DNA from: Deltaproteobacteria bacterium HGW-Deltaproteobacteria-19
Lineage (GTDB): Bacteria > Desulfobacterota > Syntrophia > Syntrophales > PHBD01
Assembly: GCA_002841865.1 (NCBI GenBank)
Contig: PHBD01000002.1
Coordinates: 62,001-126,000, forward strand
Reading direction: 5' to 3'
Length of the DNA stretch: 64,000 nucleotides
Both the position numbers and the translations under genes were made by a program. Positions 1 to 64,000 of this stretch are shown one piece after another. The notes under the pieces are model-generated. The model had not been told where the DNA came from. It saw only the letters and a list, made by a program, of their open reading frames with translations, and searched no databases. Numbering within the stretch: position 1 is the stretch's first letter; each line of letters begins with the position of its first letter.

Positions 1-434
1 ATTTTCTCGGCCAGATCCATCGCGATGACGCCGCTCAGGAAAGACTCCATGGCAACCTCTTTCAACTCTGCTGCCTGGCTCTTGTTCTGAAGGTGCTCGA
101 AAATCATCAGGGCCGTGGCAATCATGCGCACCTTTTCGAACCCCAACAGCATCACGGCCTTGGAGACGGTCGTCACCCTGCCCGCAAGATTCCCGTAGAC
201 GGCGGAATTGACAATCTTGAGGAGTTTATTGGTCAGGGAAAAGTCCTTCAGGATGATCTTGGCCAGATCCCCGGTGGCGGAAAGGGTGATTGCCTTCAGG
301 GATGAGAGTTTGCTGTTGATCTCAACGATGTGGTTGGAAAATGCGGGCAGGTCTCCCTTGTGGCGCATTCGCCTCAGGAGAAAGTCCACCGTTCCATGTC
401 CACTCCGGGCATTCGTATCATTCTCGTTTGTCAT
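1..434 (-). CDS. HDOD-domain signalling protein (C-terminus cut by window edge)
   Basis: Partial gene reading leftward from ATG at 434; the frame stays open for 144 codons to the window edge. The translation has HDOD hallmarks: KLSSLKAITL around residues 42-51, NSAVYGN at 76-82, and KAVMLLGFEKVRMIATAL from about 92. HDOD domains are catalytically dead relatives of HD phosphohydrolases, found in bacterial signal transduction, often alone or fused to GGDEF/EAL domains; any partner domain would lie outside the window. A modest AAGGA precedes the start. It follows the QueG-like gene by about 30 bp on the same strand, so the two may be co-transcribed. Family assignment is good; the specific role is unknown. 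Confidence 0.8.
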   Translation of the reverse strand, partial: MTNENDTNARSGHGTVDFLLRRMRHKGDLPAFSNHIVEINSKLSSLKAITLSATGDLAKIILKDFSLTNKLLKIVNSAVYGNLAGRVTTVSKAVMLLGFEKVRMIATALMIFEHLQNKSQAAELKEVAMESFLSGVIAMDLAEK

Positions 435-465
435 GGATGCAAATATCCTTCTTATTCCACTGTGC

Positions 466-1590
466 TCAGCCGGCCGATCCGGCCATGGCATACTCCAGCT
501 CTTCCCGCACGAGTCCTTCCGAACAGGCCGTCAGCCGGCGCAGGGTCTTTCCCGCCTCTTCGCCCCCGATCCGTCCCAGGGCCCACACAGCCATCCCCCG
601 CACCCGCTCGTCCCCGTTTTCTTCCAGTGCGCGCACGAGATCCCGGACATACATCGGATCAAGAGCATTTCCCATGGCCCGGGCCGCATTCATTTTCCAG
701 CGCCACAGATCGTCCGCCGGCATATAGAACATGTGCGGCCAGACACGGCTTTCGAAATACGCCCTGTCCATGTGCAGGAGGCTGGAGAGATTGAAGAAGG
801 GTGCCCTGGCGGACACCCGGGGATTGGGAGTCCGCTCCTGAGCCGACCAGGCGTCATTGCGGGGGCAGACATCCTGGCACCGGTCACAACCATAGACATA
901 CAGTCCCATGGGTTCCCGGAGGTCGCGAGGCGTGATTCCCTCGCCGAAATACGTCAGGTAGGATATGCACCTGCGGGGATCGATCCGCCCGTTCCCCTGC
1001 AGGGCCCGCGTCGGACAGGCGGCTATGCAGGTGTTGCGACACCATTCGGGACAGCCGTTGGAAACAGTCGGTTCATCCGGTGGAAACGCCCGGTCGATGA
1101 TGAACGTCACCGGAAGAATCCAGGAACTCCCCCGTACGGCCCTGTTGGCATAGAGCAGGCAGTTTTTGCCGAAGGTCCCCAACCCGGCCCTGGCGGCGGC
1201 AAGGCGGTGAGGGAGGTGGGCAGGCACCCGGGACTCGATGCCGCTCTCTCGGAGGAAGCGTCGGAAGGCCTTGATCCGGGGGGCCAGGCTGTCCCGGGTT
1301 ATCCGGTCGTCGTCCAGGTAACAACGCCCGAAATGCCTCTCCAGCAGAGGGGGGAAAGACTCCCGGAAATAACCTTCCAGGAGGACGATGACGGTCTTTG
1401 CCCCCGGCATGATCGCCCCGGGATCGGTTCCGGACAGCAGGGGCAGCCCTCTTGCCTCGGTCCATCCATACTCGTCTTTATGCTTCAGCAGATAATCCCG
1501 GTGAGAAAAGAAGGGTTCGGCGCTCGTGAATCCGGCGTCCACAAACCCCAGTCTTTCCGCTTCTGCCAGGATCTCCTCTTTCGTCAGCAT
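466..1590 (-). CDS. QueG-like double [4Fe-4S] cluster protein with C-terminal HEAT-like repeat
   Basis: The 374-aa product starts at ATG 1590, which has GGAGG nine bases upstream; an upstream in-frame ATG lacks such a site. It contains RAGLGTFGKN (about 135-143), typical of the epoxyqueuosine reductase family, then cysteines 180/184/188/192 and 208/235/238/242 that would bind two [4Fe-4S] clusters. The C-terminus (about 325-360) looks like a HEAT/PBS-lyase repeat, as in QueG. QueG reduces epoxyqueuosine to queuosine in tRNA using cobalamin, but paralogues of unknown function are common in anaerobes and this may be one. First cluster spacing is CxxxCxxxCxxxC, slightly unusual. It lies upstream of the HDOD gene and is divergent from the TetR gene. 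Confidence 0.75.
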   Translation of the reverse strand: MLTKEEILAEAERLGFVDAGFTSAEPFFSHRDYLLKHKDEYGWTEARGLPLLSGTDPGAIMPGAKTVIVLLEGYFRESFPPLLERHFGRCYLDDDRITRDSLAPRIKAFRRFLRESGIESRVPAHLPHRLAAARAGLGTFGKNCLLYANRAVRGSSWILPVTFIIDRAFPPDEPTVSNGCPEWCRNTCIAACPTRALQGNGRIDPRRCISYLTYFGEGITPRDLREPMGLYVYGCDRCQDVCPRNDAWSAQERTPNPRVSARAPFFNLSSLLHMDRAYFESRVWPHMFYMPADDLWRWKMNAARAMGNALDPMYVRDLVRALEENGDERVRGMAVWALGRIGGEEAGKTLRRLTACSEGLVREELEYAMAGSAG

Positions 1591-1815
1591 TCCAATCCGC
1601 CTCCGCAATGAATGGTCGTTCGGGAACCGACACGGTATCAGCGGAATGTATATCATGAAACCGGAGCGGGGGGAACGGCGCCATTCTTGACATCACCACT
1701 CCGGATGAATCTGTGGGAAAACTTCACGATCGGCATTTCGACAACCGATTTCCGATCAATCCTGTACCCGTAGGACAGCCCCGCATGTTCGTTCCGGCCG
1801 ATTCAGACTTTCGCC

Positions 1816-1856
1816 TTGACTTTGATTGCATTATCCATATAGAATCTATGGATAAT
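1816..1856 (+). promoter_or_regulatory. Promoter and palindromic operator of the TetR gene
   Basis: A perfect inverted repeat has arms ATTATCCATA (1830-1839) and TATGGATAAT (1847-1856) separated by 7 bp. It overlaps a plausible sigma-70 promoter: -35 TTGACT at 1816-1821 and -10 TAGAAT at 1840-1845 (18-bp spacer). The arm length and position over the -10, 25 bp before the TetR start, are typical of an autoregulatory TetR operator. Confidence 0.72.
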
Positions 1857-1880
1857 TTGCCTTACGCAGAGGATACAGAG

Positions 1881-2516
1881 ATGAGAACGCCATTGGAAAA
1901 AGCCAAAAGAGATCCTGAATCAACCAAAGCAAAGATCCTGAAAGTGGCCAGAAAGATTTTCGGAGAATACGGTTATCATGGAGGAACGACCCGGATGATC
2001 GCCGAAGAGGTTGGAATCGACCTTTCCACCATTCATTACCACTGGGGTGAAAAGAAAGACCTTTACGAGGCAGTCGTTCTCGACATCAACAATGACCTGG
2101 GACAGATGCTCCGGAACGTGGAAAAGAAGGCCCACGGATGTCCGCTGGACGAGCGCATGAGGATTTCCTTCGACATGATGACGGATTATCTGCTCGAGCA
2201 CCCGGAAATATCGAACCTGATTCTTCTGAACTATTTCTCAAAAACGCGCATCGATTCCAGCCTCGACGTCGCGGTGCCCGAGTTCACCAGCGACATCGCC
2301 AGGTCCATGGGACTCACGAAGGGAAAGAAGGAGGTGTCTCCCAGGACCATGCTGGAAGTCATAATCGTCATGAATGCAGTGCACGGCCTCATATCCGGGG
2401 AAAGCTTTTTTCTGAAAGTGCTGAACATTGACCGGAACGCTTATACGGAACTGGTCAAGGAAACCCTGAATTTCGTCCTGATTCCCGCTTTCACGACACG
2501 GGAAGCCGGGGATTAG
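1881..2516 (+). CDS. TetR/AcrR-family transcriptional regulator (paralogue of the one at 58596-59237)
   Basis: The 211-aa product from ATG 1881 has a TetR helix-turn-helix in the first ~60 residues (AKILKVARKIFGEYGYHGGT, then TIHYHWGEKKDLYEAV) and a variable ligand-binding domain. Upstream in-frame starts would run through the operator, so 1881 with an AGAGG upstream is preferred. TetR proteins usually repress nearby genes and release DNA on binding a ligand, in catabolic clusters often an acyl-CoA. The protein aligns along its length with the minus-strand TetR at 58596-59237, including the C-terminal motif around NAVHGLISGESFF. Divergent from the QueG-like gene and convergent with catabolic operon I. 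The inducing ligand cannot be read from sequence. Confidence 0.9.
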   Translation: MRTPLEKAKRDPESTKAKILKVARKIFGEYGYHGGTTRMIAEEVGIDLSTIHYHWGEKKDLYEAVVLDINNDLGQMLRNVEKKAHGCPLDERMRISFDMMTDYLLEHPEISNLILLNYFSKTRIDSSLDVAVPEFTSDIARSMGLTKGKKEVSPRTMLEVIIVMNAVHGLISGESFFLKVLNIDRNAYTELVKETLNFVLIPAFTTREAGD

Positions 2517-2585
2517 CGGCGAGCGGCTGAAAAAGTCGCATCAGCGGCCGGTTCTCAGGTTGCTGCCGCCGCGGGATGAAACCCC

Positions 2586-3371
2586 TCACCTGCGCCGGAA
2601 CACGGGAAACCGTTTCTCCACGAAGGCACCCGCCCCCTCCTTGATGTCTTCCGTCATGAACAGGTCGGCGACCAGCCCCGCCTCAAAAACAAGACCATCC
2701 TCCAGAGACATTTCCACCCCTTCGTTGATGGCCCTCTTTCCCGCCTCGACGGCAAGGGGAGCGTTGGCGAGAATGCTGCCGGCCAGTTTTTTCGCTTCCG
2801 CAAGGAGGTCCGCTGCCGGAACGACTTTTTCCAGAAGTCCCATTTGAAAGGCATCCCGGGCGCTGAAGAAATCACCCGACAGGACCATCCATTTGGCCCT
2901 TCCCTTCCCCAGCAGCCTGGCCAGCCGCTGGGTGCCGCCCGCCCCGGGGATCAGCCCCAGCTTGACCTCCGGAACGCCGATGATGACATTGTCTGCGGCG
3001 ATCCGGATGTCGCAGGCGGCGGCCAGCTCGCAGCCGCCCCCGAGGGCCAGGCCGTTGATGGCGGCGATGACGACCAGGCGCGAGTTCTCGATCTTCGAGA
3101 AGCAGTCCTGCATGCCCCGGGCTCCCTCGAAAACCACCCCCCGGTGACCGATGATGTCCTTGAATCCCTTGATATCCGCGCCGGCGACGAATGCCTTTCC
3201 GCCTCCGCCGGTGAGAATGGCCACGCCGATCTCCGTGCGCAGCTCCAGCTCGTCGAACACCGCACCAAGCTCTTCGACGACCGGCCGGCTCAGGGCATTC
3301 ATCTTCGGGTTGCTGATCGTCACCACCGCCAGACGACCTTCCACTTCATACGTCACGTACGCTCTCTCCAC
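2586..3371 (-). CDS. Enoyl-CoA hydratase (crotonase family)
   Basis: The 261-aa product is best started at GTG 3371, which has GAGGAGG nine bases upstream; the longer ATG-initiated reading lacks a ribosome site. Crotonase fold with oxyanion-hole segments FVAGADIKGF (61-70) and INGLALGGG (105-113). Both catalytic glutamates of enoyl-CoA hydratase are present: Glu115 in GGGCELA and Glu135 in GVPEVKLG. It should hydrate trans-2-enoyl-CoA to (S)-3-hydroxyacyl-CoA. It is the last gene of operon I, separated from the upstream acyl-CoA dehydrogenase by a palindromic repeat element. It aligns without gaps with the crotonase at 27479-28264, indicating a recent duplication. Confidence 0.9.
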   Translation of the reverse strand: MERAYVTYEVEGRLAVVTISNPKMNALSRPVVEELGAVFDELELRTEIGVAILTGGGGKAFVAGADIKGFKDIIGHRGVVFEGARGMQDCFSKIENSRLVVIAAINGLALGGGCELAAACDIRIAADNVIIGVPEVKLGLIPGAGGTQRLARLLGKGRAKWMVLSGDFFSARDAFQMGLLEKVVPAADLLAEAKKLAGSILANAPLAVEAGKRAINEGVEMSLEDGLVFEAGLVADLFMTEDIKEGAGAFVEKRFPVFRRR

Positions 3372-3504
3372 GTTCAGACACCTCCTCTTTTCTTCGGTTC
3401 CTCCTGCAACGGATCTCACCGGCGGCGGGGAAAGCCCGCCGGCAGTGCTTGCGAGGGGAACGTGCAGTCTGGCGTTTTCAATAGCCTGCCAACAATCCCC
3501 ATTT

Positions 3505-3628
3505 CAGGTTGTTCAAAAAGGGTTGGATGCAAGGCGCCCGAAATCAAGAGCCGCGAGGCGTACTTGTTGGTACGTTGAGCGGCTCGAGATAAGGGCAACG
3601 CAGCAGACAGCCTTTTTTCAATAACCTG
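3505..3628. repeat. MITE/REP-like palindromic element
   Basis: A ~124-bp element bounded by imperfect terminal inverted repeats, CAGGTTGTTCAAAAAGG at the left end and CCTTTTTTCAATAACCTG at the right. The centre (3548-3585) folds into a stem with arms GAGCCGC/GCGGCTC and inner arms CGTAC/GTACG. It sits between an acyl-CoA dehydrogenase stop codon (2 bp away) and the next crotonase gene, so it would be transcribed within operon I. No coding capacity. No second copy was noticed in this window. Confidence 0.65.
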
Positions 3629-3629
3629 A

Positions 3630-4763
3630 CTACAGTCCCAGACGGACCGCCACCCGTTCCCGATGCACATCGCCATGTCCCAGCTGGAGGTCCCCCGTCA
3701 TGGACCGTTTATGGTAGAGGTGCATGTCATGTTCTTTGGTAAAGCCGATGCCCCCGAAAATCTGGTGCCCCTGGAGTGTGACCCGCCGGAACGCCTCCCC
3801 GATCCGCGCCTTGGCCATGGCCGCCTCCATCCCGGCCTCCATGCCCTCGCTGATTTTCCACGCGGCCTTGTACAGAAGGTAGCGGGAGCCGTGAATGTCC
3901 ATCCACATGTCGGCCAGGTAGTGCTGAATGGCCTGGAAACTGCCGATGGGATGGTTGAACTGTACCCTTTCCCGGGCATACCGGAGGCTCATCTCCAGGA
4001 CCGCCTGCGCGCCGCCGATCATCTCGGCGCACAGGACCACGGAGGCCTTCTCCAGCGTATTCTCCACGACCGGCCATCCCAGGTCCGACTTCCCGAGAAC
4101 GCTGTCTTTTGGCACCCGGACATCTTTAAACAACAATTCGCACTGCCGGTCCCGAACCAGCGTCTTGAGGCCTGTTTTCTCGATTCCCGGGACTCCGTTT
4201 TTCACCACGAAAACGGTGATGCCGTCCCCGGCGTTCTCCCCGTGGCCGGTTCGCCCCACCCACAGGATGGAATCGGCATGCTCCCCGTACGGGACAAAAA
4301 GCTTGATGCCGTTGAGACGGAATCCGTCCCCGGCAGGGGTCGCACCGGCCATTATGGAGGAGGCGTCCCCGTCGGAATCAGGCTCGGCAAGGGCCATCGT
4401 CATCAGACGTTCACCCCTGGCGATTGCCGGCAGGATCGCTTTCTTCTGTGCCTCGCTTCCCGCCGCCAGAACCGGCAGGGCGCCCAGAACAACCGTTGAG
4501 AAAAGCGGCCCCGGACAGATATTGAACCCCATCACCTCGAACAGGACGGTCAGATCCAGGAATGAGCCGCCGCTGCCTCCGTATTCTTCCGGGATGATCA
4601 GTCCCATCCATCCGAGCCCCGCCATCTTTCGCCACAACTCCGGAGGATACGCCTCGCCGGTTTCTTCGAATTCCCGCACCCGTTCCCTGGGGCATTCCCG
4701 AGCCAGAAAATCGCGGGCCGATTCCTGGAGCAGCTTCTGTTCCACGGTCAGATCAAAGTCCAT
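3630..4763 (-). CDS. Acyl-CoA dehydrogenase, probable non-catalytic-Glu partner subunit
   Basis: 377 aa starting at ATG 4763 with AGGGG upstream. Full-length acyl-CoA dehydrogenase with N-terminal helical domain, beta domain (ALAEPDSDGDAS, about 127-138) and C-terminal helices ending QIFGGIGFTKEHDM. The position holding the catalytic Glu of medium-chain acyl-CoA dehydrogenase (the YEGT motif) reads LQLGHGD, without Glu, and the helix-G region reads LEKASVV rather than the ER motif. In actinobacterial steroid degradation, alpha2-beta2 dehydrogenases such as FadE26-FadE27 and FadE28-FadE29 pair unlike subunits; the adjacent dehydrogenase (36 bp upstream) is a natural partner. Electrons would pass to Etf, not encoded here. 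Family certain, pairing inferred. Confidence 0.88.
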   Translation of the reverse strand: MDFDLTVEQKLLQESARDFLARECPRERVREFEETGEAYPPELWRKMAGLGWMGLIIPEEYGGSGGSFLDLTVLFEVMGFNICPGPLFSTVVLGALPVLAAGSEAQKKAILPAIARGERLMTMALAEPDSDGDASSIMAGATPAGDGFRLNGIKLFVPYGEHADSILWVGRTGHGENAGDGITVFVVKNGVPGIEKTGLKTLVRDRQCELLFKDVRVPKDSVLGKSDLGWPVVENTLEKASVVLCAEMIGGAQAVLEMSLRYARERVQFNHPIGSFQAIQHYLADMWMDIHGSRYLLYKAAWKISEGMEAGMEAAMAKARIGEAFRRVTLQGHQIFGGIGFTKEHDMHLYHKRSMTGDLQLGHGDVHRERVAVRLGL

Positions 4764-4799
4764 GACATCACCCCTGTATTCATTCCTGTAATCGGCATG

Positions 4800-5996
4800 T
4801 CACTTTCGCGGCATCCCCAACCCCCGGGTGGCGATGATCCCCCGCTGCACCTCGGACGTACCGGCCCCGATGGCCCCGGAGATGGAATCCATGTATCCGA
4901 GGTTGATCAATCCCCGCAGTGGCGCCCACTTGGAGCCCCGTTCCAACTGGCCGCAGGGTCCCAGGATTTCCATGGCCGTCCCGGCAAGCCGGCGGCTGAG
5001 CTCCGTACCGAAAAGCTTCAGCGCCGAGGCTTCCGGTTCCGGGGCCTGTCCCCGATCCATCATCCAGGCGGTCCTCCAGTAAAACCCGTACAGTGTCTCG
5101 ATCTCGATGGCCATGGCCGCCAGTTTGTTCCGGATCAGCGGATCCTTTCCCAGGGTCATCCCCTGCCGCTTCGTCTCCTTCACATAGCGGACAAGCTCCT
5201 CCAGGACGCGCCTGAACGCCCCCATCCCGACGAAGAGCCGCTCGTACTGCAGGGCAAGCATGACGCAGTAAAATCCCTGGTTGATCTGGCCGACAACGTT
5301 TTTCTTGGGGACACGGACATCGTCGAAGAACACCTCGTTGAAGGAGTGGATGCCGCAGATATTGATGATGGGACGGATGGTGATGCCCGGGGTCCGGTTG
5401 TCCACGAGCATCAGGGTCTCCCCCCTGTACCTCGGCGCATTCATGTCCGTCTTGGCCAGCACCCACCCGTAATCGGCAATGTGGGCGCCGCTGCTCCATA
5501 TCTTCTGGCCGTTGAGGACAAACGCATCCCCGTCATCGTCGGCCCTCGTTTTTATGGATGCGAGATCGGATCCGGCATTGGGTTCGCTGTAGCCCAACCA
5601 GAAGCGGAGCTCCCCGGCGGCAATCCGCGGCAGCCACTCCTTTTTCATCTCGTCGCTGGCGATGAGCGCCAGGGTCGGAGCGGCGATGGCCGTGGACACA
5701 TCGCCGCCCGGCGCCCGGTGATAGCTCATGACGTCGTCCAGAATGACGTGCCGGGTCATGGAATTCATGCCGCCGCATTCCTTCGGCCAGCCCAGGCTGA
5801 GCCATCCTTTCCGTCCCAGCTTGCGGAGCAGTTCGTCGTACATGTCCTTGAACGACGCCTCGATCCCGGGAAACGTTCCATACCCCGCAGGCCAGTACAG
5901 GGCCTTCTCATCCCAGTCGGGCGGGAGTTCCGTCCGCGCAAAATCCTCGACTTCCTCCCGGAAGGCCTTTTCCTCATCGGTGAAATCAAACCTCAT
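4800..5996 (-). CDS. Acyl-CoA dehydrogenase, probable catalytic partner subunit
   Basis: 398 aa from ATG 5996 with a G-rich ribosome site. Contains the flavin/substrate segment LGYSEPNAGSDLA (about 135-147) and the C-terminal AGTSEVQRGI motif. The canonical YEGT glutamate is Ala/Gly here (IGAGTSE), but helix G carries QYERLF, the position used as catalytic base in isovaleryl-CoA-type and several steroid-type dehydrogenases. Its length and N-terminal sequence resemble FadE29/CaiA-like enzymes acting on bulky acyl-CoAs. It lies 36 bp upstream of the preceding dehydrogenase in operon I; the tandem layout supports a heteromeric alpha2-beta2 enzyme. The substrate is unknown. Confidence 0.9.
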   Translation of the reverse strand: MRFDFTDEEKAFREEVEDFARTELPPDWDEKALYWPAGYGTFPGIEASFKDMYDELLRKLGRKGWLSLGWPKECGGMNSMTRHVILDDVMSYHRAPGGDVSTAIAAPTLALIASDEMKKEWLPRIAAGELRFWLGYSEPNAGSDLASIKTRADDDGDAFVLNGQKIWSSGAHIADYGWVLAKTDMNAPRYRGETLMLVDNRTPGITIRPIINICGIHSFNEVFFDDVRVPKKNVVGQINQGFYCVMLALQYERLFVGMGAFRRVLEELVRYVKETKRQGMTLGKDPLIRNKLAAMAIEIETLYGFYWRTAWMMDRGQAPEPEASALKLFGTELSRRLAGTAMEILGPCGQLERGSKWAPLRGLINLGYMDSISGAIGAGTSEVQRGIIATRGLGMPRK

Positions 5997-6107
5997 GTCT
6001 TTTCCACCCCCATTGGTTGATGAGCTTCCCTCTTCTCACCGTCAGCAAATTCCCGGAGACGCCCATGATCCCTGTCCGTCCAGGCTTCCCCTATCTTGCC
6101 CGGGTAT

Positions 6108-7721
6108 TCAGGACTTCTGCGCCGCGAGATCTTTGTATTGCTTTCTCAGTTCCTTCTTCAGGATCTTGCCGGTCGGGTTGCGCGGAAAGTCCTCCACGAT
6201 CAGGATGTATTTCGGCACCTTGAATCGCGGCAGCTTTGCCCGGCAGTATTCCAGCATCTCCTCTTCCCCGAGCGTTTCTCCAGGCTTGGGGATGATGGCA
6301 ACCGTCAACACCTCCATCCACTCCGGATGGGGAATTCCGAAGGCCGCACACTCCGCAACCTTCGGGTGCGTGCTGATGAAGAATTCCACACCAGCCGAGG
6401 AGATGTTTTCGCCGCCGCTCTTGACCATGTCCTTGATCCGGTCCACGAAGAAGACATCGCCATCCTGATTCATCTTCCCCACGTCGCCCGAGTGGAACCA
6501 GCCTCCGGCAAAGGTCTCGCGGCTTTTCTCCTCGTTTCCGAAATAGCCCTTCATGACGCCGGGTCCCCGGAAGACCATTTCTCCCGCCTCTCCGGGCGGG
6601 ACATCGTTGCCGTTCATGTCCACGATTCTCAGCTCGAGTGCGGGGGCCGGCTTTCCGACCCAGTTCATATCCCCGCCGGGGATTTCCCCGATCCGCCGGA
6701 AACTCCCGCAGGTCCCCAGCGCGGTGAGTTCGCTCGACGCATAGAGGGACACCCACTCGACATGGGGAGCAATCCGGTTCCAGTTGACGATCATCTGCTC
6801 CGGAATCGTGGCGCCGAAAGAGACGCACTTTCTCAGCGACTTCACGTCACTCTCGATCCCCGATATCTGCAGCAACCGGTTGTAGAGCGTCGGAGGAAGA
6901 ACCGTGTACGTCGCCTCGTAGGTTCGTATCAGCGCCGCAAGCGTTTCAGCCTGGGGCATGTAGACCAGGATGACCGTCCCGGCCAGCATGAGACAGAATG
7001 TCGCCACGGCGATGCCACCCGTATAAAACAGGGGCAGGGCCTGCAGGCCGATATCGTCCTGCCGGACATCGAGATAATATCCCGTCTGCACGGAAGAGAC
7101 TGCGGCATGGTAATTCCCGTGCGTCAGCATGACCCCCTTGGGAAGTGCCTCCGTGCCGCTGGTATAAGTGATCGTGGCGATATCTTCGGTGTCGATCTCC
7201 ACTTCCGGCTCCTGATCGGAGGCGTGATCGAGCAGTTCCGCCATGTCGATCCATCCGTCGGGCTTCTTTTTCAGGCCGGTGACGCCGATGTATCCGGGAC
7301 GGACGCCCGGCAGACCAGACAGCACGGGATTCATGAGATCGATGAAGGTATCTTCAATGAAGAGGATCCCGGCCCCGGAGTCGTTTACGACGAACCGGAT
7401 GTCATCCTCCTTGAACGTGACGTTGATGGGCGTTATGGCGGCGCCGATCTTGGCCAGGCCATAGATGAGAAAGAGGTATTGGGGACAATTCAGGGAATAG
7501 ACCGCAACCTTGTCACCCTTGCCGACGCCCAGGGACAGAAGGCCGTTGGCAACCCGGTTGATCGTCCGGTTCAGTTCATCCCAGGTGTATCGAAGAACCT
7601 CTCCGCCGGGGGCGGGATAGACCAAGGCCGTCTGGTTCCTGAATCTTTTTGCGTTCCTCCGGAAGGCATCGCCCAGGGCAAATCGCCGCAGGAGATTCAT
7701 TCTTCTGGCTTCCTGTTCCAT
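6108..7721 (-). CDS. Acyl-CoA synthetase (AMP-forming, ANL superfamily)
   Basis: 537 aa. ATG 7721 has GGAGG seven bases upstream and is chosen over an earlier ATG. ANL-fold adenylating enzyme: P-loop TYTSGTEALPKG at 185-196, aromatic motif VSLYASSELTAL, hinge region FHSGDVGKMNQDGDVFFVDR, and the catalytic C-terminal lysine in NPTGKILKK (about 519). Converts an acid, ATP and CoA to acyl-CoA, AMP and PPi. The P-loop reads SGTEALPKG instead of the usual SGTTGxPKG, a small oddity. Second synthetase of operon I, placed between dehydrogenases and the dienoyl-CoA reductase. Substrate range not readable from sequence. Confidence 0.9.
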   Translation of the reverse strand: MEQEARRMNLLRRFALGDAFRRNAKRFRNQTALVYPAPGGEVLRYTWDELNRTINRVANGLLSLGVGKGDKVAVYSLNCPQYLFLIYGLAKIGAAITPINVTFKEDDIRFVVNDSGAGILFIEDTFIDLMNPVLSGLPGVRPGYIGVTGLKKKPDGWIDMAELLDHASDQEPEVEIDTEDIATITYTSGTEALPKGVMLTHGNYHAAVSSVQTGYYLDVRQDDIGLQALPLFYTGGIAVATFCLMLAGTVILVYMPQAETLAALIRTYEATYTVLPPTLYNRLLQISGIESDVKSLRKCVSFGATIPEQMIVNWNRIAPHVEWVSLYASSELTALGTCGSFRRIGEIPGGDMNWVGKPAPALELRIVDMNGNDVPPGEAGEMVFRGPGVMKGYFGNEEKSRETFAGGWFHSGDVGKMNQDGDVFFVDRIKDMVKSGGENISSAGVEFFISTHPKVAECAAFGIPHPEWMEVLTVAIIPKPGETLGEEEMLEYCRAKLPRFKVPKYILIVEDFPRNPTGKILKKELRKQYKDLAAQKS

Positions 7722-7879
7722 GTCCACCCCTCCATGACCTGCTCGGGAAATCATGTGGAATGTCCGGGACGCCCGATTGGAAAAGGAGATCCCGCCGGAT
7801 GTTCAACCCTGCCCTGTCAAAAATCGGTTGCCCCGTCTCGCGTTTACCGGTTCCGCTCACGGGCGGAAGGATCCGTGGT

Positions 7880-9874
7880 TTACAGGTTTCTTCCCGCATG
7901 GAACCCTTCATGTATCGCCTCAAAGGCCTTCCGGGGAGACTTGGCGTCCCCGATGATCAACACATCCCCGCCCAATCCCTTCCAGGCACCGTCCGGGCGG
8001 ACCGGGCGTGTTCCGCAGGCGAGAACGACTGTCCGGCAGCGGATCAGTTCCGTCGATCCGTTTCGGGACACGACCAGTCCCTCCGGGGTCATCCTCTCGG
8101 CTCTGGTCCCCGTTCTGATCTCGACCCCATAGCGTTTCAGCATCCGCAGCGCGACCCAGCGCGTGGAGATCCCCATGTCGGCGGCGATCCGCGGCAGCAT
8201 CTCGACAATCGTCACTTTTCCCGACGTCTTCGTGGCCAGGTCCCGCAACGTGTCCGTGTCTTCCGCTCCCGAGAGGAAGAGAAACCGCAGGGTCTGCGCA
8301 TCGATCGTTCCCGCTTTCGCCATGTGAAGGGCCGTCTCCACGCCGACGGCCCCGCCCCCAATGATCACGATCTCTTCCCCCAGGGGAGGCACGTTCTGCA
8401 GTGCATCCCAGGCCTGAACGACATGGCCGTGTTCCATGCCCTCGATGTCGGGCCGGACGGGAGATCCGCCGGTGGCGACAACGACGGCGTCGGGCCGGTT
8501 CTCCCGGATCAGACGTCTGCCCACCGTTTTGCCCGTCCTGATCCTGACTCCCGAGCTTACGGCCTGCCTTCTGAATGCCTCCACGAGGAGCTTGAAATCT
8601 CCCTTGCCCTCCGGCGAACCGGCCACGCGGAACTGGCCGCCGAGGCCATCCGACTTTTCATAGAGGGTCACCTCGTGTCCCACGTCCGCAGCCGTCTTTG
8701 CCGCGGAAAGTCCCGCCGGCCCGCCGCCGATGACCAGGACTTTTTTCGCGCGGCCGGACGGGCCGGGCGGGTTCTCCAGCTCGTGTCCACAGCGTGGGTT
8801 CACCGTGCACTCGATCGGCTGGAGGGCAAAGATGTGGTCGAAACATCCCTGGTTGCAGGCAATGCAGGGCGTGATCTCTTCCGGTCTTCCCTCCTGCGCC
8901 TTCACCGGCAGTTCGGGATCGGCCAGGAGCTCGCGGGCAAAACCGACCATGTCGGTCCGTCCCTGGGCGATGAGCGCCTCGGCGATGAAGGGGTTGTGGA
9001 TCCGGTTGCAGGCGATGACCGGCCTGGAGGTGGCACATTTCACCCCCTGGGCGAGATAGGCAAACGCGCCCTTGGGAACTTCCGTGGTCAGCTGCGGCAC
9101 CCGGCTCTCGTGCCAGCCGCCGGTGATATTGAAGGCGTCGATCCCGTGTTTCTCCAGCTCCCGGGCAAAGAGACAGACCTCCCTGTTCGTGTTTCCCCCG
9201 GGGATGAAATCACTCCCGGAAAGGCGGACCAGGAGCGGAAAATCAGGCCCCACCGCTGTGCGAACGGCATCCACCACCTCCAGGCAGAAGCGCATCCTGT
9301 TCGCGAAGCTGCCACCGTATTCATCCGTTCGCCGGTTGGTCAGGGGAGATAGAAACTGATTGAAGAGGTAACCCGAGCAGCTGATGATCTCCACGGCATC
9401 GAAGCCTGCCTCCCGGGCCCTGAGGGCCGCTCGGGCATAATTCTCCCGGGTTTCCCGGATGTCTTCCCTGCTCATGGGCCGGGGCTCTTCCTTGGAAAAT
9501 CCGGATACGACGGCCGACGGCGCCATGGCCTGGCACCCGATCAGGATCGAATGCGCACTCCCGCCTGCATGGTACAGCTGTGCGGAGACCCGGGCACCAT
9601 CCGCATGGAGCGCATCGGTGAACCGCCTGAGTCCCGGGACGAACCGGTCTTCCGTCAGGTTGATCATGCTCGGCGATCCGCCGTACCGGTCGATGACACA
9701 CCCCCCCACGACGATGAGCGCCGCACCTCCCTGCGCCCGCGCCCGGTAAAAGGCGGTCAGCCTCTCCGTCACCTCGCCGTCGGGCGTGTAATTGAGGTGC
9801 ATGGCCGTCATGACGATCCGGTTTTTCAACCGGAGCGTTCCGATACCGATCCCGGAAAAGAGATGGCTGAACAT
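7880..9874 (-). CDS. 2,4-dienoyl-CoA reductase-type flavoprotein (FMN/FAD/[4Fe-4S])
   Basis: 664 aa from ATG 9874 with GAGGGTGA upstream. An Old Yellow Enzyme barrel (1-~330) carries the FadH-type active-site Tyr in SCSGYLFNQF and His in GGWHESRVPQL. A four-cysteine [4Fe-4S] motif, CxxCxxxCx11C (CIACNQGCF...TVNP), follows at about 340, then a C-terminal FAD/NAD(P)-binding module with GGGPAGL and GGGAVGVE. The length matches E. coli FadH. The enzyme would reduce 2,4-dienoyl-CoA or another conjugated enone with NAD(P)H. It sits between the two synthetases of operon I; a paralogue is at 32823-34835. Together with the dienoyl-CoA isomerase at 29550, this implies unsaturated or cyclic substrates. 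Confidence 0.92.
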   Translation of the reverse strand: MFSHLFSGIGIGTLRLKNRIVMTAMHLNYTPDGEVTERLTAFYRARAQGGAALIVVGGCVIDRYGGSPSMINLTEDRFVPGLRRFTDALHADGARVSAQLYHAGGSAHSILIGCQAMAPSAVVSGFSKEEPRPMSREDIRETRENYARAALRAREAGFDAVEIISCSGYLFNQFLSPLTNRRTDEYGGSFANRMRFCLEVVDAVRTAVGPDFPLLVRLSGSDFIPGGNTNREVCLFARELEKHGIDAFNITGGWHESRVPQLTTEVPKGAFAYLAQGVKCATSRPVIACNRIHNPFIAEALIAQGRTDMVGFARELLADPELPVKAQEGRPEEITPCIACNQGCFDHIFALQPIECTVNPRCGHELENPPGPSGRAKKVLVIGGGPAGLSAAKTAADVGHEVTLYEKSDGLGGQFRVAGSPEGKGDFKLLVEAFRRQAVSSGVRIRTGKTVGRRLIRENRPDAVVVATGGSPVRPDIEGMEHGHVVQAWDALQNVPPLGEEIVIIGGGAVGVETALHMAKAGTIDAQTLRFLFLSGAEDTDTLRDLATKTSGKVTIVEMLPRIAADMGISTRWVALRMLKRYGVEIRTGTRAERMTPEGLVVSRNGSTELIRCRTVVLACGTRPVRPDGAWKGLGGDVLIIGDAKSPRKAFEAIHEGFHAGRNL

Positions 9875-9914
9875 GGGTCACCCTCGCAAAGGCCGCATCA
9901 TGGCGGGTTGGCCG

Positions 9915-11522
9915 CTACTTGCCTTTCGCGTCCTTGAAGACGTCCTGATACATCTTCCTCAGCTCCCTCTTGAGGATCTTTCCGGTGGGGCTCACGGGAA
10001 GCTCGTGACCCTTGATCAGGATGAATTTCTTGGGAATTTTGTAGCCGGCCAGACGGCTCCTGGCATATTCCAGCAACACGGCTTCCGTTAACCCTTCGGC
10101 TTTGGGAACAATCACCGCAGTTACGCCTTCCACCCAGTATGGGTGCGGAACCCCGAAAACGGCGCTCACCAGAACATCTGCGTGCTGATTGAGCACGTCT
10201 TCCACGTCCAGGCAGGACACATTCTCGCCCCCCGTCTTGATCATGTCCTTCAGGCGATCTACGAAATAGTAGTTCCCGTCCTCGCCCATGCGGCCCACGT
10301 CACCCGTATGCAGCCAGCCGTTCCGAAGCGTCTCCGCCGTGTTCTTCGCATCCTTGTAGTATTCGGTCATGACCGACGGGCTCCGGAGCACGATCTCTCC
10401 CACCTCCCCCGGTGCGACATCCTGGTCGTACAGGTCGACGATGCGGATTTCCGCATCCAGCAGGGGGCGGCCGATGATGTTCCCCGCCTCGGGAAGTTTC
10501 CCGTCCAGGAACCAGGCGATGGTCCCGGTGATGTTGATTTCCGTCTGGCTCCAGTGAACCGAGAAGATCGCACCGGGGCAGAGATCCATCCATTTCCGCA
10601 GCACGTCCAGGGGCATGGCCCCGCCGAACCAGACGCATTTCTTCAGGGAGCTCAAATCGTAGGTCTCGAGGGGAAGCCCCAGGAGGCCGGCAAACAGCGT
10701 AGGCGGCCAGATCAGACTCGTGATTTTTTCTTTCTGAATGATCTCCAGGCATTCAACAGGATCGATCCCGTACGTATAGACGACGCCTGCACCGATTTTC
10801 GCAAAGGCGACGGAGATGGAGGAGGCCCCGACATGAAACAGGGGGATGTTCATCATGATCTTGTCGTGCGCCTCGATCCAGGGCCCCGCAGAGGTCAGAA
10901 AGCTGGCCGCCTGCGAAAAGTAGCTGCCGTTGGAAAGCAGGGCGCCCTTGGGCGCCGCCGTCGTACCGCTCGTGTAAATGATCGAGGCCACGTCTTTCCC
11001 GTCGATGAGGACATCCGGCTCCGTGTCCGGATATTGCTCCGAGAAAAGCGTGTCCACGTCGATCCACCCCTCCGGCAGCGCGATGCCCGCCAGGTTGATC
11101 AGTCCGTATTTTTCCACCGTCGAGAGTTCATTGACAATCGGCCGCACCGCATCGAGCAGCCCGCTCTCCACAAAGAACGCCTTGGCGTCACAGTGGTTGA
11201 CCTGGTAGACGATCTCCGGGCCGCGCAGCAGGAAATTCACCGGCGCGTACCAGATCCCCGATTTGAAACAGGCCCACATGAGGATGGCCATCTGGTGGCA
11301 GTTCTGGGACAGGATGGCCAGGCAGTCGCCCTTCTTCAGGCCCATGTCCTGCAGGCCGTGACAGACGCGATTGGCCGCCGCATCCATCCGGGCATATGTA
11401 AAATCCCGGTCGCGAAACTTGAAGGCGAGTCTCTCCGGCGACCTTTTTGCCGTCCGCTTCAGGAAATCACCCACGGCCTGCCGGCGCAAACGATTCTGAC
11501 TGAGCTTGTCGTCCTCTTTCAT
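9915..11522 (-). CDS. Acyl-CoA synthetase (AMP-forming)
   Basis: 535 aa from ATG 11522, preceded by AAGGAGGAG. ANL motifs: P-loop IIYTSGTTAAPKG at 181-193, VHWSQTEIN (A5-like motif), LHTGDVGRMGEDGNYYFVDR hinge and PTGKILKRE with the catalytic Lys near the C-terminus. Resembles the crotonobetaine/fatty-acid CoA ligase group. 40 bp upstream of the dienoyl-CoA reductase gene in operon I. The two operon I synthetases are divergent in sequence, so they probably activate different acids. Substrate unknown. Confidence 0.9.
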   Translation of the reverse strand: MKEDDKLSQNRLRRQAVGDFLKRTAKRSPERLAFKFRDRDFTYARMDAAANRVCHGLQDMGLKKGDCLAILSQNCHQMAILMWACFKSGIWYAPVNFLLRGPEIVYQVNHCDAKAFFVESGLLDAVRPIVNELSTVEKYGLINLAGIALPEGWIDVDTLFSEQYPDTEPDVLIDGKDVASIIYTSGTTAAPKGALLSNGSYFSQAASFLTSAGPWIEAHDKIMMNIPLFHVGASSISVAFAKIGAGVVYTYGIDPVECLEIIQKEKITSLIWPPTLFAGLLGLPLETYDLSSLKKCVWFGGAMPLDVLRKWMDLCPGAIFSVHWSQTEINITGTIAWFLDGKLPEAGNIIGRPLLDAEIRIVDLYDQDVAPGEVGEIVLRSPSVMTEYYKDAKNTAETLRNGWLHTGDVGRMGEDGNYYFVDRLKDMIKTGGENVSCLDVEDVLNQHADVLVSAVFGVPHPYWVEGVTAVIVPKAEGLTEAVLLEYARSRLAGYKIPKKFILIKGHELPVSPTGKILKRELRKMYQDVFKDAKGK

Positions 11523-11753
11523 CTGGCTCCTCCTTGAGCAGATCCGTCATTGTGACCGACTGCGGCCATCCGGGTGGAAATACCGGAGGGCCGCCCAACC
11601 TGCAAAATCGGAATGACGTGGACCCTTCCTCAAAGCGAACAACGAACGGGAGGACAGGAAGGAATCAGGAATGCGTGCGGCGCACGTGAGATCGACGCAA
11701 GGGTCCGGACTGTTATTCCATGGGGCCTGGTTCGTTTCACTGGAGATGGCACT

Positions 11754-12914
11754 CTAATACCCTTCCAGCCTGGCGAGGATTTCGCACATCACCTCGTCCG
11801 CACCTCCGCCGATGGAGAGAATCCGGCCGTCCCGATAATACCGGGAGATGGGGGTTTCGTTCATGAAGCCCATTCCGCCGAACATCTGCAGGCATCCGTC
11901 GGCAACACGCCGGAACAGCTGGCCGCCCACCAGTTTCCCCATGGAGACCTCCCTGGTGACATCGAGACCGGCCATTTTCATCCGGACGATGTGGTAGGTC
12001 AGATGCTTCAGACATTCCGCCTCCGTAACCCAGCCCACCAGCCTGTGCCGGAGGACCTGCCTGCTCAGGAGCGGCTTTCCGAAAACGATTCGCTGCCGGA
12101 TGTAATCGACGGTCATGTCGATCATGTCCTGGACGCAGACATACGTGCCGGGGAGAGTGGCAAACCGCTCATGCTGGAATTGCTTCATCTGGTAGATGAA
12201 TCCCTCCCCTTCCTCGCCGATGCGGTTTTCCACCGGAATCCGGACGTCATCGAAAAACAGCTCCGCCGTATCGCTGCTCCTCAGGCCGAGCTTGTCGAGC
12301 TTCTTGCTGATGACAAAACCCGGCAGATCCGTCGGAACCACGAAAAGGCTGAAGGAGTGATAGCCCGATTCATCCGAGGTCTTCGCCAGCAGTGTCAGGA
12401 AGTCGGCCTGGGTGCCGTTGGTGATGTAGGTTTTCGACCCGTTGAGCACATAATGGTCTCCTTTTCTGACCGCTTTGCTCGCGATGGCGAAGACGTCCGA
12501 CCCCGCTCCGGGCTCCGTCACTGCAAGGGCCGTCACGACATCCCCCGCAATGGCCGGCTTCAGGTACTTCTCCTTTAGCCAGGGACTCCCGAACATGTCG
12601 ATGGACGGGGTGGCCAGATGGGTCTGAACCACAATGGCGGTTGACACCCCCAGCCCGTGGATATGCCCGAGTTCCTCCAGAAACACGGTGTCAAACCAGT
12701 AGTCGAGTCCCTGGCCCCCATACTGCGAATCGTAGCGGATCCCCAGGAAGCCAAGGTCCCCCATTTTCTTCAGCAGGGGGTGCAGTGGAACACTCGATTC
12801 CTCCCATTCGTCCATGAACGGGTTGATCTCCCGATCGACGAATCGCCGAACGGATTCCCGAAAAGCGTCATGCGTCTCGTTAAAATACATGCCTGCCTTC
12901 CCGGTCATGGCCAT
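11754..12914 (-). CDS. Acyl-CoA dehydrogenase
   Basis: 386 aa from ATG 12914; an ATG two codons downstream is also possible. Contains LAVTEPGAGSDVF (about 130-142), YVLNGSKTYITNG and CLQMFGGMGFMNETP. The medium-chain-type catalytic Glu position is Gly (LSIGGGADEV), whereas helix G has FQHERFA, suggesting the isovaleryl-CoA-type catalytic Glu. Oxidises an acyl-CoA to 2-enoyl-CoA with electrons passed to Etf. It follows the DUF35/thiolase block of operon I. A ~230-bp gap with no evident signal separates it from the next synthetase gene. Confidence 0.92.
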   Translation of the reverse strand: MAMTGKAGMYFNETHDAFRESVRRFVDREINPFMDEWEESSVPLHPLLKKMGDLGFLGIRYDSQYGGQGLDYWFDTVFLEELGHIHGLGVSTAIVVQTHLATPSIDMFGSPWLKEKYLKPAIAGDVVTALAVTEPGAGSDVFAIASKAVRKGDHYVLNGSKTYITNGTQADFLTLLAKTSDESGYHSFSLFVVPTDLPGFVISKKLDKLGLRSSDTAELFFDDVRIPVENRIGEEGEGFIYQMKQFQHERFATLPGTYVCVQDMIDMTVDYIRQRIVFGKPLLSRQVLRHRLVGWVTEAECLKHLTYHIVRMKMAGLDVTREVSMGKLVGGQLFRRVADGCLQMFGGMGFMNETPISRYYRDGRILSIGGGADEVMCEILARLEGY

Positions 12915-12990
12915 GATGATCCGTCTCCCTTCTCCTGCCGGACCGGATGACGGGCGGAATGGAAGCTCCGCTGTCCCGGTCCGCCACGGT

Positions 12991-13458
12991 CTATGATTTC
13001 AGCGGTTCGAAACAGGAAATGTCGTGGATATCGGCATGCTTCTCCTTGCTCCATGCTGCCTTTACCCGCGCACCCGCTTTGAGCTTCTCTCTCGCATTCT
13101 GCATGTCCGACCAGTCGACTCCCCCGAGGAAGTGAATGAATTCGCAGTCCGTCCCATCCAGTCGGATCAGTCCCAGGGCATATGGGGGCTGCCTCACCTG
13201 CCCGAAATGGCTCTTCCTGACCAGGGTCCATGATTTCAAGGTTCCTTCCTGCGAAACATCCATCCAATCGTCCAGATCGCTGTAGCAATCCGGACAGAAC
13301 GTCTTGGCCGGAACGAAGACCTTCCCGCAGGTCCCGCATCGGGTGCCGTAGATTTTCTCCTCTTTCAGACCGTCGAAGAACCGCGTCCAGGTTTGACCCA
13401 GGGCCCAGCGATACGGGAGAACGACGGTATTGACGATGGTTCCGTATTCCTTTGTCAT
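12991..13458 (-). CDS. DUF35 zinc-ribbon/OB-fold protein (thiolase partner)
   Basis: 155 aa from ATG 13458, with AAAGGAGG nine bases upstream. N-terminal helix, a zinc ribbon with Cys41/44/55/58 (CGTC...CPDC), then an OB fold (about 65-150) including GTLKSWTLV and PYALGLIRLDG. DUF35 proteins act as partners or acyl-CoA-channelling subunits for thiolase-superfamily enzymes: BbsA with BbsB, archaeal thiolase/HMG-CoA synthase complexes, and the ChsH2 DUF35 domain with the aldolase Ltp2. Here it stands next to another DUF35 gene and two thiolase-fold genes, so it probably binds one of them. No enzymatic activity is expected alone. Confidence 0.9.
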   Translation of the reverse strand: MTKEYGTIVNTVVLPYRWALGQTWTRFFDGLKEEKIYGTRCGTCGKVFVPAKTFCPDCYSDLDDWMDVSQEGTLKSWTLVRKSHFGQVRQPPYALGLIRLDGTDCEFIHFLGGVDWSDMQNAREKLKAGARVKAAWSKEKHADIHDISCFEPLKS

Positions 13459-13518
13459 GGTGTGCAGCCTCCTTTGCCGGTCCGCTTCGTTATGCCGAGG
13501 GACGGAATATCCGCCATC

Positions 13519-14001
13519 CTATTCCGGGATGAGCTCGAAGTAATCGATATCGAAAATGTTTCCTTTTTTCTCCTTGTTCCAGACCACCCGGACCCGTCCC
13601 CCGGATTTCACCAGTTCCCTGACCTTTTCAAAATCCGACAGGTCAAACCCGGCGATGCGATGCTGAAGCCCCACGTCCGTCCCGTCCAGGTGCACCTGGA
13701 CGGCAATGAACGGCGGTTTCAGGGTCTGGCCGTAAAACATCAGATTGGAGTAGCACCAGGTCTCGATCGTGCCTTCCTGCCCGATCTCCACCCATTCCTC
13801 GTTGTCTTCGAAGCACCGCGGACAGAACGATCGGGGAGGAATAAAGACCCTGCTGCATTTGCCGCACTTCGTTCCCATGATCCTCTCTTCCTTCAGGTTC
13901 TCGAAAAAGCGGTGCCAGTTGCGTCCCATGGCCATCTCATAGGGAACGGTCACCTGGGCTTTCATTTCTCTGGGCTTTTCCTTTGGTTTTTCATCCGCCA
14001 T
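13519..14001 (-). CDS. DUF35 zinc-ribbon/OB-fold protein (thiolase partner)
   Basis: 160 aa; ATG 14001 is placed by AAGGAGGT eight bases upstream. A charged N-terminal stretch (KPKEKPREM) precedes the DUF35 helix, then Cys46/49/60/63 (CGKC...CPRC) and the OB fold with GTIETWCYS and FIAVQVHLDGTDVGLQHRI. It lies between another DUF35 gene (60 bp downstream) and a thiolase-fold gene (54 bp upstream). Same length as the DUF35 protein at 41073-41555, its counterpart in the duplicated module. Expected to form a hetero-oligomer with one of the two thiolase-fold proteins. Confidence 0.9.
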   Translation of the reverse strand: MADEKPKEKPREMKAQVTVPYEMAMGRNWHRFFENLKEERIMGTKCGKCSRVFIPPRSFCPRCFEDNEEWVEIGQEGTIETWCYSNLMFYGQTLKPPFIAVQVHLDGTDVGLQHRIAGFDLSDFEKVRELVKSGGRVRVVWNKEKKGNIFDIDYFELIPE

Positions 14002-14055
14002 GGTCAAAACCTCCTTGGGTTGCACTCCTGTCAACGCTACACCTACATGTAATGC

Positions 14056-15222
14056 TTACAGTTTCGCCCCAACAATGGTCACCCCGTTGAACTGATCGAT
14101 GCCCCCCATTGCATGTGACAATGCCAGTTCGGCCCCCTCGATCTGCCTGGCGCCGGCCTTGCCGGTGACCTGAAGGGTCGCCTCCGCCAGCCGGATCAGA
14201 CCCGAGGCCCCGATCGGATTCGTGCACAAGACTCCTCCCGACGGATCGCAGGGCAGTTCGCCCGTCCTGTTGAATTTTCCCTCGAGGACGTAATCGGGGG
14301 CCTTCCCCCGGGGACAGAAACCGAAGCACTCATAAAAAATCATTTCCTGGTACGTGAAGGGGTTGTAGATCTCCGCGACATCCAGTTCCTTCAACGGATC
14401 CCTGATTCCCGCCTGCTCGTAGGCATGTTTGGCCGCCTCGGTGGCGCTCGGCCAGATCGACTTGTTGCTTTCCCCGTAGAAGAACTCCTCTCCCCTGAAT
14501 CCAAGCCCCCTGATCCATGCCGGTTTTCTGCCGATCTTCTTTGCCATTTCCTCCGATGCGAGAATGACCGCGCAGGCCCCGTCCGACGTGGGACACACAT
14601 CCAGCAGGCGGACCGGGTAGGTAATGATGGGGGCGTTCTTCGCCTCATCCATGCCGATCTTGATCTTGATATGGGCATATGGATTGTCCAGGGCGCTGTC
14701 GTGATGCGTGACGGAGATGAACGCCGCCGCTTCATGGGCCTTGTCTTCCGGGATGTTGAATCGATGCATCCACTCCATGGCCTGCATCGTAAAAACGCCG
14801 GGAGCACCCGCGGAAAAGGGCTTCAGAAACCAGGGATCGGCGACCGTGCTCATGGTGGCCTGCCCGTCGCCTTCGAACATCTTTTCCATCCCCACCACCA
14901 GGACGAGATCCGCCATTCCGGAGGCCACCCAGTAAAAGCCGCAGTGCGCAATGGACTGCCCCGTGCTCCCGCAGCTTTCCACCTTCAGCACGGGCTTGCC
15001 CACTTCACAGAGCGCCTCCGCAAAGTAGAGATGGGTATCGGAAATGCCCTCCATCATGGACGGCATCGTCCCCGATACGACCCCTTCAATGTCCTTCGGC
15101 GTGATCCCCGCGTCTTCGAGGGCCATCCTGACCGCTTCCCTGACCAGATCCGGATAGCTGACGTCATTTCTCCGTCCATGTCTCGTCTGGCCCGTTCCGA
15201 TAACCGCCACGGCTCTTCCCAT
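14056..15222 (-). CDS. Thiolase-superfamily protein (SCP2-thiolase/Ltp2-like), Cys present, His motifs altered
   Basis: 388 aa from ATG 15222, chosen because GGAGG lies eight bases upstream; a GTG three codons earlier overlaps that site. The nucleophile position is Cys84 in VESCGSTG. The usual His in the ExHD/E motif is Tyr (EIYNPFTY), and the GHPxG His is Asn (TNPIGASG). True thiolases need Cys plus these histidines. Tyrosines are implicated in the retro-aldolase Ltp2, a thiolase-fold partner of DUF35. The protein may thus be a thiolase variant or C-C lyase. It is adjacent to a second thiolase-fold gene (12 bp) and two DUF35 genes, implying a complex. Family assignment strong; reaction unresolved. 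Confidence 0.85.
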   Translation of the reverse strand: MGRAVAVIGTGQTRHGRRNDVSYPDLVREAVRMALEDAGITPKDIEGVVSGTMPSMMEGISDTHLYFAEALCEVGKPVLKVESCGSTGQSIAHCGFYWVASGMADLVLVVGMEKMFEGDGQATMSTVADPWFLKPFSAGAPGVFTMQAMEWMHRFNIPEDKAHEAAAFISVTHHDSALDNPYAHIKIKIGMDEAKNAPIITYPVRLLDVCPTSDGACAVILASEEMAKKIGRKPAWIRGLGFRGEEFFYGESNKSIWPSATEAAKHAYEQAGIRDPLKELDVAEIYNPFTYQEMIFYECFGFCPRGKAPDYVLEGKFNRTGELPCDPSGGVLCTNPIGASGLIRLAEATLQVTGKAGARQIEGAELALSHAMGGIDQFNGVTIVGAKL

Positions 15223-15234
15223 GTTCGTCACCTC

Positions 15235-16371
15235 CTACCCTTCCAGAATAACGACTGAATGGCATTGTCCGGCAAATCCATGGGTCCCGTGGGCCAATGC
15301 CGTCCTGACCTTCTTGTCCACCTGGTGCTCCCCCGCCCGGCCCCGGATCTGCATGGCCGCCTCGATTACCCGGTACAGCCCCCGCGACACATAGGGATTC
15401 ATGGCCAGCACACCGCCGGAGGGATTGACCGGAAAGGCCCTGTACATCTGCGTTTCACCGCTGTCGATGAGCTTGCCTCCTTCTCCATCCGGACAGAATC
15501 CCAGCTTCTCGCACCAGAGCAGTTCCTGGAAGGCATAGGGCTCGCAGATTTCCGCCAGGTCGATTTCCTTTCTCGGCTGGCGAATTCCCGCCATCCGGTA
15601 AGCCCTCTCCGCCGCGACGGTCAGTTGCCCGTTCAGGAGGTCCCTGTCTCCCAGGTTGAAATGGTCCATGGAGGTCCCGAATCCCTTGATCCAGACAGGC
15701 TTGTCCGTAAACCTTTCCGCCGCATCCCCGGAAGCGAGCAGAACCGACGCCACGCCTTCCGACTTGGGGGCGCACTCCAGGGCCTTCAGCGGATCGCTGA
15801 CCGTTTCCGAATTCAGGACGTCATCGACGGTGACGCGCTTTTTCATGTGGGCATAGGGATTGAAAAGGGCGTTTCCCAGGTTCTTCACGGCGACCTTGGC
15901 GCACTGCTCCTCGGAAACACCGAAACGCTGCATGTACTCCCGCATCTGGAAGGCCGCCGCCGTCGTCTCGTTGATCCCCAGGGGGCGCATGTAAAAGGGG
16001 TCGGCGAAAAAACCGGTCAGCGTGTCGTTGTCGGGATTCTCCGAGCCCTTGATGATGGATGTGACCAGTACGGTGTCAAAATGCCCGGACAGGATCCGCA
16101 TGGCGGCATAGATTAAGGCAAACATCGAATCTTCCGCCCTCGTTCCCTCGATCATGAAGGCACCGGAACCGTCCCAGTCGACGGCATTGGCGCAGGACAG
16201 GCCACTGTGAAAGATATCCGAGGATGCGATCATGACGCATCCGACCTCGTTTCTCTTCAAGCCGGCCTTGTCGAGAACCTCCTTGCTGATCCGGTACGTA
16301 AAATCCATCAGGTTATCCCCGGACTCCACACCGGCACTCTGTGCGAAACGGGTAATGGCCACTTTTCGCAT
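15235..16371 (-). CDS. Thiolase-fold protein lacking the nucleophilic Cys
   Basis: 378 aa from ATG 16371 with AAGGAGGTT upstream. Overall thiolase-like: ARxSVKN-like segment AKVAVKNLGNALFNPYAH, PSGGVLAMNPYV near the C-terminus and ALAHGTHG at the end. The position aligned with Cys84 of the neighbouring protein is Thr77 (IEGTRAED), GHPxG is NPYVS, and the ExHD His is Cys (EICEPYAF). It is probably a non-thiolytic or structural partner of the next gene product. Its length (378 aa) and arrangement match the Cys-less protein at 42800-43936. It overlaps nothing; the following thiolase gene starts 12 bp after its stop. Confidence 0.85.
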   Translation of the reverse strand: MRKVAITRFAQSAGVESGDNLMDFTYRISKEVLDKAGLKRNEVGCVMIASSDIFHSGLSCANAVDWDGSGAFMIEGTRAEDSMFALIYAAMRILSGHFDTVLVTSIIKGSENPDNDTLTGFFADPFYMRPLGINETTAAAFQMREYMQRFGVSEEQCAKVAVKNLGNALFNPYAHMKKRVTVDDVLNSETVSDPLKALECAPKSEGVASVLLASGDAAERFTDKPVWIKGFGTSMDHFNLGDRDLLNGQLTVAAERAYRMAGIRQPRKEIDLAEICEPYAFQELLWCEKLGFCPDGEGGKLIDSGETQMYRAFPVNPSGGVLAMNPYVSRGLYRVIEAAMQIRGRAGEHQVDKKVRTALAHGTHGFAGQCHSVVILEG

Positions 16372-16507
16372 GCTTGAACCTCCTTGGATTTGTTGGAAAC
16401 GATTCAGCGGCTCCCGACGCGGCGTGCCGTGAAGGCCATTCCCGTCAGGGTTGCCGTGCTCCCGGAGACACGTGTGTCGCGTCAGTCCGGAGCGGCCGGA
16501 GCGGCGA

Positions 16508-17278
16508 TCACCCCTTGCCGCGGGACTGGAAGAAAAGCTTCACGGTTGCCTTCAGGGTTTCTTTTTGAGTCATGATGGCCTGGTGAGCCGCCTCCCACTC
16601 GAGGGTCGTCGCCAGAGACATCTCGAGGCTCGCATCGAGCCCCTCCTTGATCAGCGCCATGACTTCCGGGCATTTCCCGGCCAGCCTCCGGGCGAGGACA
16701 TCCACGGCGGCATCCAGCCCGGCCTCCGGCACAGCCTTGTAAATCAGGCCCATGCCGGCAGCCGCCCTGCCGTCAAAAACGTCGCCGAGATAGGCCAGTT
16801 CCCTGGCCTTGGCCAATCCCACGAGGCGCGTCAGGAAATAGTTCCCCGCCGCATCGACGATGATGCCGATGTTGGAGAAGTTTTCGCAGAAGACCGCGTC
16901 TTCGGAGGCAATGACGAAATCGCACGCCAGGGCCAGGTTCGCTCCCCCGCCGATGGCGGCCCCGCGGACTTTCGCGATAACCGGCTGGGGGATTCCCCGC
17001 ATGGATACGATCAGATCCTTGACCTTTCTCATTCCGTCCAGCCAGGCCGGCGCCGGATGTTCATCCCTGAACAGGGTGTAATCGGCCCCCGACGAGAAGT
17101 CGCGGCCCATCCCTTCCATGACGACGACGCGGATTCCCGGGTCGCGGCCGATGTTCCGAAAGGCATCCCCCAGCCCTTCCACGACTTCCAGGGACCAGGC
17201 ATTCTTGACATGGGGCCTGTTGATGGTCACGGTGCAGATCCCGTCCTCCGTCCGCATCAATATTTCATTCTCAGTCAT
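16508..17278 (-). CDS. Crotonase-family protein, isomerase-like active site
   Basis: 256 aa; ATG 17278 is preceded by GGAGAG, whereas a longer version would need a TTG. Crotonase oxyanion motifs FSSGADYTLF and AAIGGGANLALACD are clear. Both hydratase glutamates are missing: GGGANLA has Asn in place of the first, and the second region reads FSNIGIIVDAAG, with an Asp at the position typical of isomerases such as PaaG/Eci types. It therefore probably shifts a double bond or cleaves a ring rather than hydrating. It lies between BKACE and the thiolase-fold pair of operon I and has no equivalent at the matching place in operon II. Confidence 0.85.
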   Translation of the reverse strand: MTENEILMRTEDGICTVTINRPHVKNAWSLEVVEGLGDAFRNIGRDPGIRVVVMEGMGRDFSSGADYTLFRDEHPAPAWLDGMRKVKDLIVSMRGIPQPVIAKVRGAAIGGGANLALACDFVIASEDAVFCENFSNIGIIVDAAGNYFLTRLVGLAKARELAYLGDVFDGRAAAGMGLIYKAVPEAGLDAAVDVLARRLAGKCPEVMALIKEGLDASLEMSLATTLEWEAAHQAIMTQKETLKATVKLFFQSRGKG

Positions 17279-17349
17279 CCCGGCTCTCCATTTCCCCAAA
17301 AGGCCACGTCCCCCCGCATCACCATCTCCGCCGCGGGCAAAAGAACGCT

Positions 17350-18312
17350 CTATTTCGCGGGCAGTCCCAGCATCTCCCGAGCCTGTGCGACCGTCGCCAC
17401 CTCGCGGTTCATCGTCTCGGCCAGATTCCGGACCCGCGTTACGAGCTGGGCGTTGTTTTTCACCTTCTCGCGCCTGCGGTAATAAATGTTGTCTTCCATG
17501 CCGACACGGACATGGCCGCCCATCATGATTCCCATGGCATTCATGGGAAGCTGGAACGGTCCGACACCGATCACGGTGAAGAGCGACCGGGGAGGCAACT
17601 CGTTAATCAGGGAAAGGACATTGGCCGGCGTCGGGAAAGAGGATGTCTGGAAACCCATGACGAACTGAACCATGTATGGAGGATCGATGTTGCCCTCCCG
17701 GATCAGATCCTGAAGAACCCAGTATTGTCCCGGATGATACAGCTCCAGCTCCGGCTTGATCCCCCTCTCCTTCATCGTCTTGCCGTACAGGTTGATGTCG
17801 GCGTAACTGGCGGGAAGGCAGCTGTCGAAAAGAAATCCGTCGCGGGGATTCGGCAGCGGGGGTTTCCTGTCCTTGAGCGGCATCTTCAGGACAAAGGGTC
17901 CCAGGTTCAGGCTGGCCATGTCGGGAGCGGGATCGGCATAGAGACAGCACATCCGCTGCTCCGTCGTCAGCCAGGGTCCGCCGCCGGTCGTGTTGTTGAT
18001 GATGATGTCCGGACAACGCTCCCGGATCAGTCCGTTGATCCGCGAATAATCTTCCGCGTTGGACGTGGTCAGCCAGAGATTCTCCGGAACCCGGGCATGG
18101 ATATGAACGGAGACCGCACCGGCCTGATAGGCTTCATACACCTGATCCGCCTGCGCCTCCGCCGTTTCGGGAAGGTTCTCATTGTACTCCCTTCCCTGGA
18201 CCCCGCCGGTTACGGCACAGGTGATCATCATGGGCGGCAGTTTGCCTGCGATGGTCCTGGTCATCCATTCATAAGGGTTGCGAAAGTCCCACATGTAATC
18301 TTCCGGTTTCAT
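17350..18312 (-). CDS. Beta-keto acid cleavage enzyme (BKACE/DUF849 family)
   Basis: 320 aa from ATG 18312 with GAGGAGG upstream. TIM-barrel BKACE family: metal-binding His70-x-His72 (SVHIHAR), a further metal ligand candidate Glu273 in GMEDN, and the conserved ITCAVTGG and NTTGGGP segments. Characterised members such as Kce (3-keto-5-aminohexanoate cleavage) condense a beta-keto acid with acetyl-CoA, giving acetoacetate and a shorter acyl-CoA. It would be the first gene of operon I, ~90 bp downstream of a candidate sigma-54 promoter and divergent from a sigma-54 activator. It is highly similar throughout to the protein at 44547-45509. The natural keto acid is unknown. Confidence 0.9.
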   Translation of the reverse strand: MKPEDYMWDFRNPYEWMTRTIAGKLPPMMITCAVTGGVQGREYNENLPETAEAQADQVYEAYQAGAVSVHIHARVPENLWLTTSNAEDYSRINGLIRERCPDIIINNTTGGGPWLTTEQRMCCLYADPAPDMASLNLGPFVLKMPLKDRKPPLPNPRDGFLFDSCLPASYADINLYGKTMKERGIKPELELYHPGQYWVLQDLIREGNIDPPYMVQFVMGFQTSSFPTPANVLSLINELPPRSLFTVIGVGPFQLPMNAMGIMMGGHVRVGMEDNIYYRRREKVKNNAQLVTRVRNLAETMNREVATVAQAREMLGLPAK

Positions 18313-18410
18313 GTTTTATCCTCCTCAAGGGCCATCAAGCATTCCCCGGTTCACCGGACTTTCCGGACCTTCCGTAACAAGAACCGCATCCATTGTTTTC
18401 CTTCCCATAC

Positions 18411-18442
18411 TGCAATGGTGATACCAAACGTCGAGACGACGT
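18411..18442 (-). promoter_or_regulatory. Candidate sigma-54 promoter of operon I with adjacent inverted repeat
   Basis: On the minus strand TGGTATCACCATTGCA (18426-18411) gives GG-N10-GC with a perfect TTGCA -12 box, predicting a start near 18400 and a leader of about 90 nt to BKACE. Immediately upstream is a perfect inverted repeat ACGTCG-AGA-CGACGT (18428-18442), a possible activator or repressor site. The divergent gene encodes a GAFTGA-containing sigma-54 activator. Confidence 0.6.
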
Positions 18443-18539
18443 ATATCCTTGCATTATTAGATATTTACAAAAATTTGCCGGCTTATGGCGGCCCTCGCCT
18501 ATGCCTATATCCCGGCATTTGACTATATGTAGGCAAATA

Positions 18540-18568
18540 TTGACATCGCTCTGTGCCGCAGATATAGG
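18540..18568 (+). promoter_or_regulatory. Sigma-70 promoter of the sigma-54 activator gene
   Basis: TTGACA (18540-18545), a 17-bp spacer and TATAGG (18563-18568), placing transcription start around 18575, 28 bp before the ATG. Just upstream (18503-18536) TGCCTATAT and ATATGTAGGCA form an imperfect inverted repeat that could be an operator. Confidence 0.65.
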
Positions 18569-18602
18569 TGGTGCAGGATTTCTTCAGAAGGGGGACCGGG
18601 GC

Positions 18603-21600
18603 ATGGAAAGGAGTCTGCAGAGTCTCGCCAGGCTGACGGAGGACGAGAAGGCCATTCTGTACCGCTTTCTTGCCTTTACCGACGCATTTTCCGTCGACTG
18701 GTTTGCAGGCCGGGAAGGCATGCTTCCCTCAAGATTGCTCTCCGTGGTGACATTCCTCGTTCAGCGCCACTGGATCAGGAAACACGGCTCCGCCGAAGGC
18801 CATTACGAATGGACGGCCAACGCCCCCCGGCAGGAAATCCTGAAACCGGTGCCTGCCGAACAGATGTCCCAGTACTACCGCGAAGCCGTCGACACCTATG
18901 AGAAGCACCGCCCCCACGGAGACGAGGACGTTGTAAAAATTGCCAATCTCTGCCTGCTGGCGGGAATCGACGAGAAAGACATCGACTTGATTTACCAGGC
19001 AGCGTGCATCGAGGAGAGGGATCACAGAATATCGTCGGCCATCGGACTGTACGACCGCCTGCTGGATTTTATCGAAAAACTGCTCGACCACGTTCCGGAG
19101 GAAAGAGCGGGCAATGTACGCGCCATGTTCATCCGGACGGTCGAACGGAGAGCCTCCCTGTCGCCTTTCTATCCAAACCTGAAGAAGCTGTACCCCAGCC
19201 TGTGCAGGGCACTGGACATTGCCCACAACCTCGGAGACAAAAATTCACAGGCATCCATCCACCTGCTGATGGGACAGAACTACTGGATGTCCTTTCAATA
19301 CAGCGAGGCGGAGAAGCATTTCGACAAGGCGTGGCAGCTGATCCGGAAAACGAAGAACAACAACCTGTTCCGGATGGGTTTGCAGTCACAGGGGCTGTCC
19401 TTCTGGATACGCGGCAACTTTTCCAAGGCCATCCGATACTATGAAAGGTCGATCGGCATGATCGATTCACCGGCGGCAGGCGATTTTTCAATGCTCGCCT
19501 CTCTTCAACTGGCCCTGTGCTACACCCAGGTGGGCATGCCGCAGAGAGGACTGGGACTGTCCGAGAGCGTTTACCGCCATGCGGAAAAGACGAACAACGA
19601 TCCGCTGGCCGCATTCGCTCTTTCCACAACGGGCCTGATCCTCCTGGAGATGAAGGAATACAAGAACAGCCACGTCTATTTCAGCATGGCCCTGGACATT
19701 TCGAAGAAGGAAGCCATCCCCATGGCCGAGATCATTTCCGCACTCGGCCTCGCAAATATCGAGTGCATCCAGGGAAATGACGATACCGCAGCACAGCTGT
19801 TCAAGATCATCTACAAAATCAGGAAATCAAGCTGGTACCATACATTTAACATCACACCCGCCTTTGAAACGGGGTTGATGCTCTATCAGAAAGGGATTCA
19901 TTTTGCGGAGCTGGCGCCTGTCATCGAATACGTCGGCAAGATTACCAAAGAACAGGTGAACCCGCTCCTGTACGGCATCATTCGCAGGCTGCAGATCCAG
20001 TTTCAGACCCAAAGCGATCCCGCAGCCCTGAAAGAAAAAATTGCGAACCTGATCGAGCTGGAAAACCACGTCCGGCAGGTCGGCGAAACGTTTGAGCTCG
20101 CAAAGATCCGGATCGAAATCGCCCGGCTGAGTCTCCGCCTCAACCAGTGGCCGGAAGCGGAAAAATATGGGAGGAAGGCCTGGTCCTTTTTGAAACCCAT
20201 CGCCAGGTCCGCATACCCTTCCGACTTGATGCGCGTCATCCCCGATGAAGACCTGTCCGGGGAGAACCATCTGTTTGACGCGGTCATCGAGATGGGAGAA
20301 GCGCTCAGCAGCCAGAAAGCCGTCGCCCCCCTGCTGACGGGCATCGTCACCTTCATCTCCAGGCTGACCGGAGCGGAGAGAGTGGCCCTCTTTGTCCCGG
20401 ACCATGATGCGCAGGATCTGCGGATGGTTGCTTCAAGAAACCTTGCCCAGGATCAGATCTCGGACCCGCAATTCAAGGTTCCCATGGACATGATGCGTTC
20501 CAAGATTGCAAACGGCGACGGCAAGATCGTTCACTTCAAAACGGACCATGAAAGCAGAATCGGATTTCATGACGTGATTATCACCCCTCTGCAGCTGGAC
20601 AGGAAGATTGTCGGCGCCCTCTACCAGGAAAGCAGATTTTTTTCGTTCAATATGGGCGCCGATGATTTGAGACTTCTTTCGGCCATGGCTCCCCAGATTG
20701 CCGTCGCCATGGACCGCACCCAGGCACACCGGGAGATTGCGCGGCTGCATGAAGAATTGAATCAGCGGACCCGGTCTTACAATGAGGAAAAACCGGATGC
20801 CGCCCCCCTCCACGGAATCGTCGGCCGTCACCCCGCCATGCTGAAGCTCTATCAGGGAATCAGAAAGGTCGCCCCCACGCAGCTGACGGTTACGATCTAC
20901 GGGGAGACGGGCGTCGGGAAGGAACTGGTCGCCAGGGCCATCCACCAGGAAAGCGCAAGAAGCAAAGAGCCTTTTGTCCGGGTGAACTGCGCTGCGTTGT
21001 CGGAGAGCCTGATCGACAGCGAGCTCTTCGGTCACGACAAGGGTGCTTTTACAGGGGCCATAAAAACCAAAGCCGGACGGTTCGAACTGGCCCACAAGGG
21101 AACTCTGTTTCTGGACGAAATCTCCGAGATGCCTCTCCAGACGCAGAGCAAGCTCTTGAGGGTGATCCAGGAGAAGGAGTTTCAGCGCGTCGGAGGCACG
21201 GAAACGCTGTACTCCGACTTTCGCCTGATTGCAGCGACCAACAAGGACCTGAAACAGGAAATGAACCGCGGCAATTTCCGGTCCGACCTTTTCTATCGTC
21301 TGAATGTCGCTCCCCTTACCCTGCTTCCCCTTCGGGAAAGGAACTCGGACATCCCCCTCCTGGTGACCCATTTCGCCAAGCTCTATTGCCAGAAATACAA
21401 CCGGATCTTTGAAGGGATTCCCGAGCACGAGATGGAAAAGTTCATGAATTACACGTGGCCGGGCAATGTGCGTGAGCTTTCAAACATGATTGAGCAGTCC
21501 ATTCTCCTGAACGGCCCCCGGATCACGTTCCCGGAAATCGAGAACATCGATCCGGCGGCGGATGCGGGCGACACGACGCATCAGCGGCTGGAAGATGTGG

Positions 21601-21758
21601 AACGGGCGCACATCATCGGAATCCTGAAATGTACGAACGGAAAGATCAGCGGCAAGAACAGCGCCTCATCCCTGCTGGGATTGAAAAGAAGCACGCTGAT
21701 TCACCGGATGAAAAAACTCGGCATATCGATCGATAAGGTTTTGAAGACCGGTTCCTGA
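18603..21758 (+). CDS. Large sigma-54-dependent activator with TPR-like and GAF sensory regions
   Basis: 1051 aa from ATG 18603, just after a TTGACA/TATAGG promoter; an AAGGGGG precedes it. The ~550-residue N-terminal region is helical and TPR-like (repeats such as YSEAEKHFDKAW and NFSKAIRYYERS), a GAF-like domain follows (about 565-710), then an AAA+ domain from ~738 with Walker A GETGVGKE (~767), GAFTGA (~814), LFLDEISEM and WPGNVREL, and a Fis-type helix-turn-helix at the C-terminus. GAFTGA marks contact with sigma-54. There is no receiver domain, so it probably senses a small molecule or protein via TPR/GAF. Likely activates the divergent operon I through the sigma-54 promoter near 18411. 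Confidence 0.92.
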   Translation: MERSLQSLARLTEDEKAILYRFLAFTDAFSVDWFAGREGMLPSRLLSVVTFLVQRHWIRKHGSAEGHYEWTANAPRQEILKPVPAEQMSQYYREAVDTYEKHRPHGDEDVVKIANLCLLAGIDEKDIDLIYQAACIEERDHRISSAIGLYDRLLDFIEKLLDHVPEERAGNVRAMFIRTVERRASLSPFYPNLKKLYPSLCRALDIAHNLGDKNSQASIHLLMGQNYWMSFQYSEAEKHFDKAWQLIRKTKNNNLFRMGLQSQGLSFWIRGNFSKAIRYYERSIGMIDSPAAGDFSMLASLQLALCYTQVGMPQRGLGLSESVYRHAEKTNNDPLAAFALSTTGLILLEMKEYKNSHVYFSMALDISKKEAIPMAEIISALGLANIECIQGNDDTAAQLFKIIYKIRKSSWYHTFNITPAFETGLMLYQKGIHFAELAPVIEYVGKITKEQVNPLLYGIIRRLQIQFQTQSDPAALKEKIANLIELENHVRQVGETFELAKIRIEIARLSLRLNQWPEAEKYGRKAWSFLKPIARSAYPSDLMRVIPDEDLSGENHLFDAVIEMGEALSSQKAVAPLLTGIVTFISRLTGAERVALFVPDHDAQDLRMVASRNLAQDQISDPQFKVPMDMMRSKIANGDGKIVHFKTDHESRIGFHDVIITPLQLDRKIVGALYQESRFFSFNMGADDLRLLSAMAPQIAVAMDRTQAHREIARLHEELNQRTRSYNEEKPDAAPLHGIVGRHPAMLKLYQGIRKVAPTQLTVTIYGETGVGKELVARAIHQESARSKEPFVRVNCAALSESLIDSELFGHDKGAFTGAIKTKAGRFELAHKGTLFLDEISEMPLQTQSKLLRVIQEKEFQRVGGTETLYSDFRLIAATNKDLKQEMNRGNFRSDLFYRLNVAPLTLLPLRERNSDIPLLVTHFAKLYCQKYNRIFEGIPEHEMEKFMNYTWPGNVRELSNMIEQSILLNGPRITFPEIENIDPAADAGDTTHQRLEDVERAHIIGILKCTNGKISGKNSASSLLGLKRSTLIHRMKKLGISIDKVLKTGS

Positions 21759-21849
21759 TTCCGGTTGCACGATTTTTAACGGGCTGCCCCGGAGACTTCT
21801 CCGCGGAGAGCTTTCGACTCACGATTTCCGGAAAGAATCCAGGCGCAAA

Positions 21850-21880
21850 CGATGGCACCGGACACTCTCCGGCGCCATCG
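21850..21880. terminator. Hairpin between convergent genes (possible bidirectional terminator)
   Basis: Arms CGATGGCACCGGA (21850-21862) and TCCGGCGCCATCG (21868-21880) pair at 12 of 13 positions across a 5-nt loop, midway between the stops of the convergent activator and synthetase genes. No T-run follows on either strand, so a terminator role is likely from position but not proven. Confidence 0.5.
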
Positions 21881-21926
21881 CCTCACCCTCCCTCACGCCA
21901 CGGACAAATCCGCCCGCAGAACAGCC

Positions 21927-23594
21927 TTATGGAAGACCCTGCATGAGTTTGCGGAGCTCCCGCTTGAGCACCTTGCCCACGGCGCTCATGGGCAGGGCGT
22001 CCATGAACCGGACAACCTTCGGCACCTTGTACGGCGACACCTTCTCTTTCATAAAATCGGTAATCCTGGCCCGCATCGCTTCATCACCCGTCCGGCCCGG
22101 TTTCAGGACGACGGCGCAGGCCACGATCTCCGACCCCGGCCGCTTCGGATCCGCCAGGCCGATCGTCGCGGCGTTGTCGATGTCCGGATGCCCGATCAGC
22201 ACATCGTCCACCTCGCGGGTGAACACCTTGAAGCCGGAGACGCTCACCATGTCCTTCAACCGGTCCACGATGGTAAAGTACCCGTCCTCGTCCATGACCG
22301 CCACGTCCCCGGTGTAGATCCAACCGTCCCGGAGGGTGTGGGCTGTTTCCTCCGGTTTGTTGTGATATCCCAGGGAGAAGACCTGGGGCCCTCGGGCCAC
22401 CAGCTCACCGGGTTCACCGATGGCGACGAGTTTTCCCGTTCCCGGATCGACCAGCTTCACTTCCGTGTCGCTGACGGGCATGCCGACGGACCCGATCTTC
22501 TTGACCCCGTCCCTGGGCAGGGCCACGATGATCGGGCTGGTCTCCGTCATTCCGCAGACCTCGATCAGTTTTCCCTTGCCGACAATCTCCTCGAACTCCC
22601 GGATGCTTTCCGCGGGAAACGCAGAAGCGCCGCTGACAAAGAAATGAACCCCCGAGAAGTCCAGGCGCCGGAACTCTTCCAGTTTCATCAACTCGAGAAA
22701 AATGGTGGGCACGTTAACGATGACGGTGGGTTTATAGGTCTCGATGGCCTTCACGATGTACTGGAGATCCCGTGGGTTGGGAATGGCCACCAGCGTGCTG
22801 CCCATCGCCAGGTTCCACATGACGATGAAATTTCCCGCCTGGTGGAACATGGGGAAGGCGGACAGCACGACGTGTTCCCCCATATGCAGCTGCACCCAGG
22901 GATTCAGCTGCATGATGTGGTGAACGATGTTGTTGTTCGTGAGGAGGGCCCCTTTCGGGGGTCCCGTCGTCCCGCCCGTGTACATCATGAGGCAGGGCGC
23001 CGCCGGGTCGATCGTCACGTCGACCGGATCGGCCGGCATGGAACCGATGGCGTCTTTGAAGCTGAGTGTCTCGATCCCGGGAATCGGCGTCAACGGACTG
23101 GCCGGGATGCTCTGGGGCAGATAATCGAAGATGGAGGCCACCACGACGATCTTCACGCCGGTTTTGCCAACGGCCTTGCTGACCACGGGAAACAGCAGGT
23201 CCACCGTGACAAGGATCTTCGCCCCGGAGTCGTTCAGCTGGTAGGCGAGTTCCTCCGCGGTCAGGAGCGGGCTCACACCCGTGAAGACACATCCGGCCTT
23301 CTGGATGCCGGCGGATCCGATGTAGCTGGCGGGGATGTTGGGAAGGTGGGAGCCGACCACGTCGCCGGTCCGACACCCCGTTTCCGTCAGAAACCGGGCG
23401 AACCGGTTGGATAGCCCGTCCAGCTCTCGATAGGTAATCTCCGTTCCCATGTAATGAACGGCCACCCTGGAGGGAACCTCCCGAAAGGCCTTTTTCAATG
23501 CATCGGCATAGGCCATGGAGGGGTATTCGAGTTTCTCCGGAACCGTTTTGTCGTAATGCTTCAGCCAGGGCTTCGCCGCGTACACATCTTCCAT
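21927..23594 (-). CDS. Long-chain acyl-CoA synthetase (FadD-like)
   Basis: 555 aa starting at ATG 23594, fixed by AAGGAGG five bases upstream; the ~100 codons upstream in frame look non-coding. ANL motifs: MMYTGGTTGPPKG (~207), GMTETSP, YTGDVAVMDEDGYFTIVDR, and catalytic Lys in SAVGKVLKRE near the C-terminus. TGGTTG at the P-loop is common in FadD-type ligases. Activates an acid to its CoA ester for oxidation. Convergent with the sigma-54 activator gene and separated from the upstream propionyl-CoA synthetase-like gene by a 390-bp gap, so it may have its own promoter. Confidence 0.9.
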   Translation of the reverse strand: MEDVYAAKPWLKHYDKTVPEKLEYPSMAYADALKKAFREVPSRVAVHYMGTEITYRELDGLSNRFARFLTETGCRTGDVVGSHLPNIPASYIGSAGIQKAGCVFTGVSPLLTAEELAYQLNDSGAKILVTVDLLFPVVSKAVGKTGVKIVVVASIFDYLPQSIPASPLTPIPGIETLSFKDAIGSMPADPVDVTIDPAAPCLMMYTGGTTGPPKGALLTNNNIVHHIMQLNPWVQLHMGEHVVLSAFPMFHQAGNFIVMWNLAMGSTLVAIPNPRDLQYIVKAIETYKPTVIVNVPTIFLELMKLEEFRRLDFSGVHFFVSGASAFPAESIREFEEIVGKGKLIEVCGMTETSPIIVALPRDGVKKIGSVGMPVSDTEVKLVDPGTGKLVAIGEPGELVARGPQVFSLGYHNKPEETAHTLRDGWIYTGDVAVMDEDGYFTIVDRLKDMVSVSGFKVFTREVDDVLIGHPDIDNAATIGLADPKRPGSEIVACAVVLKPGRTGDEAMRARITDFMKEKVSPYKVPKVVRFMDALPMSAVGKVLKRELRKLMQGLP

Positions 23595-23984
23595 GTCACC
23601 CTCCTTTTTGGATGAAACCGATAGGGGTTTGCAGGAATTGCAGACGCCGTGAACTCTCACTGGCGCAGCAGCCGCGCGTCCAACCGAAATGCCGGTACGA
23701 ACCGAGTGCCAAAGAACATCGAAGAGATTCAATGATAAGGGTTTTCCTGCGACGAGGCAAGGATTTCGGCCACAGGGCAACCGGGTTTTTTGATCATGCC
23801 GACAGGCCATCCGTGAGCAAACGCTTCCGGACGGCCTGTCGAGCCGTGTTTTCATGGGAAAATCACTCCGGGGTTCTCCGCGCCTCTTTTTCACGGATCA
23901 GGATACGGCGAACCCCGGAATATGCGGGCCGTGCGGACGCTGCAGGATCACAGACATGCAGCCCCCGACGATCCCGGGCGAGGA
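23595..23984. other. Intergenic region with a strong hairpin
   Basis: No credible gene in these 390 bp. The only strong structure is an inverted repeat: GACAGGCCATCCG (23801-23813) pairs at 12 of 13 positions with CGGACGGCCTGTC (23828-23840), loop 14 nt. No clear T-run adjoins it. It lies after the propionyl-CoA synthetase-like gene and before the FadD-like gene, both on minus. Confidence 0.55.
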
Positions 23985-25883
23985 TCAGGGCTTCGCGTAT
24001 CCCATCCCCTTCGCGGAATCGGTGATGGCATCCAGGGCAGAGGGGTCATCGATGGTCGAAGGCACCGCATACTCCTTTCCATCCACGATCTTGCGCATGG
24101 TGCTCCGCAGGATCTTGCCCGACCTCGTCTTCGGAAGGGCCTTCACGACCGCAGCCTGCTTGAAGCAGGCCAGCGCACCAAGCTCCGAGCGCACCATCCG
24201 GACAAGCTCATCGACGATTTCCTCCGGCTTGCGCTCAACCCCCGCCTTCAGCACGACAAAGCCGACGGGAACCTGGCCCTTGAGCTTGTCATCGGCCCCC
24301 AGGACCGCGCATTCCGCGACATCCTTGTGCCGGGAGACGATCTCCTCCATGGAGCCGGTGGAAAGGCGGTGTCCAGCCACATTGATGACATCGTCGATCC
24401 GTCCCATGATGAAGATATAGCCGTCCCGGTCGATAAATCCGCCGTCTCCGGTGACGTAATACCCGGGCCTCTCCGTGACGTATTCCAGGAAGCGCCCGTC
24501 ATCCTGCCAGAGCGTCGGAAGGCATCCGGGAGGCAGGGGCAGCTTGATCACCACGGCGCCCTCTTCGCCCCGGGGGAGTTCATTGCCCTCGGAATCCAGG
24601 ATCTGCACATTGTACCCCGGAACGGCTTTGGTCGGGGAGCCCGCCTTGACGGGAAACGGCTCTACGCCCATGCAGTTCGCCGCGATGGGCCAGCCCGTCT
24701 CCGTTTGCCACCAGTGATCGATGACGGGCCGCTTCAGCATGTCGCTGGCCCAGTGATACGTATCCGGGTCAAGGCGCTCCCCCGCCAGGAAGAGATAGCG
24801 CAGGGAAGAAATGTCGTATTTTTTCAGGTGCTCGGCATTCGGATCTTCTTTTTTGATCGCCCGGAACGCCGTGGGCGCTGTGAACAGCACGGACACGCCG
24901 TGCTGCGAAATCACCCTCCAGAAGGCCCCGGGATCCGGCGTCCCCACCGGCTTCCCCTCGTAGAGCACGGTCGTGCACCCGTGAAGCAGCGGGGCATAAA
25001 CAATATAGGAATGGCCGACGACCCAGCCGACGTCGGAGGCCGCCCAGAAGACCTCACCGGGCTTCACGTCGTAGATGTACTCCATCGACCACTTCAGGGC
25101 GACGGCGTACCCGCCGTTGTCCCGAACCACTCCTTTCGGCTTTCCCGTCGTACCCGAGGTATAAAGAATGTACAGGGGATCCGTCGCGGCGACGGGCGTG
25201 CAGGGAACCGCTTTGGCGCCGTCGACCAGGGCGTTCCAGTCCAGGTCCCTGCCTGCCGTCATGGCGGCCTCCACCTGGGGCCGCTGATAGATGACACACT
25301 TCTCCGGCTTGTGTCCGGCGATCCGGATCGCTTCATCGAGAAGCGGCTTGTAGGGAAGCACCTTGCTGCCTTCGATTCCGCAGGACGCCGAGACGATGAC
25401 TTTCGGTTTGGCGTCGTCGATGCGGATGGCCAGCTCCGTGGGTGCGAAACCGCCGAAAACGACGGAGTGCACCGCACCGATGCGGGCGCAGGCCAGCATG
25501 GCCACGACGGCCTCGGGAATCATGGGCATGTAGATGATGACCGTCTCTCCCTTGGCCACACCCAGGCCGGAGAGGCCGCCGGCAAATTTCGACACCCTGT
25601 CCAGGAGTTCGGCATAGGTGATCTTCCGGATCGTATCGGTCACCGGGCTGTCGTAGATGATCGCCGCCTGCTCCCCCCGGCCGGACTCGACATGATAGTC
25701 CAGCGCATTGTAGCAGGTATTCAGCTCTCCCCCGACAAACCACTGGTAAAATGGAGCCCGGGCGTCATCGAGAACGCTGTCCCATTTCCTGGACCACTGA
25801 ATTTCCTGTGCCGCTTTGCCCCAGAACGCTTCGGGCTGCTGAATGGACTCTCCGTAAACCGTTTCATACTTGCTGACTGACAT
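23985..25883 (-). CDS. Propionyl/acetyl-CoA synthetase-like enzyme (PrpE/Acs family)
   Basis: 632 aa from ATG 25883, preceded by GGAG. Contains the Acs/PrpE signatures VFGGFAPTELAIRIDDAKPK, LYTSGTTGKPKG (~269), the FWAASDVGWVVGHSYIVYAPL region, WWQTETGWPI and the C-terminal RSGKILRS with the acetylatable catalytic lysine. Length is typical of propionyl-CoA synthetases. It would activate a short-chain acid (propionate, acetate or acrylate-like) to the CoA ester. Such an enzyme next to branched-chain oxidation genes may salvage propionate or prime a CoA pool for CoA transfer. Substrate specificity between acetate and propionate is not settled by the motifs seen. Confidence 0.9.
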   Translation of the reverse strand: MSVSKYETVYGESIQQPEAFWGKAAQEIQWSRKWDSVLDDARAPFYQWFVGGELNTCYNALDYHVESGRGEQAAIIYDSPVTDTIRKITYAELLDRVSKFAGGLSGLGVAKGETVIIYMPMIPEAVVAMLACARIGAVHSVVFGGFAPTELAIRIDDAKPKVIVSASCGIEGSKVLPYKPLLDEAIRIAGHKPEKCVIYQRPQVEAAMTAGRDLDWNALVDGAKAVPCTPVAATDPLYILYTSGTTGKPKGVVRDNGGYAVALKWSMEYIYDVKPGEVFWAASDVGWVVGHSYIVYAPLLHGCTTVLYEGKPVGTPDPGAFWRVISQHGVSVLFTAPTAFRAIKKEDPNAEHLKKYDISSLRYLFLAGERLDPDTYHWASDMLKRPVIDHWWQTETGWPIAANCMGVEPFPVKAGSPTKAVPGYNVQILDSEGNELPRGEEGAVVIKLPLPPGCLPTLWQDDGRFLEYVTERPGYYVTGDGGFIDRDGYIFIMGRIDDVINVAGHRLSTGSMEEIVSRHKDVAECAVLGADDKLKGQVPVGFVVLKAGVERKPEEIVDELVRMVRSELGALACFKQAAVVKALPKTRSGKILRSTMRKIVDGKEYAVPSTIDDPSALDAITDSAKGMGYAKP

Positions 25884-26358
25884 TCCATCTTTCTCCTTCA
25901 GTATTGATATTTTTCCAGCGGCGCACGGGAAAAAACCGTCATCTGTGCAACTCTGCATCTGTGGACGCTTCCGTTCCATGCGGCGCCGGAACACTCGCAA
26001 GACTTCGCCGGGGCGGCATCTCCCTGCCGGGACCGCCCTGACGCCGGCATATCAACGGCCGTTCCTTCTTTTATGACGGCCGTCGCCGCGCCAATACGGA
26101 AAAGCGGCTCCTCTCTCCGCGAGCGGAGAAGGGGCTTGCATTCAACAATACAGGGGGGTGAGTCGGGTCAAAATGAGGGAGGGACATTCGGAAGCGCTTT
26201 GCAGAGACTCATGAGAAAGTTCGGAATGCCATCGTGGACTCCACCGGAGATCGGTGGAGTCCACACCTGTTCGTGCCGTCTTCACCCGGTATTTCGAACG
26301 CGGGATTGTGTAACAGAGTCGGACCCGGTGGATGTCGGATCCAACGATGGCGTGGATA
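25884..26358. other. Intergenic region with perfect 13-bp-arm hairpin
   Basis: 475 bp without a credible gene. It holds a perfect inverted repeat: GTGGACTCCACCG (26234-26246), loop GAGAT, CGGTGGAGTCCAC (26252-26264). It lies ~95 bp past the stop of the minus-strand flavoprotein gene. There is no T-run, so it may be a terminator needing other factors, an RNA-processing stem, or an operator for the PrpE-like gene. Confidence 0.55.
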
Positions 26359-27393
26359 CTACATCATGGCGTATCGATCCGCAAGGACGGACTTCGCTTC
26401 CTGGACGATCCGCTCCATGAGTTCGGCCACCGTCGGCTCGTCCTGGATCAGGCCCGTCACCTGCCCCATGGGCAGGAGCCCCCCTACCGTATCCCCCCGT
26501 TCCGTCGCCGCCAGAATCAGCTTGTAGGCATTGGCGAAATAGGCGAGCTGCCGGGCGCTTTTCCATCCCGAGGCCAGGACACCGAAGAACAGTTTCCAAT
26601 AAGGGAGGCGCAACTGTTTGGAAATGATCTGCGAATTGAAAAAGGCGGCAGGCAGGTTCAGCCTCTGTTTCAGCATCGCCCGGGAGATCCTGTTTTCCAT
26701 GACCCGGCATGGGATGCCGTCGAAACGGGTGGAATACAGCGTGCTGTAGATATCCTTTTCAATGGATATCTTCTTGTAGTTTGCATGCAGGGTGCTTTCC
26801 CGGGTTGTCATGAAGCGGGTCCCCATGGCAATGGCGGATGCACCGAGGGACAGGGCAGCCGCCAGCCCGCGTCCGTCGGCCAGACCACCGGCGGCAATGA
26901 CGGGAATTTTCAGCATGTCCACCAGGTGGGGGACCAGGACGAACGTCGTCGCATCCCCGCCGTGACCGGCCGCCTCGTGACCCGTGGCGATGACTCCATC
27001 GGCTCCCTGTTCCTGGGCGCGATTGGCATGATGATCGTTCACGACCGTGGAGAGCACCTTGCCCCCGTAGGCATGGACCTCGCGAATCAGCCAGTCCCCC
27101 TTCCCGAGGGCGTAGTTGATCACGGGAACCCGCTCCTCGATCAGGACGCGGGCGTTGTCCCGCGCACCGGGCAGCACCAGCGGAGCATTGGCTCCAAAAG
27201 GCCTGTCCGTCAGGCTCCGGATTTCCCGGATCGCTTCCCGTGTCTGGTCGGGATTGAAAGGCCCGGTGGCGAGGATTCCCAGGCCGCCGGCATTGGATAC
27301 GGCGGCAACCATCTTCGGAACGCTGATCCAGCTCATGCCGGACAGGATGATGGGATATTCGATCCCCAGCATCTCCGTGATTTTTGTCTTCAT
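26359..27393 (-). CDS. NMO-family FMN oxidoreductase (2-nitropropane dioxygenase/IpdC/FabK-like)
   Basis: 344 aa from ATG 27393 with AGGAGAAG upstream. TIM-barrel flavoprotein of the nitronate monooxygenase family: N-terminal GIEYPIILSGMSWIS, GVIATGHEAAGHGGD (~165-180) and phosphate-binding VIAAGGLADGRG and GASAIAMGTRF. Family members include nitronate monooxygenases, FabK enoyl reductases and IpdC, a CoA-thioester oxidoreductase of actinobacterial steroid C/D-ring degradation. With crotonases and an acyl-CoA dehydrogenase immediately upstream, a role on an unsaturated acyl-CoA is more likely than nitronate oxidation. A diverged paralogue is at 36210-37217. Exact reaction unresolved. Confidence 0.85.
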   Translation of the reverse strand: MKTKITEMLGIEYPIILSGMSWISVPKMVAAVSNAGGLGILATGPFNPDQTREAIREIRSLTDRPFGANAPLVLPGARDNARVLIEERVPVINYALGKGDWLIREVHAYGGKVLSTVVNDHHANRAQEQGADGVIATGHEAAGHGGDATTFVLVPHLVDMLKIPVIAAGGLADGRGLAAALSLGASAIAMGTRFMTTRESTLHANYKKISIEKDIYSTLYSTRFDGIPCRVMENRISRAMLKQRLNLPAAFFNSQIISKQLRLPYWKLFFGVLASGWKSARQLAYFANAYKLILAATERGDTVGGLLPMGQVTGLIQDEPTVAELMERIVQEAKSVLADRYAMM

Positions 27394-27478
27394 GTTTGGA
27401 CTTCTCCTGAATGATTTCAGCGCCCCGGCATCGCCGGGGTGCTGCCCGGAAACGGCCGGAAACGGATAGAAACGTGGT

Positions 27479-28264
27479 TTACTTTCCCTTGAAGACGGGG
27501 AACCGCTTTTCGACAAATGCGCCCGCCCCTTCCCGGAGATCTTCCGTCATGAACAAGTCCCCGACCAGACCGGCCTCAAAAACCAAGGCGTCCTCCAGGG
27601 ACATCTCCACACCCAGATTGATGGCCTTCTTGCCGGCCTCCACGGCGAGGGGGGCATTCGAAATGATCGAGCCGGCCAGCTTCTTCGCCTCGGCCAGCAC
27701 GTCCTTCGCCGGTACGACCTTCTCCAGAAGCCCCAACTGGAAAGCATCCTGGGCCGTGAAGAAATCTCCCGACAGCACCATGAGCTTGGCGCGCCCCTTC
27801 CCCAGCAGCCGCGCCAGGCGCTGCGTGCCGCCGGCACCGGGGATCAAGCCCAGCTTGACTTCCGGAACCCCGATGATGGCCGTGTCCGCGGCGATCCGGA
27901 TGTCGCAGGCCGCCGCCAGTTCGCATCCGCCGCCGAGCGCCAGGCCGTTGATCGCGGCAATGACGACCAGCCGGGAGTTCTCGATCTTCGAGAAGCAGGC
28001 CTGCATTTTTCTCGAGCTGTTGAAGGCAATGTCCTTCTGGCCAAAGACGTCCTTGAATCCCTTGATGTCCGCACCGGCGACAAACGCCCTCTCCCCGGCA
28101 CCGATGATGACGGCGACTCCGATATCCTTCCGGTCTTCCAGCTCATCGAACACCGCCTCCAGATCCGCCACCACGGGCATGCCCAGGGCGTTCATCTTCG
28201 GGTTGTCGATGGTCACGATCGCCAGACGGCCTTCCACTTCATACCGTACATACTTTCTGTCCAC
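27479..28264 (-). CDS. Enoyl-CoA hydratase (crotonase), duplicate of the 2586-3371 gene
   Basis: 261 aa starting at GTG 28264, six bases after AGGAGG. Same length as, and gap-free alignment with, the crotonase at 2586-3371; oxyanion motifs FVAGADIKGF and INGLALGGG are identical, and catalytic Glu115 (GGGCELA) and Glu135 (GVPEVKLG) are present. Expected to hydrate trans-2-enoyl-CoA. It follows an acyl-CoA dehydrogenase gene (87 bp) and precedes the NMO-family gene (85 bp) on the same strand, forming a compact oxidation unit with the dienoyl-CoA isomerase upstream. Confidence 0.92.
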   Translation of the reverse strand: MDRKYVRYEVEGRLAIVTIDNPKMNALGMPVVADLEAVFDELEDRKDIGVAVIIGAGERAFVAGADIKGFKDVFGQKDIAFNSSRKMQACFSKIENSRLVVIAAINGLALGGGCELAAACDIRIAADTAIIGVPEVKLGLIPGAGGTQRLARLLGKGRAKLMVLSGDFFTAQDAFQLGLLEKVVPAKDVLAEAKKLAGSIISNAPLAVEAGKKAINLGVEMSLEDALVFEAGLVGDLFMTEDLREGAGAFVEKRFPVFKGK

Positions 28265-28351
28265 GTTTTTCCTCCTCTTGCATATTTTCGGATCGCGTGA
28301 TCCCTGAAGTACCCTTTTCCTGCACTGCAATCAAACGCACGGCGGCGGCCG

Positions 28352-29503
28352 TCACGCACCGCCCTTCCTGACCAGTTCCTGGGCAATGATGAGCTTCTGG
28401 ATCTGGGTCGTCCCGGCGCCGAACTCGATTCCCTTCATGTCGCGGTACATCCTCTCCACGGGGAACTCGCTGATGAAGCCGTATCCTCCAAGGATCTGAA
28501 CGGCCTTGTCCACGGTTCGCATTCCCACCTGGGAGCAGAACAGCTTGGCATAGGAGGCCTCCAGGCGGACCCGTCCGCCCTGATCGGCAGTGGTGGCGGC
28601 CCAATAGGCCATGAGGCGGGCCGCATGAATCTCCGTCGCCATCTCCGCCAGCATCTCCTGAATCATCTGGAAGCTGATGATGGGCAGACCGAACTGGATC
28701 CGTTCCTGGGCGTAGCGGAAGGCGACGTCAAAGGCCCCCTGGGCGACCCCGATGGGACAGATGGAATAGACGATCCGCTCCCGGTCCAGGCCGTTCATGA
28801 GGACCCGGATGCCGCCGTTTTCCTCCCCGACGAGATTCTCCGCCGGCACTTCGCAATCCTCGAAAACAAGCTCCCCCGTGGGCGATCCCTTGACGCCCAT
28901 CTTCTTCAGCGTTTTGCCGCTCGAGAACCCTTTGAATCCCCTCTCGACGATAAAGGCCGAGATGCCCTTCGGGCCCGCATCCGGATTCGTCTTGGCATAC
29001 ACGAGAACGACGTCGCACACGGGGCCGTTGGTGATGAACATCTTCGTTCCGTTGAGGATGTAGCGGTCGCCCTTCCGGACGGCTCTCGTCTTCATGGACA
29101 GGGCGTCCGAACCGGCCTCCGGTTCGGTGATGGCGATCGCGCCGATCTTCCTGCCCTCGATCAGGCCGGGAAGGTATTTTTTCTTCTGCGCCTCGTTCCC
29201 GTTGCGGCAGATGTTCTCCGTACAGAGAATCGCATGGGAGCCGAAGGTGTTCGCCGTGGAGGCGCATCCCCGCCCGAGCTCCTCCATGGCCAGCACGCAG
29301 GACATGATGCCCTCGCCGCTGCCGCCGTGTTCCTGGGGAATGGAGATGCCGAACAGCCCGAGATCCGCCATGGCCTTGAAATTTTCCGTCGGGAAGATCC
29401 CGTCCTGATCCACATCCGGCGCCCGCGGGATGATCACTTCGTCGACAAACTTGTGGAGGGTCGCCTTGAAAATCTTCTGGTCTTCATTCAGCTGGAAATC
29501 CAT
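28352..29503 (-). CDS. Acyl-CoA dehydrogenase
   Basis: 383 aa from ATG 29503. Motifs: AIAITEPEAGSDALS (~123-136), YILNGTKMFITNG, and C-terminal ILGGYGFISEFPVERMYRD followed by IEFGAGTTQIQ. The medium-chain catalytic Glu position is Ala, while helix G has LDRERIVY, so the base is probably the isovaleryl-CoA-type Glu. This suggests short or branched acyl-CoA substrates, though prediction from this residue alone is weak. Electrons to Etf, encoded elsewhere. Located between the dienoyl-CoA isomerase and enoyl-CoA hydratase genes. Confidence 0.93.
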   Translation of the reverse strand: MDFQLNEDQKIFKATLHKFVDEVIIPRAPDVDQDGIFPTENFKAMADLGLFGISIPQEHGGSGEGIMSCVLAMEELGRGCASTANTFGSHAILCTENICRNGNEAQKKKYLPGLIEGRKIGAIAITEPEAGSDALSMKTRAVRKGDRYILNGTKMFITNGPVCDVVLVYAKTNPDAGPKGISAFIVERGFKGFSSGKTLKKMGVKGSPTGELVFEDCEVPAENLVGEENGGIRVLMNGLDRERIVYSICPIGVAQGAFDVAFRYAQERIQFGLPIISFQMIQEMLAEMATEIHAARLMAYWAATTADQGGRVRLEASYAKLFCSQVGMRTVDKAVQILGGYGFISEFPVERMYRDMKGIEFGAGTTQIQKLIIAQELVRKGGA

Positions 29504-29549
29504 ACTTTCCCATCCTTTCTTTGCGTTTGCCCGACCCGGAACCGGACGG

Positions 29550-30356
29550 CTATTTGCCTTTGTAAACCGGCGCCCGCTTTTCCATGAACGCCATGGCGGC
29601 CTCGATCATGTCCTCCGAGGGAACGACGGCGGCGTTCTTCTGGGCCGTGTATTCCAGGCCGGCATGAATTCCCTTGTCCCTGCTGTACAGGAACACGTCC
29701 TTCGTTCCCTGCACGGCCAGGGGTGAATAGGATGCAATCTGCTCGGCCAGCTTTTTCGCTCCTGCGACCAGAGCCTCCCGATCGTCGTAGATCCCGGTGA
29801 TGAAACCCATCTTCAGGGCCTCCTCGGCCCCGAAATCCCGGCCCGTCAGGGCAAGGTCGCGGAACCAGCCGTGGCCGATGATATGAGGAAGCCGCTGCAG
29901 GGTTCCCACGTCGGCAATGAACGCCACCCTCACCTCCCGGATGCTGAAGACGGCATCCCGGGAGGCGATGCGGATATCGCAGGCGGAGAGGAGGTCGACC
30001 CCGCCGCCAAGGCAGTGGCCGTGCACTGCGGCGATGACGGGCTTGCGGCAGCGCTCGACCCAGTCCATGCCCTCCTGGGCGTTGCGGATCGTGAGGCGAA
30101 GGTCCTCCCGCTGACCGGCGTTCTTCTGGCCGTAAAATGTCGCCAGCTCACTCAGATCGGTCCCCGACGTAAAACTCTTTCCCTCCGCCCGCATCACCAC
30201 GACGCGCACATCGGGATCTTCGTCGAAAGCCTTGAAATGCTTCCCCAGCTCGTCATAGAAATTCAATCCCATGGAATTGCGCTTTTCCGGGCGATCCAGG
30301 ATCAGCCAGGCAATGTGCCCCTCGCGCTCGACTCGGAAAGGATCTTTCTTCTCCAT
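29550..30356 (-). CDS. Delta(3,5)-Delta(2,4)-dienoyl-CoA isomerase (ECH1-like)
   Basis: 268 aa; ATG 30356 lies six bases after AAGGAGG, while an ATG two codons earlier overlaps that site. All three acidic residues of mammalian dienoyl-CoA isomerase are conserved: Asp121 in GGGVDLLSACD, Glu141 in REVRVAF and Asp149 in IADVGTLQRLP, and the flanking sequence closely resembles ECH1. It moves a 3,5-diene to the 2,4 position, producing the substrate of 2,4-dienoyl-CoA reductase; two such reductases are in the window (7880, 32823). First gene of the 27-30 kb unit, ~40 nt downstream of a candidate sigma-54 promoter start. Confidence 0.9.
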   Translation of the reverse strand: MEKKDPFRVEREGHIAWLILDRPEKRNSMGLNFYDELGKHFKAFDEDPDVRVVVMRAEGKSFTSGTDLSELATFYGQKNAGQREDLRLTIRNAQEGMDWVERCRKPVIAAVHGHCLGGGVDLLSACDIRIASRDAVFSIREVRVAFIADVGTLQRLPHIIGHGWFRDLALTGRDFGAEEALKMGFITGIYDDREALVAGAKKLAEQIASYSPLAVQGTKDVFLYSRDKGIHAGLEYTAQKNAAVVPSEDMIEAAMAFMEKRAPVYKGK

Positions 30357-30403
30357 AACCATCCTCCTTGAATCACGAAATGCGGAACCAAACGCAGCCA
30401 ATG

Positions 30404-30420
30404 CAGCAAAAGACATGCCC
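30404..30420 (-). promoter_or_regulatory. Candidate sigma-54 promoter for the dienoyl-CoA isomerase operon
   Basis: Minus-strand GGGCATGTCTTTTGCT (30420-30405) has GG-N10-GC spacing and a TTGCT -12 box, predicting transcription from about 30394 and a ~38-nt leader ending in AAGGAGG. It is similar to the candidate at 45600-45616. An NtrC-type activator gene lies just upstream. Confidence 0.5.
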
Positions 30421-30630
30421 GTCCCGCGGGCCTCCGGCGACCTTGCCCGCCGCGACGCAAGAAAGTCCCCGCATGAACGGGATTCGCGGGACAGGTAGAA
30501 ACGAGAGGATGGAGGTTCTTCCGAAGCGGGACGGCATCCAGGACCCGCGGCCGGATGAGGACGATCCAATTCCCGCGGGAGGAAGACGTCTCTATGCACC
30601 AAACATCTATGGTATCAAGGACATAAGGAT

Positions 30631-30667
30631 GGATGAAATCGAATCAGCCTATGGTTCGATTTCATCC
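30631..30667 (-). terminator. Perfect hairpin spanning the 3' end of the response-regulator gene
   Basis: Arms GGATGAAATCGAA (30631-30643) and TTCGATTTCATCC (30655-30667) are perfectly complementary with an 11-nt loop. On the minus strand the stem begins in the last codons (Asp-Glu-Ile-Glu) of the regulator and contains its stop codon. No T-run follows. Likely a transcript-end or processing structure separating the regulator from the isomerase operon. Confidence 0.5.
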
Positions 30668-32016
30668 GGTTGGGACTTCAGAATCCTGCGCAGCCTCTGC
30701 CTGGTGATGCCCAGGACATCCGATGCCTTTGTCCGGTTGTTCTTGTAGCGGGCCAGAATGCTTTCGGTATAGTTCTTGATCAGGAGATCCAGGGGCATAT
30801 CCTCGATATATTTGACATTTGACCCTTCCAGGCCGTTGTGTCGCCCCGAGATCTCCAGGGGAACATCCTGCACGCCGATCTCCGGATCGTCGCTCAGGAG
30901 CACGGCCCGCTCGATCACGTTCCTCAGTTCGCGGACATTTCCGGGCCAGGGATAGCGAGTAAGAGACTCCATCGCCTCCCTGCTGAACCGGCGGCCGCCT
31001 TTTCCAAGCAGCCGGCCGTACAGATCCAGGAAATGGTCGGTCAGAAGGGGGATATCCTCCCGCCGCTCACGCAGCGGAGGAATATGGAAGGCAATGACAT
31101 TCAGGCGGTAGTAGAGGTCTTCCCGGAACCGGCCTTCTTCGACACGCTTCAGCAGATCGCGGTTCGTGGCGGCGACGATCCGTACGTCCACGTTGATCTT
31201 CTTGGTCCCGCCCACCCGCTGCAGCTCCCGTTCCTCCAGGAAGCGCAGGAGCTTGATCTGGGTCGCCGGGCTGATTTCGCCGATCTCGTCGAGAAAGAGC
31301 GTCCCCTGGTCGGCCAGCTCGAAGACTCCCTTTTTCTGCTTGACCGCGCCCGTGAAGGCCCCCTTCTCATGCCCGAAGAGCTCGCTCTCCAGCACGCCTT
31401 CCGAGAGCATGGCGCAGTTCACGGCCACCAGCGGAGAATTCGCCCTCTGCCCTCCGTAATGGATGGCATTGGCGAACAGTTCCTTTCCCGTCCCGCTTTC
31501 GCCCTGGATGAGGACCGTGGAGCGGCTGCCAATCGCCACCCGCTGGCTCATGTCGATGATCGGCTTCATCGTCGGGCTGCAGGTGATGATCCTGTTGAAG
31601 CTGTAGAGTTCCTTCTTCGTCGACCGCATGTGGTCGACCTCTGCCTCGACCTTGCGTGATGCCAGGCAGCGCGCGACGATGATCTTCAGTTCGTCGATGT
31701 CGAAGGGCTTGGCGACATAATCATACGCCCCGCACTTCATGGCCTCCACAGCCCCCTTGATCCCGCTGTAGGCCGTCATCACGATGATGGGAGTCTTGGC
31801 ATCCACCTGCCTGATCTTCTGCAGAACCTGGATGCCGTCGATGTCCGGCAGCTTGACGTCCAGCAGGATCAGATCCGGGCCGTTCTCCTCGTAAGACAGG
31901 AGGGCATCCTTTCCCGTCGCTGCAATCAGGATGTCATAGCCTTCCCGGGAAAGGGCTTTCCGGAGAGATTCGGCGATCAGTTGTGTGTCATCGACAATGA
32001 GAATGGTTGACTTCAT
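30649..32016 (-). CDS. NtrC-family response regulator (sigma-54 activator)
   Basis: 455 aa from ATG 32016. Receiver domain (1-~120) with acidic pocket VDD (8-10), phospho-acceptor Asp53 in LLLDVKLPD-type sequence and MTAYSG/KPF motifs. AAA+ domain with GESGTGKE (~171), GAFTGA (~227), LFLDEIGEI and WPGNVREL. The Fis-type helix-turn-helix ends the protein (TKASDVLGITRQRLRRIL). It should be phosphorylated by a histidine kinase, possibly the orphan kinase at 45844-47502, and activate sigma-54 promoters such as those proposed near 30410 and 45608. It follows the PP2C-like gene on the same strand by ~57 bp. Confidence 0.93.
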   Translation of the reverse strand: MKSTILIVDDTQLIAESLRKALSREGYDILIAATGKDALLSYEENGPDLILLDVKLPDIDGIQVLQKIRQVDAKTPIIVMTAYSGIKGAVEAMKCGAYDYVAKPFDIDELKIIVARCLASRKVEAEVDHMRSTKKELYSFNRIITCSPTMKPIIDMSQRVAIGSRSTVLIQGESGTGKELFANAIHYGGQRANSPLVAVNCAMLSEGVLESELFGHEKGAFTGAVKQKKGVFELADQGTLFLDEIGEISPATQIKLLRFLEERELQRVGGTKKINVDVRIVAATNRDLLKRVEEGRFREDLYYRLNVIAFHIPPLRERREDIPLLTDHFLDLYGRLLGKGGRRFSREAMESLTRYPWPGNVRELRNVIERAVLLSDDPEIGVQDVPLEISGRHNGLEGSNVKYIEDMPLDLLIKNYTESILARYKNNRTKASDVLGITRQRLRRILKSQPDEIEP

Positions 32017-32073
32017 GACGACTCCTGGTCATCGATTGCCTGCCTCATCGGACAGGGACAGATTGGACCGTTT

Positions 32074-32823
32074 TCAGGGGAAAAACGACGGTGTATGGAT
32101 CTCCATCCCGGCGCTGTACAGCCGCTCCGGCTTCACGACCACGATACCGATGTCGTCAAGCCCTCGATCAATTCGGCGGGCGGATTCACATATGCTCTCC
32201 AACATGTCCATCGGGGTCCCGCATTCACGCATCAGGCCGTCAATGAACGCCACCGGCCCCTGACCGCAGCTGCGCGCCAGGGACGTCAATCCGTCGGACG
32301 TGACGAGGAAAAGATCATCCTCCCTGAACGACGCCTCTTCGGCCTGAAACAGGCCCGCCGCCCGGCCGACCATACAGTGGTTGGTCCGGCTGATCTGTAC
32401 GACCTCCGCCGTCGACGGCCGGAGCAGGAAGATCATGCTGTCCCCCGCATGCAGGACCGCATACCGGTTGTCCTGCCCGAGAACCACGGCGGAAAACGTC
32501 GTCCCGTCATGATAGGATGTCTCGCGGACCAGGAGGTTGGTGGCGGAAACCAGGTCTTCGAAGCCGCCATCCATGAACGACCAGGCTTTCCCCGGCTCCA
32601 TCAGATCGGTCATCCCCACCAGAAATCGCCTTAAAAATCCGGAGGATGCCTCGGGATTCCGTTCCGGGCCGTCGGCGACGGCCACGATGCGCCGCTGCCC
32701 GTCAATCAGGACCGCATCCCCGATCCCTTCCCAGTCGGCCTTCCCCGTTCCGGGAATCAGCAGAACCGACAACATGCCGGGGACATCGTATCGGACCAAT
32801 CCATTCCCGTTGGATTTCGCCAT
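32074..32823 (-). CDS. PP2C-like protein phosphatase
   Basis: 249 aa from ATG 32823, which overlaps the stop codon of the upstream dienoyl-CoA reductase as TAATG, indicating translational coupling. Divergent PP2C signatures: GDAVLIDGQRRIVAVADGPE (~35-54), HAGDSMIFLLR, FLVTSDGL and DDIGIVVV near the C-terminus, whose aspartates would bind metal. PP2C enzymes remove phosphate from Ser/Thr and can control bacterial signalling, including partner-switching systems, but no anti-sigma kinase is nearby. Its place between a catabolic gene and an NtrC regulator suggests a role in regulating the cluster. Family fairly clear; substrate unknown. Confidence 0.75.
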   Translation of the reverse strand: MAKSNGNGLVRYDVPGMLSVLLIPGTGKADWEGIGDAVLIDGQRRIVAVADGPERNPEASSGFLRRFLVGMTDLMEPGKAWSFMDGGFEDLVSATNLLVRETSYHDGTTFSAVVLGQDNRYAVLHAGDSMIFLLRPSTAEVVQISRTNHCMVGRAAGLFQAEEASFREDDLFLVTSDGLTSLARSCGQGPVAFIDGLMRECGTPMDMLESICESARRIDRGLDDIGIVVVKPERLYSAGMEIHTPSFFP

Positions 32824-34835
32824 TATATGCCCAGAGCCTCTTCGTAGCCTTCGGCAATGGCATCGCTGAATTTCCTGGGTGTTTTCGCGTCGCCGATGAC
32901 AAGAACCTCAACGCCCAAGGGACGGAGATCCTCCACCAGGTCGTTCACGGACCTGGAGCCCACGGCCATGACCACCGTATCCGCCTCGATGCGTTCTCTC
33001 CCCGCATCCGTCTCGACGACGACCGCATCATCACCGATCTCTACCAGCCGCGTCCCGGTGCGAAGCTGCACTTCATGCTTTTTCAGGCTCTGCATAAGCA
33101 CCCAGCGGGTCGAGGGCCCTACATTGGCCCCGATGCGGTCCACCATGTCGATGACCGTGATCCGGCGACCGTTGCAGATGCCGAGGGTCTTCAGTTTCTC
33201 CGATTTTTCCGCACCGTGGCAGGAGAGGAACATGAACGTCTCCGGGTCCGGAAGTCCATCCGTCGCGATCCATTCCGCCGTCTCGCAACCGACCGCGTTG
33301 CCGCCGACGATGACGACCTTCTTCCCGATGTGGGCGACATCCCCCCGCAATATATCCCATGCGTCCACCACGTGGGGCTTGTCGCTGCCGGGAACGCGGA
33401 TGGCGATCGGCTGCGCTCCGGTTGCGACCACCACGACATCGGGTCGCCCCCGCTTTACATCGTCGACCGTCAGGGGCCGGCCGCAGCGGATCTCCACGTT
33501 TCTCTTCAACAGCCTTCCGACCATGCCGTCACGGATATGGAGGAGTTCCCCCTTTGCCGGCGGACCGGCAGCGACGGGGATCTGCCCGCCCAGATTCTTC
33601 TCTTTTTCGAAAAGGGTCACTGCATGGCCGAGCTCGGACGCGGTCAAGGCAAATTGCATTCCCGCCGGGCCGCCTCCGGCGACAAACACTTTCCTGCACT
33701 GCGAAGAATCTGCCGCCGGTACCGCCGCACCCTCGCGCCCGACCGTCGGATTCACGGCGCAGAAAATCCCCCTTCCCAGGAAAATGCTGTCGAAGCACCC
33801 CTGGTTGCAGGAGACGCAGCGGATGATCTCGTCGATCCGGCCCTCCCGGACCTTCCGGGGCAGATCCGGTTCGGCGATCAGGGGCCTGCCCCAGCAGATC
33901 ATGTCAGCGGCGCCCGACCTCAACACCCTCTCCGCGACATCGGGATCCCCCAGGCGGTTCGAGGCAAACACGGGAATGGAGACCTTGTCCCGGATGCCCC
34001 GGGCCAGGTAGGCATAGGCGCCGGGGGGCACGGCCTGCGTCAGCTGGGGCACGAGCGTTTCATGCCAGCCGCCCGTCACGTTGATCGCGTCGACGCCTGC
34101 CTTCTCGGCCTCCGCGCAGAAGAGGGCCGACTCGTCATTCGTATTGCTGCCCTCCATGAAGTCGTTTCCCGCCACCCGGATGCCCAGGGCGACGTCGGGA
34201 CCGATTGCGGCCCTCACCCTGCGGATCGTCTCCAGCCCGAAGCGCATCCGGTTTTCCCAGGATCCGCCGTAGCCGTCGGTGCGGAGATTCGTCAGCGGGG
34301 ACAGGAACTGGCTGATCAGGTACCCCGTGCAGGCGATGATCTCGATGAAATCGAACCCCGCGGCGACGGCCCGCTCGGCCGCCCGGACAAAGGAAACCTG
34401 GACGCGGTCGATGTCCTCTTCCGTCATGGCCTTCGGAACGTCTCCGGTGAGCCGGCTCCGCACGGCGGAAGGCGCCAGGGCCGGCTCCCCCGTAAAAAGC
34501 CGGGCCGGGGCGTTTCTTCCCATGTGGAAGAGCTGAACGCCGAGCTTCGCCTTCGTATCCCTGTGCAGCTCGGTGTTGAGCGCCTGAATGGTCTGCATGT
34601 TGGAGTCATCGAACAGGCCGGGCATGACGGGGGCTCCGCCGACAAGATCGATCGCCAGGGGTCCGACGATCATCAGTCCCACGCCCCCGTGGGCCCGCCT
34701 CCGGTAAAAAGCCGAATACCGGTCGTTGAACGTGTAATCGTCCGTGAAATGAAGGCCCATGGCAGGCATCACCGTGCGATTCCCGACGGCCAGCCGATTG
34801 ATCCGGATGGGCTCGAACAGCCGAATGTGTTTCAT
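32823..34835 (-). CDS. 2,4-dienoyl-CoA reductase-type flavoprotein
   Basis: 670 aa; ATG 34835 with AGGAG upstream is chosen over an earlier in-frame ATG. Old Yellow Enzyme barrel with active-site Tyr in ACTGYLISQF and His in GGWHETLVPQL, [4Fe-4S] cysteines CVSCNQGCF plus CAVNP (~330-355), and a C-terminal FAD/NAD(P) module with GGGPAGM and GGNAVGCE. Diverged paralogue of the 7880-9874 protein with the same domain order. Reduces 2,4-dienoyl-CoA or a related enone. The stop overlaps the PP2C-like start (TAATG). A hotdog thioesterase gene precedes it by 25 bp. Confidence 0.92.
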   Translation of the reverse strand: MKHIRLFEPIRINRLAVGNRTVMPAMGLHFTDDYTFNDRYSAFYRRRAHGGVGLMIVGPLAIDLVGGAPVMPGLFDDSNMQTIQALNTELHRDTKAKLGVQLFHMGRNAPARLFTGEPALAPSAVRSRLTGDVPKAMTEEDIDRVQVSFVRAAERAVAAGFDFIEIIACTGYLISQFLSPLTNLRTDGYGGSWENRMRFGLETIRRVRAAIGPDVALGIRVAGNDFMEGSNTNDESALFCAEAEKAGVDAINVTGGWHETLVPQLTQAVPPGAYAYLARGIRDKVSIPVFASNRLGDPDVAERVLRSGAADMICWGRPLIAEPDLPRKVREGRIDEIIRCVSCNQGCFDSIFLGRGIFCAVNPTVGREGAAVPAADSSQCRKVFVAGGGPAGMQFALTASELGHAVTLFEKEKNLGGQIPVAAGPPAKGELLHIRDGMVGRLLKRNVEIRCGRPLTVDDVKRGRPDVVVVATGAQPIAIRVPGSDKPHVVDAWDILRGDVAHIGKKVVIVGGNAVGCETAEWIATDGLPDPETFMFLSCHGAEKSEKLKTLGICNGRRITVIDMVDRIGANVGPSTRWVLMQSLKKHEVQLRTGTRLVEIGDDAVVVETDAGRERIEADTVVMAVGSRSVNDLVEDLRPLGVEVLVIGDAKTPRKFSDAIAEGYEEALGI

Positions 34836-34860
34836 GATAACGGTCACTCCTGTTGCAGAA

Positions 34861-35340
34861 CTACGCTTTCCCCCAAGGGACCTCAAAGCCGTCGGGAATC
34901 TTTCTCCCCTGCCAGACCCCATGGACGATGGCGACCACTTCCCCCTGTGCGTCTTTCAGTTCCAGGTCCAGGGAAACGTCCGCCTTTCCCTTCTCCTCCA
35001 TCTCCGCCGTGATCCGGGCGGCGTCTTCCTCCGAGATCTCCGCGGCCAGGGTGACGTCGGTCAGGGCGGGACGGCGATAGCGGATGGAGACTTCCTTTGC
35101 AACGGGCAAGTATTTCATGTAGTCGAAGGCGGCCCCGAACAGCGCCCCTCCCATCATCTCGCCCAGGGCAAAGAGAGCGCCCGCATACATGATCCCGACG
35201 TGGTTCACGTTTCCCTGGATGGGCATGAGCGTCTTGACATATCGGTCCCGCATCTCGACCACCCGGATTCCCGTCCGCTTGATGGCTTCGATGCCGTTGC
35301 ACGAAAAATCGGCCACCTGCCTGTACTTCTCTTCGATCAT
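34861..35340 (-). CDS. Hotdog-fold thioesterase (PaaI/DUF4442-like)
   Basis: 159 aa from ATG 35340, six bases after GGAG; longer in-frame starts extend into the neighbouring crotonase sequence. Hotdog signature NHVGIMYAGALFALGEMMGG (~45-65), then VSIRYRRPALTDVTLAAEI. Proteins of this group hydrolyse acyl-CoA thioesters, often clearing dead-end intermediates and recycling CoA. It starts 2 bp after the stop of the crotonase gene, so translation is probably coupled. No catalytic assignment beyond the fold is possible from sequence. Confidence 0.82.
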   Translation of the reverse strand: MIEEKYRQVADFSCNGIEAIKRTGIRVVEMRDRYVKTLMPIQGNVNHVGIMYAGALFALGEMMGGALFGAAFDYMKYLPVAKEVSIRYRRPALTDVTLAAEISEEDAARITAEMEEKGKADVSLDLELKDAQGEVVAIVHGVWQGRKIPDGFEVPWGKA

Positions 35341-35342
35341 GT

Positions 35343-36149
35343 TCATCTCCTTTTCCAATCCGGTTTCCGCCCTTCCATCAGGGCCTTCACCCCTTCCTGA
35401 AAATCTTCGCCGCGGAGGAGGGCGCTCTGGAGCGTGACTTCCATGCCCAGGTGGGTCATGAGATCGATCCCTTCGCCTCCCCTGACGATCCGCTTGACTG
35501 CGCCCACGGCGACGGGACCCATGGCTATCATGTCTTCGGCCATCCGCTCCGCCTCCTCCAGCAGGGAGGCACCCGGACATACACCATTGATCAGCCCGAA
35601 TTCAAGCGCCTGGGCCGCCGTGTACGTGCGCCCCGTCATCAGGATCTCCATGGCCTTGGAAGCCCCGACGATCCGGCTCAGCCGGGCCGTCCCTCCGAGG
35701 TCCGGAACGACGCCGAACTTGAGCTCCGGCATGCTCCAGAGGCAGTCGTCGCTCATCAGGCGGATGTCGCAGGCCAGGGTCAGCTCCAGCCCCAGCCCCA
35801 GCACGCGGTGCTGCATGGCGCAGATGATCGGGATCTCAATGGCCTCCAGGCGGTTGATGTAATGCTGGTACCGGGAAATGTCGGCCCGGATGGACGCCCC
35901 GCCGGCGGCCGAATCGGCCATGAACCGCCCCACGAGGGCGGCCAGGGAGGCAAAATCGACACCCGCCGAGAAGACTTTTCCCTCTCCCTTCATGATGATG
36001 ACCCGGACCTCGGGATCGACGATCAGCTCCTCGACCATCCGCGAGATCGTCTCGACCATCTCGAAGGTGATGGCATTCCGCTGATCCGGACGGTTCAGGG
36101 TCAGGTAGAAAATGGCGCCTTTTTTTTCACCGCGTACATAGTCGTTCAC
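35343..36149 (-). CDS. Enoyl-CoA hydratase/isomerase (crotonase family)
   Basis: 268 aa if started at GTG 36149, six bases after AGGAGG; an ATG two codons earlier abuts the ribosome site and is less likely. Oxyanion motifs FSAGVDFASL and VLGLGLELTLACD. Both hydratase glutamates appear present (Glu122 in LGLELTL, Glu142 in SMPELKFG), followed by VVPDLGGTARL, where an Asp resembles that of isomerases. A glycine-rich insert at ~75-90 is unusual. Probably hydrates or isomerises an unsaturated acyl-CoA. Coupled to the downstream thioesterase gene. Confidence 0.87.
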   Translation of the reverse strand: MNDYVRGEKKGAIFYLTLNRPDQRNAITFEMVETISRMVEELIVDPEVRVIIMKGEGKVFSAGVDFASLAALVGRFMADSAAGGASIRADISRYQHYINRLEAIEIPIICAMQHRVLGLGLELTLACDIRLMSDDCLWSMPELKFGVVPDLGGTARLSRIVGASKAMEILMTGRTYTAAQALEFGLINGVCPGASLLEEAERMAEDMIAMGPVAVGAVKRIVRGGEGIDLMTHLGMEVTLQSALLRGEDFQEGVKALMEGRKPDWKRR

Positions 36150-36209
36150 ATTCATCCTCCTGCTTGTCGTTCCCCGGTTTCCCTTCCCGGTTCGCCTCGT
36201 CCTCAACCG

Positions 36210-37217
36210 TCATGCGCGTGCGGCGCCGGCGCGGGTTCCCGTTCCCGGCTCTTCCATACTGCGCAGCCGGGAGAGAATCGCGTGGGCCCCTTCCACGATG
36301 TCGTTCACCACATCGGCGATCGGCTTCACGTCGTGAATGAGCGCGGCTCCCAGGCTGCAGGCGACGGGTACGCCGTCGGGATCGCCCTTGGCGTAGGTAT
36401 CCCGGCTCACCTGTCCTCCCACGACCGTCAGGAGTTCGAGGAGCGACGCACCCCTCGCCTCCATCTCGAGAACCCGCTTCGTCGCGCTGTTCTTATAGCA
36501 CCGAAAGGGGTTTTTCAGGGAACGCATTATGAGGGTCGTGTCATTTTCCGTGATCTCCAGATACCGCTTCTTGATGCTCTCGCACATGGTGCTTTCTTCC
36601 GTAACGACGAACCGGGTCCCCATGAGGACACCGTCCGCCCCCAGGCAGAGGGCCGAGGCAAAGCCCCTGGCATCGGCAATGCCGCCGGCGGCAATGACCG
36701 GGACGGGCAGTTCGTCGACGGCCCTCGGCAGGATGATCGACAGCGGGACATCATCCATCCCGGGATGCCCGCCGCATTCGAAGCCGACAATGATGATCCC
36801 GTCGACGCCGCCGGCAACGGCCTTCCTGGCAAAGCGAATCGAGGGCACCTTGTGGAACACCCTGACGCCCGCCTCCTTCAGGATCGGAACGAGGAACGCC
36901 GGATCGCTCCCCGCTGTCTCCACGGCGGCCACCTTTTCGTCCGCGGCGATCCCGGCAAAGGTCAGCGATCGCTCGCCGCGCCCGGTATCCGGCAGCATGC
37001 TGATGTTCACCCCGAAGGGCCGGTCCGTCAGGCGGCGTGTTTTCCGGATCTCCTCCCGCAGGGCTTCCGGCGAGGGGAACGTCTCCGCCGCGAGAAAGGC
37101 CATCACCCCGGCATTTGCGGCGGCGGCGGTGAACTCCGCGGTGGACAGGAGCTGCATTCCCCCCATCATGATGGGGTGGGGAATGCCGAGCATTTCCGTC
37201 AGTCTGGTTTTAAACAT
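36210..37217 (-). CDS. NMO-family FMN oxidoreductase (IpdC/2-nitropropane dioxygenase-like)
   Basis: 335 aa; ATG 37217 lies six bases after AGGGAG. TIM barrel with N-terminal GIPHPIMMGGMQLLS, IIVGFECGGHPGMDD (~155-170) and VIAAGGIADARG plus GADGVLMGTRF phosphate-binding motifs. Same family as 26359-27393 but clearly diverged (GFECGGHPG versus GHEAAGHGG). In steroid degraders IpdC of this family acts on a CoA-thioester intermediate; a comparable role is plausible here beside crotonase and synthetase genes. The C-terminal tail is Ala/Gly-rich and variable. Confidence 0.85.
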   Translation of the reverse strand: MFKTRLTEMLGIPHPIMMGGMQLLSTAEFTAAAANAGVMAFLAAETFPSPEALREEIRKTRRLTDRPFGVNISMLPDTGRGERSLTFAGIAADEKVAAVETAGSDPAFLVPILKEAGVRVFHKVPSIRFARKAVAGGVDGIIIVGFECGGHPGMDDVPLSIILPRAVDELPVPVIAAGGIADARGFASALCLGADGVLMGTRFVVTEESTMCESIKKRYLEITENDTTLIMRSLKNPFRCYKNSATKRVLEMEARGASLLELLTVVGGQVSRDTYAKGDPDGVPVACSLGAALIHDVKPIADVVNDIVEGAHAILSRLRSMEEPGTGTRAGAARA

Positions 37218-37334
37218 TCGCATCTCCCTGCCGGTGATGAACGTCCGTTCCTGAAGCCACTCCATGCCTGCCTTCCCGATGCCGGCCTCTCCCGCCGGCA
37301 TAAACCGGCGGGAGAGGGGCGTCGCAAACGAGGG

Positions 37335-39005
37335 TCATGGCTTCTGTTTCATGGCCATTTCCCTGAGCTCCCGGCGGAGAATCTTTCCCACCGCCGATTT
37401 GGGGAGGCTCTCGACGATTTCATAGATTTTGGGAACCTTGTAGGCAGCCAGTTTCTGCCGGCAGAACGGATCCAGCTCCGCCGACGTAACGACTTCACCG
37501 GGGCGGGGAACCACGTACGCCTTCACGGTTTCCCCGCGGTAGTCGTGGGGGATGCCGACCGTGCAGGCCTCCAGCACCTTCGGATGCTGGTAGAGGACTT
37601 CGTCGATGTCCCGCGGATAGATATTGTATCCGCCGGCGATGATCATGTCCTTCTTGCGATCCACGATGTAGAGGAACCCGTCTTCGTCCATCCGGCCGAT
37701 GTCCCCCGTATAAAACCAGCCGTCCCGCAGGGACTGGGCCGTCTCTTCCGGCATGTCGTAATAGCCCAGGCACTGCTGCGGCCCCTTGAAGATGATTTCC
37801 CCGGGCTCTCCGGCGGGCATGTCGACGGAACCCGTGTCCAGATCGACGATCCGGATATCCGTGTTGGGCAGCGGAATCCCGACGCTTCCCGGTTTCAGCT
37901 TGCCGCGCCAGGGCGTCATGTGGGTGATGGACGTCGACTCCGTCATCCCATACCCCTCCACGATGGAAGCCCCCGTGGCATCCTGAAGCGCCTGGATGGT
38001 TTCCGCGGAGAGCGGCGCCGCCCCGGAGAAAAATCCCTTGATGAAGGACAGGTCGGCCTTCTTGAACTCCGGCAGGGCCATGACGCCCACATAGATCGTC
38101 GGAACCGCCAGGAAGATCGACGGTTTGTATTTCAGCGTCATCTCCATCACGGCCTTCGGTTCCGGCCTCGGAACCAGAATGGCCGTCCATCCCTTGTAGA
38201 TGCTCAGGTTCATCACGAGGTTGAACCCGGCCATGTGGAAAAAGGGAAATATGGCCAGCTCGCTGTCCAGTCCGTCTTTCAGATCGAAAAACCAGGCCCC
38301 GAGGATCTGATTGATGGACGAAATGTTGCGATGGGTGATGATTGCGCCTTTGGAAACGCCCGTCGTGCCCCCGGTATACGGAATCAGGGCCAGATCGTCC
38401 ATTTTCGGCCTCTCCAGGGTCACTCCCGATGCGGAATTCTTCATCAGGTCGAGGAATCGGACGGTCCCGTCCGTCCTGTCATCGGGACGGTGCATTCCCT
38501 TCTTGACGAACGGGAAAAGTTGCTTCACCGGGAAAGGCAGATAATCATTGATGTGGGCGGTGATGACCGTCTTGAGGGGCGTCTTCGGCTTCAGCGCCAT
38601 CACGCGCGGGACAATCAAATCGAGGACGACAGCGGCCGTCGCTCCGGAGAGATTGACCTGATGAACGATCTCCTCTTCCGTGTAAAGGGGATTGCAGGGA
38701 ACGGCAACCGCGCCGGCCCGCCAGATTCCGTAATAGGCAATCACGATCTGGGGGATGTTGGGAAGGAGCAGAGCAACCCTGTCTCCCGGCGACACACCGA
38801 TTTTTCTCAGTGACTTGGCAAAGATCGTCGCCAACTCGTCGAGTTCGGAAAAGCAAATCCTTTTCCCCATGAAAATGAGGGCATCCCTCCGGGGAAAACG
38901 CCGGGCCGTGCGCGAGAGATATTCCGGCATCGTCAAATCCTCGAAGGACACTTCCCGTGGGACGCCCTGCATATACTCCTTGTGCCAAAGACGCTCTTCC
39001 ATCAT
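37335..39005 (-). CDS. Long-chain acyl-CoA synthetase (FadD-like)
   Basis: 556 aa from ATG 39005 (the next codon is also ATG) with GAGG upstream. ANL motifs: P-loop PYTGGTTGVSKG (~215), GYGMTEST, YTGDIGRMDEDGFLYIVDR, and SAVGKILRRE with the catalytic Lys. Ten bp downstream of a second FadD-like gene, to which it is strongly similar in sequence and layout (shared INDYLPFP and FIKGFFSGAAPL segments), so the two are tandem duplicates. They may activate related acids or the two ends of a dicarboxylic substrate. Confidence 0.92.
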   Translation of the reverse strand: MMEERLWHKEYMQGVPREVSFEDLTMPEYLSRTARRFPRRDALIFMGKRICFSELDELATIFAKSLRKIGVSPGDRVALLLPNIPQIVIAYYGIWRAGAVAVPCNPLYTEEEIVHQVNLSGATAAVVLDLIVPRVMALKPKTPLKTVITAHINDYLPFPVKQLFPFVKKGMHRPDDRTDGTVRFLDLMKNSASGVTLERPKMDDLALIPYTGGTTGVSKGAIITHRNISSINQILGAWFFDLKDGLDSELAIFPFFHMAGFNLVMNLSIYKGWTAILVPRPEPKAVMEMTLKYKPSIFLAVPTIYVGVMALPEFKKADLSFIKGFFSGAAPLSAETIQALQDATGASIVEGYGMTESTSITHMTPWRGKLKPGSVGIPLPNTDIRIVDLDTGSVDMPAGEPGEIIFKGPQQCLGYYDMPEETAQSLRDGWFYTGDIGRMDEDGFLYIVDRKKDMIIAGGYNIYPRDIDEVLYQHPKVLEACTVGIPHDYRGETVKAYVVPRPGEVVTSAELDPFCRQKLAAYKVPKIYEIVESLPKSAVGKILRRELREMAMKQKP

Positions 39006-39015
39006 TGCGAAATCC

Positions 39016-40719
39016 TCAATTTTCGGCCGCAGCCTTCGTTTCGGCCCCCTGCGAAGCGTTGCTCTTCCGCTTCATCTCCATGTCCCGGAGCTCACGCCGC
39101 AGGATCTTGCCCACGGCGCTCTTCGGCATTTCACTGATGAACGCGACCTGCCTCGGGACCTTGTACGGGCTGAGCTTCTCCCTGCAAAAGGCGATGACCT
39201 CCTCCGCCGTCAGGGTCTCTCCGGGTTTGAGCACGACATAGGCCTTGACGGTCTCCCCCCGGTAGTCATCCGGAACACCGATGGTGCAGGCCTCCAGGAT
39301 TTTCGGGTGCTCATAAAGAACCTCGTCGACCTCCTTGGGATAGACGTTGAAGCCGCCGGTGATGATCACGTCCTTCTTCCGGTCCACAATGCTGAGGAAG
39401 CCGTCCTCGTCCACGATGCCGATGTCGCCCGTGTACATCCAGCCGTCCCGGAGGACGTTGGCCGTCTCGTCCGGATTCTTGAGGTATTCCTTCATGACCT
39501 GGGGGCCTTTCAGGCAGATCTCCCCGGACTCGCCGGTCGCCATTTCCCTGGTTCCCGTATCGACATCGACGATTTTCATATCCGTACTTGGGAAAGGAAT
39601 GCCGACAGTGCCCACCCGGATCGGCTTGCGCCAGGGTGTGCCGGTCACGATCCCGGCCTCGGTCATGCCGTACAGCTCGAGCATCGTGGAACCGGTCAAT
39701 TCCTTGAGCTGGTTGATGATCTCGATGGGAAGCGGAGCGGCCCCGGAGAAGAAGCCCTTGATGAAGGAAACGTCCGAATTCCGGAACTTCTTCTCCCGGA
39801 GAAGCGCCGTGTAGATCGTCGGGACGGCACCGATGAAATTCGGCTTCCCGCTCCGGATGGCATCCGCCAGGAGGGCTGGCTCCGGCCTGGGGATGAGGAC
39901 GTTTGCAAGCTTCATCCAGATGCACAGGTGAGAACAGAAATGGCCGGCGATGTGGAAGGCCGGGAAGATGAACAGCAGCCGATCCCCGGGCTCGATGTCG
40001 TACATGTGCGCCGCCAGCTGCTGTACGTTTGTGGAGAGGGCGGCATGGGTATGAACCACCCCCTTGCTGACGCCCGTAGTCCCGCCGGAATACATCACGA
40101 CGGCCGTTTCCTCCCAGCGTGCCGCGTTTTTCACGGGCGTGCCCGGCGCCTTTTCGATCAGGCTCATGAACTCGTGCATCCCCGGCTCGGACGGGATTTT
40201 CCGGAACATGTCCTTCTTGACGAGCGGAAAGAGCTGCTTCTTCGGGAAGGGCAGATAGTCGTTTATGTGGCAGGCAATGATATCCTTCAGTCCGGTCGCG
40301 GACTTGATCCTCATGATCTTGGGCAGCACGAGGTCCAGGGTCAGCGCCATCTTCGACTCCGAATTGAGGATCTGATATTCCAGCTCCCGATCCGTATAGA
40401 GCGGGTTGAGCATGACGGGAATCGCCCCCAGCCGCATGACGGCCAGGTTGGCGATGAGGACCTGGGGGATATTGGGGAGCAGGATGGCCATCCTGTCCCC
40501 GCGCCGGACGCCGAGGCCGGTCAGGGCGTTGGCGAAACGGTTCACCAGGCCGTCGAACTCCTCGAAGGACAGGCTCTTCCCCATGTAGTAAATGGCCGGC
40601 AGTTTCGGATATTGTTTGGCGCCGGCGGCCAGCACCTCGGGCATGGTTGTTTTCTGGACTTTTATCTCAGGGGGGACGCTGGGATGATTCTGTTTGTGCC
40701 AGACTCTTTGAAACGACAT
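39016..40719 (-). CDS. Long-chain acyl-CoA synthetase (FadD-like)
   Basis: 567 aa if started at ATG 40719, six bases after AAAGGGG; an ATG five codons earlier is possible. Motifs: VMYSGGTTGVSKG (~220), LYGMTEAG, YTGDIGIVDEDGFLSIVDR, and SAVGKILRRE with catalytic Lys. Tandem duplicate of the following gene. The C-terminal tail is longer and Ala/Lys-rich. The gene comes after the DUF35/thiolase module of operon II, separated by a 353-bp gap that contains a strong hairpin, so it may be a distinct transcript or a processed part of operon II. Confidence 0.92.
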   Translation of the reverse strand: MSFQRVWHKQNHPSVPPEIKVQKTTMPEVLAAGAKQYPKLPAIYYMGKSLSFEEFDGLVNRFANALTGLGVRRGDRMAILLPNIPQVLIANLAVMRLGAIPVMLNPLYTDRELEYQILNSESKMALTLDLVLPKIMRIKSATGLKDIIACHINDYLPFPKKQLFPLVKKDMFRKIPSEPGMHEFMSLIEKAPGTPVKNAARWEETAVVMYSGGTTGVSKGVVHTHAALSTNVQQLAAHMYDIEPGDRLLFIFPAFHIAGHFCSHLCIWMKLANVLIPRPEPALLADAIRSGKPNFIGAVPTIYTALLREKKFRNSDVSFIKGFFSGAAPLPIEIINQLKELTGSTMLELYGMTEAGIVTGTPWRKPIRVGTVGIPFPSTDMKIVDVDTGTREMATGESGEICLKGPQVMKEYLKNPDETANVLRDGWMYTGDIGIVDEDGFLSIVDRKKDVIITGGFNVYPKEVDEVLYEHPKILEACTIGVPDDYRGETVKAYVVLKPGETLTAEEVIAFCREKLSPYKVPRQVAFISEMPKSAVGKILRRELRDMEMKRKSNASQGAETKAAAEN

Positions 40720-41072
40720 GATATCCCCTTTCATGATGAAGGTTGAGATATCGAATGATGCGTGGCGACAGGTTTTACGATGCCTGGGTCAGCATCGGGA
40801 CCTCGGGAGCGGAAAGATTTGATACATCTGCGGTGTACCTCCATGGCGACACCCGGGTCCCAATGAGTCAACGATCCGGCATCGGAACGTACATGCTTGA
40901 ATCGACCGTCAAAACCTGTTCATGCGTCTTCGCTGAATCTCACGGGTTGAATGACGAAGGTGGAAACCCTGCCTGCACAGGGCTTCCTTGCAGTATTGAG
41001 ATTCCGCCCGGGGACATTCTCCTTTCGGAGGCGCCCCCGGGCGGGAAGTGGTTTACATGCCGGCCGATGAGA
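40720..41072. other. Intergenic region with nested GC-rich hairpin
   Basis: 353 bp with no credible gene. Near the DUF35 end, arms CCGCCCGGGG (41004-41013) and CCCCGGGCGG (41035-41044) are perfectly complementary and enclose a second stem, CTCC/GGAG, around a four-base loop that reads GAAA on the minus (transcript) strand, a GNRA-type tetraloop. No T-run. It could terminate, attenuate or protect the operon II transcript at this point. Confidence 0.6.
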
Positions 41073-41555
41073 TCAAAGGACAGCGAAATGCTTGATGTCC
41101 ATCAGGTTGCCCGTTCTTTTTTCCTCAAAGACGGCCTTGACGCGGGCGCCCACTTTCACCTTCTCCGCATCGGTGCTGTCCAGGAAGTGAGTCAGGCAGG
41201 TATCCGCACCGTCCAGTTTCACAAAGGCCCAGGTGTACGGAACCGGGCGCTGTATTCCCGTGCTGGGGTCTACGAACCCGAACTGGACGATCGTGCAGAC
41301 ATAGATGGTCCCCTCGTCCGAAACGGGAATGATATCGTCCAGTGTCAGCCCCTTGAAGCAATGGCCGCAGACCGGCCGCGGGGGTACGTATACCCGCTGG
41401 CACCCGGGGCACTTGATGCCGACGATTTTCTTGTTGTCCCGGAGCTGCTGGAGAAAATAAGAGCCGTGCTTTCCGACACTCCAGTCGAAAGGCTGGCTGG
41501 CTTCGCCCGAAGAAATGGAAAGAAGTTCCACGTCTTCCCGTTTTTTATCGTTCAT
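41073..41555 (-). CDS. DUF35 zinc-ribbon/OB-fold protein (thiolase partner)
   Basis: 160 aa from ATG 41555, preceded by GGGAGGAGG. Acidic N-terminus, DUF35 helix (WSVGKHGSYFLQQL), zinc ribbon Cys49/52/63/66 (CPGC...CGHC), then an OB fold including GTIYVCTIVQFGF and YTWAFVKLDGADT. Counterpart of 13519-14001 in the duplicated module (same length). Lies 34 bp after a thiolase-fold gene and is expected to associate with it. DUF35 partners of thiolase-fold enzymes include BbsA and the ChsH2 C-terminal domain. Confidence 0.9.
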   Translation of the reverse strand: MNDKKREDVELLSISSGEASQPFDWSVGKHGSYFLQQLRDNKKIVGIKCPGCQRVYVPPRPVCGHCFKGLTLDDIIPVSDEGTIYVCTIVQFGFVDPSTGIQRPVPYTWAFVKLDGADTCLTHFLDSTDAEKVKVGARVKAVFEEKRTGNLMDIKHFAVL

Positions 41556-41589
41556 AACCTCCTCCCAATAGGTGGGTATTTCCAAGTGA

Positions 41590-42786
41590 TTACGCTGGCT
41601 TCTTCTTTCCCAGCAGCATGACGTCGCCCCAGTAGCAGCCGCCGAAGCCCGTGGCTAAGGCGAGGTTGACGTTCCCGCCCTTGACCTGGCGGGGGCCCGC
41701 CTTGCCCATGACCTGCAGCGCCGCCTCGCCGACCCGGATCAGGGCCGTTGCTCCGATGGCGTTGGAAGACATGACGCCGCCGGACGGATTGATGGGAAGC
41801 TCGCCGTCCATGTCGGTGACCCCGTCCCAGAGGAGCCTGGGGCCCTCGCCATAGGCGCAGAAGCCGATGTCTTCGATCCACTTCAGGCCCGCATAGGAGT
41901 ACGGGAGGTACAGCTCGCAGACGTCGATCTCCTTCAGGGGCTCCTTGACCCCGGCCTTCTTGAAGACCGCCTTCGAGGCCTCGGCGATGGTTGTGTTGCG
42001 ATCCATGTCCACGTCGCCGGCATAGACGAAATTGTGCCGGTTCGCCGTGGCGTGAACCCAGGCCGGAACGGGGGCGATTTTCTCCGCCGACCCCTCCGCG
42101 GCGAAAATGACCGCCGCGGCTCCGTCGGTCCGGGGGCACATGTCGCTCATCCGGAGCGGATAGGCGAGCATGGCGTTCTGCTCCGAGCCGACGATCAGGT
42201 CGACCAGTTTCTCCGGCGGGATCCCTTTCATCCATTCCTGGTGAAGATGCGCATAGGGGTTGTTCAGCGCATGGAGCCGCTCCCTGACGGCGACTCTTGC
42301 CCCGTCACGCTCCGTCGCCCCATAGTTATGCATGTATTTGCTGGCCTCGATGGCCAGGCCGGCCACGGCCCCGCCGAGGGTCGGCCTTTCCCAGACCGGA
42401 TGAAATGCAGTGATGATCGCGCCCGTCGTATCCGATTCGGAATTCTTTTCCCAACCGATCGCCAGGACCTTGTTGAACATCCCCGATGCAACATGATAAT
42501 AGGCGCACATGGCGACGGTCGTCCCCGTCGTTCCTCCCGTGCACACCTTGATAACCGGCTTCATCACGGCGCCGGATCCCTCCGCGGACCACATATCGAC
42601 GTAGTTGATCCCCTCGAAGTGGTCCATGTTACCGATCACAATGGCGTCGATATCCCGAATGGTCAGTTCCGCATCCGCGAGTGCCGTGACGACGGCTTCG
42701 TTGATCAGCTCCACCCCGTTCACGTCTTTCCGGGAACTTCGCTGATAGGTCTGACCATAACCGACAATGGCTACCCGTTTGCCCAT
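41590..42786 (-). CDS. Thiolase-superfamily protein (Ltp2-like), Cys displaced
   Basis: 398 aa; ATG 42786 is placed by AAGGAGG eight bases upstream. It aligns well with the 14056-15222 protein, but where that has VESCGSTG this reads VCTGGTTG: position 84 is Gly and the only nearby Cys is at 82. The ExHD His is Tyr (ELYLPYSY) and GHPxG is NAIGA. The set resembles the repurposed active site of DUF35-dependent aldolases such as Ltp2 more than a thiolase. The likely partner is the upstream Cys-less paralogue (13 bp away) plus the two flanking DUF35 proteins. A retro-aldol or other C-C cleavage is plausible but unproven. Confidence 0.85.
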   Translation of the reverse strand: MGKRVAIVGYGQTYQRSSRKDVNGVELINEAVVTALADAELTIRDIDAIVIGNMDHFEGINYVDMWSAEGSGAVMKPVIKVCTGGTTGTTVAMCAYYHVASGMFNKVLAIGWEKNSESDTTGAIITAFHPVWERPTLGGAVAGLAIEASKYMHNYGATERDGARVAVRERLHALNNPYAHLHQEWMKGIPPEKLVDLIVGSEQNAMLAYPLRMSDMCPRTDGAAAVIFAAEGSAEKIAPVPAWVHATANRHNFVYAGDVDMDRNTTIAEASKAVFKKAGVKEPLKEIDVCELYLPYSYAGLKWIEDIGFCAYGEGPRLLWDGVTDMDGELPINPSGGVMSSNAIGATALIRVGEAALQVMGKAGPRQVKGGNVNLALATGFGGCYWGDVMLLGKKKPA

Positions 42787-42799
42787 AAATATATCCTCC

Positions 42800-43936
42800 T
42801 TACGCTCCCACGACATAAACGCAGTGAGCCTGTCCACAGGGACCGTTGATCCCGTGGGCAAGTGCCGTCTTTGCTCCCTTCACCTGCCGCTTTCCCGCTT
42901 CGCCCCTGACCTGAAGGGTTGCTTCGATCAGCCGCACCATCCCGGCCACGAACACCGGGTGGCTGGAAACGACGCCGCCGGACGGATTGACCGGCAGTTC
43001 GCCCTTCATTCCCGTGGCGTTCTCCCGGATGAGCTCGTATCCCTTTCCCTCGGGAGCGAACCCCAGTCCCTCGTACCACATGAGTTCCATGTAGGAATAA
43101 GCATCGTAGAGCTCCGCCACGTCCAGGTCCTTGAGCGGTTTCTTGATGCCGGCCATTTTGTAGGCTTTCTGCGCCGCCTCTTTCAGGGCTCTGGATTTTG
43201 CCAGGTCGCGGTAGCCCAGCGTGAAGGAATCCGAGCAGTGCGCCACGCCCTTGATCCAGACGGGCTCCTTCCTGAAGCGCTTCAGGCCTTTTTTGTTGGA
43301 CAGGACCACCGCCGCGGCTCCGTCGCCGATGGGCGAGCAGTCCAGGAGTTTCAGCGGCTCGGCGATCTTCCGGGAGGCCATGACGTCCCCGACGGTGATC
43401 TTCATCGGCAGCTGGGCGTAGGGATTGTTCTTCGCGTTGCCGTGATTCTTGACGGACACGCGGGCGAAATCCTCTTCGGTCGCCCCGCTCATGGTCATGT
43501 AGGACCGGGCCTGCAGGGCAGCGGCCGACGTCGCGTCGATCCCCATGCCCCGCTGGTAGATGGGATCGAACATGGCGTTCGTGATGAGGTTCATGATGCT
43601 TTCGGACCCCTTCATATGGGAAACCACCAGCGTCGTATCGAACGAGCCGGAGAGAATGCGCATCATGCCGTAAAGGGCGCCGAACGTCCCGTCCCCCTCC
43701 ACCGTGGAGACGTCTTTTCCCCAGGAGCCGGCCGCCTCCTGAACGGCCATGGACGAAATGGTCCGGCCATCCCAGAAGTCATTGGACACGGTGACTACGT
43801 TGTCGATGTCGCCGATCTCCGCGCCGGCATCGGCCAACGCCTTGGAGGCCGCTTCAAACACCATTTCCTCGAACGTATCGATCTTGCTGCGGGTGCAGGT
43901 GGTCTGACCTACACCGACAATTGCGATTTTGCTCAT
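42800..43936 (-). CDS. Thiolase-fold protein lacking the nucleophilic Cys
   Basis: 378 aa from ATG 43936, nine bases after GGAGG. Thiolase-like N-terminus (KIAIVGVGQTTCTRSK), RVSVKNHGNAKNNPYAQ, ELYDAYSYMEL, PSGGVVSSHPVF and ALAHGINGPCG. The Cys position is Asp82 (VEGDGTFG), and the ExHD His is Tyr. Same length as and co-linear with 15235-16371, its counterpart in module I. It probably forms a heteromer with the next thiolase-fold protein. The start ATG is 17 bp after the stop of the upstream DUF35 gene, so translation may be coupled. Confidence 0.85.
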   Translation of the reverse strand: MSKIAIVGVGQTTCTRSKIDTFEEMVFEAASKALADAGAEIGDIDNVVTVSNDFWDGRTISSMAVQEAAGSWGKDVSTVEGDGTFGALYGMMRILSGSFDTTLVVSHMKGSESIMNLITNAMFDPIYQRGMGIDATSAAALQARSYMTMSGATEEDFARVSVKNHGNAKNNPYAQLPMKITVGDVMASRKIAEPLKLLDCSPIGDGAAAVVLSNKKGLKRFRKEPVWIKGVAHCSDSFTLGYRDLAKSRALKEAAQKAYKMAGIKKPLKDLDVAELYDAYSYMELMWYEGLGFAPEGKGYELIRENATGMKGELPVNPSGGVVSSHPVFVAGMVRLIEATLQVRGEAGKRQVKGAKTALAHGINGPCGQAHCVYVVGA

Positions 43937-43953
43937 ATCTCCTCCATAACTCC

Positions 43954-44412
43954 CTATGCCGGCGTAAAGTGTTTGATGTCGGCGATCGAGCCGACGCGCT
44001 CTTCGGCAAACACCGCTTTGACCTTCATGCCCGTTTTCAGCTTTGCAAAATCCGTATCGCCGATCAGGTGAAGAATGGCGCCGTCGGCCCCGTCGAGCTT
44101 GATGAGACCGTAGGCCAGCGGAGCTTTCCGGGGTTGCATTTCGTAGCTGTAATGAACCACGGTGAAGGACTCCAGGACCCCCGTGTCGCTCACCTTGACC
44201 CATTCCGTTGTCGGGACGAAACACTCTCCGCACGTCTTGACGGGGGGAACATAAACCCGGCCGCACCCGGGGCACCTGGTGCCCCAGATTTCCTTGTTAT
44301 CCCTGATTGCGATCAGAAAACGGCTGCCCGTCTTCCCGACGTTCCAGAGATAGGGAACCTTGATGCGGCCCGAATAGACCATGTTCTCAACTTTGTCTTT
44401 CCAGTCGGTCAT
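43954..44412 (-). CDS. DUF35 zinc-ribbon/OB-fold protein (thiolase partner)
   Basis: 152 aa from ATG 44412, with GGAGG six bases upstream. N-terminal helix (YLWNVGKTGSRFLIAI), zinc ribbon Cys47/50/61/64 (CPGC...CGEC), OB fold with GVLESFTVVHYSY and AYGLIKLDGADG. Second DUF35 of module II; module I also has two. Located between the BKACE gene and the thiolase-fold pair. Function inferred as a structural/acyl-CoA-channelling partner. Confidence 0.9.
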   Translation of the reverse strand: MTDWKDKVENMVYSGRIKVPYLWNVGKTGSRFLIAIRDNKEIWGTRCPGCGRVYVPPVKTCGECFVPTTEWVKVSDTGVLESFTVVHYSYEMQPRKAPLAYGLIKLDGADGAILHLIGDTDFAKLKTGMKVKAVFAEERVGSIADIKHFTPA

Positions 44413-44546
44413 ACAAAACCTCCATCCTGCGGCCCGGCTTGGGTTCTCCCGAACCGGGCCGGCCGTATTTCCTGAGTATGAACACGGCGCTCGCGAATCC
44501 TCACGCTGAACCGGATTCGCGAAGACGCGCCTTCACCGCATGGCCG

Positions 44547-45509
44547 TCACTTCTTGGGCAGACCGAGCATCTCCCGGGCCTGGGCGACCGTCGCCACTTC
44601 ACGGTTCATGATCTCGGCCATCTGCTTGACCCGCGTTACGAGCTGGGCGTTGCTTTTCACTTTCTCGCCCTTCTTGAAATACAGGTTGTCCTCCATGCCG
44701 ACGCGGACGTGGCCGCCCAGCATGATGCCCATGGCGTTCATGGGAATCTGGAAGCTCCCCACGCCGATCACGGCAAACATGGAGTTGGGGGGCATCTCGT
44801 TGATGAAGGACAGGACGTTGGCGGGGGTCGGGTAGGAGGACGTCTGGAACCCCATGACGAACTGGATCATGTATGGAGTATCGATGTTGCCCTCCCGGAT
44901 CAGGTCCTGCAGCACCCAGTACTGCCCCGGATGGTAGATCTCGACCTCCGGCTTGATCCCTTTTTCCTTCATGGTCTTGGCGTACAGGTTGACGTCGGTG
45001 TAGGAGCAGGGGATGCAGGCGTCGAACACAAAGCCGTCTCTGGGGTTGGCAATGGGGGGCTTCCGGTCTTTCAGGGGCATCTTCAGCATGAAGGGCCCCA
45101 GATTCAGGCTCGCCATGTCCGGGGGTGTGGAGGCGAACAGGCAGCACATCCGCTGCTCCGTCGTCAGCCAGGGCCCACCGCCCGTCGTGTTGTTGATGAT
45201 GATGTCGGGGCAGCGCTCCCGGATCAGCTTGTTGATCCGCGCATAGTCCTCGGCGTTGGCCGAGGTCATGGAGAGATTATCCGGCACCCGGGCGTGGATG
45301 TGGACGGAAACGGCGCCGGCCTTGTACGCCTCGTAGACCTGGTCCGCCTGCTCCTCCGCCGTTTCGGGCAGGTTCATGTTGAATTCCTTGCCCTGGACGC
45401 CGCCGGTAATGGCGCAGGTGATCATCATCGGCGGGAAATTCCCCGTCACGTTCCTGGTCATCCACTCGTACGGATTTCGATAATCCCAGATGTAATCCTC
45501 CTTCTTCAT
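44547..45509 (-). CDS. Beta-keto acid cleavage enzyme (BKACE/DUF849 family)
   Basis: 320 aa from ATG 45509 with GGAGG upstream. Co-linear and very similar to 17350-18312: same metal motif SVHIHAR (His70, His72), NTTGGGP, HPGQYWVLQDL and GMEDN near residue 272. BKACE enzymes cleave a beta-keto acid with acetyl-CoA to acetoacetate and a new acyl-CoA. First gene of operon II, ~80 nt downstream of a candidate sigma-54 start. Differences between the paralogues are mostly conservative, though the active-site-lid region around residue 120 (FASTPP versus YADPAP) varies, so substrates could differ. Confidence 0.92.
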   Translation of the reverse strand: MKKEDYIWDYRNPYEWMTRNVTGNFPPMMITCAITGGVQGKEFNMNLPETAEEQADQVYEAYKAGAVSVHIHARVPDNLSMTSANAEDYARINKLIRERCPDIIINNTTGGGPWLTTEQRMCCLFASTPPDMASLNLGPFMLKMPLKDRKPPIANPRDGFVFDACIPCSYTDVNLYAKTMKEKGIKPEVEIYHPGQYWVLQDLIREGNIDTPYMIQFVMGFQTSSYPTPANVLSFINEMPPNSMFAVIGVGSFQIPMNAMGIMLGGHVRVGMEDNLYFKKGEKVKSNAQLVTRVKQMAEIMNREVATVAQAREMLGLPKK

Positions 45510-45843
45510 ATTGCACCTCCGGTTGTTTGATTTTGTCGAGCACACTCCGGCGGCTGGCGCCCGGAGCCCTGCGGGAAACACCTTGACAGCGAAGTCAAGA
45601 GCAAGGGGCATGCCGTGGATGGAACGACGGCCCCTCAGCGCGTCTTTGCACGGATTCTCGAATAGATGTGGACTTGGAGGGAGGGATCTTTCGGGAAAGG
45701 AGCAGGCGGGGGCGTATGAATTTAAACCACCCCTACGGGATCCGGGCGGATTGGCCCGAGGAAAACGAGGCTAACAGACTGAAAACAAAAGATTATCAAA
45801 AATATGGATGAATACGGCCCACAAAGTGGGTGGAAACGATCCA
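45510..45843. other. Intergenic region upstream of operon II
   Basis: 334 bp without a credible gene, between the histidine-kinase stop and BKACE. It contains the sigma-54 candidate at 45600-45616, a small hairpin CTTGAC-AGCGAA-GTCAAG (45582-45599) overlapping the predicted start, and near the kinase stop a short stem CCCAC-AAA-GTGGG followed on the minus strand by a T-rich stretch that may end the kinase transcript. Confidence 0.5.
45600..45616 (-). promoter_or_regulatory. Candidate sigma-54 promoter of operon II
   Basis: Minus-strand CGGCATGCCCCTTGCT has GG-N10-GC spacing (+ strand GC at 45601-45602, CC at 45613-45614) and a TTGCT -12 box; predicted start near 45590, ~80 nt before BKACE. 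Resembles the candidates at 30405-30420 and 18411-18426. Confidence 0.55.
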
Positions 45844-47502
45844 CTACGCTACAGGCAGGGTGATTCGGAAATTTGTCCCCCGTTTCTCGTTACTTTCAAC
45901 CTCGATCATTCCGTTATGATCCTGAACGATCCGGTGGGATACGGCCAGACCGAGGCCCGTGCCGACCTTCTTGGTCGTAAAGAACGGATCGAAGATTTTA
46001 TTGAGGTGATTGACGGGGATGCCGACTCCGTTATCCTTGAAATTGATCACGATCCGCTTGTTCTGATCGGGATGGTTCTGTACGGTTGTCGCACTGATGA
46101 CAATCTCGCCCTGCTCGCCGATTGCATCAATCGCATTGAGCGTCAGATTGAGAAACACCTGGCGGAGCCGCTGCGGGTCCGCATTGATGGAAACGGCACG
46201 GCGGTCGAAATCCTTCCGGATGGTGATCTTTCTTTTTACGGCCTCCTTGTTCAGCAAGGCGATCGTCGAGGACAGCAGGTCCATGACGTCGATGTCTTCC
46301 ATCTGCAACTGCAGCGGCTTGGCGAGATCGAGGATTTCCCTCAGCATCTTCTCCAGTCGATCGACCTCCGCAATGATGCTCTGCAGATCCTTTTTCTGGG
46401 GGCTGTCCTCCTCGTATTCCATCTCCAGATTCTGAACGGTCGTGGCGATTCCGGACAACGGATTGCGAATCTCGTGGGCAATCACGGAAGCGACATGGCC
46501 GAGAGCGGCAAACTTTTCGACCCGCACCAGGTAATCGTCCATTCGCTTTTTTTCCGTGACGTCCGTGACTTCCGTCACGACGCCCAGCGTTTTCTGATCC
46601 GCATCCACAATCGCAAAACAGCTCAGGTTCAGAACGAGCCTTTTGCCGTCGTTACGCAGATATGTCCTCTCATAATGGCTGATGTGCTCCTGGCGCTTGA
46701 ACACATTGTAGAGCCGGGTCCTCTCATTATCGTCAAGATCGGACAGTTCCTGGGCAAGGATCTTGCGGGCCTCGTCTTCCGAAATCCCCAGGATCTCTTG
46801 CGCCCGGGGATTGAAATGAAGAATGTTGCCCATGATGTCGCTGATGACGATGCCGTCGACGGAGCACTTGATCACCCCTTCGAGGAGAACCTGTTTCTCA
46901 TTCAGCTTGTTGTAGAGACGTGCATTCTCGATGACGATGGACGCCTGATTGGCAAAGATGACGAGGGCCTCGATTTCATCCTGGGTGATCTCGACGCGCG
47001 TCCGGTAACGGTCCGCGCCGATAAAACCCATGATCTTCCCCTTGTGCTTCAAAGGGACGTAAATCAGGCTCATCCGCTCCTGCCCCTGGCGGATGTGAAT
47101 CTGGTTGATGGCCCGATCCAGGGCGGTGGCATGGGGATCATCCGCCGCGTTTTGAATGAACAGTGGGATGCCCGATTGAATCACGCGCGTCTCATAGCAA
47201 TCATGATGCTCGATGCTAAGGGGAGTCCCCCGGGCATGCCGTTCCCCCTCCGGCGTGAACCCTTTCACGCATTGGCACTTCAGCTTCGCTCCGTCTTCAC
47301 TCAGGAGCATGATGACCGCCCGGTCGAAATGGAGGGCGGCCATCGCACGATCCAGAATCTCGTGAAAAACCTGTTCGAGATCGGGGGCTTCGGTCAACAG
47401 GGATGTAAGGTCGTGGATGTGGCTGAGGAGGGTGTTTTTCAGGGCAAGCTTGTCGGTCAGTCTCTGGTTTTGAGCTGCGCGCTCCGCACTCACACCCCGC
47501 AT
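45844..47502 (-). CDS. Soluble sensor histidine kinase (GAF-PAS-HisKA-HATPase)
   Basis: 552 aa from ATG 47502 (GAGGT upstream); an upstream TTG in frame is less likely. No membrane segment is apparent. Order: GAF (~35-215, VPLKHKGKIMGFIGADR), linker helix, PAS (~225-340, CSVDGIVISDIMGNILHFN), HisKA with phospho-acceptor His in VIAHEIRNPLSG, and HATPase with LNLTLNAIDAI, DNGVGIP and GTGLGLAVSHRIV. NtrB-like architecture suited to pairing with an NtrC-type regulator; the only one here is at 30649-32016, at the far end of operon II, so the pairing is inferred. It follows operon III genes on the same strand. Confidence 0.93.
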   Translation of the reverse strand: MRGVSAERAAQNQRLTDKLALKNTLLSHIHDLTSLLTEAPDLEQVFHEILDRAMAALHFDRAVIMLLSEDGAKLKCQCVKGFTPEGERHARGTPLSIEHHDCYETRVIQSGIPLFIQNAADDPHATALDRAINQIHIRQGQERMSLIYVPLKHKGKIMGFIGADRYRTRVEITQDEIEALVIFANQASIVIENARLYNKLNEKQVLLEGVIKCSVDGIVISDIMGNILHFNPRAQEILGISEDEARKILAQELSDLDDNERTRLYNVFKRQEHISHYERTYLRNDGKRLVLNLSCFAIVDADQKTLGVVTEVTDVTEKKRMDDYLVRVEKFAALGHVASVIAHEIRNPLSGIATTVQNLEMEYEEDSPQKKDLQSIIAEVDRLEKMLREILDLAKPLQLQMEDIDVMDLLSSTIALLNKEAVKRKITIRKDFDRRAVSINADPQRLRQVFLNLTLNAIDAIGEQGEIVISATTVQNHPDQNKRIVINFKDNGVGIPVNHLNKIFDPFFTTKKVGTGLGLAVSHRIVQDHNGMIEVESNEKRGTNFRITLPVA

Positions 47503-47540
47503 GGCGTACCTCGCTACGGAAGCCGCTGAAAACAAATTCA

Positions 47541-47575
47541 GGGCGGGAAGCCTTCCGCCGGAAGATTTCCCGCCC
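47541..47575 (-). terminator. Hairpin after operon III
   Basis: GGGCGGGAA (47541-47549) pairs perfectly with TTCCCGCCC (47567-47575), enclosing a nested CTTCC/GGAAG stem. On the minus strand it lies ~90 nt past the acyl-CoA dehydrogenase stop and is followed by TGAATTTGTTTTC, a weak T-rich run, then the kinase start. Probable terminator or attenuator between operon III and the kinase gene. Confidence 0.5.
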
Positions 47576-47664
47576 CTCCCTGAGATCCGGAACTGCCGTC
47601 CATCGATACCGCACTATGAAACGGATGGCAACTCCCGTTCGTGAACAATCACCTTCATTCTGCT

Positions 47665-49530
47665 CTAAACTGCGAAACTCTCCTCCGGAATCTCGATCAT
47701 GGAGAGATCTTCGCTCTTGATCGCCTTCACGGCCGCATCCACCTCCGGCAGGACGTGGTTGATGAAGTACTTTGCCTCCTCGACCTTGCCGATGTAGAAA
47801 GCCGCCTCGGAGTCGCTCCCGGCCAGCGCCGCGAGTTTCGCCTTGTCCCCGGCGTCGATCTTCTTCCCGGCGCAGATGGACTCGAGCTTTTCCTCGGCAA
47901 TGCCGGCCTCCCACAGGAGGAGCCAGGCCATCACGATCTTGCCCATCATCATCATGAACGGGTACGCGTTGCTGATGGGTACCATGAACTTCCCGGATTT
48001 GACGCTGCCCGAGAAATACATCGCCATCTCCGCCAGGGTGTTCACCGCCTGCTGGACGTCGGCAGCCAGCGGTTTCAGGGTTTCATTCGCCTGGCACTTC
48101 GCCACGACCGCGTTCATCTCACCGAGCAGGCTCATGAAATAGAGGCCCTTCTTCTGACCCAGTTTCCGGCCCACCAGGTCGAGCGCCTGGATGCCGTTCG
48201 TTCCCTCGTAAATCGAGGCGATCTTGATGTCCCGCATGATCTGTTCCACGGGATATTCCGAACAGTAGCCGTACCCGCCGTAGGTCTGGATGGCGATCTC
48301 CGATACCCGGAAGGCGATGTCCGAGCAGTAGGCCTTGCAGAGCGGAGTCAGGATTTCCAGGAGGCCTTTGTACTTCTCGCGGTCCGCTTCCGACTCCATG
48401 CCTCTCTCCCGGTCGTCACAATAGGCCGCGAAGTACAGCAGAGCCCTCATCCCGCTCACATGGGCCTTCATCCACAAGAGCATCCGCCGGACATCGGCGT
48501 GCTGGATGATCGGGACCCGTGGGGCCTCCGGATTCTTCATATCCATGAGCGAAGATCCCTGCAGGCGTTCCTTCGCATACTGGAGGGCGTGAAGGTAGGA
48601 CATGGATGCGGCAGCCAGCGACTGGAGCCCCACACCGATGCGGGCCTCGTTCATCATCTGGAACATGACCTTGATTCCTTCCCGCTCTTTGCCCAGGAGC
48701 TCCGCGTAGCAGTCGCCGTTGTCGCCGAAATTCATGACGCAGGTGGCGCTTCCGTGGAGTCCCATTTTATGCTCGATTCCGCCGATCGAAAAATCGTTGC
48801 GGCGCCCCAGCGTCCCATCGTCGTTGACGATGTACTTGGGAACCAGGAAAATGGAAATGCCCCCCGTCCCCGGTGGATCGCCTTCAATCCGGGCCAGGAC
48901 AGGATGGATGATGTTTTCCGTCAGGTCGTGATCGCCCCCGGTGATAAACTGTTTCGTTCCCTGGAGGCGGAACGTGCCGTCGGGCTTCCGTATCGCCTTG
49001 CATTTCAGGGCGCCCACGTCGGACCCGGCGGAAGGCTCCGTCAGCGCCATGGTGCCGCCCCAGATCCCGGCGTACATCTTTTCCATATACTTTTTCTTCT
49101 GGGTGTCCGTCCCAAAGACTTCAATGAGGTGGGCGGCCGCCTGCGCCGGCTCCGGATAGACAAAAAATGAAAAGTTATGGATGAACCACTCCTTGGCCGC
49201 CAGAGTGATTACGTAAGGAAATCCCTGGCCGCCCGCCTCCTGCGATACACCCATGTTGATCCAGCCGCCGTCCCGGTATACATCGTAGCAGCGGCGGAAG
49301 GACGGCGGCACATGGACCTGGCCGTCTTCCAGCCGGCAGCCTTCCCGGTCCCCCGTTGCAAGGGTCGGGAAGATGACGTCCACCGCCATGCGCTCCGCTT
49401 CCTTCAGTACCATCTCGAAGGTGTCCTGCGAGAAGTCCGACCACTTCGACATCCCGCACAGGTCTTCCGTCTTCAGCAATTCCTGCAGGACAAATATCTG
49501 GTCCCGTCGATCCAAAATCAAACTCGCCAT
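47665..49530 (-). CDS. Long acyl-CoA dehydrogenase with C-terminal extension
   Basis: 621 aa from ATG 49530, with GGAGGAGAT just upstream. Longer than ordinary acyl-CoA dehydrogenases (~380 aa), matching the DmdC/AidB-related group with an N-terminal extra helix and a C-terminal ~150-residue helical domain. Motifs: MALTEPSAGSDVG (~160), KQFITGGDHDL, TYGGYGYCSEYPVE and IASIYEGTNGIQAL, retaining the canonical catalytic Glu. Such enzymes act on 3-methylthiopropanoyl-CoA (DmdC) or longer and arylated acyl-CoAs. Last gene of operon III, after the MaoC genes. Of the six dehydrogenases here it is the only one with the medium-chain-type glutamate. Confidence 0.92.
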   Translation of the reverse strand: MASLILDRRDQIFVLQELLKTEDLCGMSKWSDFSQDTFEMVLKEAERMAVDVIFPTLATGDREGCRLEDGQVHVPPSFRRCYDVYRDGGWINMGVSQEAGGQGFPYVITLAAKEWFIHNFSFFVYPEPAQAAAHLIEVFGTDTQKKKYMEKMYAGIWGGTMALTEPSAGSDVGALKCKAIRKPDGTFRLQGTKQFITGGDHDLTENIIHPVLARIEGDPPGTGGISIFLVPKYIVNDDGTLGRRNDFSIGGIEHKMGLHGSATCVMNFGDNGDCYAELLGKEREGIKVMFQMMNEARIGVGLQSLAAASMSYLHALQYAKERLQGSSLMDMKNPEAPRVPIIQHADVRRMLLWMKAHVSGMRALLYFAAYCDDRERGMESEADREKYKGLLEILTPLCKAYCSDIAFRVSEIAIQTYGGYGYCSEYPVEQIMRDIKIASIYEGTNGIQALDLVGRKLGQKKGLYFMSLLGEMNAVVAKCQANETLKPLAADVQQAVNTLAEMAMYFSGSVKSGKFMVPISNAYPFMMMMGKIVMAWLLLWEAGIAEEKLESICAGKKIDAGDKAKLAALAGSDSEAAFYIGKVEEAKYFINHVLPEVDAAVKAIKSEDLSMIEIPEESFAV

Positions 49531-49733
49531 ATCTCCTCCACAAGACAGCAGGCATCCAGGCTGTCCGCAATTGCCTCCCGTTCCGTTCCGCCGGCGGCAG
49601 ACATCCGCCGGTCGGCCGTCGCGTCTGCCAGGGCGCGGCATGCCGAAATGGACATCCACCCGGGAGTCGTGTTCCTGAACAAAGCGGCGTCGCCGCTCCC
49701 GAAAACTGCACGGGAACGGCGACAGGAGGGTTC

Positions 49734-50186
49734 CTAGGAAACGGCCGCCACGAAACTTCCCATAATCTTGACGGATCCGAGACCGTCGGCTGACTGGACC
49801 TCACAGCGAATCCGCTTCTCGCCCGCCTCCTCGAACTTCTCGACGACCTTGCCGGTCACGATGATCGTCGCCCTTGCCTTGGAGTTCGGATCGTCCAGAT
49901 CCATGGGTTCCGTCATCGCGGAGAACCGGACGCCGAATTTGCGCAGATTCTTGTCGTCGATCCACTCCGTGATGGCTCGCCCCGTGATGCCCATCACGAG
50001 CATCCCGTGGGAGATGACCCGCGGCATGCCGAACATCTTGGCGAACGTCTCGTCGTGGTGCAGGGGATTGAAGTCTCCCGAAGCGCCCGCATAGCGGACC
50101 AGGTGCGTGCGTGTAAGGGGATCCGATGTGAATGTCGGCATGGCATCGCCGACGTTGATGCTGTCGTACGTCAATGCTTTCGTCAT
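49734..50186 (-). CDS. MaoC-like (R)-specific enoyl-CoA hydratase, catalytic subunit
   Basis: 150 aa from ATG 50186 with AGGAGG upstream. Hotdog hydratase-2 motif YAGASGDFNPLHHD (~32-45) contains the catalytic Asp and His, and VISHGMLVMG completes the active site. Would hydrate 2-enoyl-CoA to (R)-3-hydroxyacyl-CoA, or act in reverse. It starts 9 bp after the stop of another hotdog gene that lacks this motif, suggesting a heterodimer like ChsH1-ChsH2 or HadA-HadB. (R)-products fit the SDR-SCP2 dehydrogenases of the same operon. Confidence 0.9.
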   Translation of the reverse strand: MTKALTYDSINVGDAMPTFTSDPLTRTHLVRYAGASGDFNPLHHDETFAKMFGMPRVISHGMLVMGITGRAITEWIDDKNLRKFGVRFSAMTEPMDLDDPNSKARATIIVTGKVVEKFEEAGEKRIRCEVQSADGLGSVKIMGSFVAAVS

Positions 50187-50195
50187 GGCCTCCTC

Positions 50196-50669
50196 CTATC
50201 TCTCCACCAGGGTCGAGCGATTCCGGATCACGACCTCGCCCCGCTGATTTTTGATTTCCGTCTCCAGAACCGTGAATTCCATGAACTTCCCGGGCTTGCC
50301 CTTTTTCTCCTTGTCGTACATGTCGACCACCTTGGTCACTCCCGTCATGACGTCGCCCGGATAAATCGGCGCCAGGTATTCGTATTCCTCCTCGCCGTGA
50401 AGCAGCCGTCCTAGGTTGATGCTGAGCGCCTGGATCATGGGCATCAGTCCCGCCCCACCCCACAGGGCAAAGCACGTCGCAAACGTGGGGGAAGGGATGA
50501 CGTCCTTGTACCCCGCCGCTTTCGCTGCCGCGCTATCGGCGTAGATCTGCTTGATCTGGCTCTTGTTCTCCTTTTGCGAGACAGCCATGGCGAACTCGGC
50601 GATCTTTCCCCTTTCCAATTCGAAGACGTAAGGGGGAAACTCCATTCCCAACTTAGTTTTGTCTGCCAT
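50196..50669 (-). CDS. MaoC/FAS1-like dehydratase partner subunit
   Basis: 157 aa from ATG 50669, five bases after GGAGG; a TTG-started version is unlikely. N-terminal MaoC-like hotdog: YVFELERGKIAEFAMAV, PSPTFATCFALWGG and EEEYEYLAPIYPGD. It lacks the Asp-x4-His hydratase motif, so is probably the substrate-binding half of a heterodimer with the next gene product. Comparable to HadA/HadC and to the N-terminal domain of ChsH2. The gene pair is nearly contiguous. Confidence 0.85.
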   Translation of the reverse strand: MADKTKLGMEFPPYVFELERGKIAEFAMAVSQKENKSQIKQIYADSAAAKAAGYKDVIPSPTFATCFALWGGAGLMPMIQALSINLGRLLHGEEEYEYLAPIYPGDVMTGVTKVVDMYDKEKKGKPGKFMEFTVLETEIKNQRGEVVIRNRSTLVER

Positions 50670-50752
50670 GTGAACCTCCAATTTTGTTTGATCTTCTTGC
50701 GTATTTTTTCACCGACGGGAACGGGAGGGCGCTTGCGCCCTCCTTCCCCTCG

Positions 50753-51934
50753 TTATGAGAAGAGTCCCGTCTTTTCGAATCCGTCGATTTCCTCCTCGCC
50801 ATACCCCAGATCGAGAAGGACTTTTCTGTTGTGCGTTCCCGCCTTCACTCCCGTGTGACCATATGCCGGGGGAGTTGCCGAAAACTTGATGGGGCAGGCA
50901 GGTTGTCTGACCATGCGGCCGTCGGGCAGGGCGACCTGGGCCACAAGCTCGCGATCCCGTACCAGGTCGCTGTTCAGCGCCTCAGACAGGGACAGAACGG
51001 GTTCCATGCAGGCATCCGTCTCCGCAAAGATCGCTTCCCATTCCCGGCGTGTCTTCCCCGCCAGGATCGCCCGCACTTCTTCCTTCACCTTCGCACAGTC
51101 CGGCGGCACCACGCCGCCGGCAATCAGGTCCGGACGGCCGATGGCCCGGCAAAAGGCGCTGAAGAACTGCGGCTCGATGCCGCCGAAGCCGAGATACTGG
51201 CCGTCCGACGTCTGATAGAAATCGTAAAGGGACCCGCCGTTCAGGATAAAACCTTCCCGTTCCAGTTCCTCCCCCGCCGCCAGGCAGGCCGCAGCGGCCA
51301 TGGCATTGAAGGCGACGGCCCCATCGGTCATGGATATGTCCAGATACTGGCCCTTCCCCGTCTTCTGCCGGTGGATGACTGCGGCCAGGATGGCGATGAT
51401 GGAATAGTTGGAACCGGACGCCACATCGGCGATCTGCATGGACATCGGAACGGGTCCCGACTCTTTTCTCCCTGCATAGCCCATGAGCCCCGACAGGGAT
51501 AAGAAATTGATGTCGTGGCCGGCCCTGTCTTTCATGGGCCCCGTCTGGCCGTACCCCGTCAGGGAGCAGTAAACCAGGGCGGGGAATTTCTCCGCCAGAT
51601 GATCGTAGGCCAGGCCGAACTTCGCCATGACCCCGGGACGAAACTGCTCGATCATGATGTCGTAATGATCGAGCAGGCGATGGACGACCTGGATCGCCCT
51701 CGGATCCTTCAGATTCAGCGTCAGGGACCGCTTGCCGCGCCCCAGGTAGGCCGAGGCGACGGAAAGGTCCGTTCCCGGCAGGAACGGCGGCAGGAAAGCC
51801 GTCAGGTCCGGCCGGCTTCCGGAGACGACGGACAGGACGTCCGCTCCCAGGTCGGCGAGCGTCATCGTGGCATACGGCCCCGGCAACAGCGTCGTAAAAT
51901 CGAGAATTTTCAACCCTTCCAGGGGTCCCGGCAT
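50753..51934 (-). CDS. Alpha-methylacyl-CoA racemase-like (CaiB/BaiF family III CoA-transferase)
   Basis: 393 aa from ATG 51934 with AAGGAG upstream. CaiB/BaiF fold: N-terminal LKILDFTTLLPGPYATM, CSLTGYGQTGP, and AGHDINFLSLSG with the His, and IADVASG with the Asp, that serve as the acid-base pair in alpha-methylacyl-CoA racemase; the same Asp is the nucleophile in family III CoA transferases. The GHDINF sequence favours a racemase. It would convert (2R)- to (2S)-methylacyl-CoA before dehydrogenation, as in sterol and isoprenoid side-chain oxidation. A CoA-transferase role remains possible. Flanked by MaoC and dehydrogenase genes. Confidence 0.82.
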   Translation of the reverse strand: MPGPLEGLKILDFTTLLPGPYATMTLADLGADVLSVVSGSRPDLTAFLPPFLPGTDLSVASAYLGRGKRSLTLNLKDPRAIQVVHRLLDHYDIMIEQFRPGVMAKFGLAYDHLAEKFPALVYCSLTGYGQTGPMKDRAGHDINFLSLSGLMGYAGRKESGPVPMSMQIADVASGSNYSIIAILAAVIHRQKTGKGQYLDISMTDGAVAFNAMAAAACLAAGEELEREGFILNGGSLYDFYQTSDGQYLGFGGIEPQFFSAFCRAIGRPDLIAGGVVPPDCAKVKEEVRAILAGKTRREWEAIFAETDACMEPVLSLSEALNSDLVRDRELVAQVALPDGRMVRQPACPIKFSATPPAYGHTGVKAGTHNRKVLLDLGYGEEEIDGFEKTGLFS

Positions 51935-51947
51935 GGAATGGCTCCTT

Positions 51948-53090
51948 CTACAGGCCCATAAACCGGGCGATGATGGTTTTCATGATTTCATTCGTGCCGG
52001 CGAAGATCCGGGTCACCCGGAGATCCCGCCAGGCGCGGGAGATGGGATACTCGTCGCAGTAACCATAGCCGCCGTGGAGCTGCAGGCACCGGTCGGCGAC
52101 GCGGTTGGCCATGTCGCTGATCCAGTATTTGGCCATGGACGTCTCGATGATGATCTGCCGCCCTTCCATGTGGTCCGCCACCAGCTTGTCGACAAAGGTC
52201 CGGCCGATCTTGATCTCCGTGGCCATCTCCACAATCTCGAACTGGCTGTGCTGAAACTTGGAAATCGGCTTCCCGAAAACCGGCCGCTCCTGGCAGTACT
52301 TGATGGTGAACTCGAGCATGAACTCGGCCGCAGCGACGGCTCCGATCGACAGGACCAGGCGCTCCTGCTGGAGCTTCTGCATGAGCTTCAGGAAGCCCGT
52401 GCCCTTGTCCCCGAGTCGGTTGCTCTTCGGGATCCGGCAGTCCGTGAAATACAGCTCCGACGTATCCTGGCTGTGCCAGCCGGCCTTCTTGAGCTGCCTG
52501 CCCTTCTCGAACCCGGGCGTGCCGGTCTCGACGAGGAACAGATCCACTGCCTTGTGGGGATTGCTCTCCGCCGGGTCCTTTGCGGCCACGACGCACAGAT
52601 CGCAGTTGATCCCGTTCGAGATGAAGGTTTTCTGACCGTTCAGGACGAAAGAGTCCCCGCTCTCCGCTGCGGTCATCTTCATGGCCGCCAGGTCGCTCCC
52701 CGCATTGGGCTCCGTCATGGCAACCGCCGTGATGCAGTCGCCGCTTACGCAGCCGGGGAGGTACTTCTGCTTGTGCTCCTCGGAACCATAGGAAAGAATG
52801 TAGGGAACGATGATGTCGCTGTGCAGCGCGGCGGTGAGCCCCCAGAAATTTGCCCGGGCCATTTCCTCGTTGACGATCACCGAGTACAGAAAATCCGCCC
52901 CCGGTCCGCCGTATTCCACCGGAACCGACGTCCCCAGGAATCCCTGCTGCCCCATCTTCTGCCACGCGCTCTTGGGAACGATGCCGGCCTCTTCCCACTC
53001 TTCGACGTGAGGGATCAGCTCGTTCGCGACAAACTTGCGCAGGGTATCGCGAAACATTTTGTGTTCATCCGTGTAATTGAGAATGTCCAT
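51948..53090 (-). CDS. Acyl-CoA dehydrogenase
   Basis: 380 aa from ATG 53090 with AAGGAG upstream. Motifs: AVAMTEPNAGSDLA (~122-135), FVLNGQKTFISNG, LHGGYGYCDEYPISRAWRD, and IFAGTNEIMK. Glu of YEGT is Ala, but helix G has LQQERLVL, so the base is probably the isovaleryl-CoA-type Glu. Placed directly before the racemase gene (13 bp), fitting oxidation of a 2-methyl-branched acyl-CoA. Electrons go to Etf, encoded elsewhere. Confidence 0.93.
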   Translation of the reverse strand: MDILNYTDEHKMFRDTLRKFVANELIPHVEEWEEAGIVPKSAWQKMGQQGFLGTSVPVEYGGPGADFLYSVIVNEEMARANFWGLTAALHSDIIVPYILSYGSEEHKQKYLPGCVSGDCITAVAMTEPNAGSDLAAMKMTAAESGDSFVLNGQKTFISNGINCDLCVVAAKDPAESNPHKAVDLFLVETGTPGFEKGRQLKKAGWHSQDTSELYFTDCRIPKSNRLGDKGTGFLKLMQKLQQERLVLSIGAVAAAEFMLEFTIKYCQERPVFGKPISKFQHSQFEIVEMATEIKIGRTFVDKLVADHMEGRQIIIETSMAKYWISDMANRVADRCLQLHGGYGYCDEYPISRAWRDLRVTRIFAGTNEIMKTIIARFMGL

Positions 53091-53230
53091 ACGTTGTCTC
53101 CTTGACGAAATGCCGATGGTTCAGAATGCAACGTCAATCGCTGCGGATACCGTATCTTTCATGTCCGGGTTGCCTGCCGGGGCGAAGGGGACAAGCCCCT
53201 TCACCACCGGCAGGACGTAACGGATGGGAA

Positions 53231-54439
53231 CTATTTGCCGAGTTTGCCGATGATGGAGATGGCGCACACATTCTGGTGGGGGAAGCCGCCCAGGTTGTGT
53301 GTCAGGCCCAGGCGGGGATCCTTCAGCTGGCGCTCCCCTGCCTTACCCTGCAGCTGCAGGTACATCTCGTAGATCATCCGGAGCCCCGAGGCACCGATCG
53401 GATGGCCGAAACACTTGAGGCCGCCGTCGATCTGGGCCGGCACCTTGCCGTCCCGGTCGTACATGCCGTCCAGGGCGTCCTTCCAGGCCTGGCCCGGCTC
53501 GGAGATGTGGAGATCTTCGTAGCTGACCAGTTCCGTGATGGAAAAGCAGTCGTGGAGCTCGATCATGCTGAGCTCTTCCTTCGGATTGGTGACGCCGGCC
53601 TCTTTGTATGCGTCGGTGCTGCACTTGCTTGCCGTGACGAAATGGTCACCGGCCCACTCGTTGAAGCCGCCTTCGTAGCCGTTGCTGACGGACAACTGAA
53701 CCGCCTTGACGGTGATGATGTCCTTTTTCCCGAGCTTCTTGGCGATTTCCGGGGTCGTGACGATCGCGCACGCCGATCCGTCGGAAACACCGCAGCAGTC
53801 AAACAGGCCCAGGGGCCAGGCAATGATCGGGGCGCCCAGGACCTGGTCCATCGTAACCGCCTTCCGCAGGTGGGCCTTGGGATTCAGGACACCGTTGGCA
53901 TGGCTCTTCACCGACACGTGGGCAATGGCCCGCTTGATGTCCTCGTTCTTGATCCGGTTCTTGGCCACGTAGGCCGACGCGAGCTGTGCGAACAGGCCCG
54001 GCGCCGTGCAATTTGGAAACCACTGCCAGACCAGGCTCCCCGACGTAGCCCCCCATGCGGGGAGGCCGCCGTACCCCGTGTCCTTCAGCTTCTCGACGCC
54101 CAGCGCCAGGCAGATGTCGTAGGCGCCCGAGGCAACGCCGTACACCGCCCCCCGGAAGGCCTCCGTTCCCGTGGCGCAATAGTTCTCCATCCTGGAAACG
54201 GGGATGTTGGGCAGCCGGAGGGCAACGCTCATGGACGGCGAGCCCTTGCCGACATTGACCTCTTCCATGCAGACCCCGAACCAGGCCGCCTGGATTGCCT
54301 TCTTCTCGATCCCGGCATCGGCGATCGCTTCCTGAAAGGCCTCGACCATCAGGCCCTCCGCTCCCATATCCCATCGCTCTCCGAACCGGCTGCAACCCAT
54401 ACCGATGATCGCGACTTTGTCTCTAATTCCCGTAGCCAT
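53231..54439 (-). CDS. Thiolase (SCP2-thiolase-like), canonical active site
   Basis: 402 aa from ATG 54439 with GGGGAGG upstream. All expected thiolase residues are visible: Cys88 in ENYCATG, His in MIELHDCF, GLKCFGHPIGASG with the GHP His, and a C-terminal THNLGG segment. It should cleave a 3-ketoacyl-CoA with CoA to acetyl- or propionyl-CoA plus a shortened acyl-CoA. It is the only one of the five stand-alone thiolase-fold proteins in the window with this complete set. Between an acyl-CoA dehydrogenase and the four-domain fusion gene in operon III; the fusion includes a DUF35 domain that might partner it. Confidence 0.92.
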   Translation of the reverse strand: MATGIRDKVAIIGMGCSRFGERWDMGAEGLMVEAFQEAIADAGIEKKAIQAAWFGVCMEEVNVGKGSPSMSVALRLPNIPVSRMENYCATGTEAFRGAVYGVASGAYDICLALGVEKLKDTGYGGLPAWGATSGSLVWQWFPNCTAPGLFAQLASAYVAKNRIKNEDIKRAIAHVSVKSHANGVLNPKAHLRKAVTMDQVLGAPIIAWPLGLFDCCGVSDGSACAIVTTPEIAKKLGKKDIITVKAVQLSVSNGYEGGFNEWAGDHFVTASKCSTDAYKEAGVTNPKEELSMIELHDCFSITELVSYEDLHISEPGQAWKDALDGMYDRDGKVPAQIDGGLKCFGHPIGASGLRMIYEMYLQLQGKAGERQLKDPRLGLTHNLGGFPHQNVCAISIIGKLGK

Positions 54440-54458
54440 GGTAGTACCTCCCCAATCG

Positions 54459-57173
54459 TTAGAATTTGAACAGTTTGCCGATGAGCTGGGATTTCATCAT
54501 GTCGCCGCTCACCTTCAGTTTGCCGGCGGAGAAGGCCTTCATGCCGTCCAGCTTGCCGGTGATCAGATCGACGAAGTCCGCGTCGGCCATGCCGATGGTC
54601 GTGGTGGCACCGTCGACCTTACCCGTCGATACCTTGCAGGCGCCGTCCTTCACGATGACATACCAGTCGCCGCCCGTCGGTCCGGAGATGTTGAACTGGA
54701 AAACCACGTCCTTGCCGGCGGCCGCGGCTGCGTTGAAGGCAGACGGCATCTTGTCGAAGATCCCCTTGACGTCCATTGCGCCACCGCCCTTGGGTGCCTC
54801 GCTGCCCGCCGGTGCCGGCGGCATGAGGAACGTCATGATGGCCGCGTTCAGCTCCGCGTAGTACTTCGCACCGGCCATGCTGTTGATCTTTTCCCAGTTG
54901 TCACGGATGTCCTCCGGCGTCGGCACTTTCCCGCCTTCGCCGAGCGTGGTCCCGGGGCCGGTCATGATGGCCGCGCGGCTGTAGTACCCGGCGCCCACGT
55001 TGAAAACGCTTCCGTTCTCCTTGCAATCCTCGGAGCAGAGATAAATCGTGAGACCGGCGACGTAATCGGGGCTCATCTTCTTGAACATCTCCGGCGGCAT
55101 GACGTCTTCCGTCAGCCGGGACGCTGCAATCGGCGCGACCGTGTTGACGTGGATGTTGTACTTCCCGCCCTCCGCCTTGAGTGTGTTCATGAAGCCGACG
55201 AGCCCGAGCTTCGCCGAGGAGTAGTTGGTCTGGCCGAAGTTGCCGTACAGGCCCGCTGCGGAGGTCGTCATGACGATCCGCCCGTACCCGTTTTCCCGCA
55301 TGGCCTTGAAGGCCGGGCGCGTCACGTTGTAGGCGCCGTTCAGGTGGACTGCAAGAACAGCCGCCCAGTGCTCCGGCTCCATCTTGAGAATGCCCTTGTC
55401 GCGGAGGATGCCCGCGTTGTTGATGAGGATGTCGACCTTGCCGAAAGCATCGAGGGCCGTCTTCACGATCCCCTCGCCGCCCTGTGGCGTGGCCACGTTG
55501 TCGTAATTGGCGACAGCCTCGCCGCCCAATGCCTTGATTTCATTGACTACCAGGTCGGCAGGCCCGGCTGCACCCGCTCCCGATCCGTCCCGGGCGCCGC
55601 CGAAGTCGTTCACCACGACCTTCGCACCGCGGCGTCCCAGTTCCAATGCATAGGCCCGTCCCAAACCGGCGCCGGCGCCCGTCACGATGGCCACCCTGCC
55701 CTGGAAGTCGACCTCGGGAATCCAGTCGGTCTCCGGTACTGGCTTCCAGAAGTACTGGGAGAAACCTCGCATGGTATCGACAATGCGCCTGCGGAAGGAC
55801 AGCTTCACGGGCATTCCGACCTTGAGGTCATTCAGCTCGCAGTCCGTGAAGTCGGCCACGAAACGGCCGCCGCCCTCGAACTGCACCAGGCCGTAGATCG
55901 CCGGGGGATCGACCGAGAAAGCCAGCAGGTCGCCCGTGAAGCTCTTGATCCGGGCCGGAATGCCGGCGAATTCGTAATCTTCCATGGGCCCCACGTGGCC
56001 GCAGGCGGGGTTCACGCAGATATCCGCCGGCGGGAATTGGGGCGTCCCGCAGGCCGTACACTTGCCGCCCACCATGCCGAGGATCATCTTGCGGTTCCGC
56101 CAGAGGGCCGTCATGGCCGTCTGGATCGGTGCCTCCGCCCGGATGCCCGTCTCCGGAGCAAGCAGCTCACGGAACTTGAGGAACTTCATGTAGTTGTCCG
56201 TTGTTTTCTTCTTGGCCAGCGAACCCTTCACGCCCAACCGCTCGGCGAGCTTCGTGATGTTCTCCGTCACCTTGAAGTACATGGCGTCGCATCCCTGGCC
56301 GAAGCCGGCCACGAGAATGCCGTCGCCCGGTTTGGCCGTCTCGAGGGCCGACACGAACATGACGAGGGCGTGGGCCGCGCCCGTTTCCCCGCAGACTTCG
56401 TGCATCGTGTCTACGAGCTTGTCGCCGGAGGCGCCGAGCTTCTTGCCGATGGACCGGTGCTCGGCCTTGAAGATGCACGGGAAGACGAGCTTCTGGACGT
56501 CGTCCATGGTGATCTTCAACTTCTTCATGAGTCCATTGACTGCCTCGGGGATGAACTTGGAGTAGCCTTCCTCACGGAGCCAGCGCTCTTCCCAGGTGTA
56601 GTCGAACTCGGACCAGGAACCGCGGAAATGGTCCGCGAAGTCGTAGGTAACGCTGTAGGAGCCCTTGAATTCGGCCACGACGTCCTCGCTGCCGACCATC
56701 AGGGCGGCCGCGCCGTCGCCGAACCACATTTCGTAGAAGCCGGCCGGCCTGGTGTGGCGCTTGTCCGAAGCGGCGACCAGGATGGACTTGCGGCTGCCCG
56801 CTTTCACGACGTCGAGGGCCGTCAGGAGACCCGTGGTCCCGGCCCGCTGGGAGGACGTGAAGTCCGCCGTGTTGATGTCGCTCCGCAGGTTCAGCGCCGT
56901 CGCCAGGATTCCTGCGTTCTGGCGGTCACTGAAGGGGAGGGTCGTCGAGCAGAGATAACCCGCGTCGATCTTCTTCTTGTCCTTGCCGATCAGGCAGTCC
57001 TGGGCCGCCGCGACCGCCATGGTAAGGCTGTCTTCGTCATAGTTGCACATGGAGCGCTCGCCCTGGGCCACGCTGATGAGCGCCGGAGCGAACCAGCCCA
57101 TGGCCTGGTAGATCGCCATACGGTCCATTCTCAGGCGAGGGATATAGGCTCCAAATGATGTGATCCCGATCAT
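54459..57173 (-). CDS. Four-domain fusion: HMG-CoA synthase-like, DUF35, SDR dehydrogenase, SCP2
   Basis: 904 aa from ATG 57173 with GGAGG seven bases upstream. Residues 1-~335: HMG-CoA synthase/KAS III-like fold (YDEDSLTMAVAAA, CGETGAAHALV). The nucleophile site reads FTSSQRAGTTG, with Gln109 where archaeal HMG-CoA synthases have Cys, and the catalytic His region reads VFPCIFK. Residues ~365-450: DUF35 zinc ribbon (CTACG...CVNPACG) and OB fold. ~490-735: SDR with TGAGAGLGRAYALELG, NNAG and YSSAK catalytic motifs. ~795-904: SCP2 lipid-binding domain ending KSQLIGKLFKF. The SDR-SCP2 half is a paralogue of the next gene product. Probably oxidises a 3-hydroxyacyl-CoA held by SCP2; the N-terminal domain may be a decarboxylase-like or scaffold module. 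Confidence 0.88.
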   Translation of the reverse strand: MIGITSFGAYIPRLRMDRMAIYQAMGWFAPALISVAQGERSMCNYDEDSLTMAVAAAQDCLIGKDKKKIDAGYLCSTTLPFSDRQNAGILATALNLRSDINTADFTSSQRAGTTGLLTALDVVKAGSRKSILVAASDKRHTRPAGFYEMWFGDGAAALMVGSEDVVAEFKGSYSVTYDFADHFRGSWSEFDYTWEERWLREEGYSKFIPEAVNGLMKKLKITMDDVQKLVFPCIFKAEHRSIGKKLGASGDKLVDTMHEVCGETGAAHALVMFVSALETAKPGDGILVAGFGQGCDAMYFKVTENITKLAERLGVKGSLAKKKTTDNYMKFLKFRELLAPETGIRAEAPIQTAMTALWRNRKMILGMVGGKCTACGTPQFPPADICVNPACGHVGPMEDYEFAGIPARIKSFTGDLLAFSVDPPAIYGLVQFEGGGRFVADFTDCELNDLKVGMPVKLSFRRRIVDTMRGFSQYFWKPVPETDWIPEVDFQGRVAIVTGAGAGLGRAYALELGRRGAKVVVNDFGGARDGSGAGAAGPADLVVNEIKALGGEAVANYDNVATPQGGEGIVKTALDAFGKVDILINNAGILRDKGILKMEPEHWAAVLAVHLNGAYNVTRPAFKAMRENGYGRIVMTTSAAGLYGNFGQTNYSSAKLGLVGFMNTLKAEGGKYNIHVNTVAPIAASRLTEDVMPPEMFKKMSPDYVAGLTIYLCSEDCKENGSVFNVGAGYYSRAAIMTGPGTTLGEGGKVPTPEDIRDNWEKINSMAGAKYYAELNAAIMTFLMPPAPAGSEAPKGGGAMDVKGIFDKMPSAFNAAAAAGKDVVFQFNISGPTGGDWYVIVKDGACKVSTGKVDGATTTIGMADADFVDLITGKLDGMKAFSAGKLKVSGDMMKSQLIGKLFKF

Positions 57174-57242
57174 TGTTTTACCTCCTTCATTCACGTGTGT
57201 TGCTTTCGGATTTTCGAATCGTTCGTCCCGAAGGATCCCGCC

Positions 57243-58511
57243 TCAGAATTTGAACAGCTTCTCCAGGAGCTGCGACTTCATCAGGTCTCCTTCTATCTTC
57301 AGCTTCCCGGACGTGTAGGCCTTCATGGCGTTCATTTTTCCGTTCATGAGGTCGATGTAATCAGCGGATGCCATCTTCAGCGTGCAGCCGGGGGAAGCGT
57401 GGACACCGGCGGCCACGGTCAGGGCACCGCCCTTGATCTCTGCATACCAGTCGCCGCCGCCGTCGCCGGCGATGCAATACTGGAAAACAACGTCCGTCGT
57501 GGCCGCACCTGCCTGGAATGCACCGGGCATGGCGGCGAAGACATCTTTCACCGCGGCGAATCCGCCGCTGCTCTTCGGGGCTTCCTTCTTCCCCTCCAGG
57601 GCCGCGAGGACATCCCCGAGGACGAGTTCGTTCAGGTCCGCATATTCCCTGGCACCCTTCAGATCGGCGATCTTCGGCCAGTTGACGGACACATCCTCGA
57701 CGGTGGGGATCTTCGTGCCGCCGCCGAGAACGACGCCGGGGGCCGTCATGATGGCGGCGCGATTGTAGAAGCCGGCGCCGCAGTTGTAGATGTGGCCTGT
57801 GTCCGCGCACTCCTCAGAGCAGAGATAAAGGACGATCGGCGCCACGTAGTCCGGCTTCAGTTTGTCGAGCATGTCCGGAGGCAGGACGTCTTCCGTGAGC
57901 CGCGATGCCGCGATCGGGGCAATGGTGTTCACCTTGATGTTGTACTTCCCGCCTTCCAGCTTCAGGGTGTTCATGAAGCCCACGAGGCCCAGTTTCGCCG
58001 AGCTGTAGTTCGTCTGGCCGAAATTGCCGTACAGGCCCGCGGCCGATGTCGTCATGACGATCCGCCCGAATCCGTTTTCCCTCATGGCGCCGAAGGCCGG
58101 GCGCGTCACGTTGTAGGCCCCGGTGAGGTGGACATCGAGAACGATCTGCCAGTTCTCCGGTTCCAGCTTGAGGAGTCCCTTGTCACGGAGGATGCCGGCG
58201 TTGTTGATGAGGATGTCGACTTTCCCGAAGGCGTCGATGGCCGTCTTGACGATGCCCGCACCGCCTTCCGCGGTCGCCACGCTGTCATAGTTGGCTACCG
58301 CCTCTCCTCCCAGCGCCTTGATCTCCTCAACGACCTTGTCCGCCGGGGCGGCCGCGCCGGATCCCGAGCCGTCACGGGCCCCTCCGAAGTCGTTGACGAC
58401 GACCTTCGCTCCACGTTTGCCCAGTTCCAGGGCATACACACGGCCCAGGCCACCGCCCGCACCGGTTACGATGGCCACGCGACCATCAAAACGAATGCTG
58501 CTAGCTCCCAT
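57243..58511 (-). CDS. SDR 3-hydroxyacyl-CoA dehydrogenase fused to SCP2 (MFE-2-like, no hydratase domain)
   Basis: 422 aa; ATG 58511 lies seven bases after GGGAG, whereas an ATG two codons earlier is too close. N-terminal SDR resembling 17beta-HSD type 4: TGAGGGLGRVYALELG (~14-29), NDFGGARDGSG, NNAGILRDKG and YSSAK. A C-terminal SCP2 domain (~310-422) ends KSQLLEKLFKF. Eukaryotic MFE-2 has the order dehydrogenase, hydratase 2, SCP2; here the hydratase is missing and separate MaoC genes (49734, 50196) could supply it. Should oxidise (R)-3-hydroxyacyl-CoA with NAD+. Lies 84 bp downstream of TetR2 and may share its promoter. Confidence 0.92.
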   Translation of the reverse strand: MGASSIRFDGRVAIVTGAGGGLGRVYALELGKRGAKVVVNDFGGARDGSGSGAAAPADKVVEEIKALGGEAVANYDSVATAEGGAGIVKTAIDAFGKVDILINNAGILRDKGLLKLEPENWQIVLDVHLTGAYNVTRPAFGAMRENGFGRIVMTTSAAGLYGNFGQTNYSSAKLGLVGFMNTLKLEGGKYNIKVNTIAPIAASRLTEDVLPPDMLDKLKPDYVAPIVLYLCSEECADTGHIYNCGAGFYNRAAIMTAPGVVLGGGTKIPTVEDVSVNWPKIADLKGAREYADLNELVLGDVLAALEGKKEAPKSSGGFAAVKDVFAAMPGAFQAGAATTDVVFQYCIAGDGGGDWYAEIKGGALTVAAGVHASPGCTLKMASADYIDLMNGKMNAMKAYTSGKLKIEGDLMKSQLLEKLFKF

Positions 58512-58595
58512 AGTCATTCTCCCTTTCTGTAAAATGCGTGCTGCAAGCGTTCTGTTATTCTTCGGACGGCTCATCCGGAGGACAAGCCGCCCTTG

Positions 58596-59237
58596 TCATT
58601 CCCGCGCGTAATCCGATCCCTGCGCAAAGGCCGGGATATGGATGAACGTCAGCGTCTGCTTGACCAGTTGGATGTAGTTCTCCCGGTTCATGTTCACCAT
58701 GGGACGGAACAGGCTCTCCCCGGACACGAAATTGTGGATCGAATTCATCAGGGCCAGGACTTCCAACCTCACATGAGGAGGAACGTTCCTCTTGTCTTTC
58801 GCCAGCCCCATGGATCGGGCAACATCCGCCGTGAACTCGGGGATTTTAAAGTCGAGTCCGTCGCCTTCCCGCGTCATGCCGAAATAGCGGAACAGGATCA
58901 GGTTTGAGCATTCGGGGTGATCAAAGAGGTAATCCGTCATCATCTCGATGGAAATGGACAGACGGTCGTTCCGGGGCATGCCGTGGATGATCTTTTCGAC
59001 TTCGATGAGTTTTTTACCGAGGTCCTTGCAGATATCGAGAACGACGGCCTCGTAGAGATCGCCCTTTTCTCCCCAGTGATAATGAAGCGTAGAGATGTCG
59101 ATGGCGACTTCCCGGGCAATCATGCGGGTCGTCGTGCCATGGAAACCGTATTGCCCGAAGAGCTGGCGAGCCACTGCCAGAATCCTCCCTTTCATCGACG
59201 TGGGATCTTTCCGGGCTTTCTCAAGAATCGTGGCCAT
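58596..59237 (-). CDS. TetR/AcrR-family regulator (paralogue of the one at 1881-2516)
   Basis: 213 aa from ATG 59237. Helix-turn-helix in residues ~15-60 (RILAVARQLFGQYGFHGTT, TLHYHWGEKGDLYEAV), then a ligand domain with MMTDYLFDHPECSNLILF and MNSIHNFVSGESLF, all with direct counterparts in the 1881-2516 regulator. First gene of operon III, so it may autoregulate and repress the downstream beta-oxidation genes. No strong ribosome site; the closest GGGAA lies inside a 13-bp-period repeat array in the leader (59245-59322), suggesting post-transcriptional control. Confidence 0.92.
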   Translation of the reverse strand: MATILEKARKDPTSMKGRILAVARQLFGQYGFHGTTTRMIAREVAIDISTLHYHWGEKGDLYEAVVLDICKDLGKKLIEVEKIIHGMPRNDRLSISIEMMTDYLFDHPECSNLILFRYFGMTREGDGLDFKIPEFTADVARSMGLAKDKRNVPPHVRLEVLALMNSIHNFVSGESLFRPMVNMNRENYIQLVKQTLTFIHIPAFAQGSDYARE

Positions 59238-59244
59238 TGCAGGT

Positions 59245-59322
59245 TCCCATCAACAGTTTCCAGCGATCCGTTCCATTATCCTGTTCCACCAGGCTATTCC
59301 ATATGCCTGTTCCATCAAATGA
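59245..59322 (-). repeat. 13-bp-period TTCCA repeat array in the TetR2 leader (GGA motifs in mRNA)
   Basis: TTCCA begins at 59258, 59271, 59284, 59297 and 59310, exactly 13 bp apart; a degenerate unit (TCCCA) starts in phase at 59245, and the CCA of the TetR2 start codon region falls in phase at 59232. In the minus-strand transcript this gives TGGAA every 13 nt from about the predicted start site to the ribosome-binding region. The remaining 8 bp vary; units at 59271 and 59297 are most alike (TTCCATTATCCTG, TTCCATATGCCTG). Confidence 0.8.
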
Positions 59323-59327
59323 TGGGT

Positions 59328-59372
59328 AAATTATTCTGAAAGGATTTTCTTGTCAAGAAATTTGTACAAGAA
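59328..59372 (-). promoter_or_regulatory. TetR2/operon III promoter with overlapping palindromes
   Basis: Minus-strand TTGACA (59356-59351), 17-bp spacer, TAATTT (59333-59328), with start near 59320. The -35 lies inside a perfect palindrome TTTCTTG-T-CAAGAAA (59346-59360). A second nested inverted repeat pairs TTCTTGT (59347-59353) with ACAAGAA (59366-59372), and TTGTACAA sits at 59362-59369. Positions suit a repressor, possibly TetR2 itself. Confidence 0.6.
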
Positions 59373-59734
59373 TTTTTTCAGCAATCTATCTATTCGTATT
59401 CTTTGTTGTAATCTGGACAGTGGTCTGTAGGTGCCGGCAGGCCTTCCCTCTTGTAGCAAAAGATGGGAGGCCGCAGCGTCGGTGTTCGTTATGAGACTGG
59501 GCCCGCCCGGAGGGATCAGGATTTTCGCCCGGCAGAAAGGGTAACACGTCCATACAGACAAAGGTATGCTCAACGGCAGAAAGGAACAGAGGACCGTGTG
59601 CGGAATGCCTGAGGACCTGTCCGTGTTTCGTTACAACCGGCGACCCGCATTTTTTCCGGCCTGCTGCCCTCGGGGAAGTCCCCTCCGTTTCACGAGGATT
59701 CAGCAATGAGGCACTCATCCTGCGCCTTATGCGA

Positions 59735-59763
59735 TTGACAATCTTCATGGGCTCCCTTATGGT
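59735..59763 (+). promoter_or_regulatory. Sigma-70 promoter of the FlgO-like gene
   Basis: TTGACA (59735-59740), a 17-bp spacer and TATGGT (59758-59763), 36 bp before the ATG at 59799. The -35 is consensus; the -10 matches moderately. Confidence 0.5.
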
Positions 59764-59798
59764 GCAGCAAATCCAACAACCATTCAGGAGCGAAACTC

Positions 59799-60899
59799 AT
59801 GAACAAATGTTTCGAAGGTTGTCGTCGTATCCTTTATTCCTTGATCGCGCTGGTCGTCATTTGCCCGGCACTCCCTGCAGTCTCTTACGAGCGGGAGATC
59901 GCCAACCTCTCATCCATCCTTTCTGCAGAGATCGTGAAGTCCGGAAAGAAGAGCATTGCCGTGGTCGACTTCACCGATCTTCAGGGGCGTGTGAATGAAC
60001 TGGGGAGATTCATCGCGGAAGAGATTTCCGGCAATCTGACGTCGCACTCTCAGGGTTTCGATGTCCTCGACCGCAACCATATGAAGCGTATCATCGAAGA
60101 ACAGAAGCTCTCCCTGTCCGGCTTGATGGATCCCAGCGCGATCAAAAAAATCGGCAAGCTGGCGGGTACCGATGTCATTATCACCGGAACCATCACCCCG
60201 TTCGGGGACAGCATTCGCGTATCCTGCAAGGCCATCGATACGGAAACCGGAAAAGTGACAGGGTCTGCACGCGGGGATATTGCCAAAACGGTAACCATCG
60301 CCGATCTCTTGAAACTGGGCATTTCCGGTGATTCTCAGCCGGCTGCGGTTCCAGACCGGCCGGCGAAAAGGACGGACCGTGCCGTCAGCCCCGTTGTGGA
60401 AAGGAAAAGGATTGCTCCCGGGAAAATAACCTGGGATTTCGAGACAGGCGATCTGCGTGGCTGGCAGAGCACGGGTACTGCCTTCAATACTCAGCCGACA
60501 TATGGCGACAACCCGACAGCCCGTCATCGCGGCCAGCCCTCCAACCACCAGGGTGATTACTGGATCGGCGGCTATGAGAACCGGCATTCTCCCACCGATC
60601 AACCTGGACGGATCCAGGGCGACGGACCCCAGGGAACCCTGACGTCCGATCCGTTCATGATCAACAATTCAAACATCAGTTTTCTGATCGGCGGTGGGTG
60701 TGACATCAATACGGAGCGGATCGAACTCATGGTAAACGGTCAGGTCGTCCAGAAGGCAACGGGGAGATGCACGGAGACGATGGAGCGCATAACATGGGAC
60801 GTCACCGACTATCAGGGCCAAAATGCTCAGATCAGGCTGATTGATTTCTCCAGCGGTGGTTGGGGACACATCAATTTCGATGACGTGAGATTCCGATAA
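59799..60899 (+). CDS. Exported FlgO/CsgG-like protein with C-terminal beta-sandwich-like domain
   Basis: 366 aa from ATG 59799 with AGGAG nine bases upstream. N-terminal signal peptide (basic NKCFEGCRR then a hydrophobic stretch to about residue 28). Residues ~45-175 match the FlgO/CsgG-like fold: SIAVVDFTDLQGRVNELGRF, FDVLDRNHMKRIIEEQKLSL and AGTDVIITGTI. The C-terminal ~155 residues (WDFETGDLRGWQ to GHINFDDVRFR) resemble a carbohydrate-binding-like beta-sandwich domain seen appended to secreted proteins. FlgO-type proteins are outer-membrane-associated. The combination is uncommon as far as I know. Monocistronic, ended by a strong terminator. Confidence 0.75.
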   Translation: MNKCFEGCRRILYSLIALVVICPALPAVSYEREIANLSSILSAEIVKSGKKSIAVVDFTDLQGRVNELGRFIAEEISGNLTSHSQGFDVLDRNHMKRIIEEQKLSLSGLMDPSAIKKIGKLAGTDVIITGTITPFGDSIRVSCKAIDTETGKVTGSARGDIAKTVTIADLLKLGISGDSQPAAVPDRPAKRTDRAVSPVVERKRIAPGKITWDFETGDLRGWQSTGTAFNTQPTYGDNPTARHRGQPSNHQGDYWIGGYENRHSPTDQPGRIQGDGPQGTLTSDPFMINNSNISFLIGGGCDINTERIELMVNGQVVQKATGRCTETMERITWDVTDYQGQNAQIRLIDFSSGGWGHINFDDVRFR

Positions 60900-60952
60900 T
60901 CTTATCGGCCCATTTTTATTGACGAAACAGGCATTGGGGCTACTTATCCCTT

Positions 60953-60983
60953 AAGGATCAGCCGGAAGGCTGGTCCTTTTTTT
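60953..60983 (+). terminator. Rho-independent terminator after the FlgO-like gene
   Basis: AAGGATCAGCC (60953-60963), loop GGAA, GGCTGGTCCTT (60968-60978), followed by a T-run to 60983. Arms pair apart from one G-T pair. Begins 53 bp after the stop codon. Confidence 0.9.
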
Positions 60984-61024
60984 ATCCCGAGTTGGGGATT
61001 TTGTGGGGACAGATCGAGAGCCGG

Positions 61025-61056
61025 AAAAAAGGGGTTACGATGATCATCGTAACCCC
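61025..61056 (-). terminator. Rho-independent terminator of tRNA-Glu
   Basis: A perfect 26-bp palindrome (61031-61056, arms GGGGTTACGATGA/TCATCGTAACCCC) followed on the minus strand by TTTTTT (61030-61025). It starts 12 bp past the 3' CCA of the tRNA. Confidence 0.92.
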
Positions 61057-61068
61057 TTCATTATATAT

Positions 61069-61144
61069 TGGCGTCCCCACAGGGAGTCGAACCCTGGTTA
61101 CCGGCGTGAAAGGCCGGTGTCCTAGGCCACTAGACGATGGGGAC
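61069..61144 (-). tRNA. tRNA-Glu (anticodon TTC)
   Basis: 76 nt including an encoded CCA. Minus-strand 5' end GTCCCCA pairs with TGGGGAC at the 3' end; anticodon loop CCTTTCACG gives TTC; the T arm contains GGTTCGACTC. Complete cloverleaf, with a dedicated promoter and terminator. Confidence 0.97.
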
Positions 61145-61165
61145 ATCCTGTCTGGTAAGAGGCGC

Positions 61166-61194
61166 CATATATCCGGATGGACTGAGGTTGTCAA
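61166..61194 (-). promoter_or_regulatory. Promoter of tRNA-Glu
   Basis: Minus-strand TTGACA (61194-61189), 17-bp spacer, TATATG (61171-61166), with start expected near 61160, 16 nt before the mature tRNA 5' end. Confidence 0.7.
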
Positions 61195-61270
61195 GGAACA
61201 ATTGATCGGCGTGCGATTGAATGGGACGGATTTGAATCTGCAAAATATCTTGTGACTTTATCGTCCCCTC

Positions 61271-61290
61271 TTTTGTATATCTATACAAAA
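61271..61290. promoter_or_regulatory. Perfect 20-bp palindrome upstream of the pilin-region operon
   Basis: TTTTGTATA (61271-61279), TC, TATACAAAA (61282-61290): 9-bp perfect arms with a 2-bp spacer, 38 bp before the membrane-protein start. Could be an operator for this operon or part of its promoter region. Confidence 0.5.
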
Positions 61291-61327
61291 ATCAGATCAA
61301 AACGACCCGCAAGGTAATATTCATTCC

Positions 61328-61945
61328 ATGAACGAAGATTTCAGCAAATACAAATTTTTAATTTATTTAATGGAAAATACAACCAGAATCAATGTTCCTT
61401 GTGATTTCACGGAAAGAGTAATGAGCGGGCTTAATAAGCCCAGTTACAAATTTTTAAATATTCTCATACAGGTTTTCAAAGAAACAGGCTCAATATCGTG
61501 GTCCACTTTTTGTCGTCAATGTATCAAAGGATATGAGTCTTCTTTCTGCTTTTTGATTTCCGGTCTTTTTTTCTTCTTCATTGGAACAATTCTGTTAACT
61601 AGCATATTTCACTTAGGATACTTATCAACTACAGTTATTTCTATAGCATTCCCGGCCATCTTAATCATAGTGGCGGCAATCTCACTAATAACGGCTGGAT
61701 TAATGGTTGCGGCGCATTTACCAAGTGCATCTACTTATGCGAAAGGTTCTATCATGGTCTATGGAATCATGATCATTACGAATACTCTTTTAATTAATTT
61801 TACCTTTAAGACAACTTTTGGGGCTTTTTTCCCTCTGACATTCTTTGTAACAGGTATTTTGATGGGAATGGTTTTATTGAGGGTTTTAAAAGATTATGCT
61901 CATGATTCGCTAAGTTACAAGCAAGGAGGGCAGTGCGATGCCTAA
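61328..61945 (+). CDS. Hypothetical multi-pass membrane protein
   Basis: 205 aa from ATG 61328 with a weak AAGGT. I do not recognise the family. The N-terminal ~70 residues are soluble (with VPCDFTERVM, reminiscent of anti-sigma-like or other short membrane-tethered proteins), followed by about four or five hydrophobic helices (~72-92, 98-128, 140-160, 168-188). The base composition is visibly AT-richer than the catabolic cluster. Its stop overlaps the start of the first prepilin gene by 8 bp, so it is co-transcribed with the prepilin set and may assist pilus assembly or regulation. No enzymatic motif seen. Confidence 0.7.
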   Translation: MNEDFSKYKFLIYLMENTTRINVPCDFTERVMSGLNKPSYKFLNILIQVFKETGSISWSTFCRQCIKGYESSFCFLISGLFFFFIGTILLTSIFHLGYLSTTVISIAFPAILIIVAAISLITAGLMVAAHLPSASTYAKGSIMVYGIMIITNTLLINFTFKTTFGAFFPLTFFVTGILMGMVLLRVLKDYAHDSLSYKQGGQCDA

Positions 61946-62423
61946 ATGTAAGAGGGTAAAAGGATTTACACTTATTGAAGTTATTTCCACCTTAGTCCTG
62001 ATCGGTATCCTCACGGTTATCGCTGTCTCAAGGATAACATCCACTGATGAAATGAACCAGAAAGCAATGGCGGAAGCGATAAAAAGCCATATTCGATATG
62101 CCCAGATGCGAGCTATGAATGCAGATGCCGATACAAGCGCTATAGCTACATGTGCTTCATCATTCGGAATTAGCATGTCAGGAAACAGCTATTTCATGTT
62201 CAGAGATTGCGACAAAACTAAAAAGGTGGTTTTTCCAGGGGCGGAGGATGATTTCGTTAGCCTCAACAATATGACTCTGTCAGCAGCCAGCGATATAACC
62301 TTTGATAAGTGGGGAAGACCATGTTCCGATTTATATGGGTTGACCCCATCGGCTAATGATATAAACCTTACCCTAGGAACAGAACCGATTAAAATAACAA
62401 AGAATACGGGGTACGTACCATGA
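61938..62423 (+). CDS. Type IV prepilin-like protein (GspH/FimT-like)
   Basis: 161 aa from ATG 61938, with AAGGAGGG upstream inside the preceding gene. Class III signal KRVKG/FTLIEV: prepilin peptidase would cut after Gly9, leaving Phe1 and Glu5, followed by a hydrophobic helix (to about 30). The C-terminal region (~95-160) resembles minor pseudopilin globular domains. Minor pilins prime assembly of type IV pili or type II secretion pseudopili. The ATG of the next gene overlaps its stop (ATGA). Confidence 0.88.
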   Translation: MPKCKRVKGFTLIEVISTLVLIGILTVIAVSRITSTDEMNQKAMAEAIKSHIRYAQMRAMNADADTSAIATCASSFGISMSGNSYFMFRDCDKTKKVVFPGAEDDFVSLNNMTLSAASDITFDKWGRPCSDLYGLTPSANDINLTLGTEPIKITKNTGYVP

Positions 62424-62797
62424 TAAAACCCAATAAAATCAGAAAACCGGGAAAAGGATTCACTTTACTCGAAGTTATTATAACACTCATTATTGCGGCT
62501 ATACTAGCGGGCTTTCTTATCAGCTTTATGGGAACCGCTTTGACAAAGGGTGGAGATCCAATAAAGCAAACTCGAGACTTGGGTACCTCTAGCGGAAACA
62601 TGGAAAAAATTTCTGCAGACTATGCCTCCTACTTGTCTAATACTATTAGTTGGGACACCTTCAAGCAACAGTGTGGGAATTATGGTAGTTGCACTACGGT
62701 ACAAAGTGGCAGTGCTATATATAATGCAAATTGGGAGACGATTCAGGTAACGGTTACAACAGGAAATCAGATAATCGTATCCTATTTCATGCAATAA
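62420..62797 (+). CDS. Type IV prepilin-like minor pilin
   Basis: 125 aa from ATG 62420, overlapping the previous stop by 4 bp (ATGA coupling). Basic leader MIKPNKIRKPGKG then FTLLEVI, giving cleavage after Gly13 and mature Phe1/Glu5, with a hydrophobic segment to ~35. The short globular part (~50-125) has two cysteines (CGNYGSC) that could form a disulfide. Resembles PilV/GspI-type minor pilins in size, but the subclass is uncertain. Confidence 0.85.
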   Translation: MIKPNKIRKPGKGFTLLEVIITLIIAAILAGFLISFMGTALTKGGDPIKQTRDLGTSSGNMEKISADYASYLSNTISWDTFKQQCGNYGSCTTVQSGSAIYNANWETIQVTVTTGNQIIVSYFMQ

Positions 62798-62816
62798 GAA
62801 AGCAAAGAGGCCTGTT

Positions 62817-63290
62817 ATGATAAGAAAATTACATCAGCAACAGGGATTCACCCTGCTGGAAATGATCATGGTCCTGATAATCGTAGCGATTCTAGCTGCT
62901 ATCGCTGGTATGGGAATCGTAACTGGAGTTCAGCAATATCTATTTACAAAGGATACTGCTGCTGTCAGTGAAAAAGCACAACTTGCAATGGCTAGGATTG
63001 AGCGAGAATTGGTTGAATGCTACGACTGCTATGGAACGAGTGGGGCCATGCCTATGCCATTTCACAATATAACTTTTGGACCTCGATATATGCGATTGAA
63101 TTCAGGTAATATCGAGATATCGAGTGATAACGCAAACTATGACAAATTGATGGACCAAGTAGGTTCTTTCAGCTTGATTTACAATGCAGATAATAGCGTC
63201 ACTGTAACGTTTCAATCATCTGTTCAACCGGGTGGTGCATCAATACCAGCATTTGTAACCATAGTATATCCGCGAAACACACCATCTTAA
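62817..63290 (+). CDS. Type IV prepilin-like minor pilin (PilW/GspJ-like)
   Basis: 157 aa from ATG 62817. Leader MIRKLHQQQG then FTLLEMIMVL: cleavage after Gly10, Glu5 conserved, hydrophobic helix to ~32. A central helix (VSEKAQLAMARIERELVE) is typical of PilW/GspJ-like pseudopilins, and the paired cysteines at CYDC may form a disulfide. Third prepilin in the operon, 19 bp after the previous stop. Confidence 0.87.
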   Translation: MIRKLHQQQGFTLLEMIMVLIIVAILAAIAGMGIVTGVQQYLFTKDTAAVSEKAQLAMARIERELVECYDCYGTSGAMPMPFHNITFGPRYMRLNSGNIEISSDNANYDKLMDQVGSFSLIYNADNSVTVTFQSSVQPGGASIPAFVTIVYPRNTPS

Positions 63291-63328
63291 TAGTGGAATT
63301 ACAATTGCCAAAAGCAAGGAGATTCGTC

Positions 63329-64000
63329 ATGAACCACACGGAAAAAGAAAATCTTTCAGTCCTATCCGATCGAAGACAGAACAGCCAGAAGGGTGCTCTT
63401 ATGATCGGATTGATCATTACTATGGTGATCTTATGCGCTCTTGGTGCTTCTATTGTATATGTTTTCTCCAGTTCGACATTAAACCCGATATCAGGAAATT
63501 ATGCACTGCGAGCTTATTATAATGCGGAGGCAGGTTTCCGCTACGTTACAACACTCTATCGGAAAACTGGTGACAAAACTGTATTTAACACATACTTGAG
63601 TACCGGTACTCCTCCAACAATTTCTCTGCCGGGCGGTGGAAGCGCCAAAGTTTCAATTCTTAACTTCGTTAACAGCGCATCTACAAGTTCTACGGCTAAT
63701 GGGCAACAAGAAATAGCTCGTGGAGGCAATCTTCTTCTTGCGGATGCTAGCGGTTTCGATGCGGCAGGTGGATTTTTCACCATAGGTACGGATACATATC
63801 GCTACAGCCAGAGAGTAGTCAATCAGTTACAGGGAATATCAGGTTTTAACTCTACGATCACGGTGGTTAATGGTGCTACTGTGAAACCGAAAGAACACAT
63901 AAGAATTACTTCTAAGGGAGCTTACGGCAGCGGTTTTTGGAATATAAGCCGAACAGTTACTTATAATTGGCCATTAAGTGGAATTCCCGGAGGAGGAACG
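63329..64000 (+). CDS. PilX-like minor pilin (C-terminus cut by window edge)
   Basis: Starts at ATG 63329 with AAGGAG nine bases upstream and stays open for 224 codons to the window end. The N-terminus QKGALMIGLIITMVILCALG is a PilX-type leader and helix: no FTLxE motif and Gly rather than Glu at the equivalent of +5. It is followed by the RAYYNAEAGFRY motif that recurs in PilX-like proteins. The remaining Ser/Thr/Gly-rich region continues outside the window. Fourth gene of the pilus operon. Confidence 0.82.
   Translation, partial: MNHTEKENLSVLSDRRQNSQKGALMIGLIITMVILCALGASIVYVFSSSTLNPISGNYALRAYYNAEAGFRYVTTLYRKTGDKTVFNTYLSTGTPPTISLPGGGSAKVSILNFVNSASTSSTANGQQEIARGGNLLLADASGFDAAGGFFTIGTDTYRYSQRVVNQLQGISGFNSTITVVNGATVKPKEHIRITSKGAYGSGFWNISRTVTYNWPLSGIPGGGT

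Follow-up and report, generated by a model that had tools for sequence, protein, structure and literature searches.

Gene context and the 13-bp array

The window, which here denotes the whole stretch of 64,000 nucleotides analysed, carries on its minus strand a gene encoding a TetR-family protein, followed by genes for an SDR-SCP2 protein, an HMG-CoA-synthase-like fusion protein and a thiolase (Table 1). The assignment of the regulator rests on its TetR_N domain and on TetR-like fold matches (Z ≤ 14.1). Its predicted fold is TetR-like (pLDDT 82) and matches many TetR-family structures, including the DNA complexes of QacR, FasR and DarR, none of which is prominent. The fusion protein combines HMG-CoA-synthase-like, DUF35/OB, SDR and SCP2 domains in a single four-part protein. 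A CsgG/FlgO-like gene (59799-60899, plus strand) diverges from tetR and is preceded by a promoter-like TTGACA-17-TATGGT sequence (59735-59763, plus strand).

The leader of tetR contains TTCCA (TGGAA on the minus strand, the coding strand of tetR) five times at steps of exactly 13 bp, with two weaker in-phase units, TGGGA and TGGCC, the latter at 59232-59236 and overlapping the start codon. This arrangement, reported in the preliminary description, was confirmed by a position check and by a 5-mer scan, in which the array was the sole run of at least four identical 5-mers at constant spacing (6-40 bp) in the 64 kb. Comparable runs were absent from all 30 windows simulated with a first-order Markov model. 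Tandem Repeats Finder (TRF) assigned the array a period of 13 and 3.9 copies. Only one further locus in the 3.98-Mb genome, C61:19322-19352, has three TGGAA units in phase. As also proposed earlier, the only Shine-Dalgarno-like stretch of the leader is itself a unit of the array, namely unit 6, which occupies the place of the TGGAA conserved at -12 in orthologous leaders.

The array is joined to a palindrome, CCATCATTTGATGG (minus-strand reading), just downstream of a putative promoter. Unit 1 is the right arm of this palindrome, and one step further upstream the 13-bp lattice reaches ACCCA (59323-59327, minus strand), its left arm. Transcription from the putative promoter would start near 59320-59322, within the palindrome; a strict consensus promoter scan did not call TTGACA-17-TAATTT. 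Beside the putative -35 box, a weak 13-bp direct repeat, CAAGAAATTT / CAAGAATTTT, lies at 59350-59380 and is possibly a chance occurrence in AT-rich DNA.

Table 1 Features of the tetR locus (window coordinates)
Feature	Position	Strand	Basis
SCP-x-type thiolase	53231..54439	-	Open reading frame, domain search
HMG-CoA-synthase-like + OB (DUF35) + SDR + SCP2 fusion	54459..57173	-	Domain search
SDR + SCP2 protein, next gene after tetR, probable operon	57243..58511	-	Open reading frame, domain search
TetR-family regulator, 213 aa, probable cognate repressor	58596..59237	-	Pfam TetR_N 2.2e-13; fold
Unit 6, TGGGA, -12 from ATG	59245..59249	-	Sequence and orthologous leaders
Unit 5, TGGAA	59258..59262	-	Sequence; TGGAT in sister species
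Unit 4, TGGAA	59271..59275	-	Sequence; identical in sister species
Unit 3, TGGAA	59284..59288	-	Sequence; identical in sister species
Unit 2, TGGAA, +13 from right arm	59297..59301	-	Position conserved in orthologues
Unit 1, TGGAA, right arm of palindrome	59310..59314	-	Sequence and orthologous leaders
Candidate palindromic operator core, CCATCA-TT-TGATGG	59312..59325		Exact CCATCANNTGATGG unique in genome
Putative -10 box, TAATTT, 17 bp from -35	59328..59333	-	Sequence; weak TATAAT match
Putative -35 box, TTGACA	59351..59356	-	Read from sequence

Conservation in orthologous tetR leaders

Homologues of tetR taken from relatives and GTDB genomes yielded 81 distinct leaders, 50 of which contained the operator at 12/16 matches or better, compared with 2 of 1,620 shuffled sequences. 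The palindrome, identical in the sister species, lies at the regulator's own promoter and is conserved among orthologues, as expected of an autoregulatory TetR operator. In most orthologous leaders, TTGACA is found at a similar distance upstream of it. The motif common to these leaders reads TTCCATCA-NN-TGATgGAA-N8-TGGAA.

The conserved element extends beyond the palindrome. Among the 44 distinct leaders with at least 13/16 matches, 39 were long enough for the position 13 bp after the right arm to be scored, and 37 of these carried at least four of the five TGGAA bases exactly there, with counts of 0-2 at nearly all other offsets. In the 30 leaders that share the most frequent spacing, T-G-G-A-A occupies positions +13 to +17, each base in 29-30 of 30, and the intervening eight bases are variable. 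The T of this unit is near-invariant and is not needed by a Shine-Dalgarno sequence. The preliminary description had named a lack of phased GGA motifs in the leaders of orthologues as evidence against its reading; these leaders show the phase of the array with a smaller number of units.

The distance from the right arm to the ATG is 12 bp in 5 leaders, 25 bp in 34, 51 bp in one and 77 bp in the window, a series of 12 + 13n with n = 0, 1, 3 and 5, respectively; on this basis the leader seems to have been lengthened in complete 13-bp steps. The sister species, at 76 bp through a 1-bp deletion, and eight other leaders fall outside the series. In three leaders with an off-phase ATG (L074, L102 and L134), the +13 unit is still in phase with the palindrome. 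The leader with the ATG at 51 bp (L099) has three more in-phase units past the right arm (TGGAA, TGGCA and TGGAC), apparently an independent expansion.

Comparison with the sister species revealed no core changes in units 1-4 (0/20) against 7/32 changes in the spacers (P = 0.025 for all changes missing the cores), in a single two-genome comparison with the only available sister species, in which unit boundaries were set after the array had been seen and unit 1 belongs to the palindrome. This result favours selection acting on units 1-4. In the sister species, units 5 and 6 have decayed.

Two other explanations of the repeats were rejected. A 21-codon upstream reading frame starting in unit 1 (MEQAYGIAWWNRIMERIAGNC) might have encoded a leader peptide; the sister species lacks its Trp pair and its stop before tetR, as read by eye from the aligned loci, and the period of 13 is not divisible by 3. 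Repeats of a sigma-54 promoter have an unsuitable spacing, as judged by eye.

The site at other promoters

The palindrome followed by a spacer of 4-16 bp and TGGAA was searched in 155 genomes of the order. This gave 51 matches, 34 of them with a spacer of 8 bp and 5 with the next best spacer. A palindrome-only search with inspection yielded 21 promoter-like sites that do not precede an intact tetR, including the C61 locus, which came to light through its TGGAA unit and not through the palindrome search. At 18 of these 21 sites the +13 unit matches at least four of five bases, with a mean of 4.14/5 matches versus a background of 1.38, and a weaker peak is present at +26; some of these sites derive from tetR loci that were duplicated or lost, and counts of related sites are not independent of one another. 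No +13 peak was observed at six control sites taken as coding. Nearly all of the non-tetR promoter sites have TTGACA 28-42 bp upstream of the left arm, and in most of them about 75-360 bp separate the site from the start codon of the metabolic gene.

The genes behind the sampled sites mainly belong to acyl-CoA metabolism, including acyl-CoA dehydrogenase, enoyl-CoA hydratase, thiolase and AMP-binding acyl-CoA synthetases, together with an HMG-CoA-synthase-like protein, nitronate monooxygenase and FAD oxidoreductase. In the genome studied, the second in-phase array at C61 (3322-3352 of L136, minus strand) precedes an acyl-CoA dehydrogenase/enoyl-CoA hydratase pair and contains TGGAACAACGCGA as two identical copies, the footprint of a recent duplication. 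A third tetR paralogue lies about 10 kb away and has the n = 0 form TTCAATCATTAGATGGAA in its leader. At three loci (L184, L192 and L185), the operator lies before metabolic genes and is followed by an apparent short, decayed tetR N-terminal coding sequence, which suggests that promoters were captured when tetR was duplicated or lost. As several sites are followed by such apparent decayed tetR 5' ends, the non-tetR sites are not all independent inventions.

These data bear on the reading of the array as RNA. The preliminary description took the repeated GGA motifs as a CsrA/RsmA target in the mRNA leader, and the leader does resemble such targets in having several GGA motifs, one of them near the ribosome-binding site. 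In contrast to CsrA/RsmA targets, however, the units are conserved at the DNA level, at promoters far from start codons and in 13-bp register. A PF02599 search found no CsrA gene in this genome, a draft rated 100% complete in which an overlooked CsrA gene is unlikely, nor in that of the sister species; of 12 other site-carrying genomes examined, 10 also gave no match, and matches were obtained in the remaining two (G009 and G059) and in control genomes. Folding of the leader RNA, proposed earlier as a check, gave a minimum free energy at the mean of shuffled sequences (z = -0.01), indicating no special structure, and consistent placing of the units in hairpin loops was not found in the predicted fold. 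The CsrA reading is therefore strongly disfavoured, its probability being negligible.

Alternatively, the GGA units might serve the RNA as multiple weak ribosome-binding or standby sites, with the -12 unit as the Shine-Dalgarno sequence. The -12 unit is indeed the only Shine-Dalgarno-like sequence, at a suitable distance from the ATG in most leaders. Against this, units are also found in promoters at a distance from start codons, the leader fold is not unusual, and where the phases of the ATG and the palindrome conflict the units keep that of the palindrome, making such an element quite improbable. A simple multiplication of Shine-Dalgarno sequences was rejected on the same grounds, in that the +13 unit tracks the palindrome rather than the start codon.

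A probable phased operator and its possible mode of action

The element is best read as a DNA operator that combines an inverted repeat with phased direct-repeat half-sites, which in this genus would have increased from one additional unit to five. A phased protein-binding array, offered in the preliminary description as the alternative to CsrA, is thus supported by the phase shared with the palindrome, by conservation and by recurrence at promoters. We consider it probable that the array serves as an enlarged operator, read by the TetR-family regulator whose gene lies just downstream or by a close paralogue. The cognate protein is not certain, because the genome encodes three paralogous TetRs; the protein encoded at 58596-59237 is predicted to bind the array. 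The second paralogue in the window (1831-1855 and 1881-2495, plus strand) is 60% identical, and its leader has a different palindrome, TTATCCATATAGAATCTATGGATAA, without a 13-bp array; the tetR paralogues seem to have diverged in operator.

In the proposed mechanism, the basic site would combine the palindrome, located at the transcription start, with at least one direct TGGAA half-site exactly 13 bp on, a step equal to the centre-to-centre step between the palindrome's own arms. Tandem multiplication of the 13-bp unit in this genus would then have filled the leader. A repressor dimer would bind the palindrome first, as a nucleation event, and further dimers may dock on the phased half-sites, across the transcription start. 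The extra units would thereby add repressor occupancy, with tighter and more cooperative auto-repression of tetR and of the acyl-CoA-metabolism genes behind it as the predicted outcome. An influence of the array on the whole tetR-headed gene cluster is plausible. The adjoining genes (SDR-SCP2, HMG-CoA-synthase-like fusion and thiolase) and the candidate regulon point to an acyl-CoA-type ligand that would relieve repression; both this ligand and the operon are predictions.

A symmetric TetR dimer does not usually bind direct repeats, and half-sites in direct orientation would be easier to reconcile with a different, iteron-like protein that binds the repeats and acts together with TetR at the palindrome. 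The unit, however, is the palindrome arm itself (TGGAA) at the same 13-bp step, which is most simply explained if one protein reads both, and a second protein is very improbable. Units 2-6 have no good left arm. The idea that the direct repeats form a second, overlapping palindrome was rejected: TCA follows the right arm in 12 of 39 leaders, but a consistent left arm was not seen.

The main rival to a repressor-binding role of the extra units is neutral tandem duplication, in which the palindrome and one half-site make up the working operator and the other four units reflect drift in copy number through replication slippage and have little function. Consistent with this, orthologues get by with n = 0 or 1, the sister species has degenerate versions of units 5-6, and the C61 acyl-CoA dehydrogenase site carries its two identical copies. 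It is opposed by the unchanged cores of units 2-4 amid changed spacers (the counts above include unit 1) and by the phase maintained across expansions. On balance, we regard neutral duplication as somewhat unlikely. A more specific form of the operator reading, in which the TetR of Syntrophales and relatives would form a head-to-tail chain on 13-bp half-sites, with the unit number setting repression and tunable by tandem duplication, is put forward tentatively and is itself rather unlikely.

The operator resembles autoregulated TetR-family operators in having a palindrome at the repressor's own promoter, a TetR_N-domain regulator and a probable operon behind it. It differs in the direct-repeat half-site at a fixed 13-bp step, and we therefore class it as a variant of this type, since that half-site is conserved and can be multiplied. 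Two dimers of QacR bind one operator, and SlmA forms a higher-order structure on DNA. The sites of both are palindromes and are not known to have direct repeats phased behind an inverted repeat, the order seen in the present array. DarR binds as a dimer of dimers to a 20-bp operator of overlapping palindromes with three good half-sites out of four (PMC10636190, within which the multi-dimer occupancy of QacR and SlmA is cited), providing a precedent for multiple dimers at one TetR-type site. The present site is likewise a palindromic TetR-type site with additional half-sites, where two-dimer occupancy is a model by analogy; the difference from DarR is that up to five further half-sites occur, all as direct repeats spaced by 13 bp.

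Control of genes for acyl-CoA degradation by TetR-family proteins, predicted here, is known from the fatty-acid and branched-chain regulators PsrA, FadP and LiuQ of Proteobacteria (PMC5343134). In that survey, FadP and LiuQ are unique to betaproteobacteria, and Deltaproteobacteria have orthologues of only five of the studied regulators (PMC5343134). The regulator described here scores 35.9 bits against the NCBIfam PsrA model, with a cut-off of 300 bits, and matches none of the known fatty-acid TetR regulators of the survey. We found no earlier description of this operator in the open-access literature, nor any candidate operator and candidate regulon, such as those presented here, governing acyl-CoA metabolism in syntrophic bacteria. 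The site reads as a TetR-type operator in which a third half-site, a direct repeat at a constant step, is conserved and can be multiplied. If the extra units add repressor, tandem duplication would offer promoters a simple route to tune repression.
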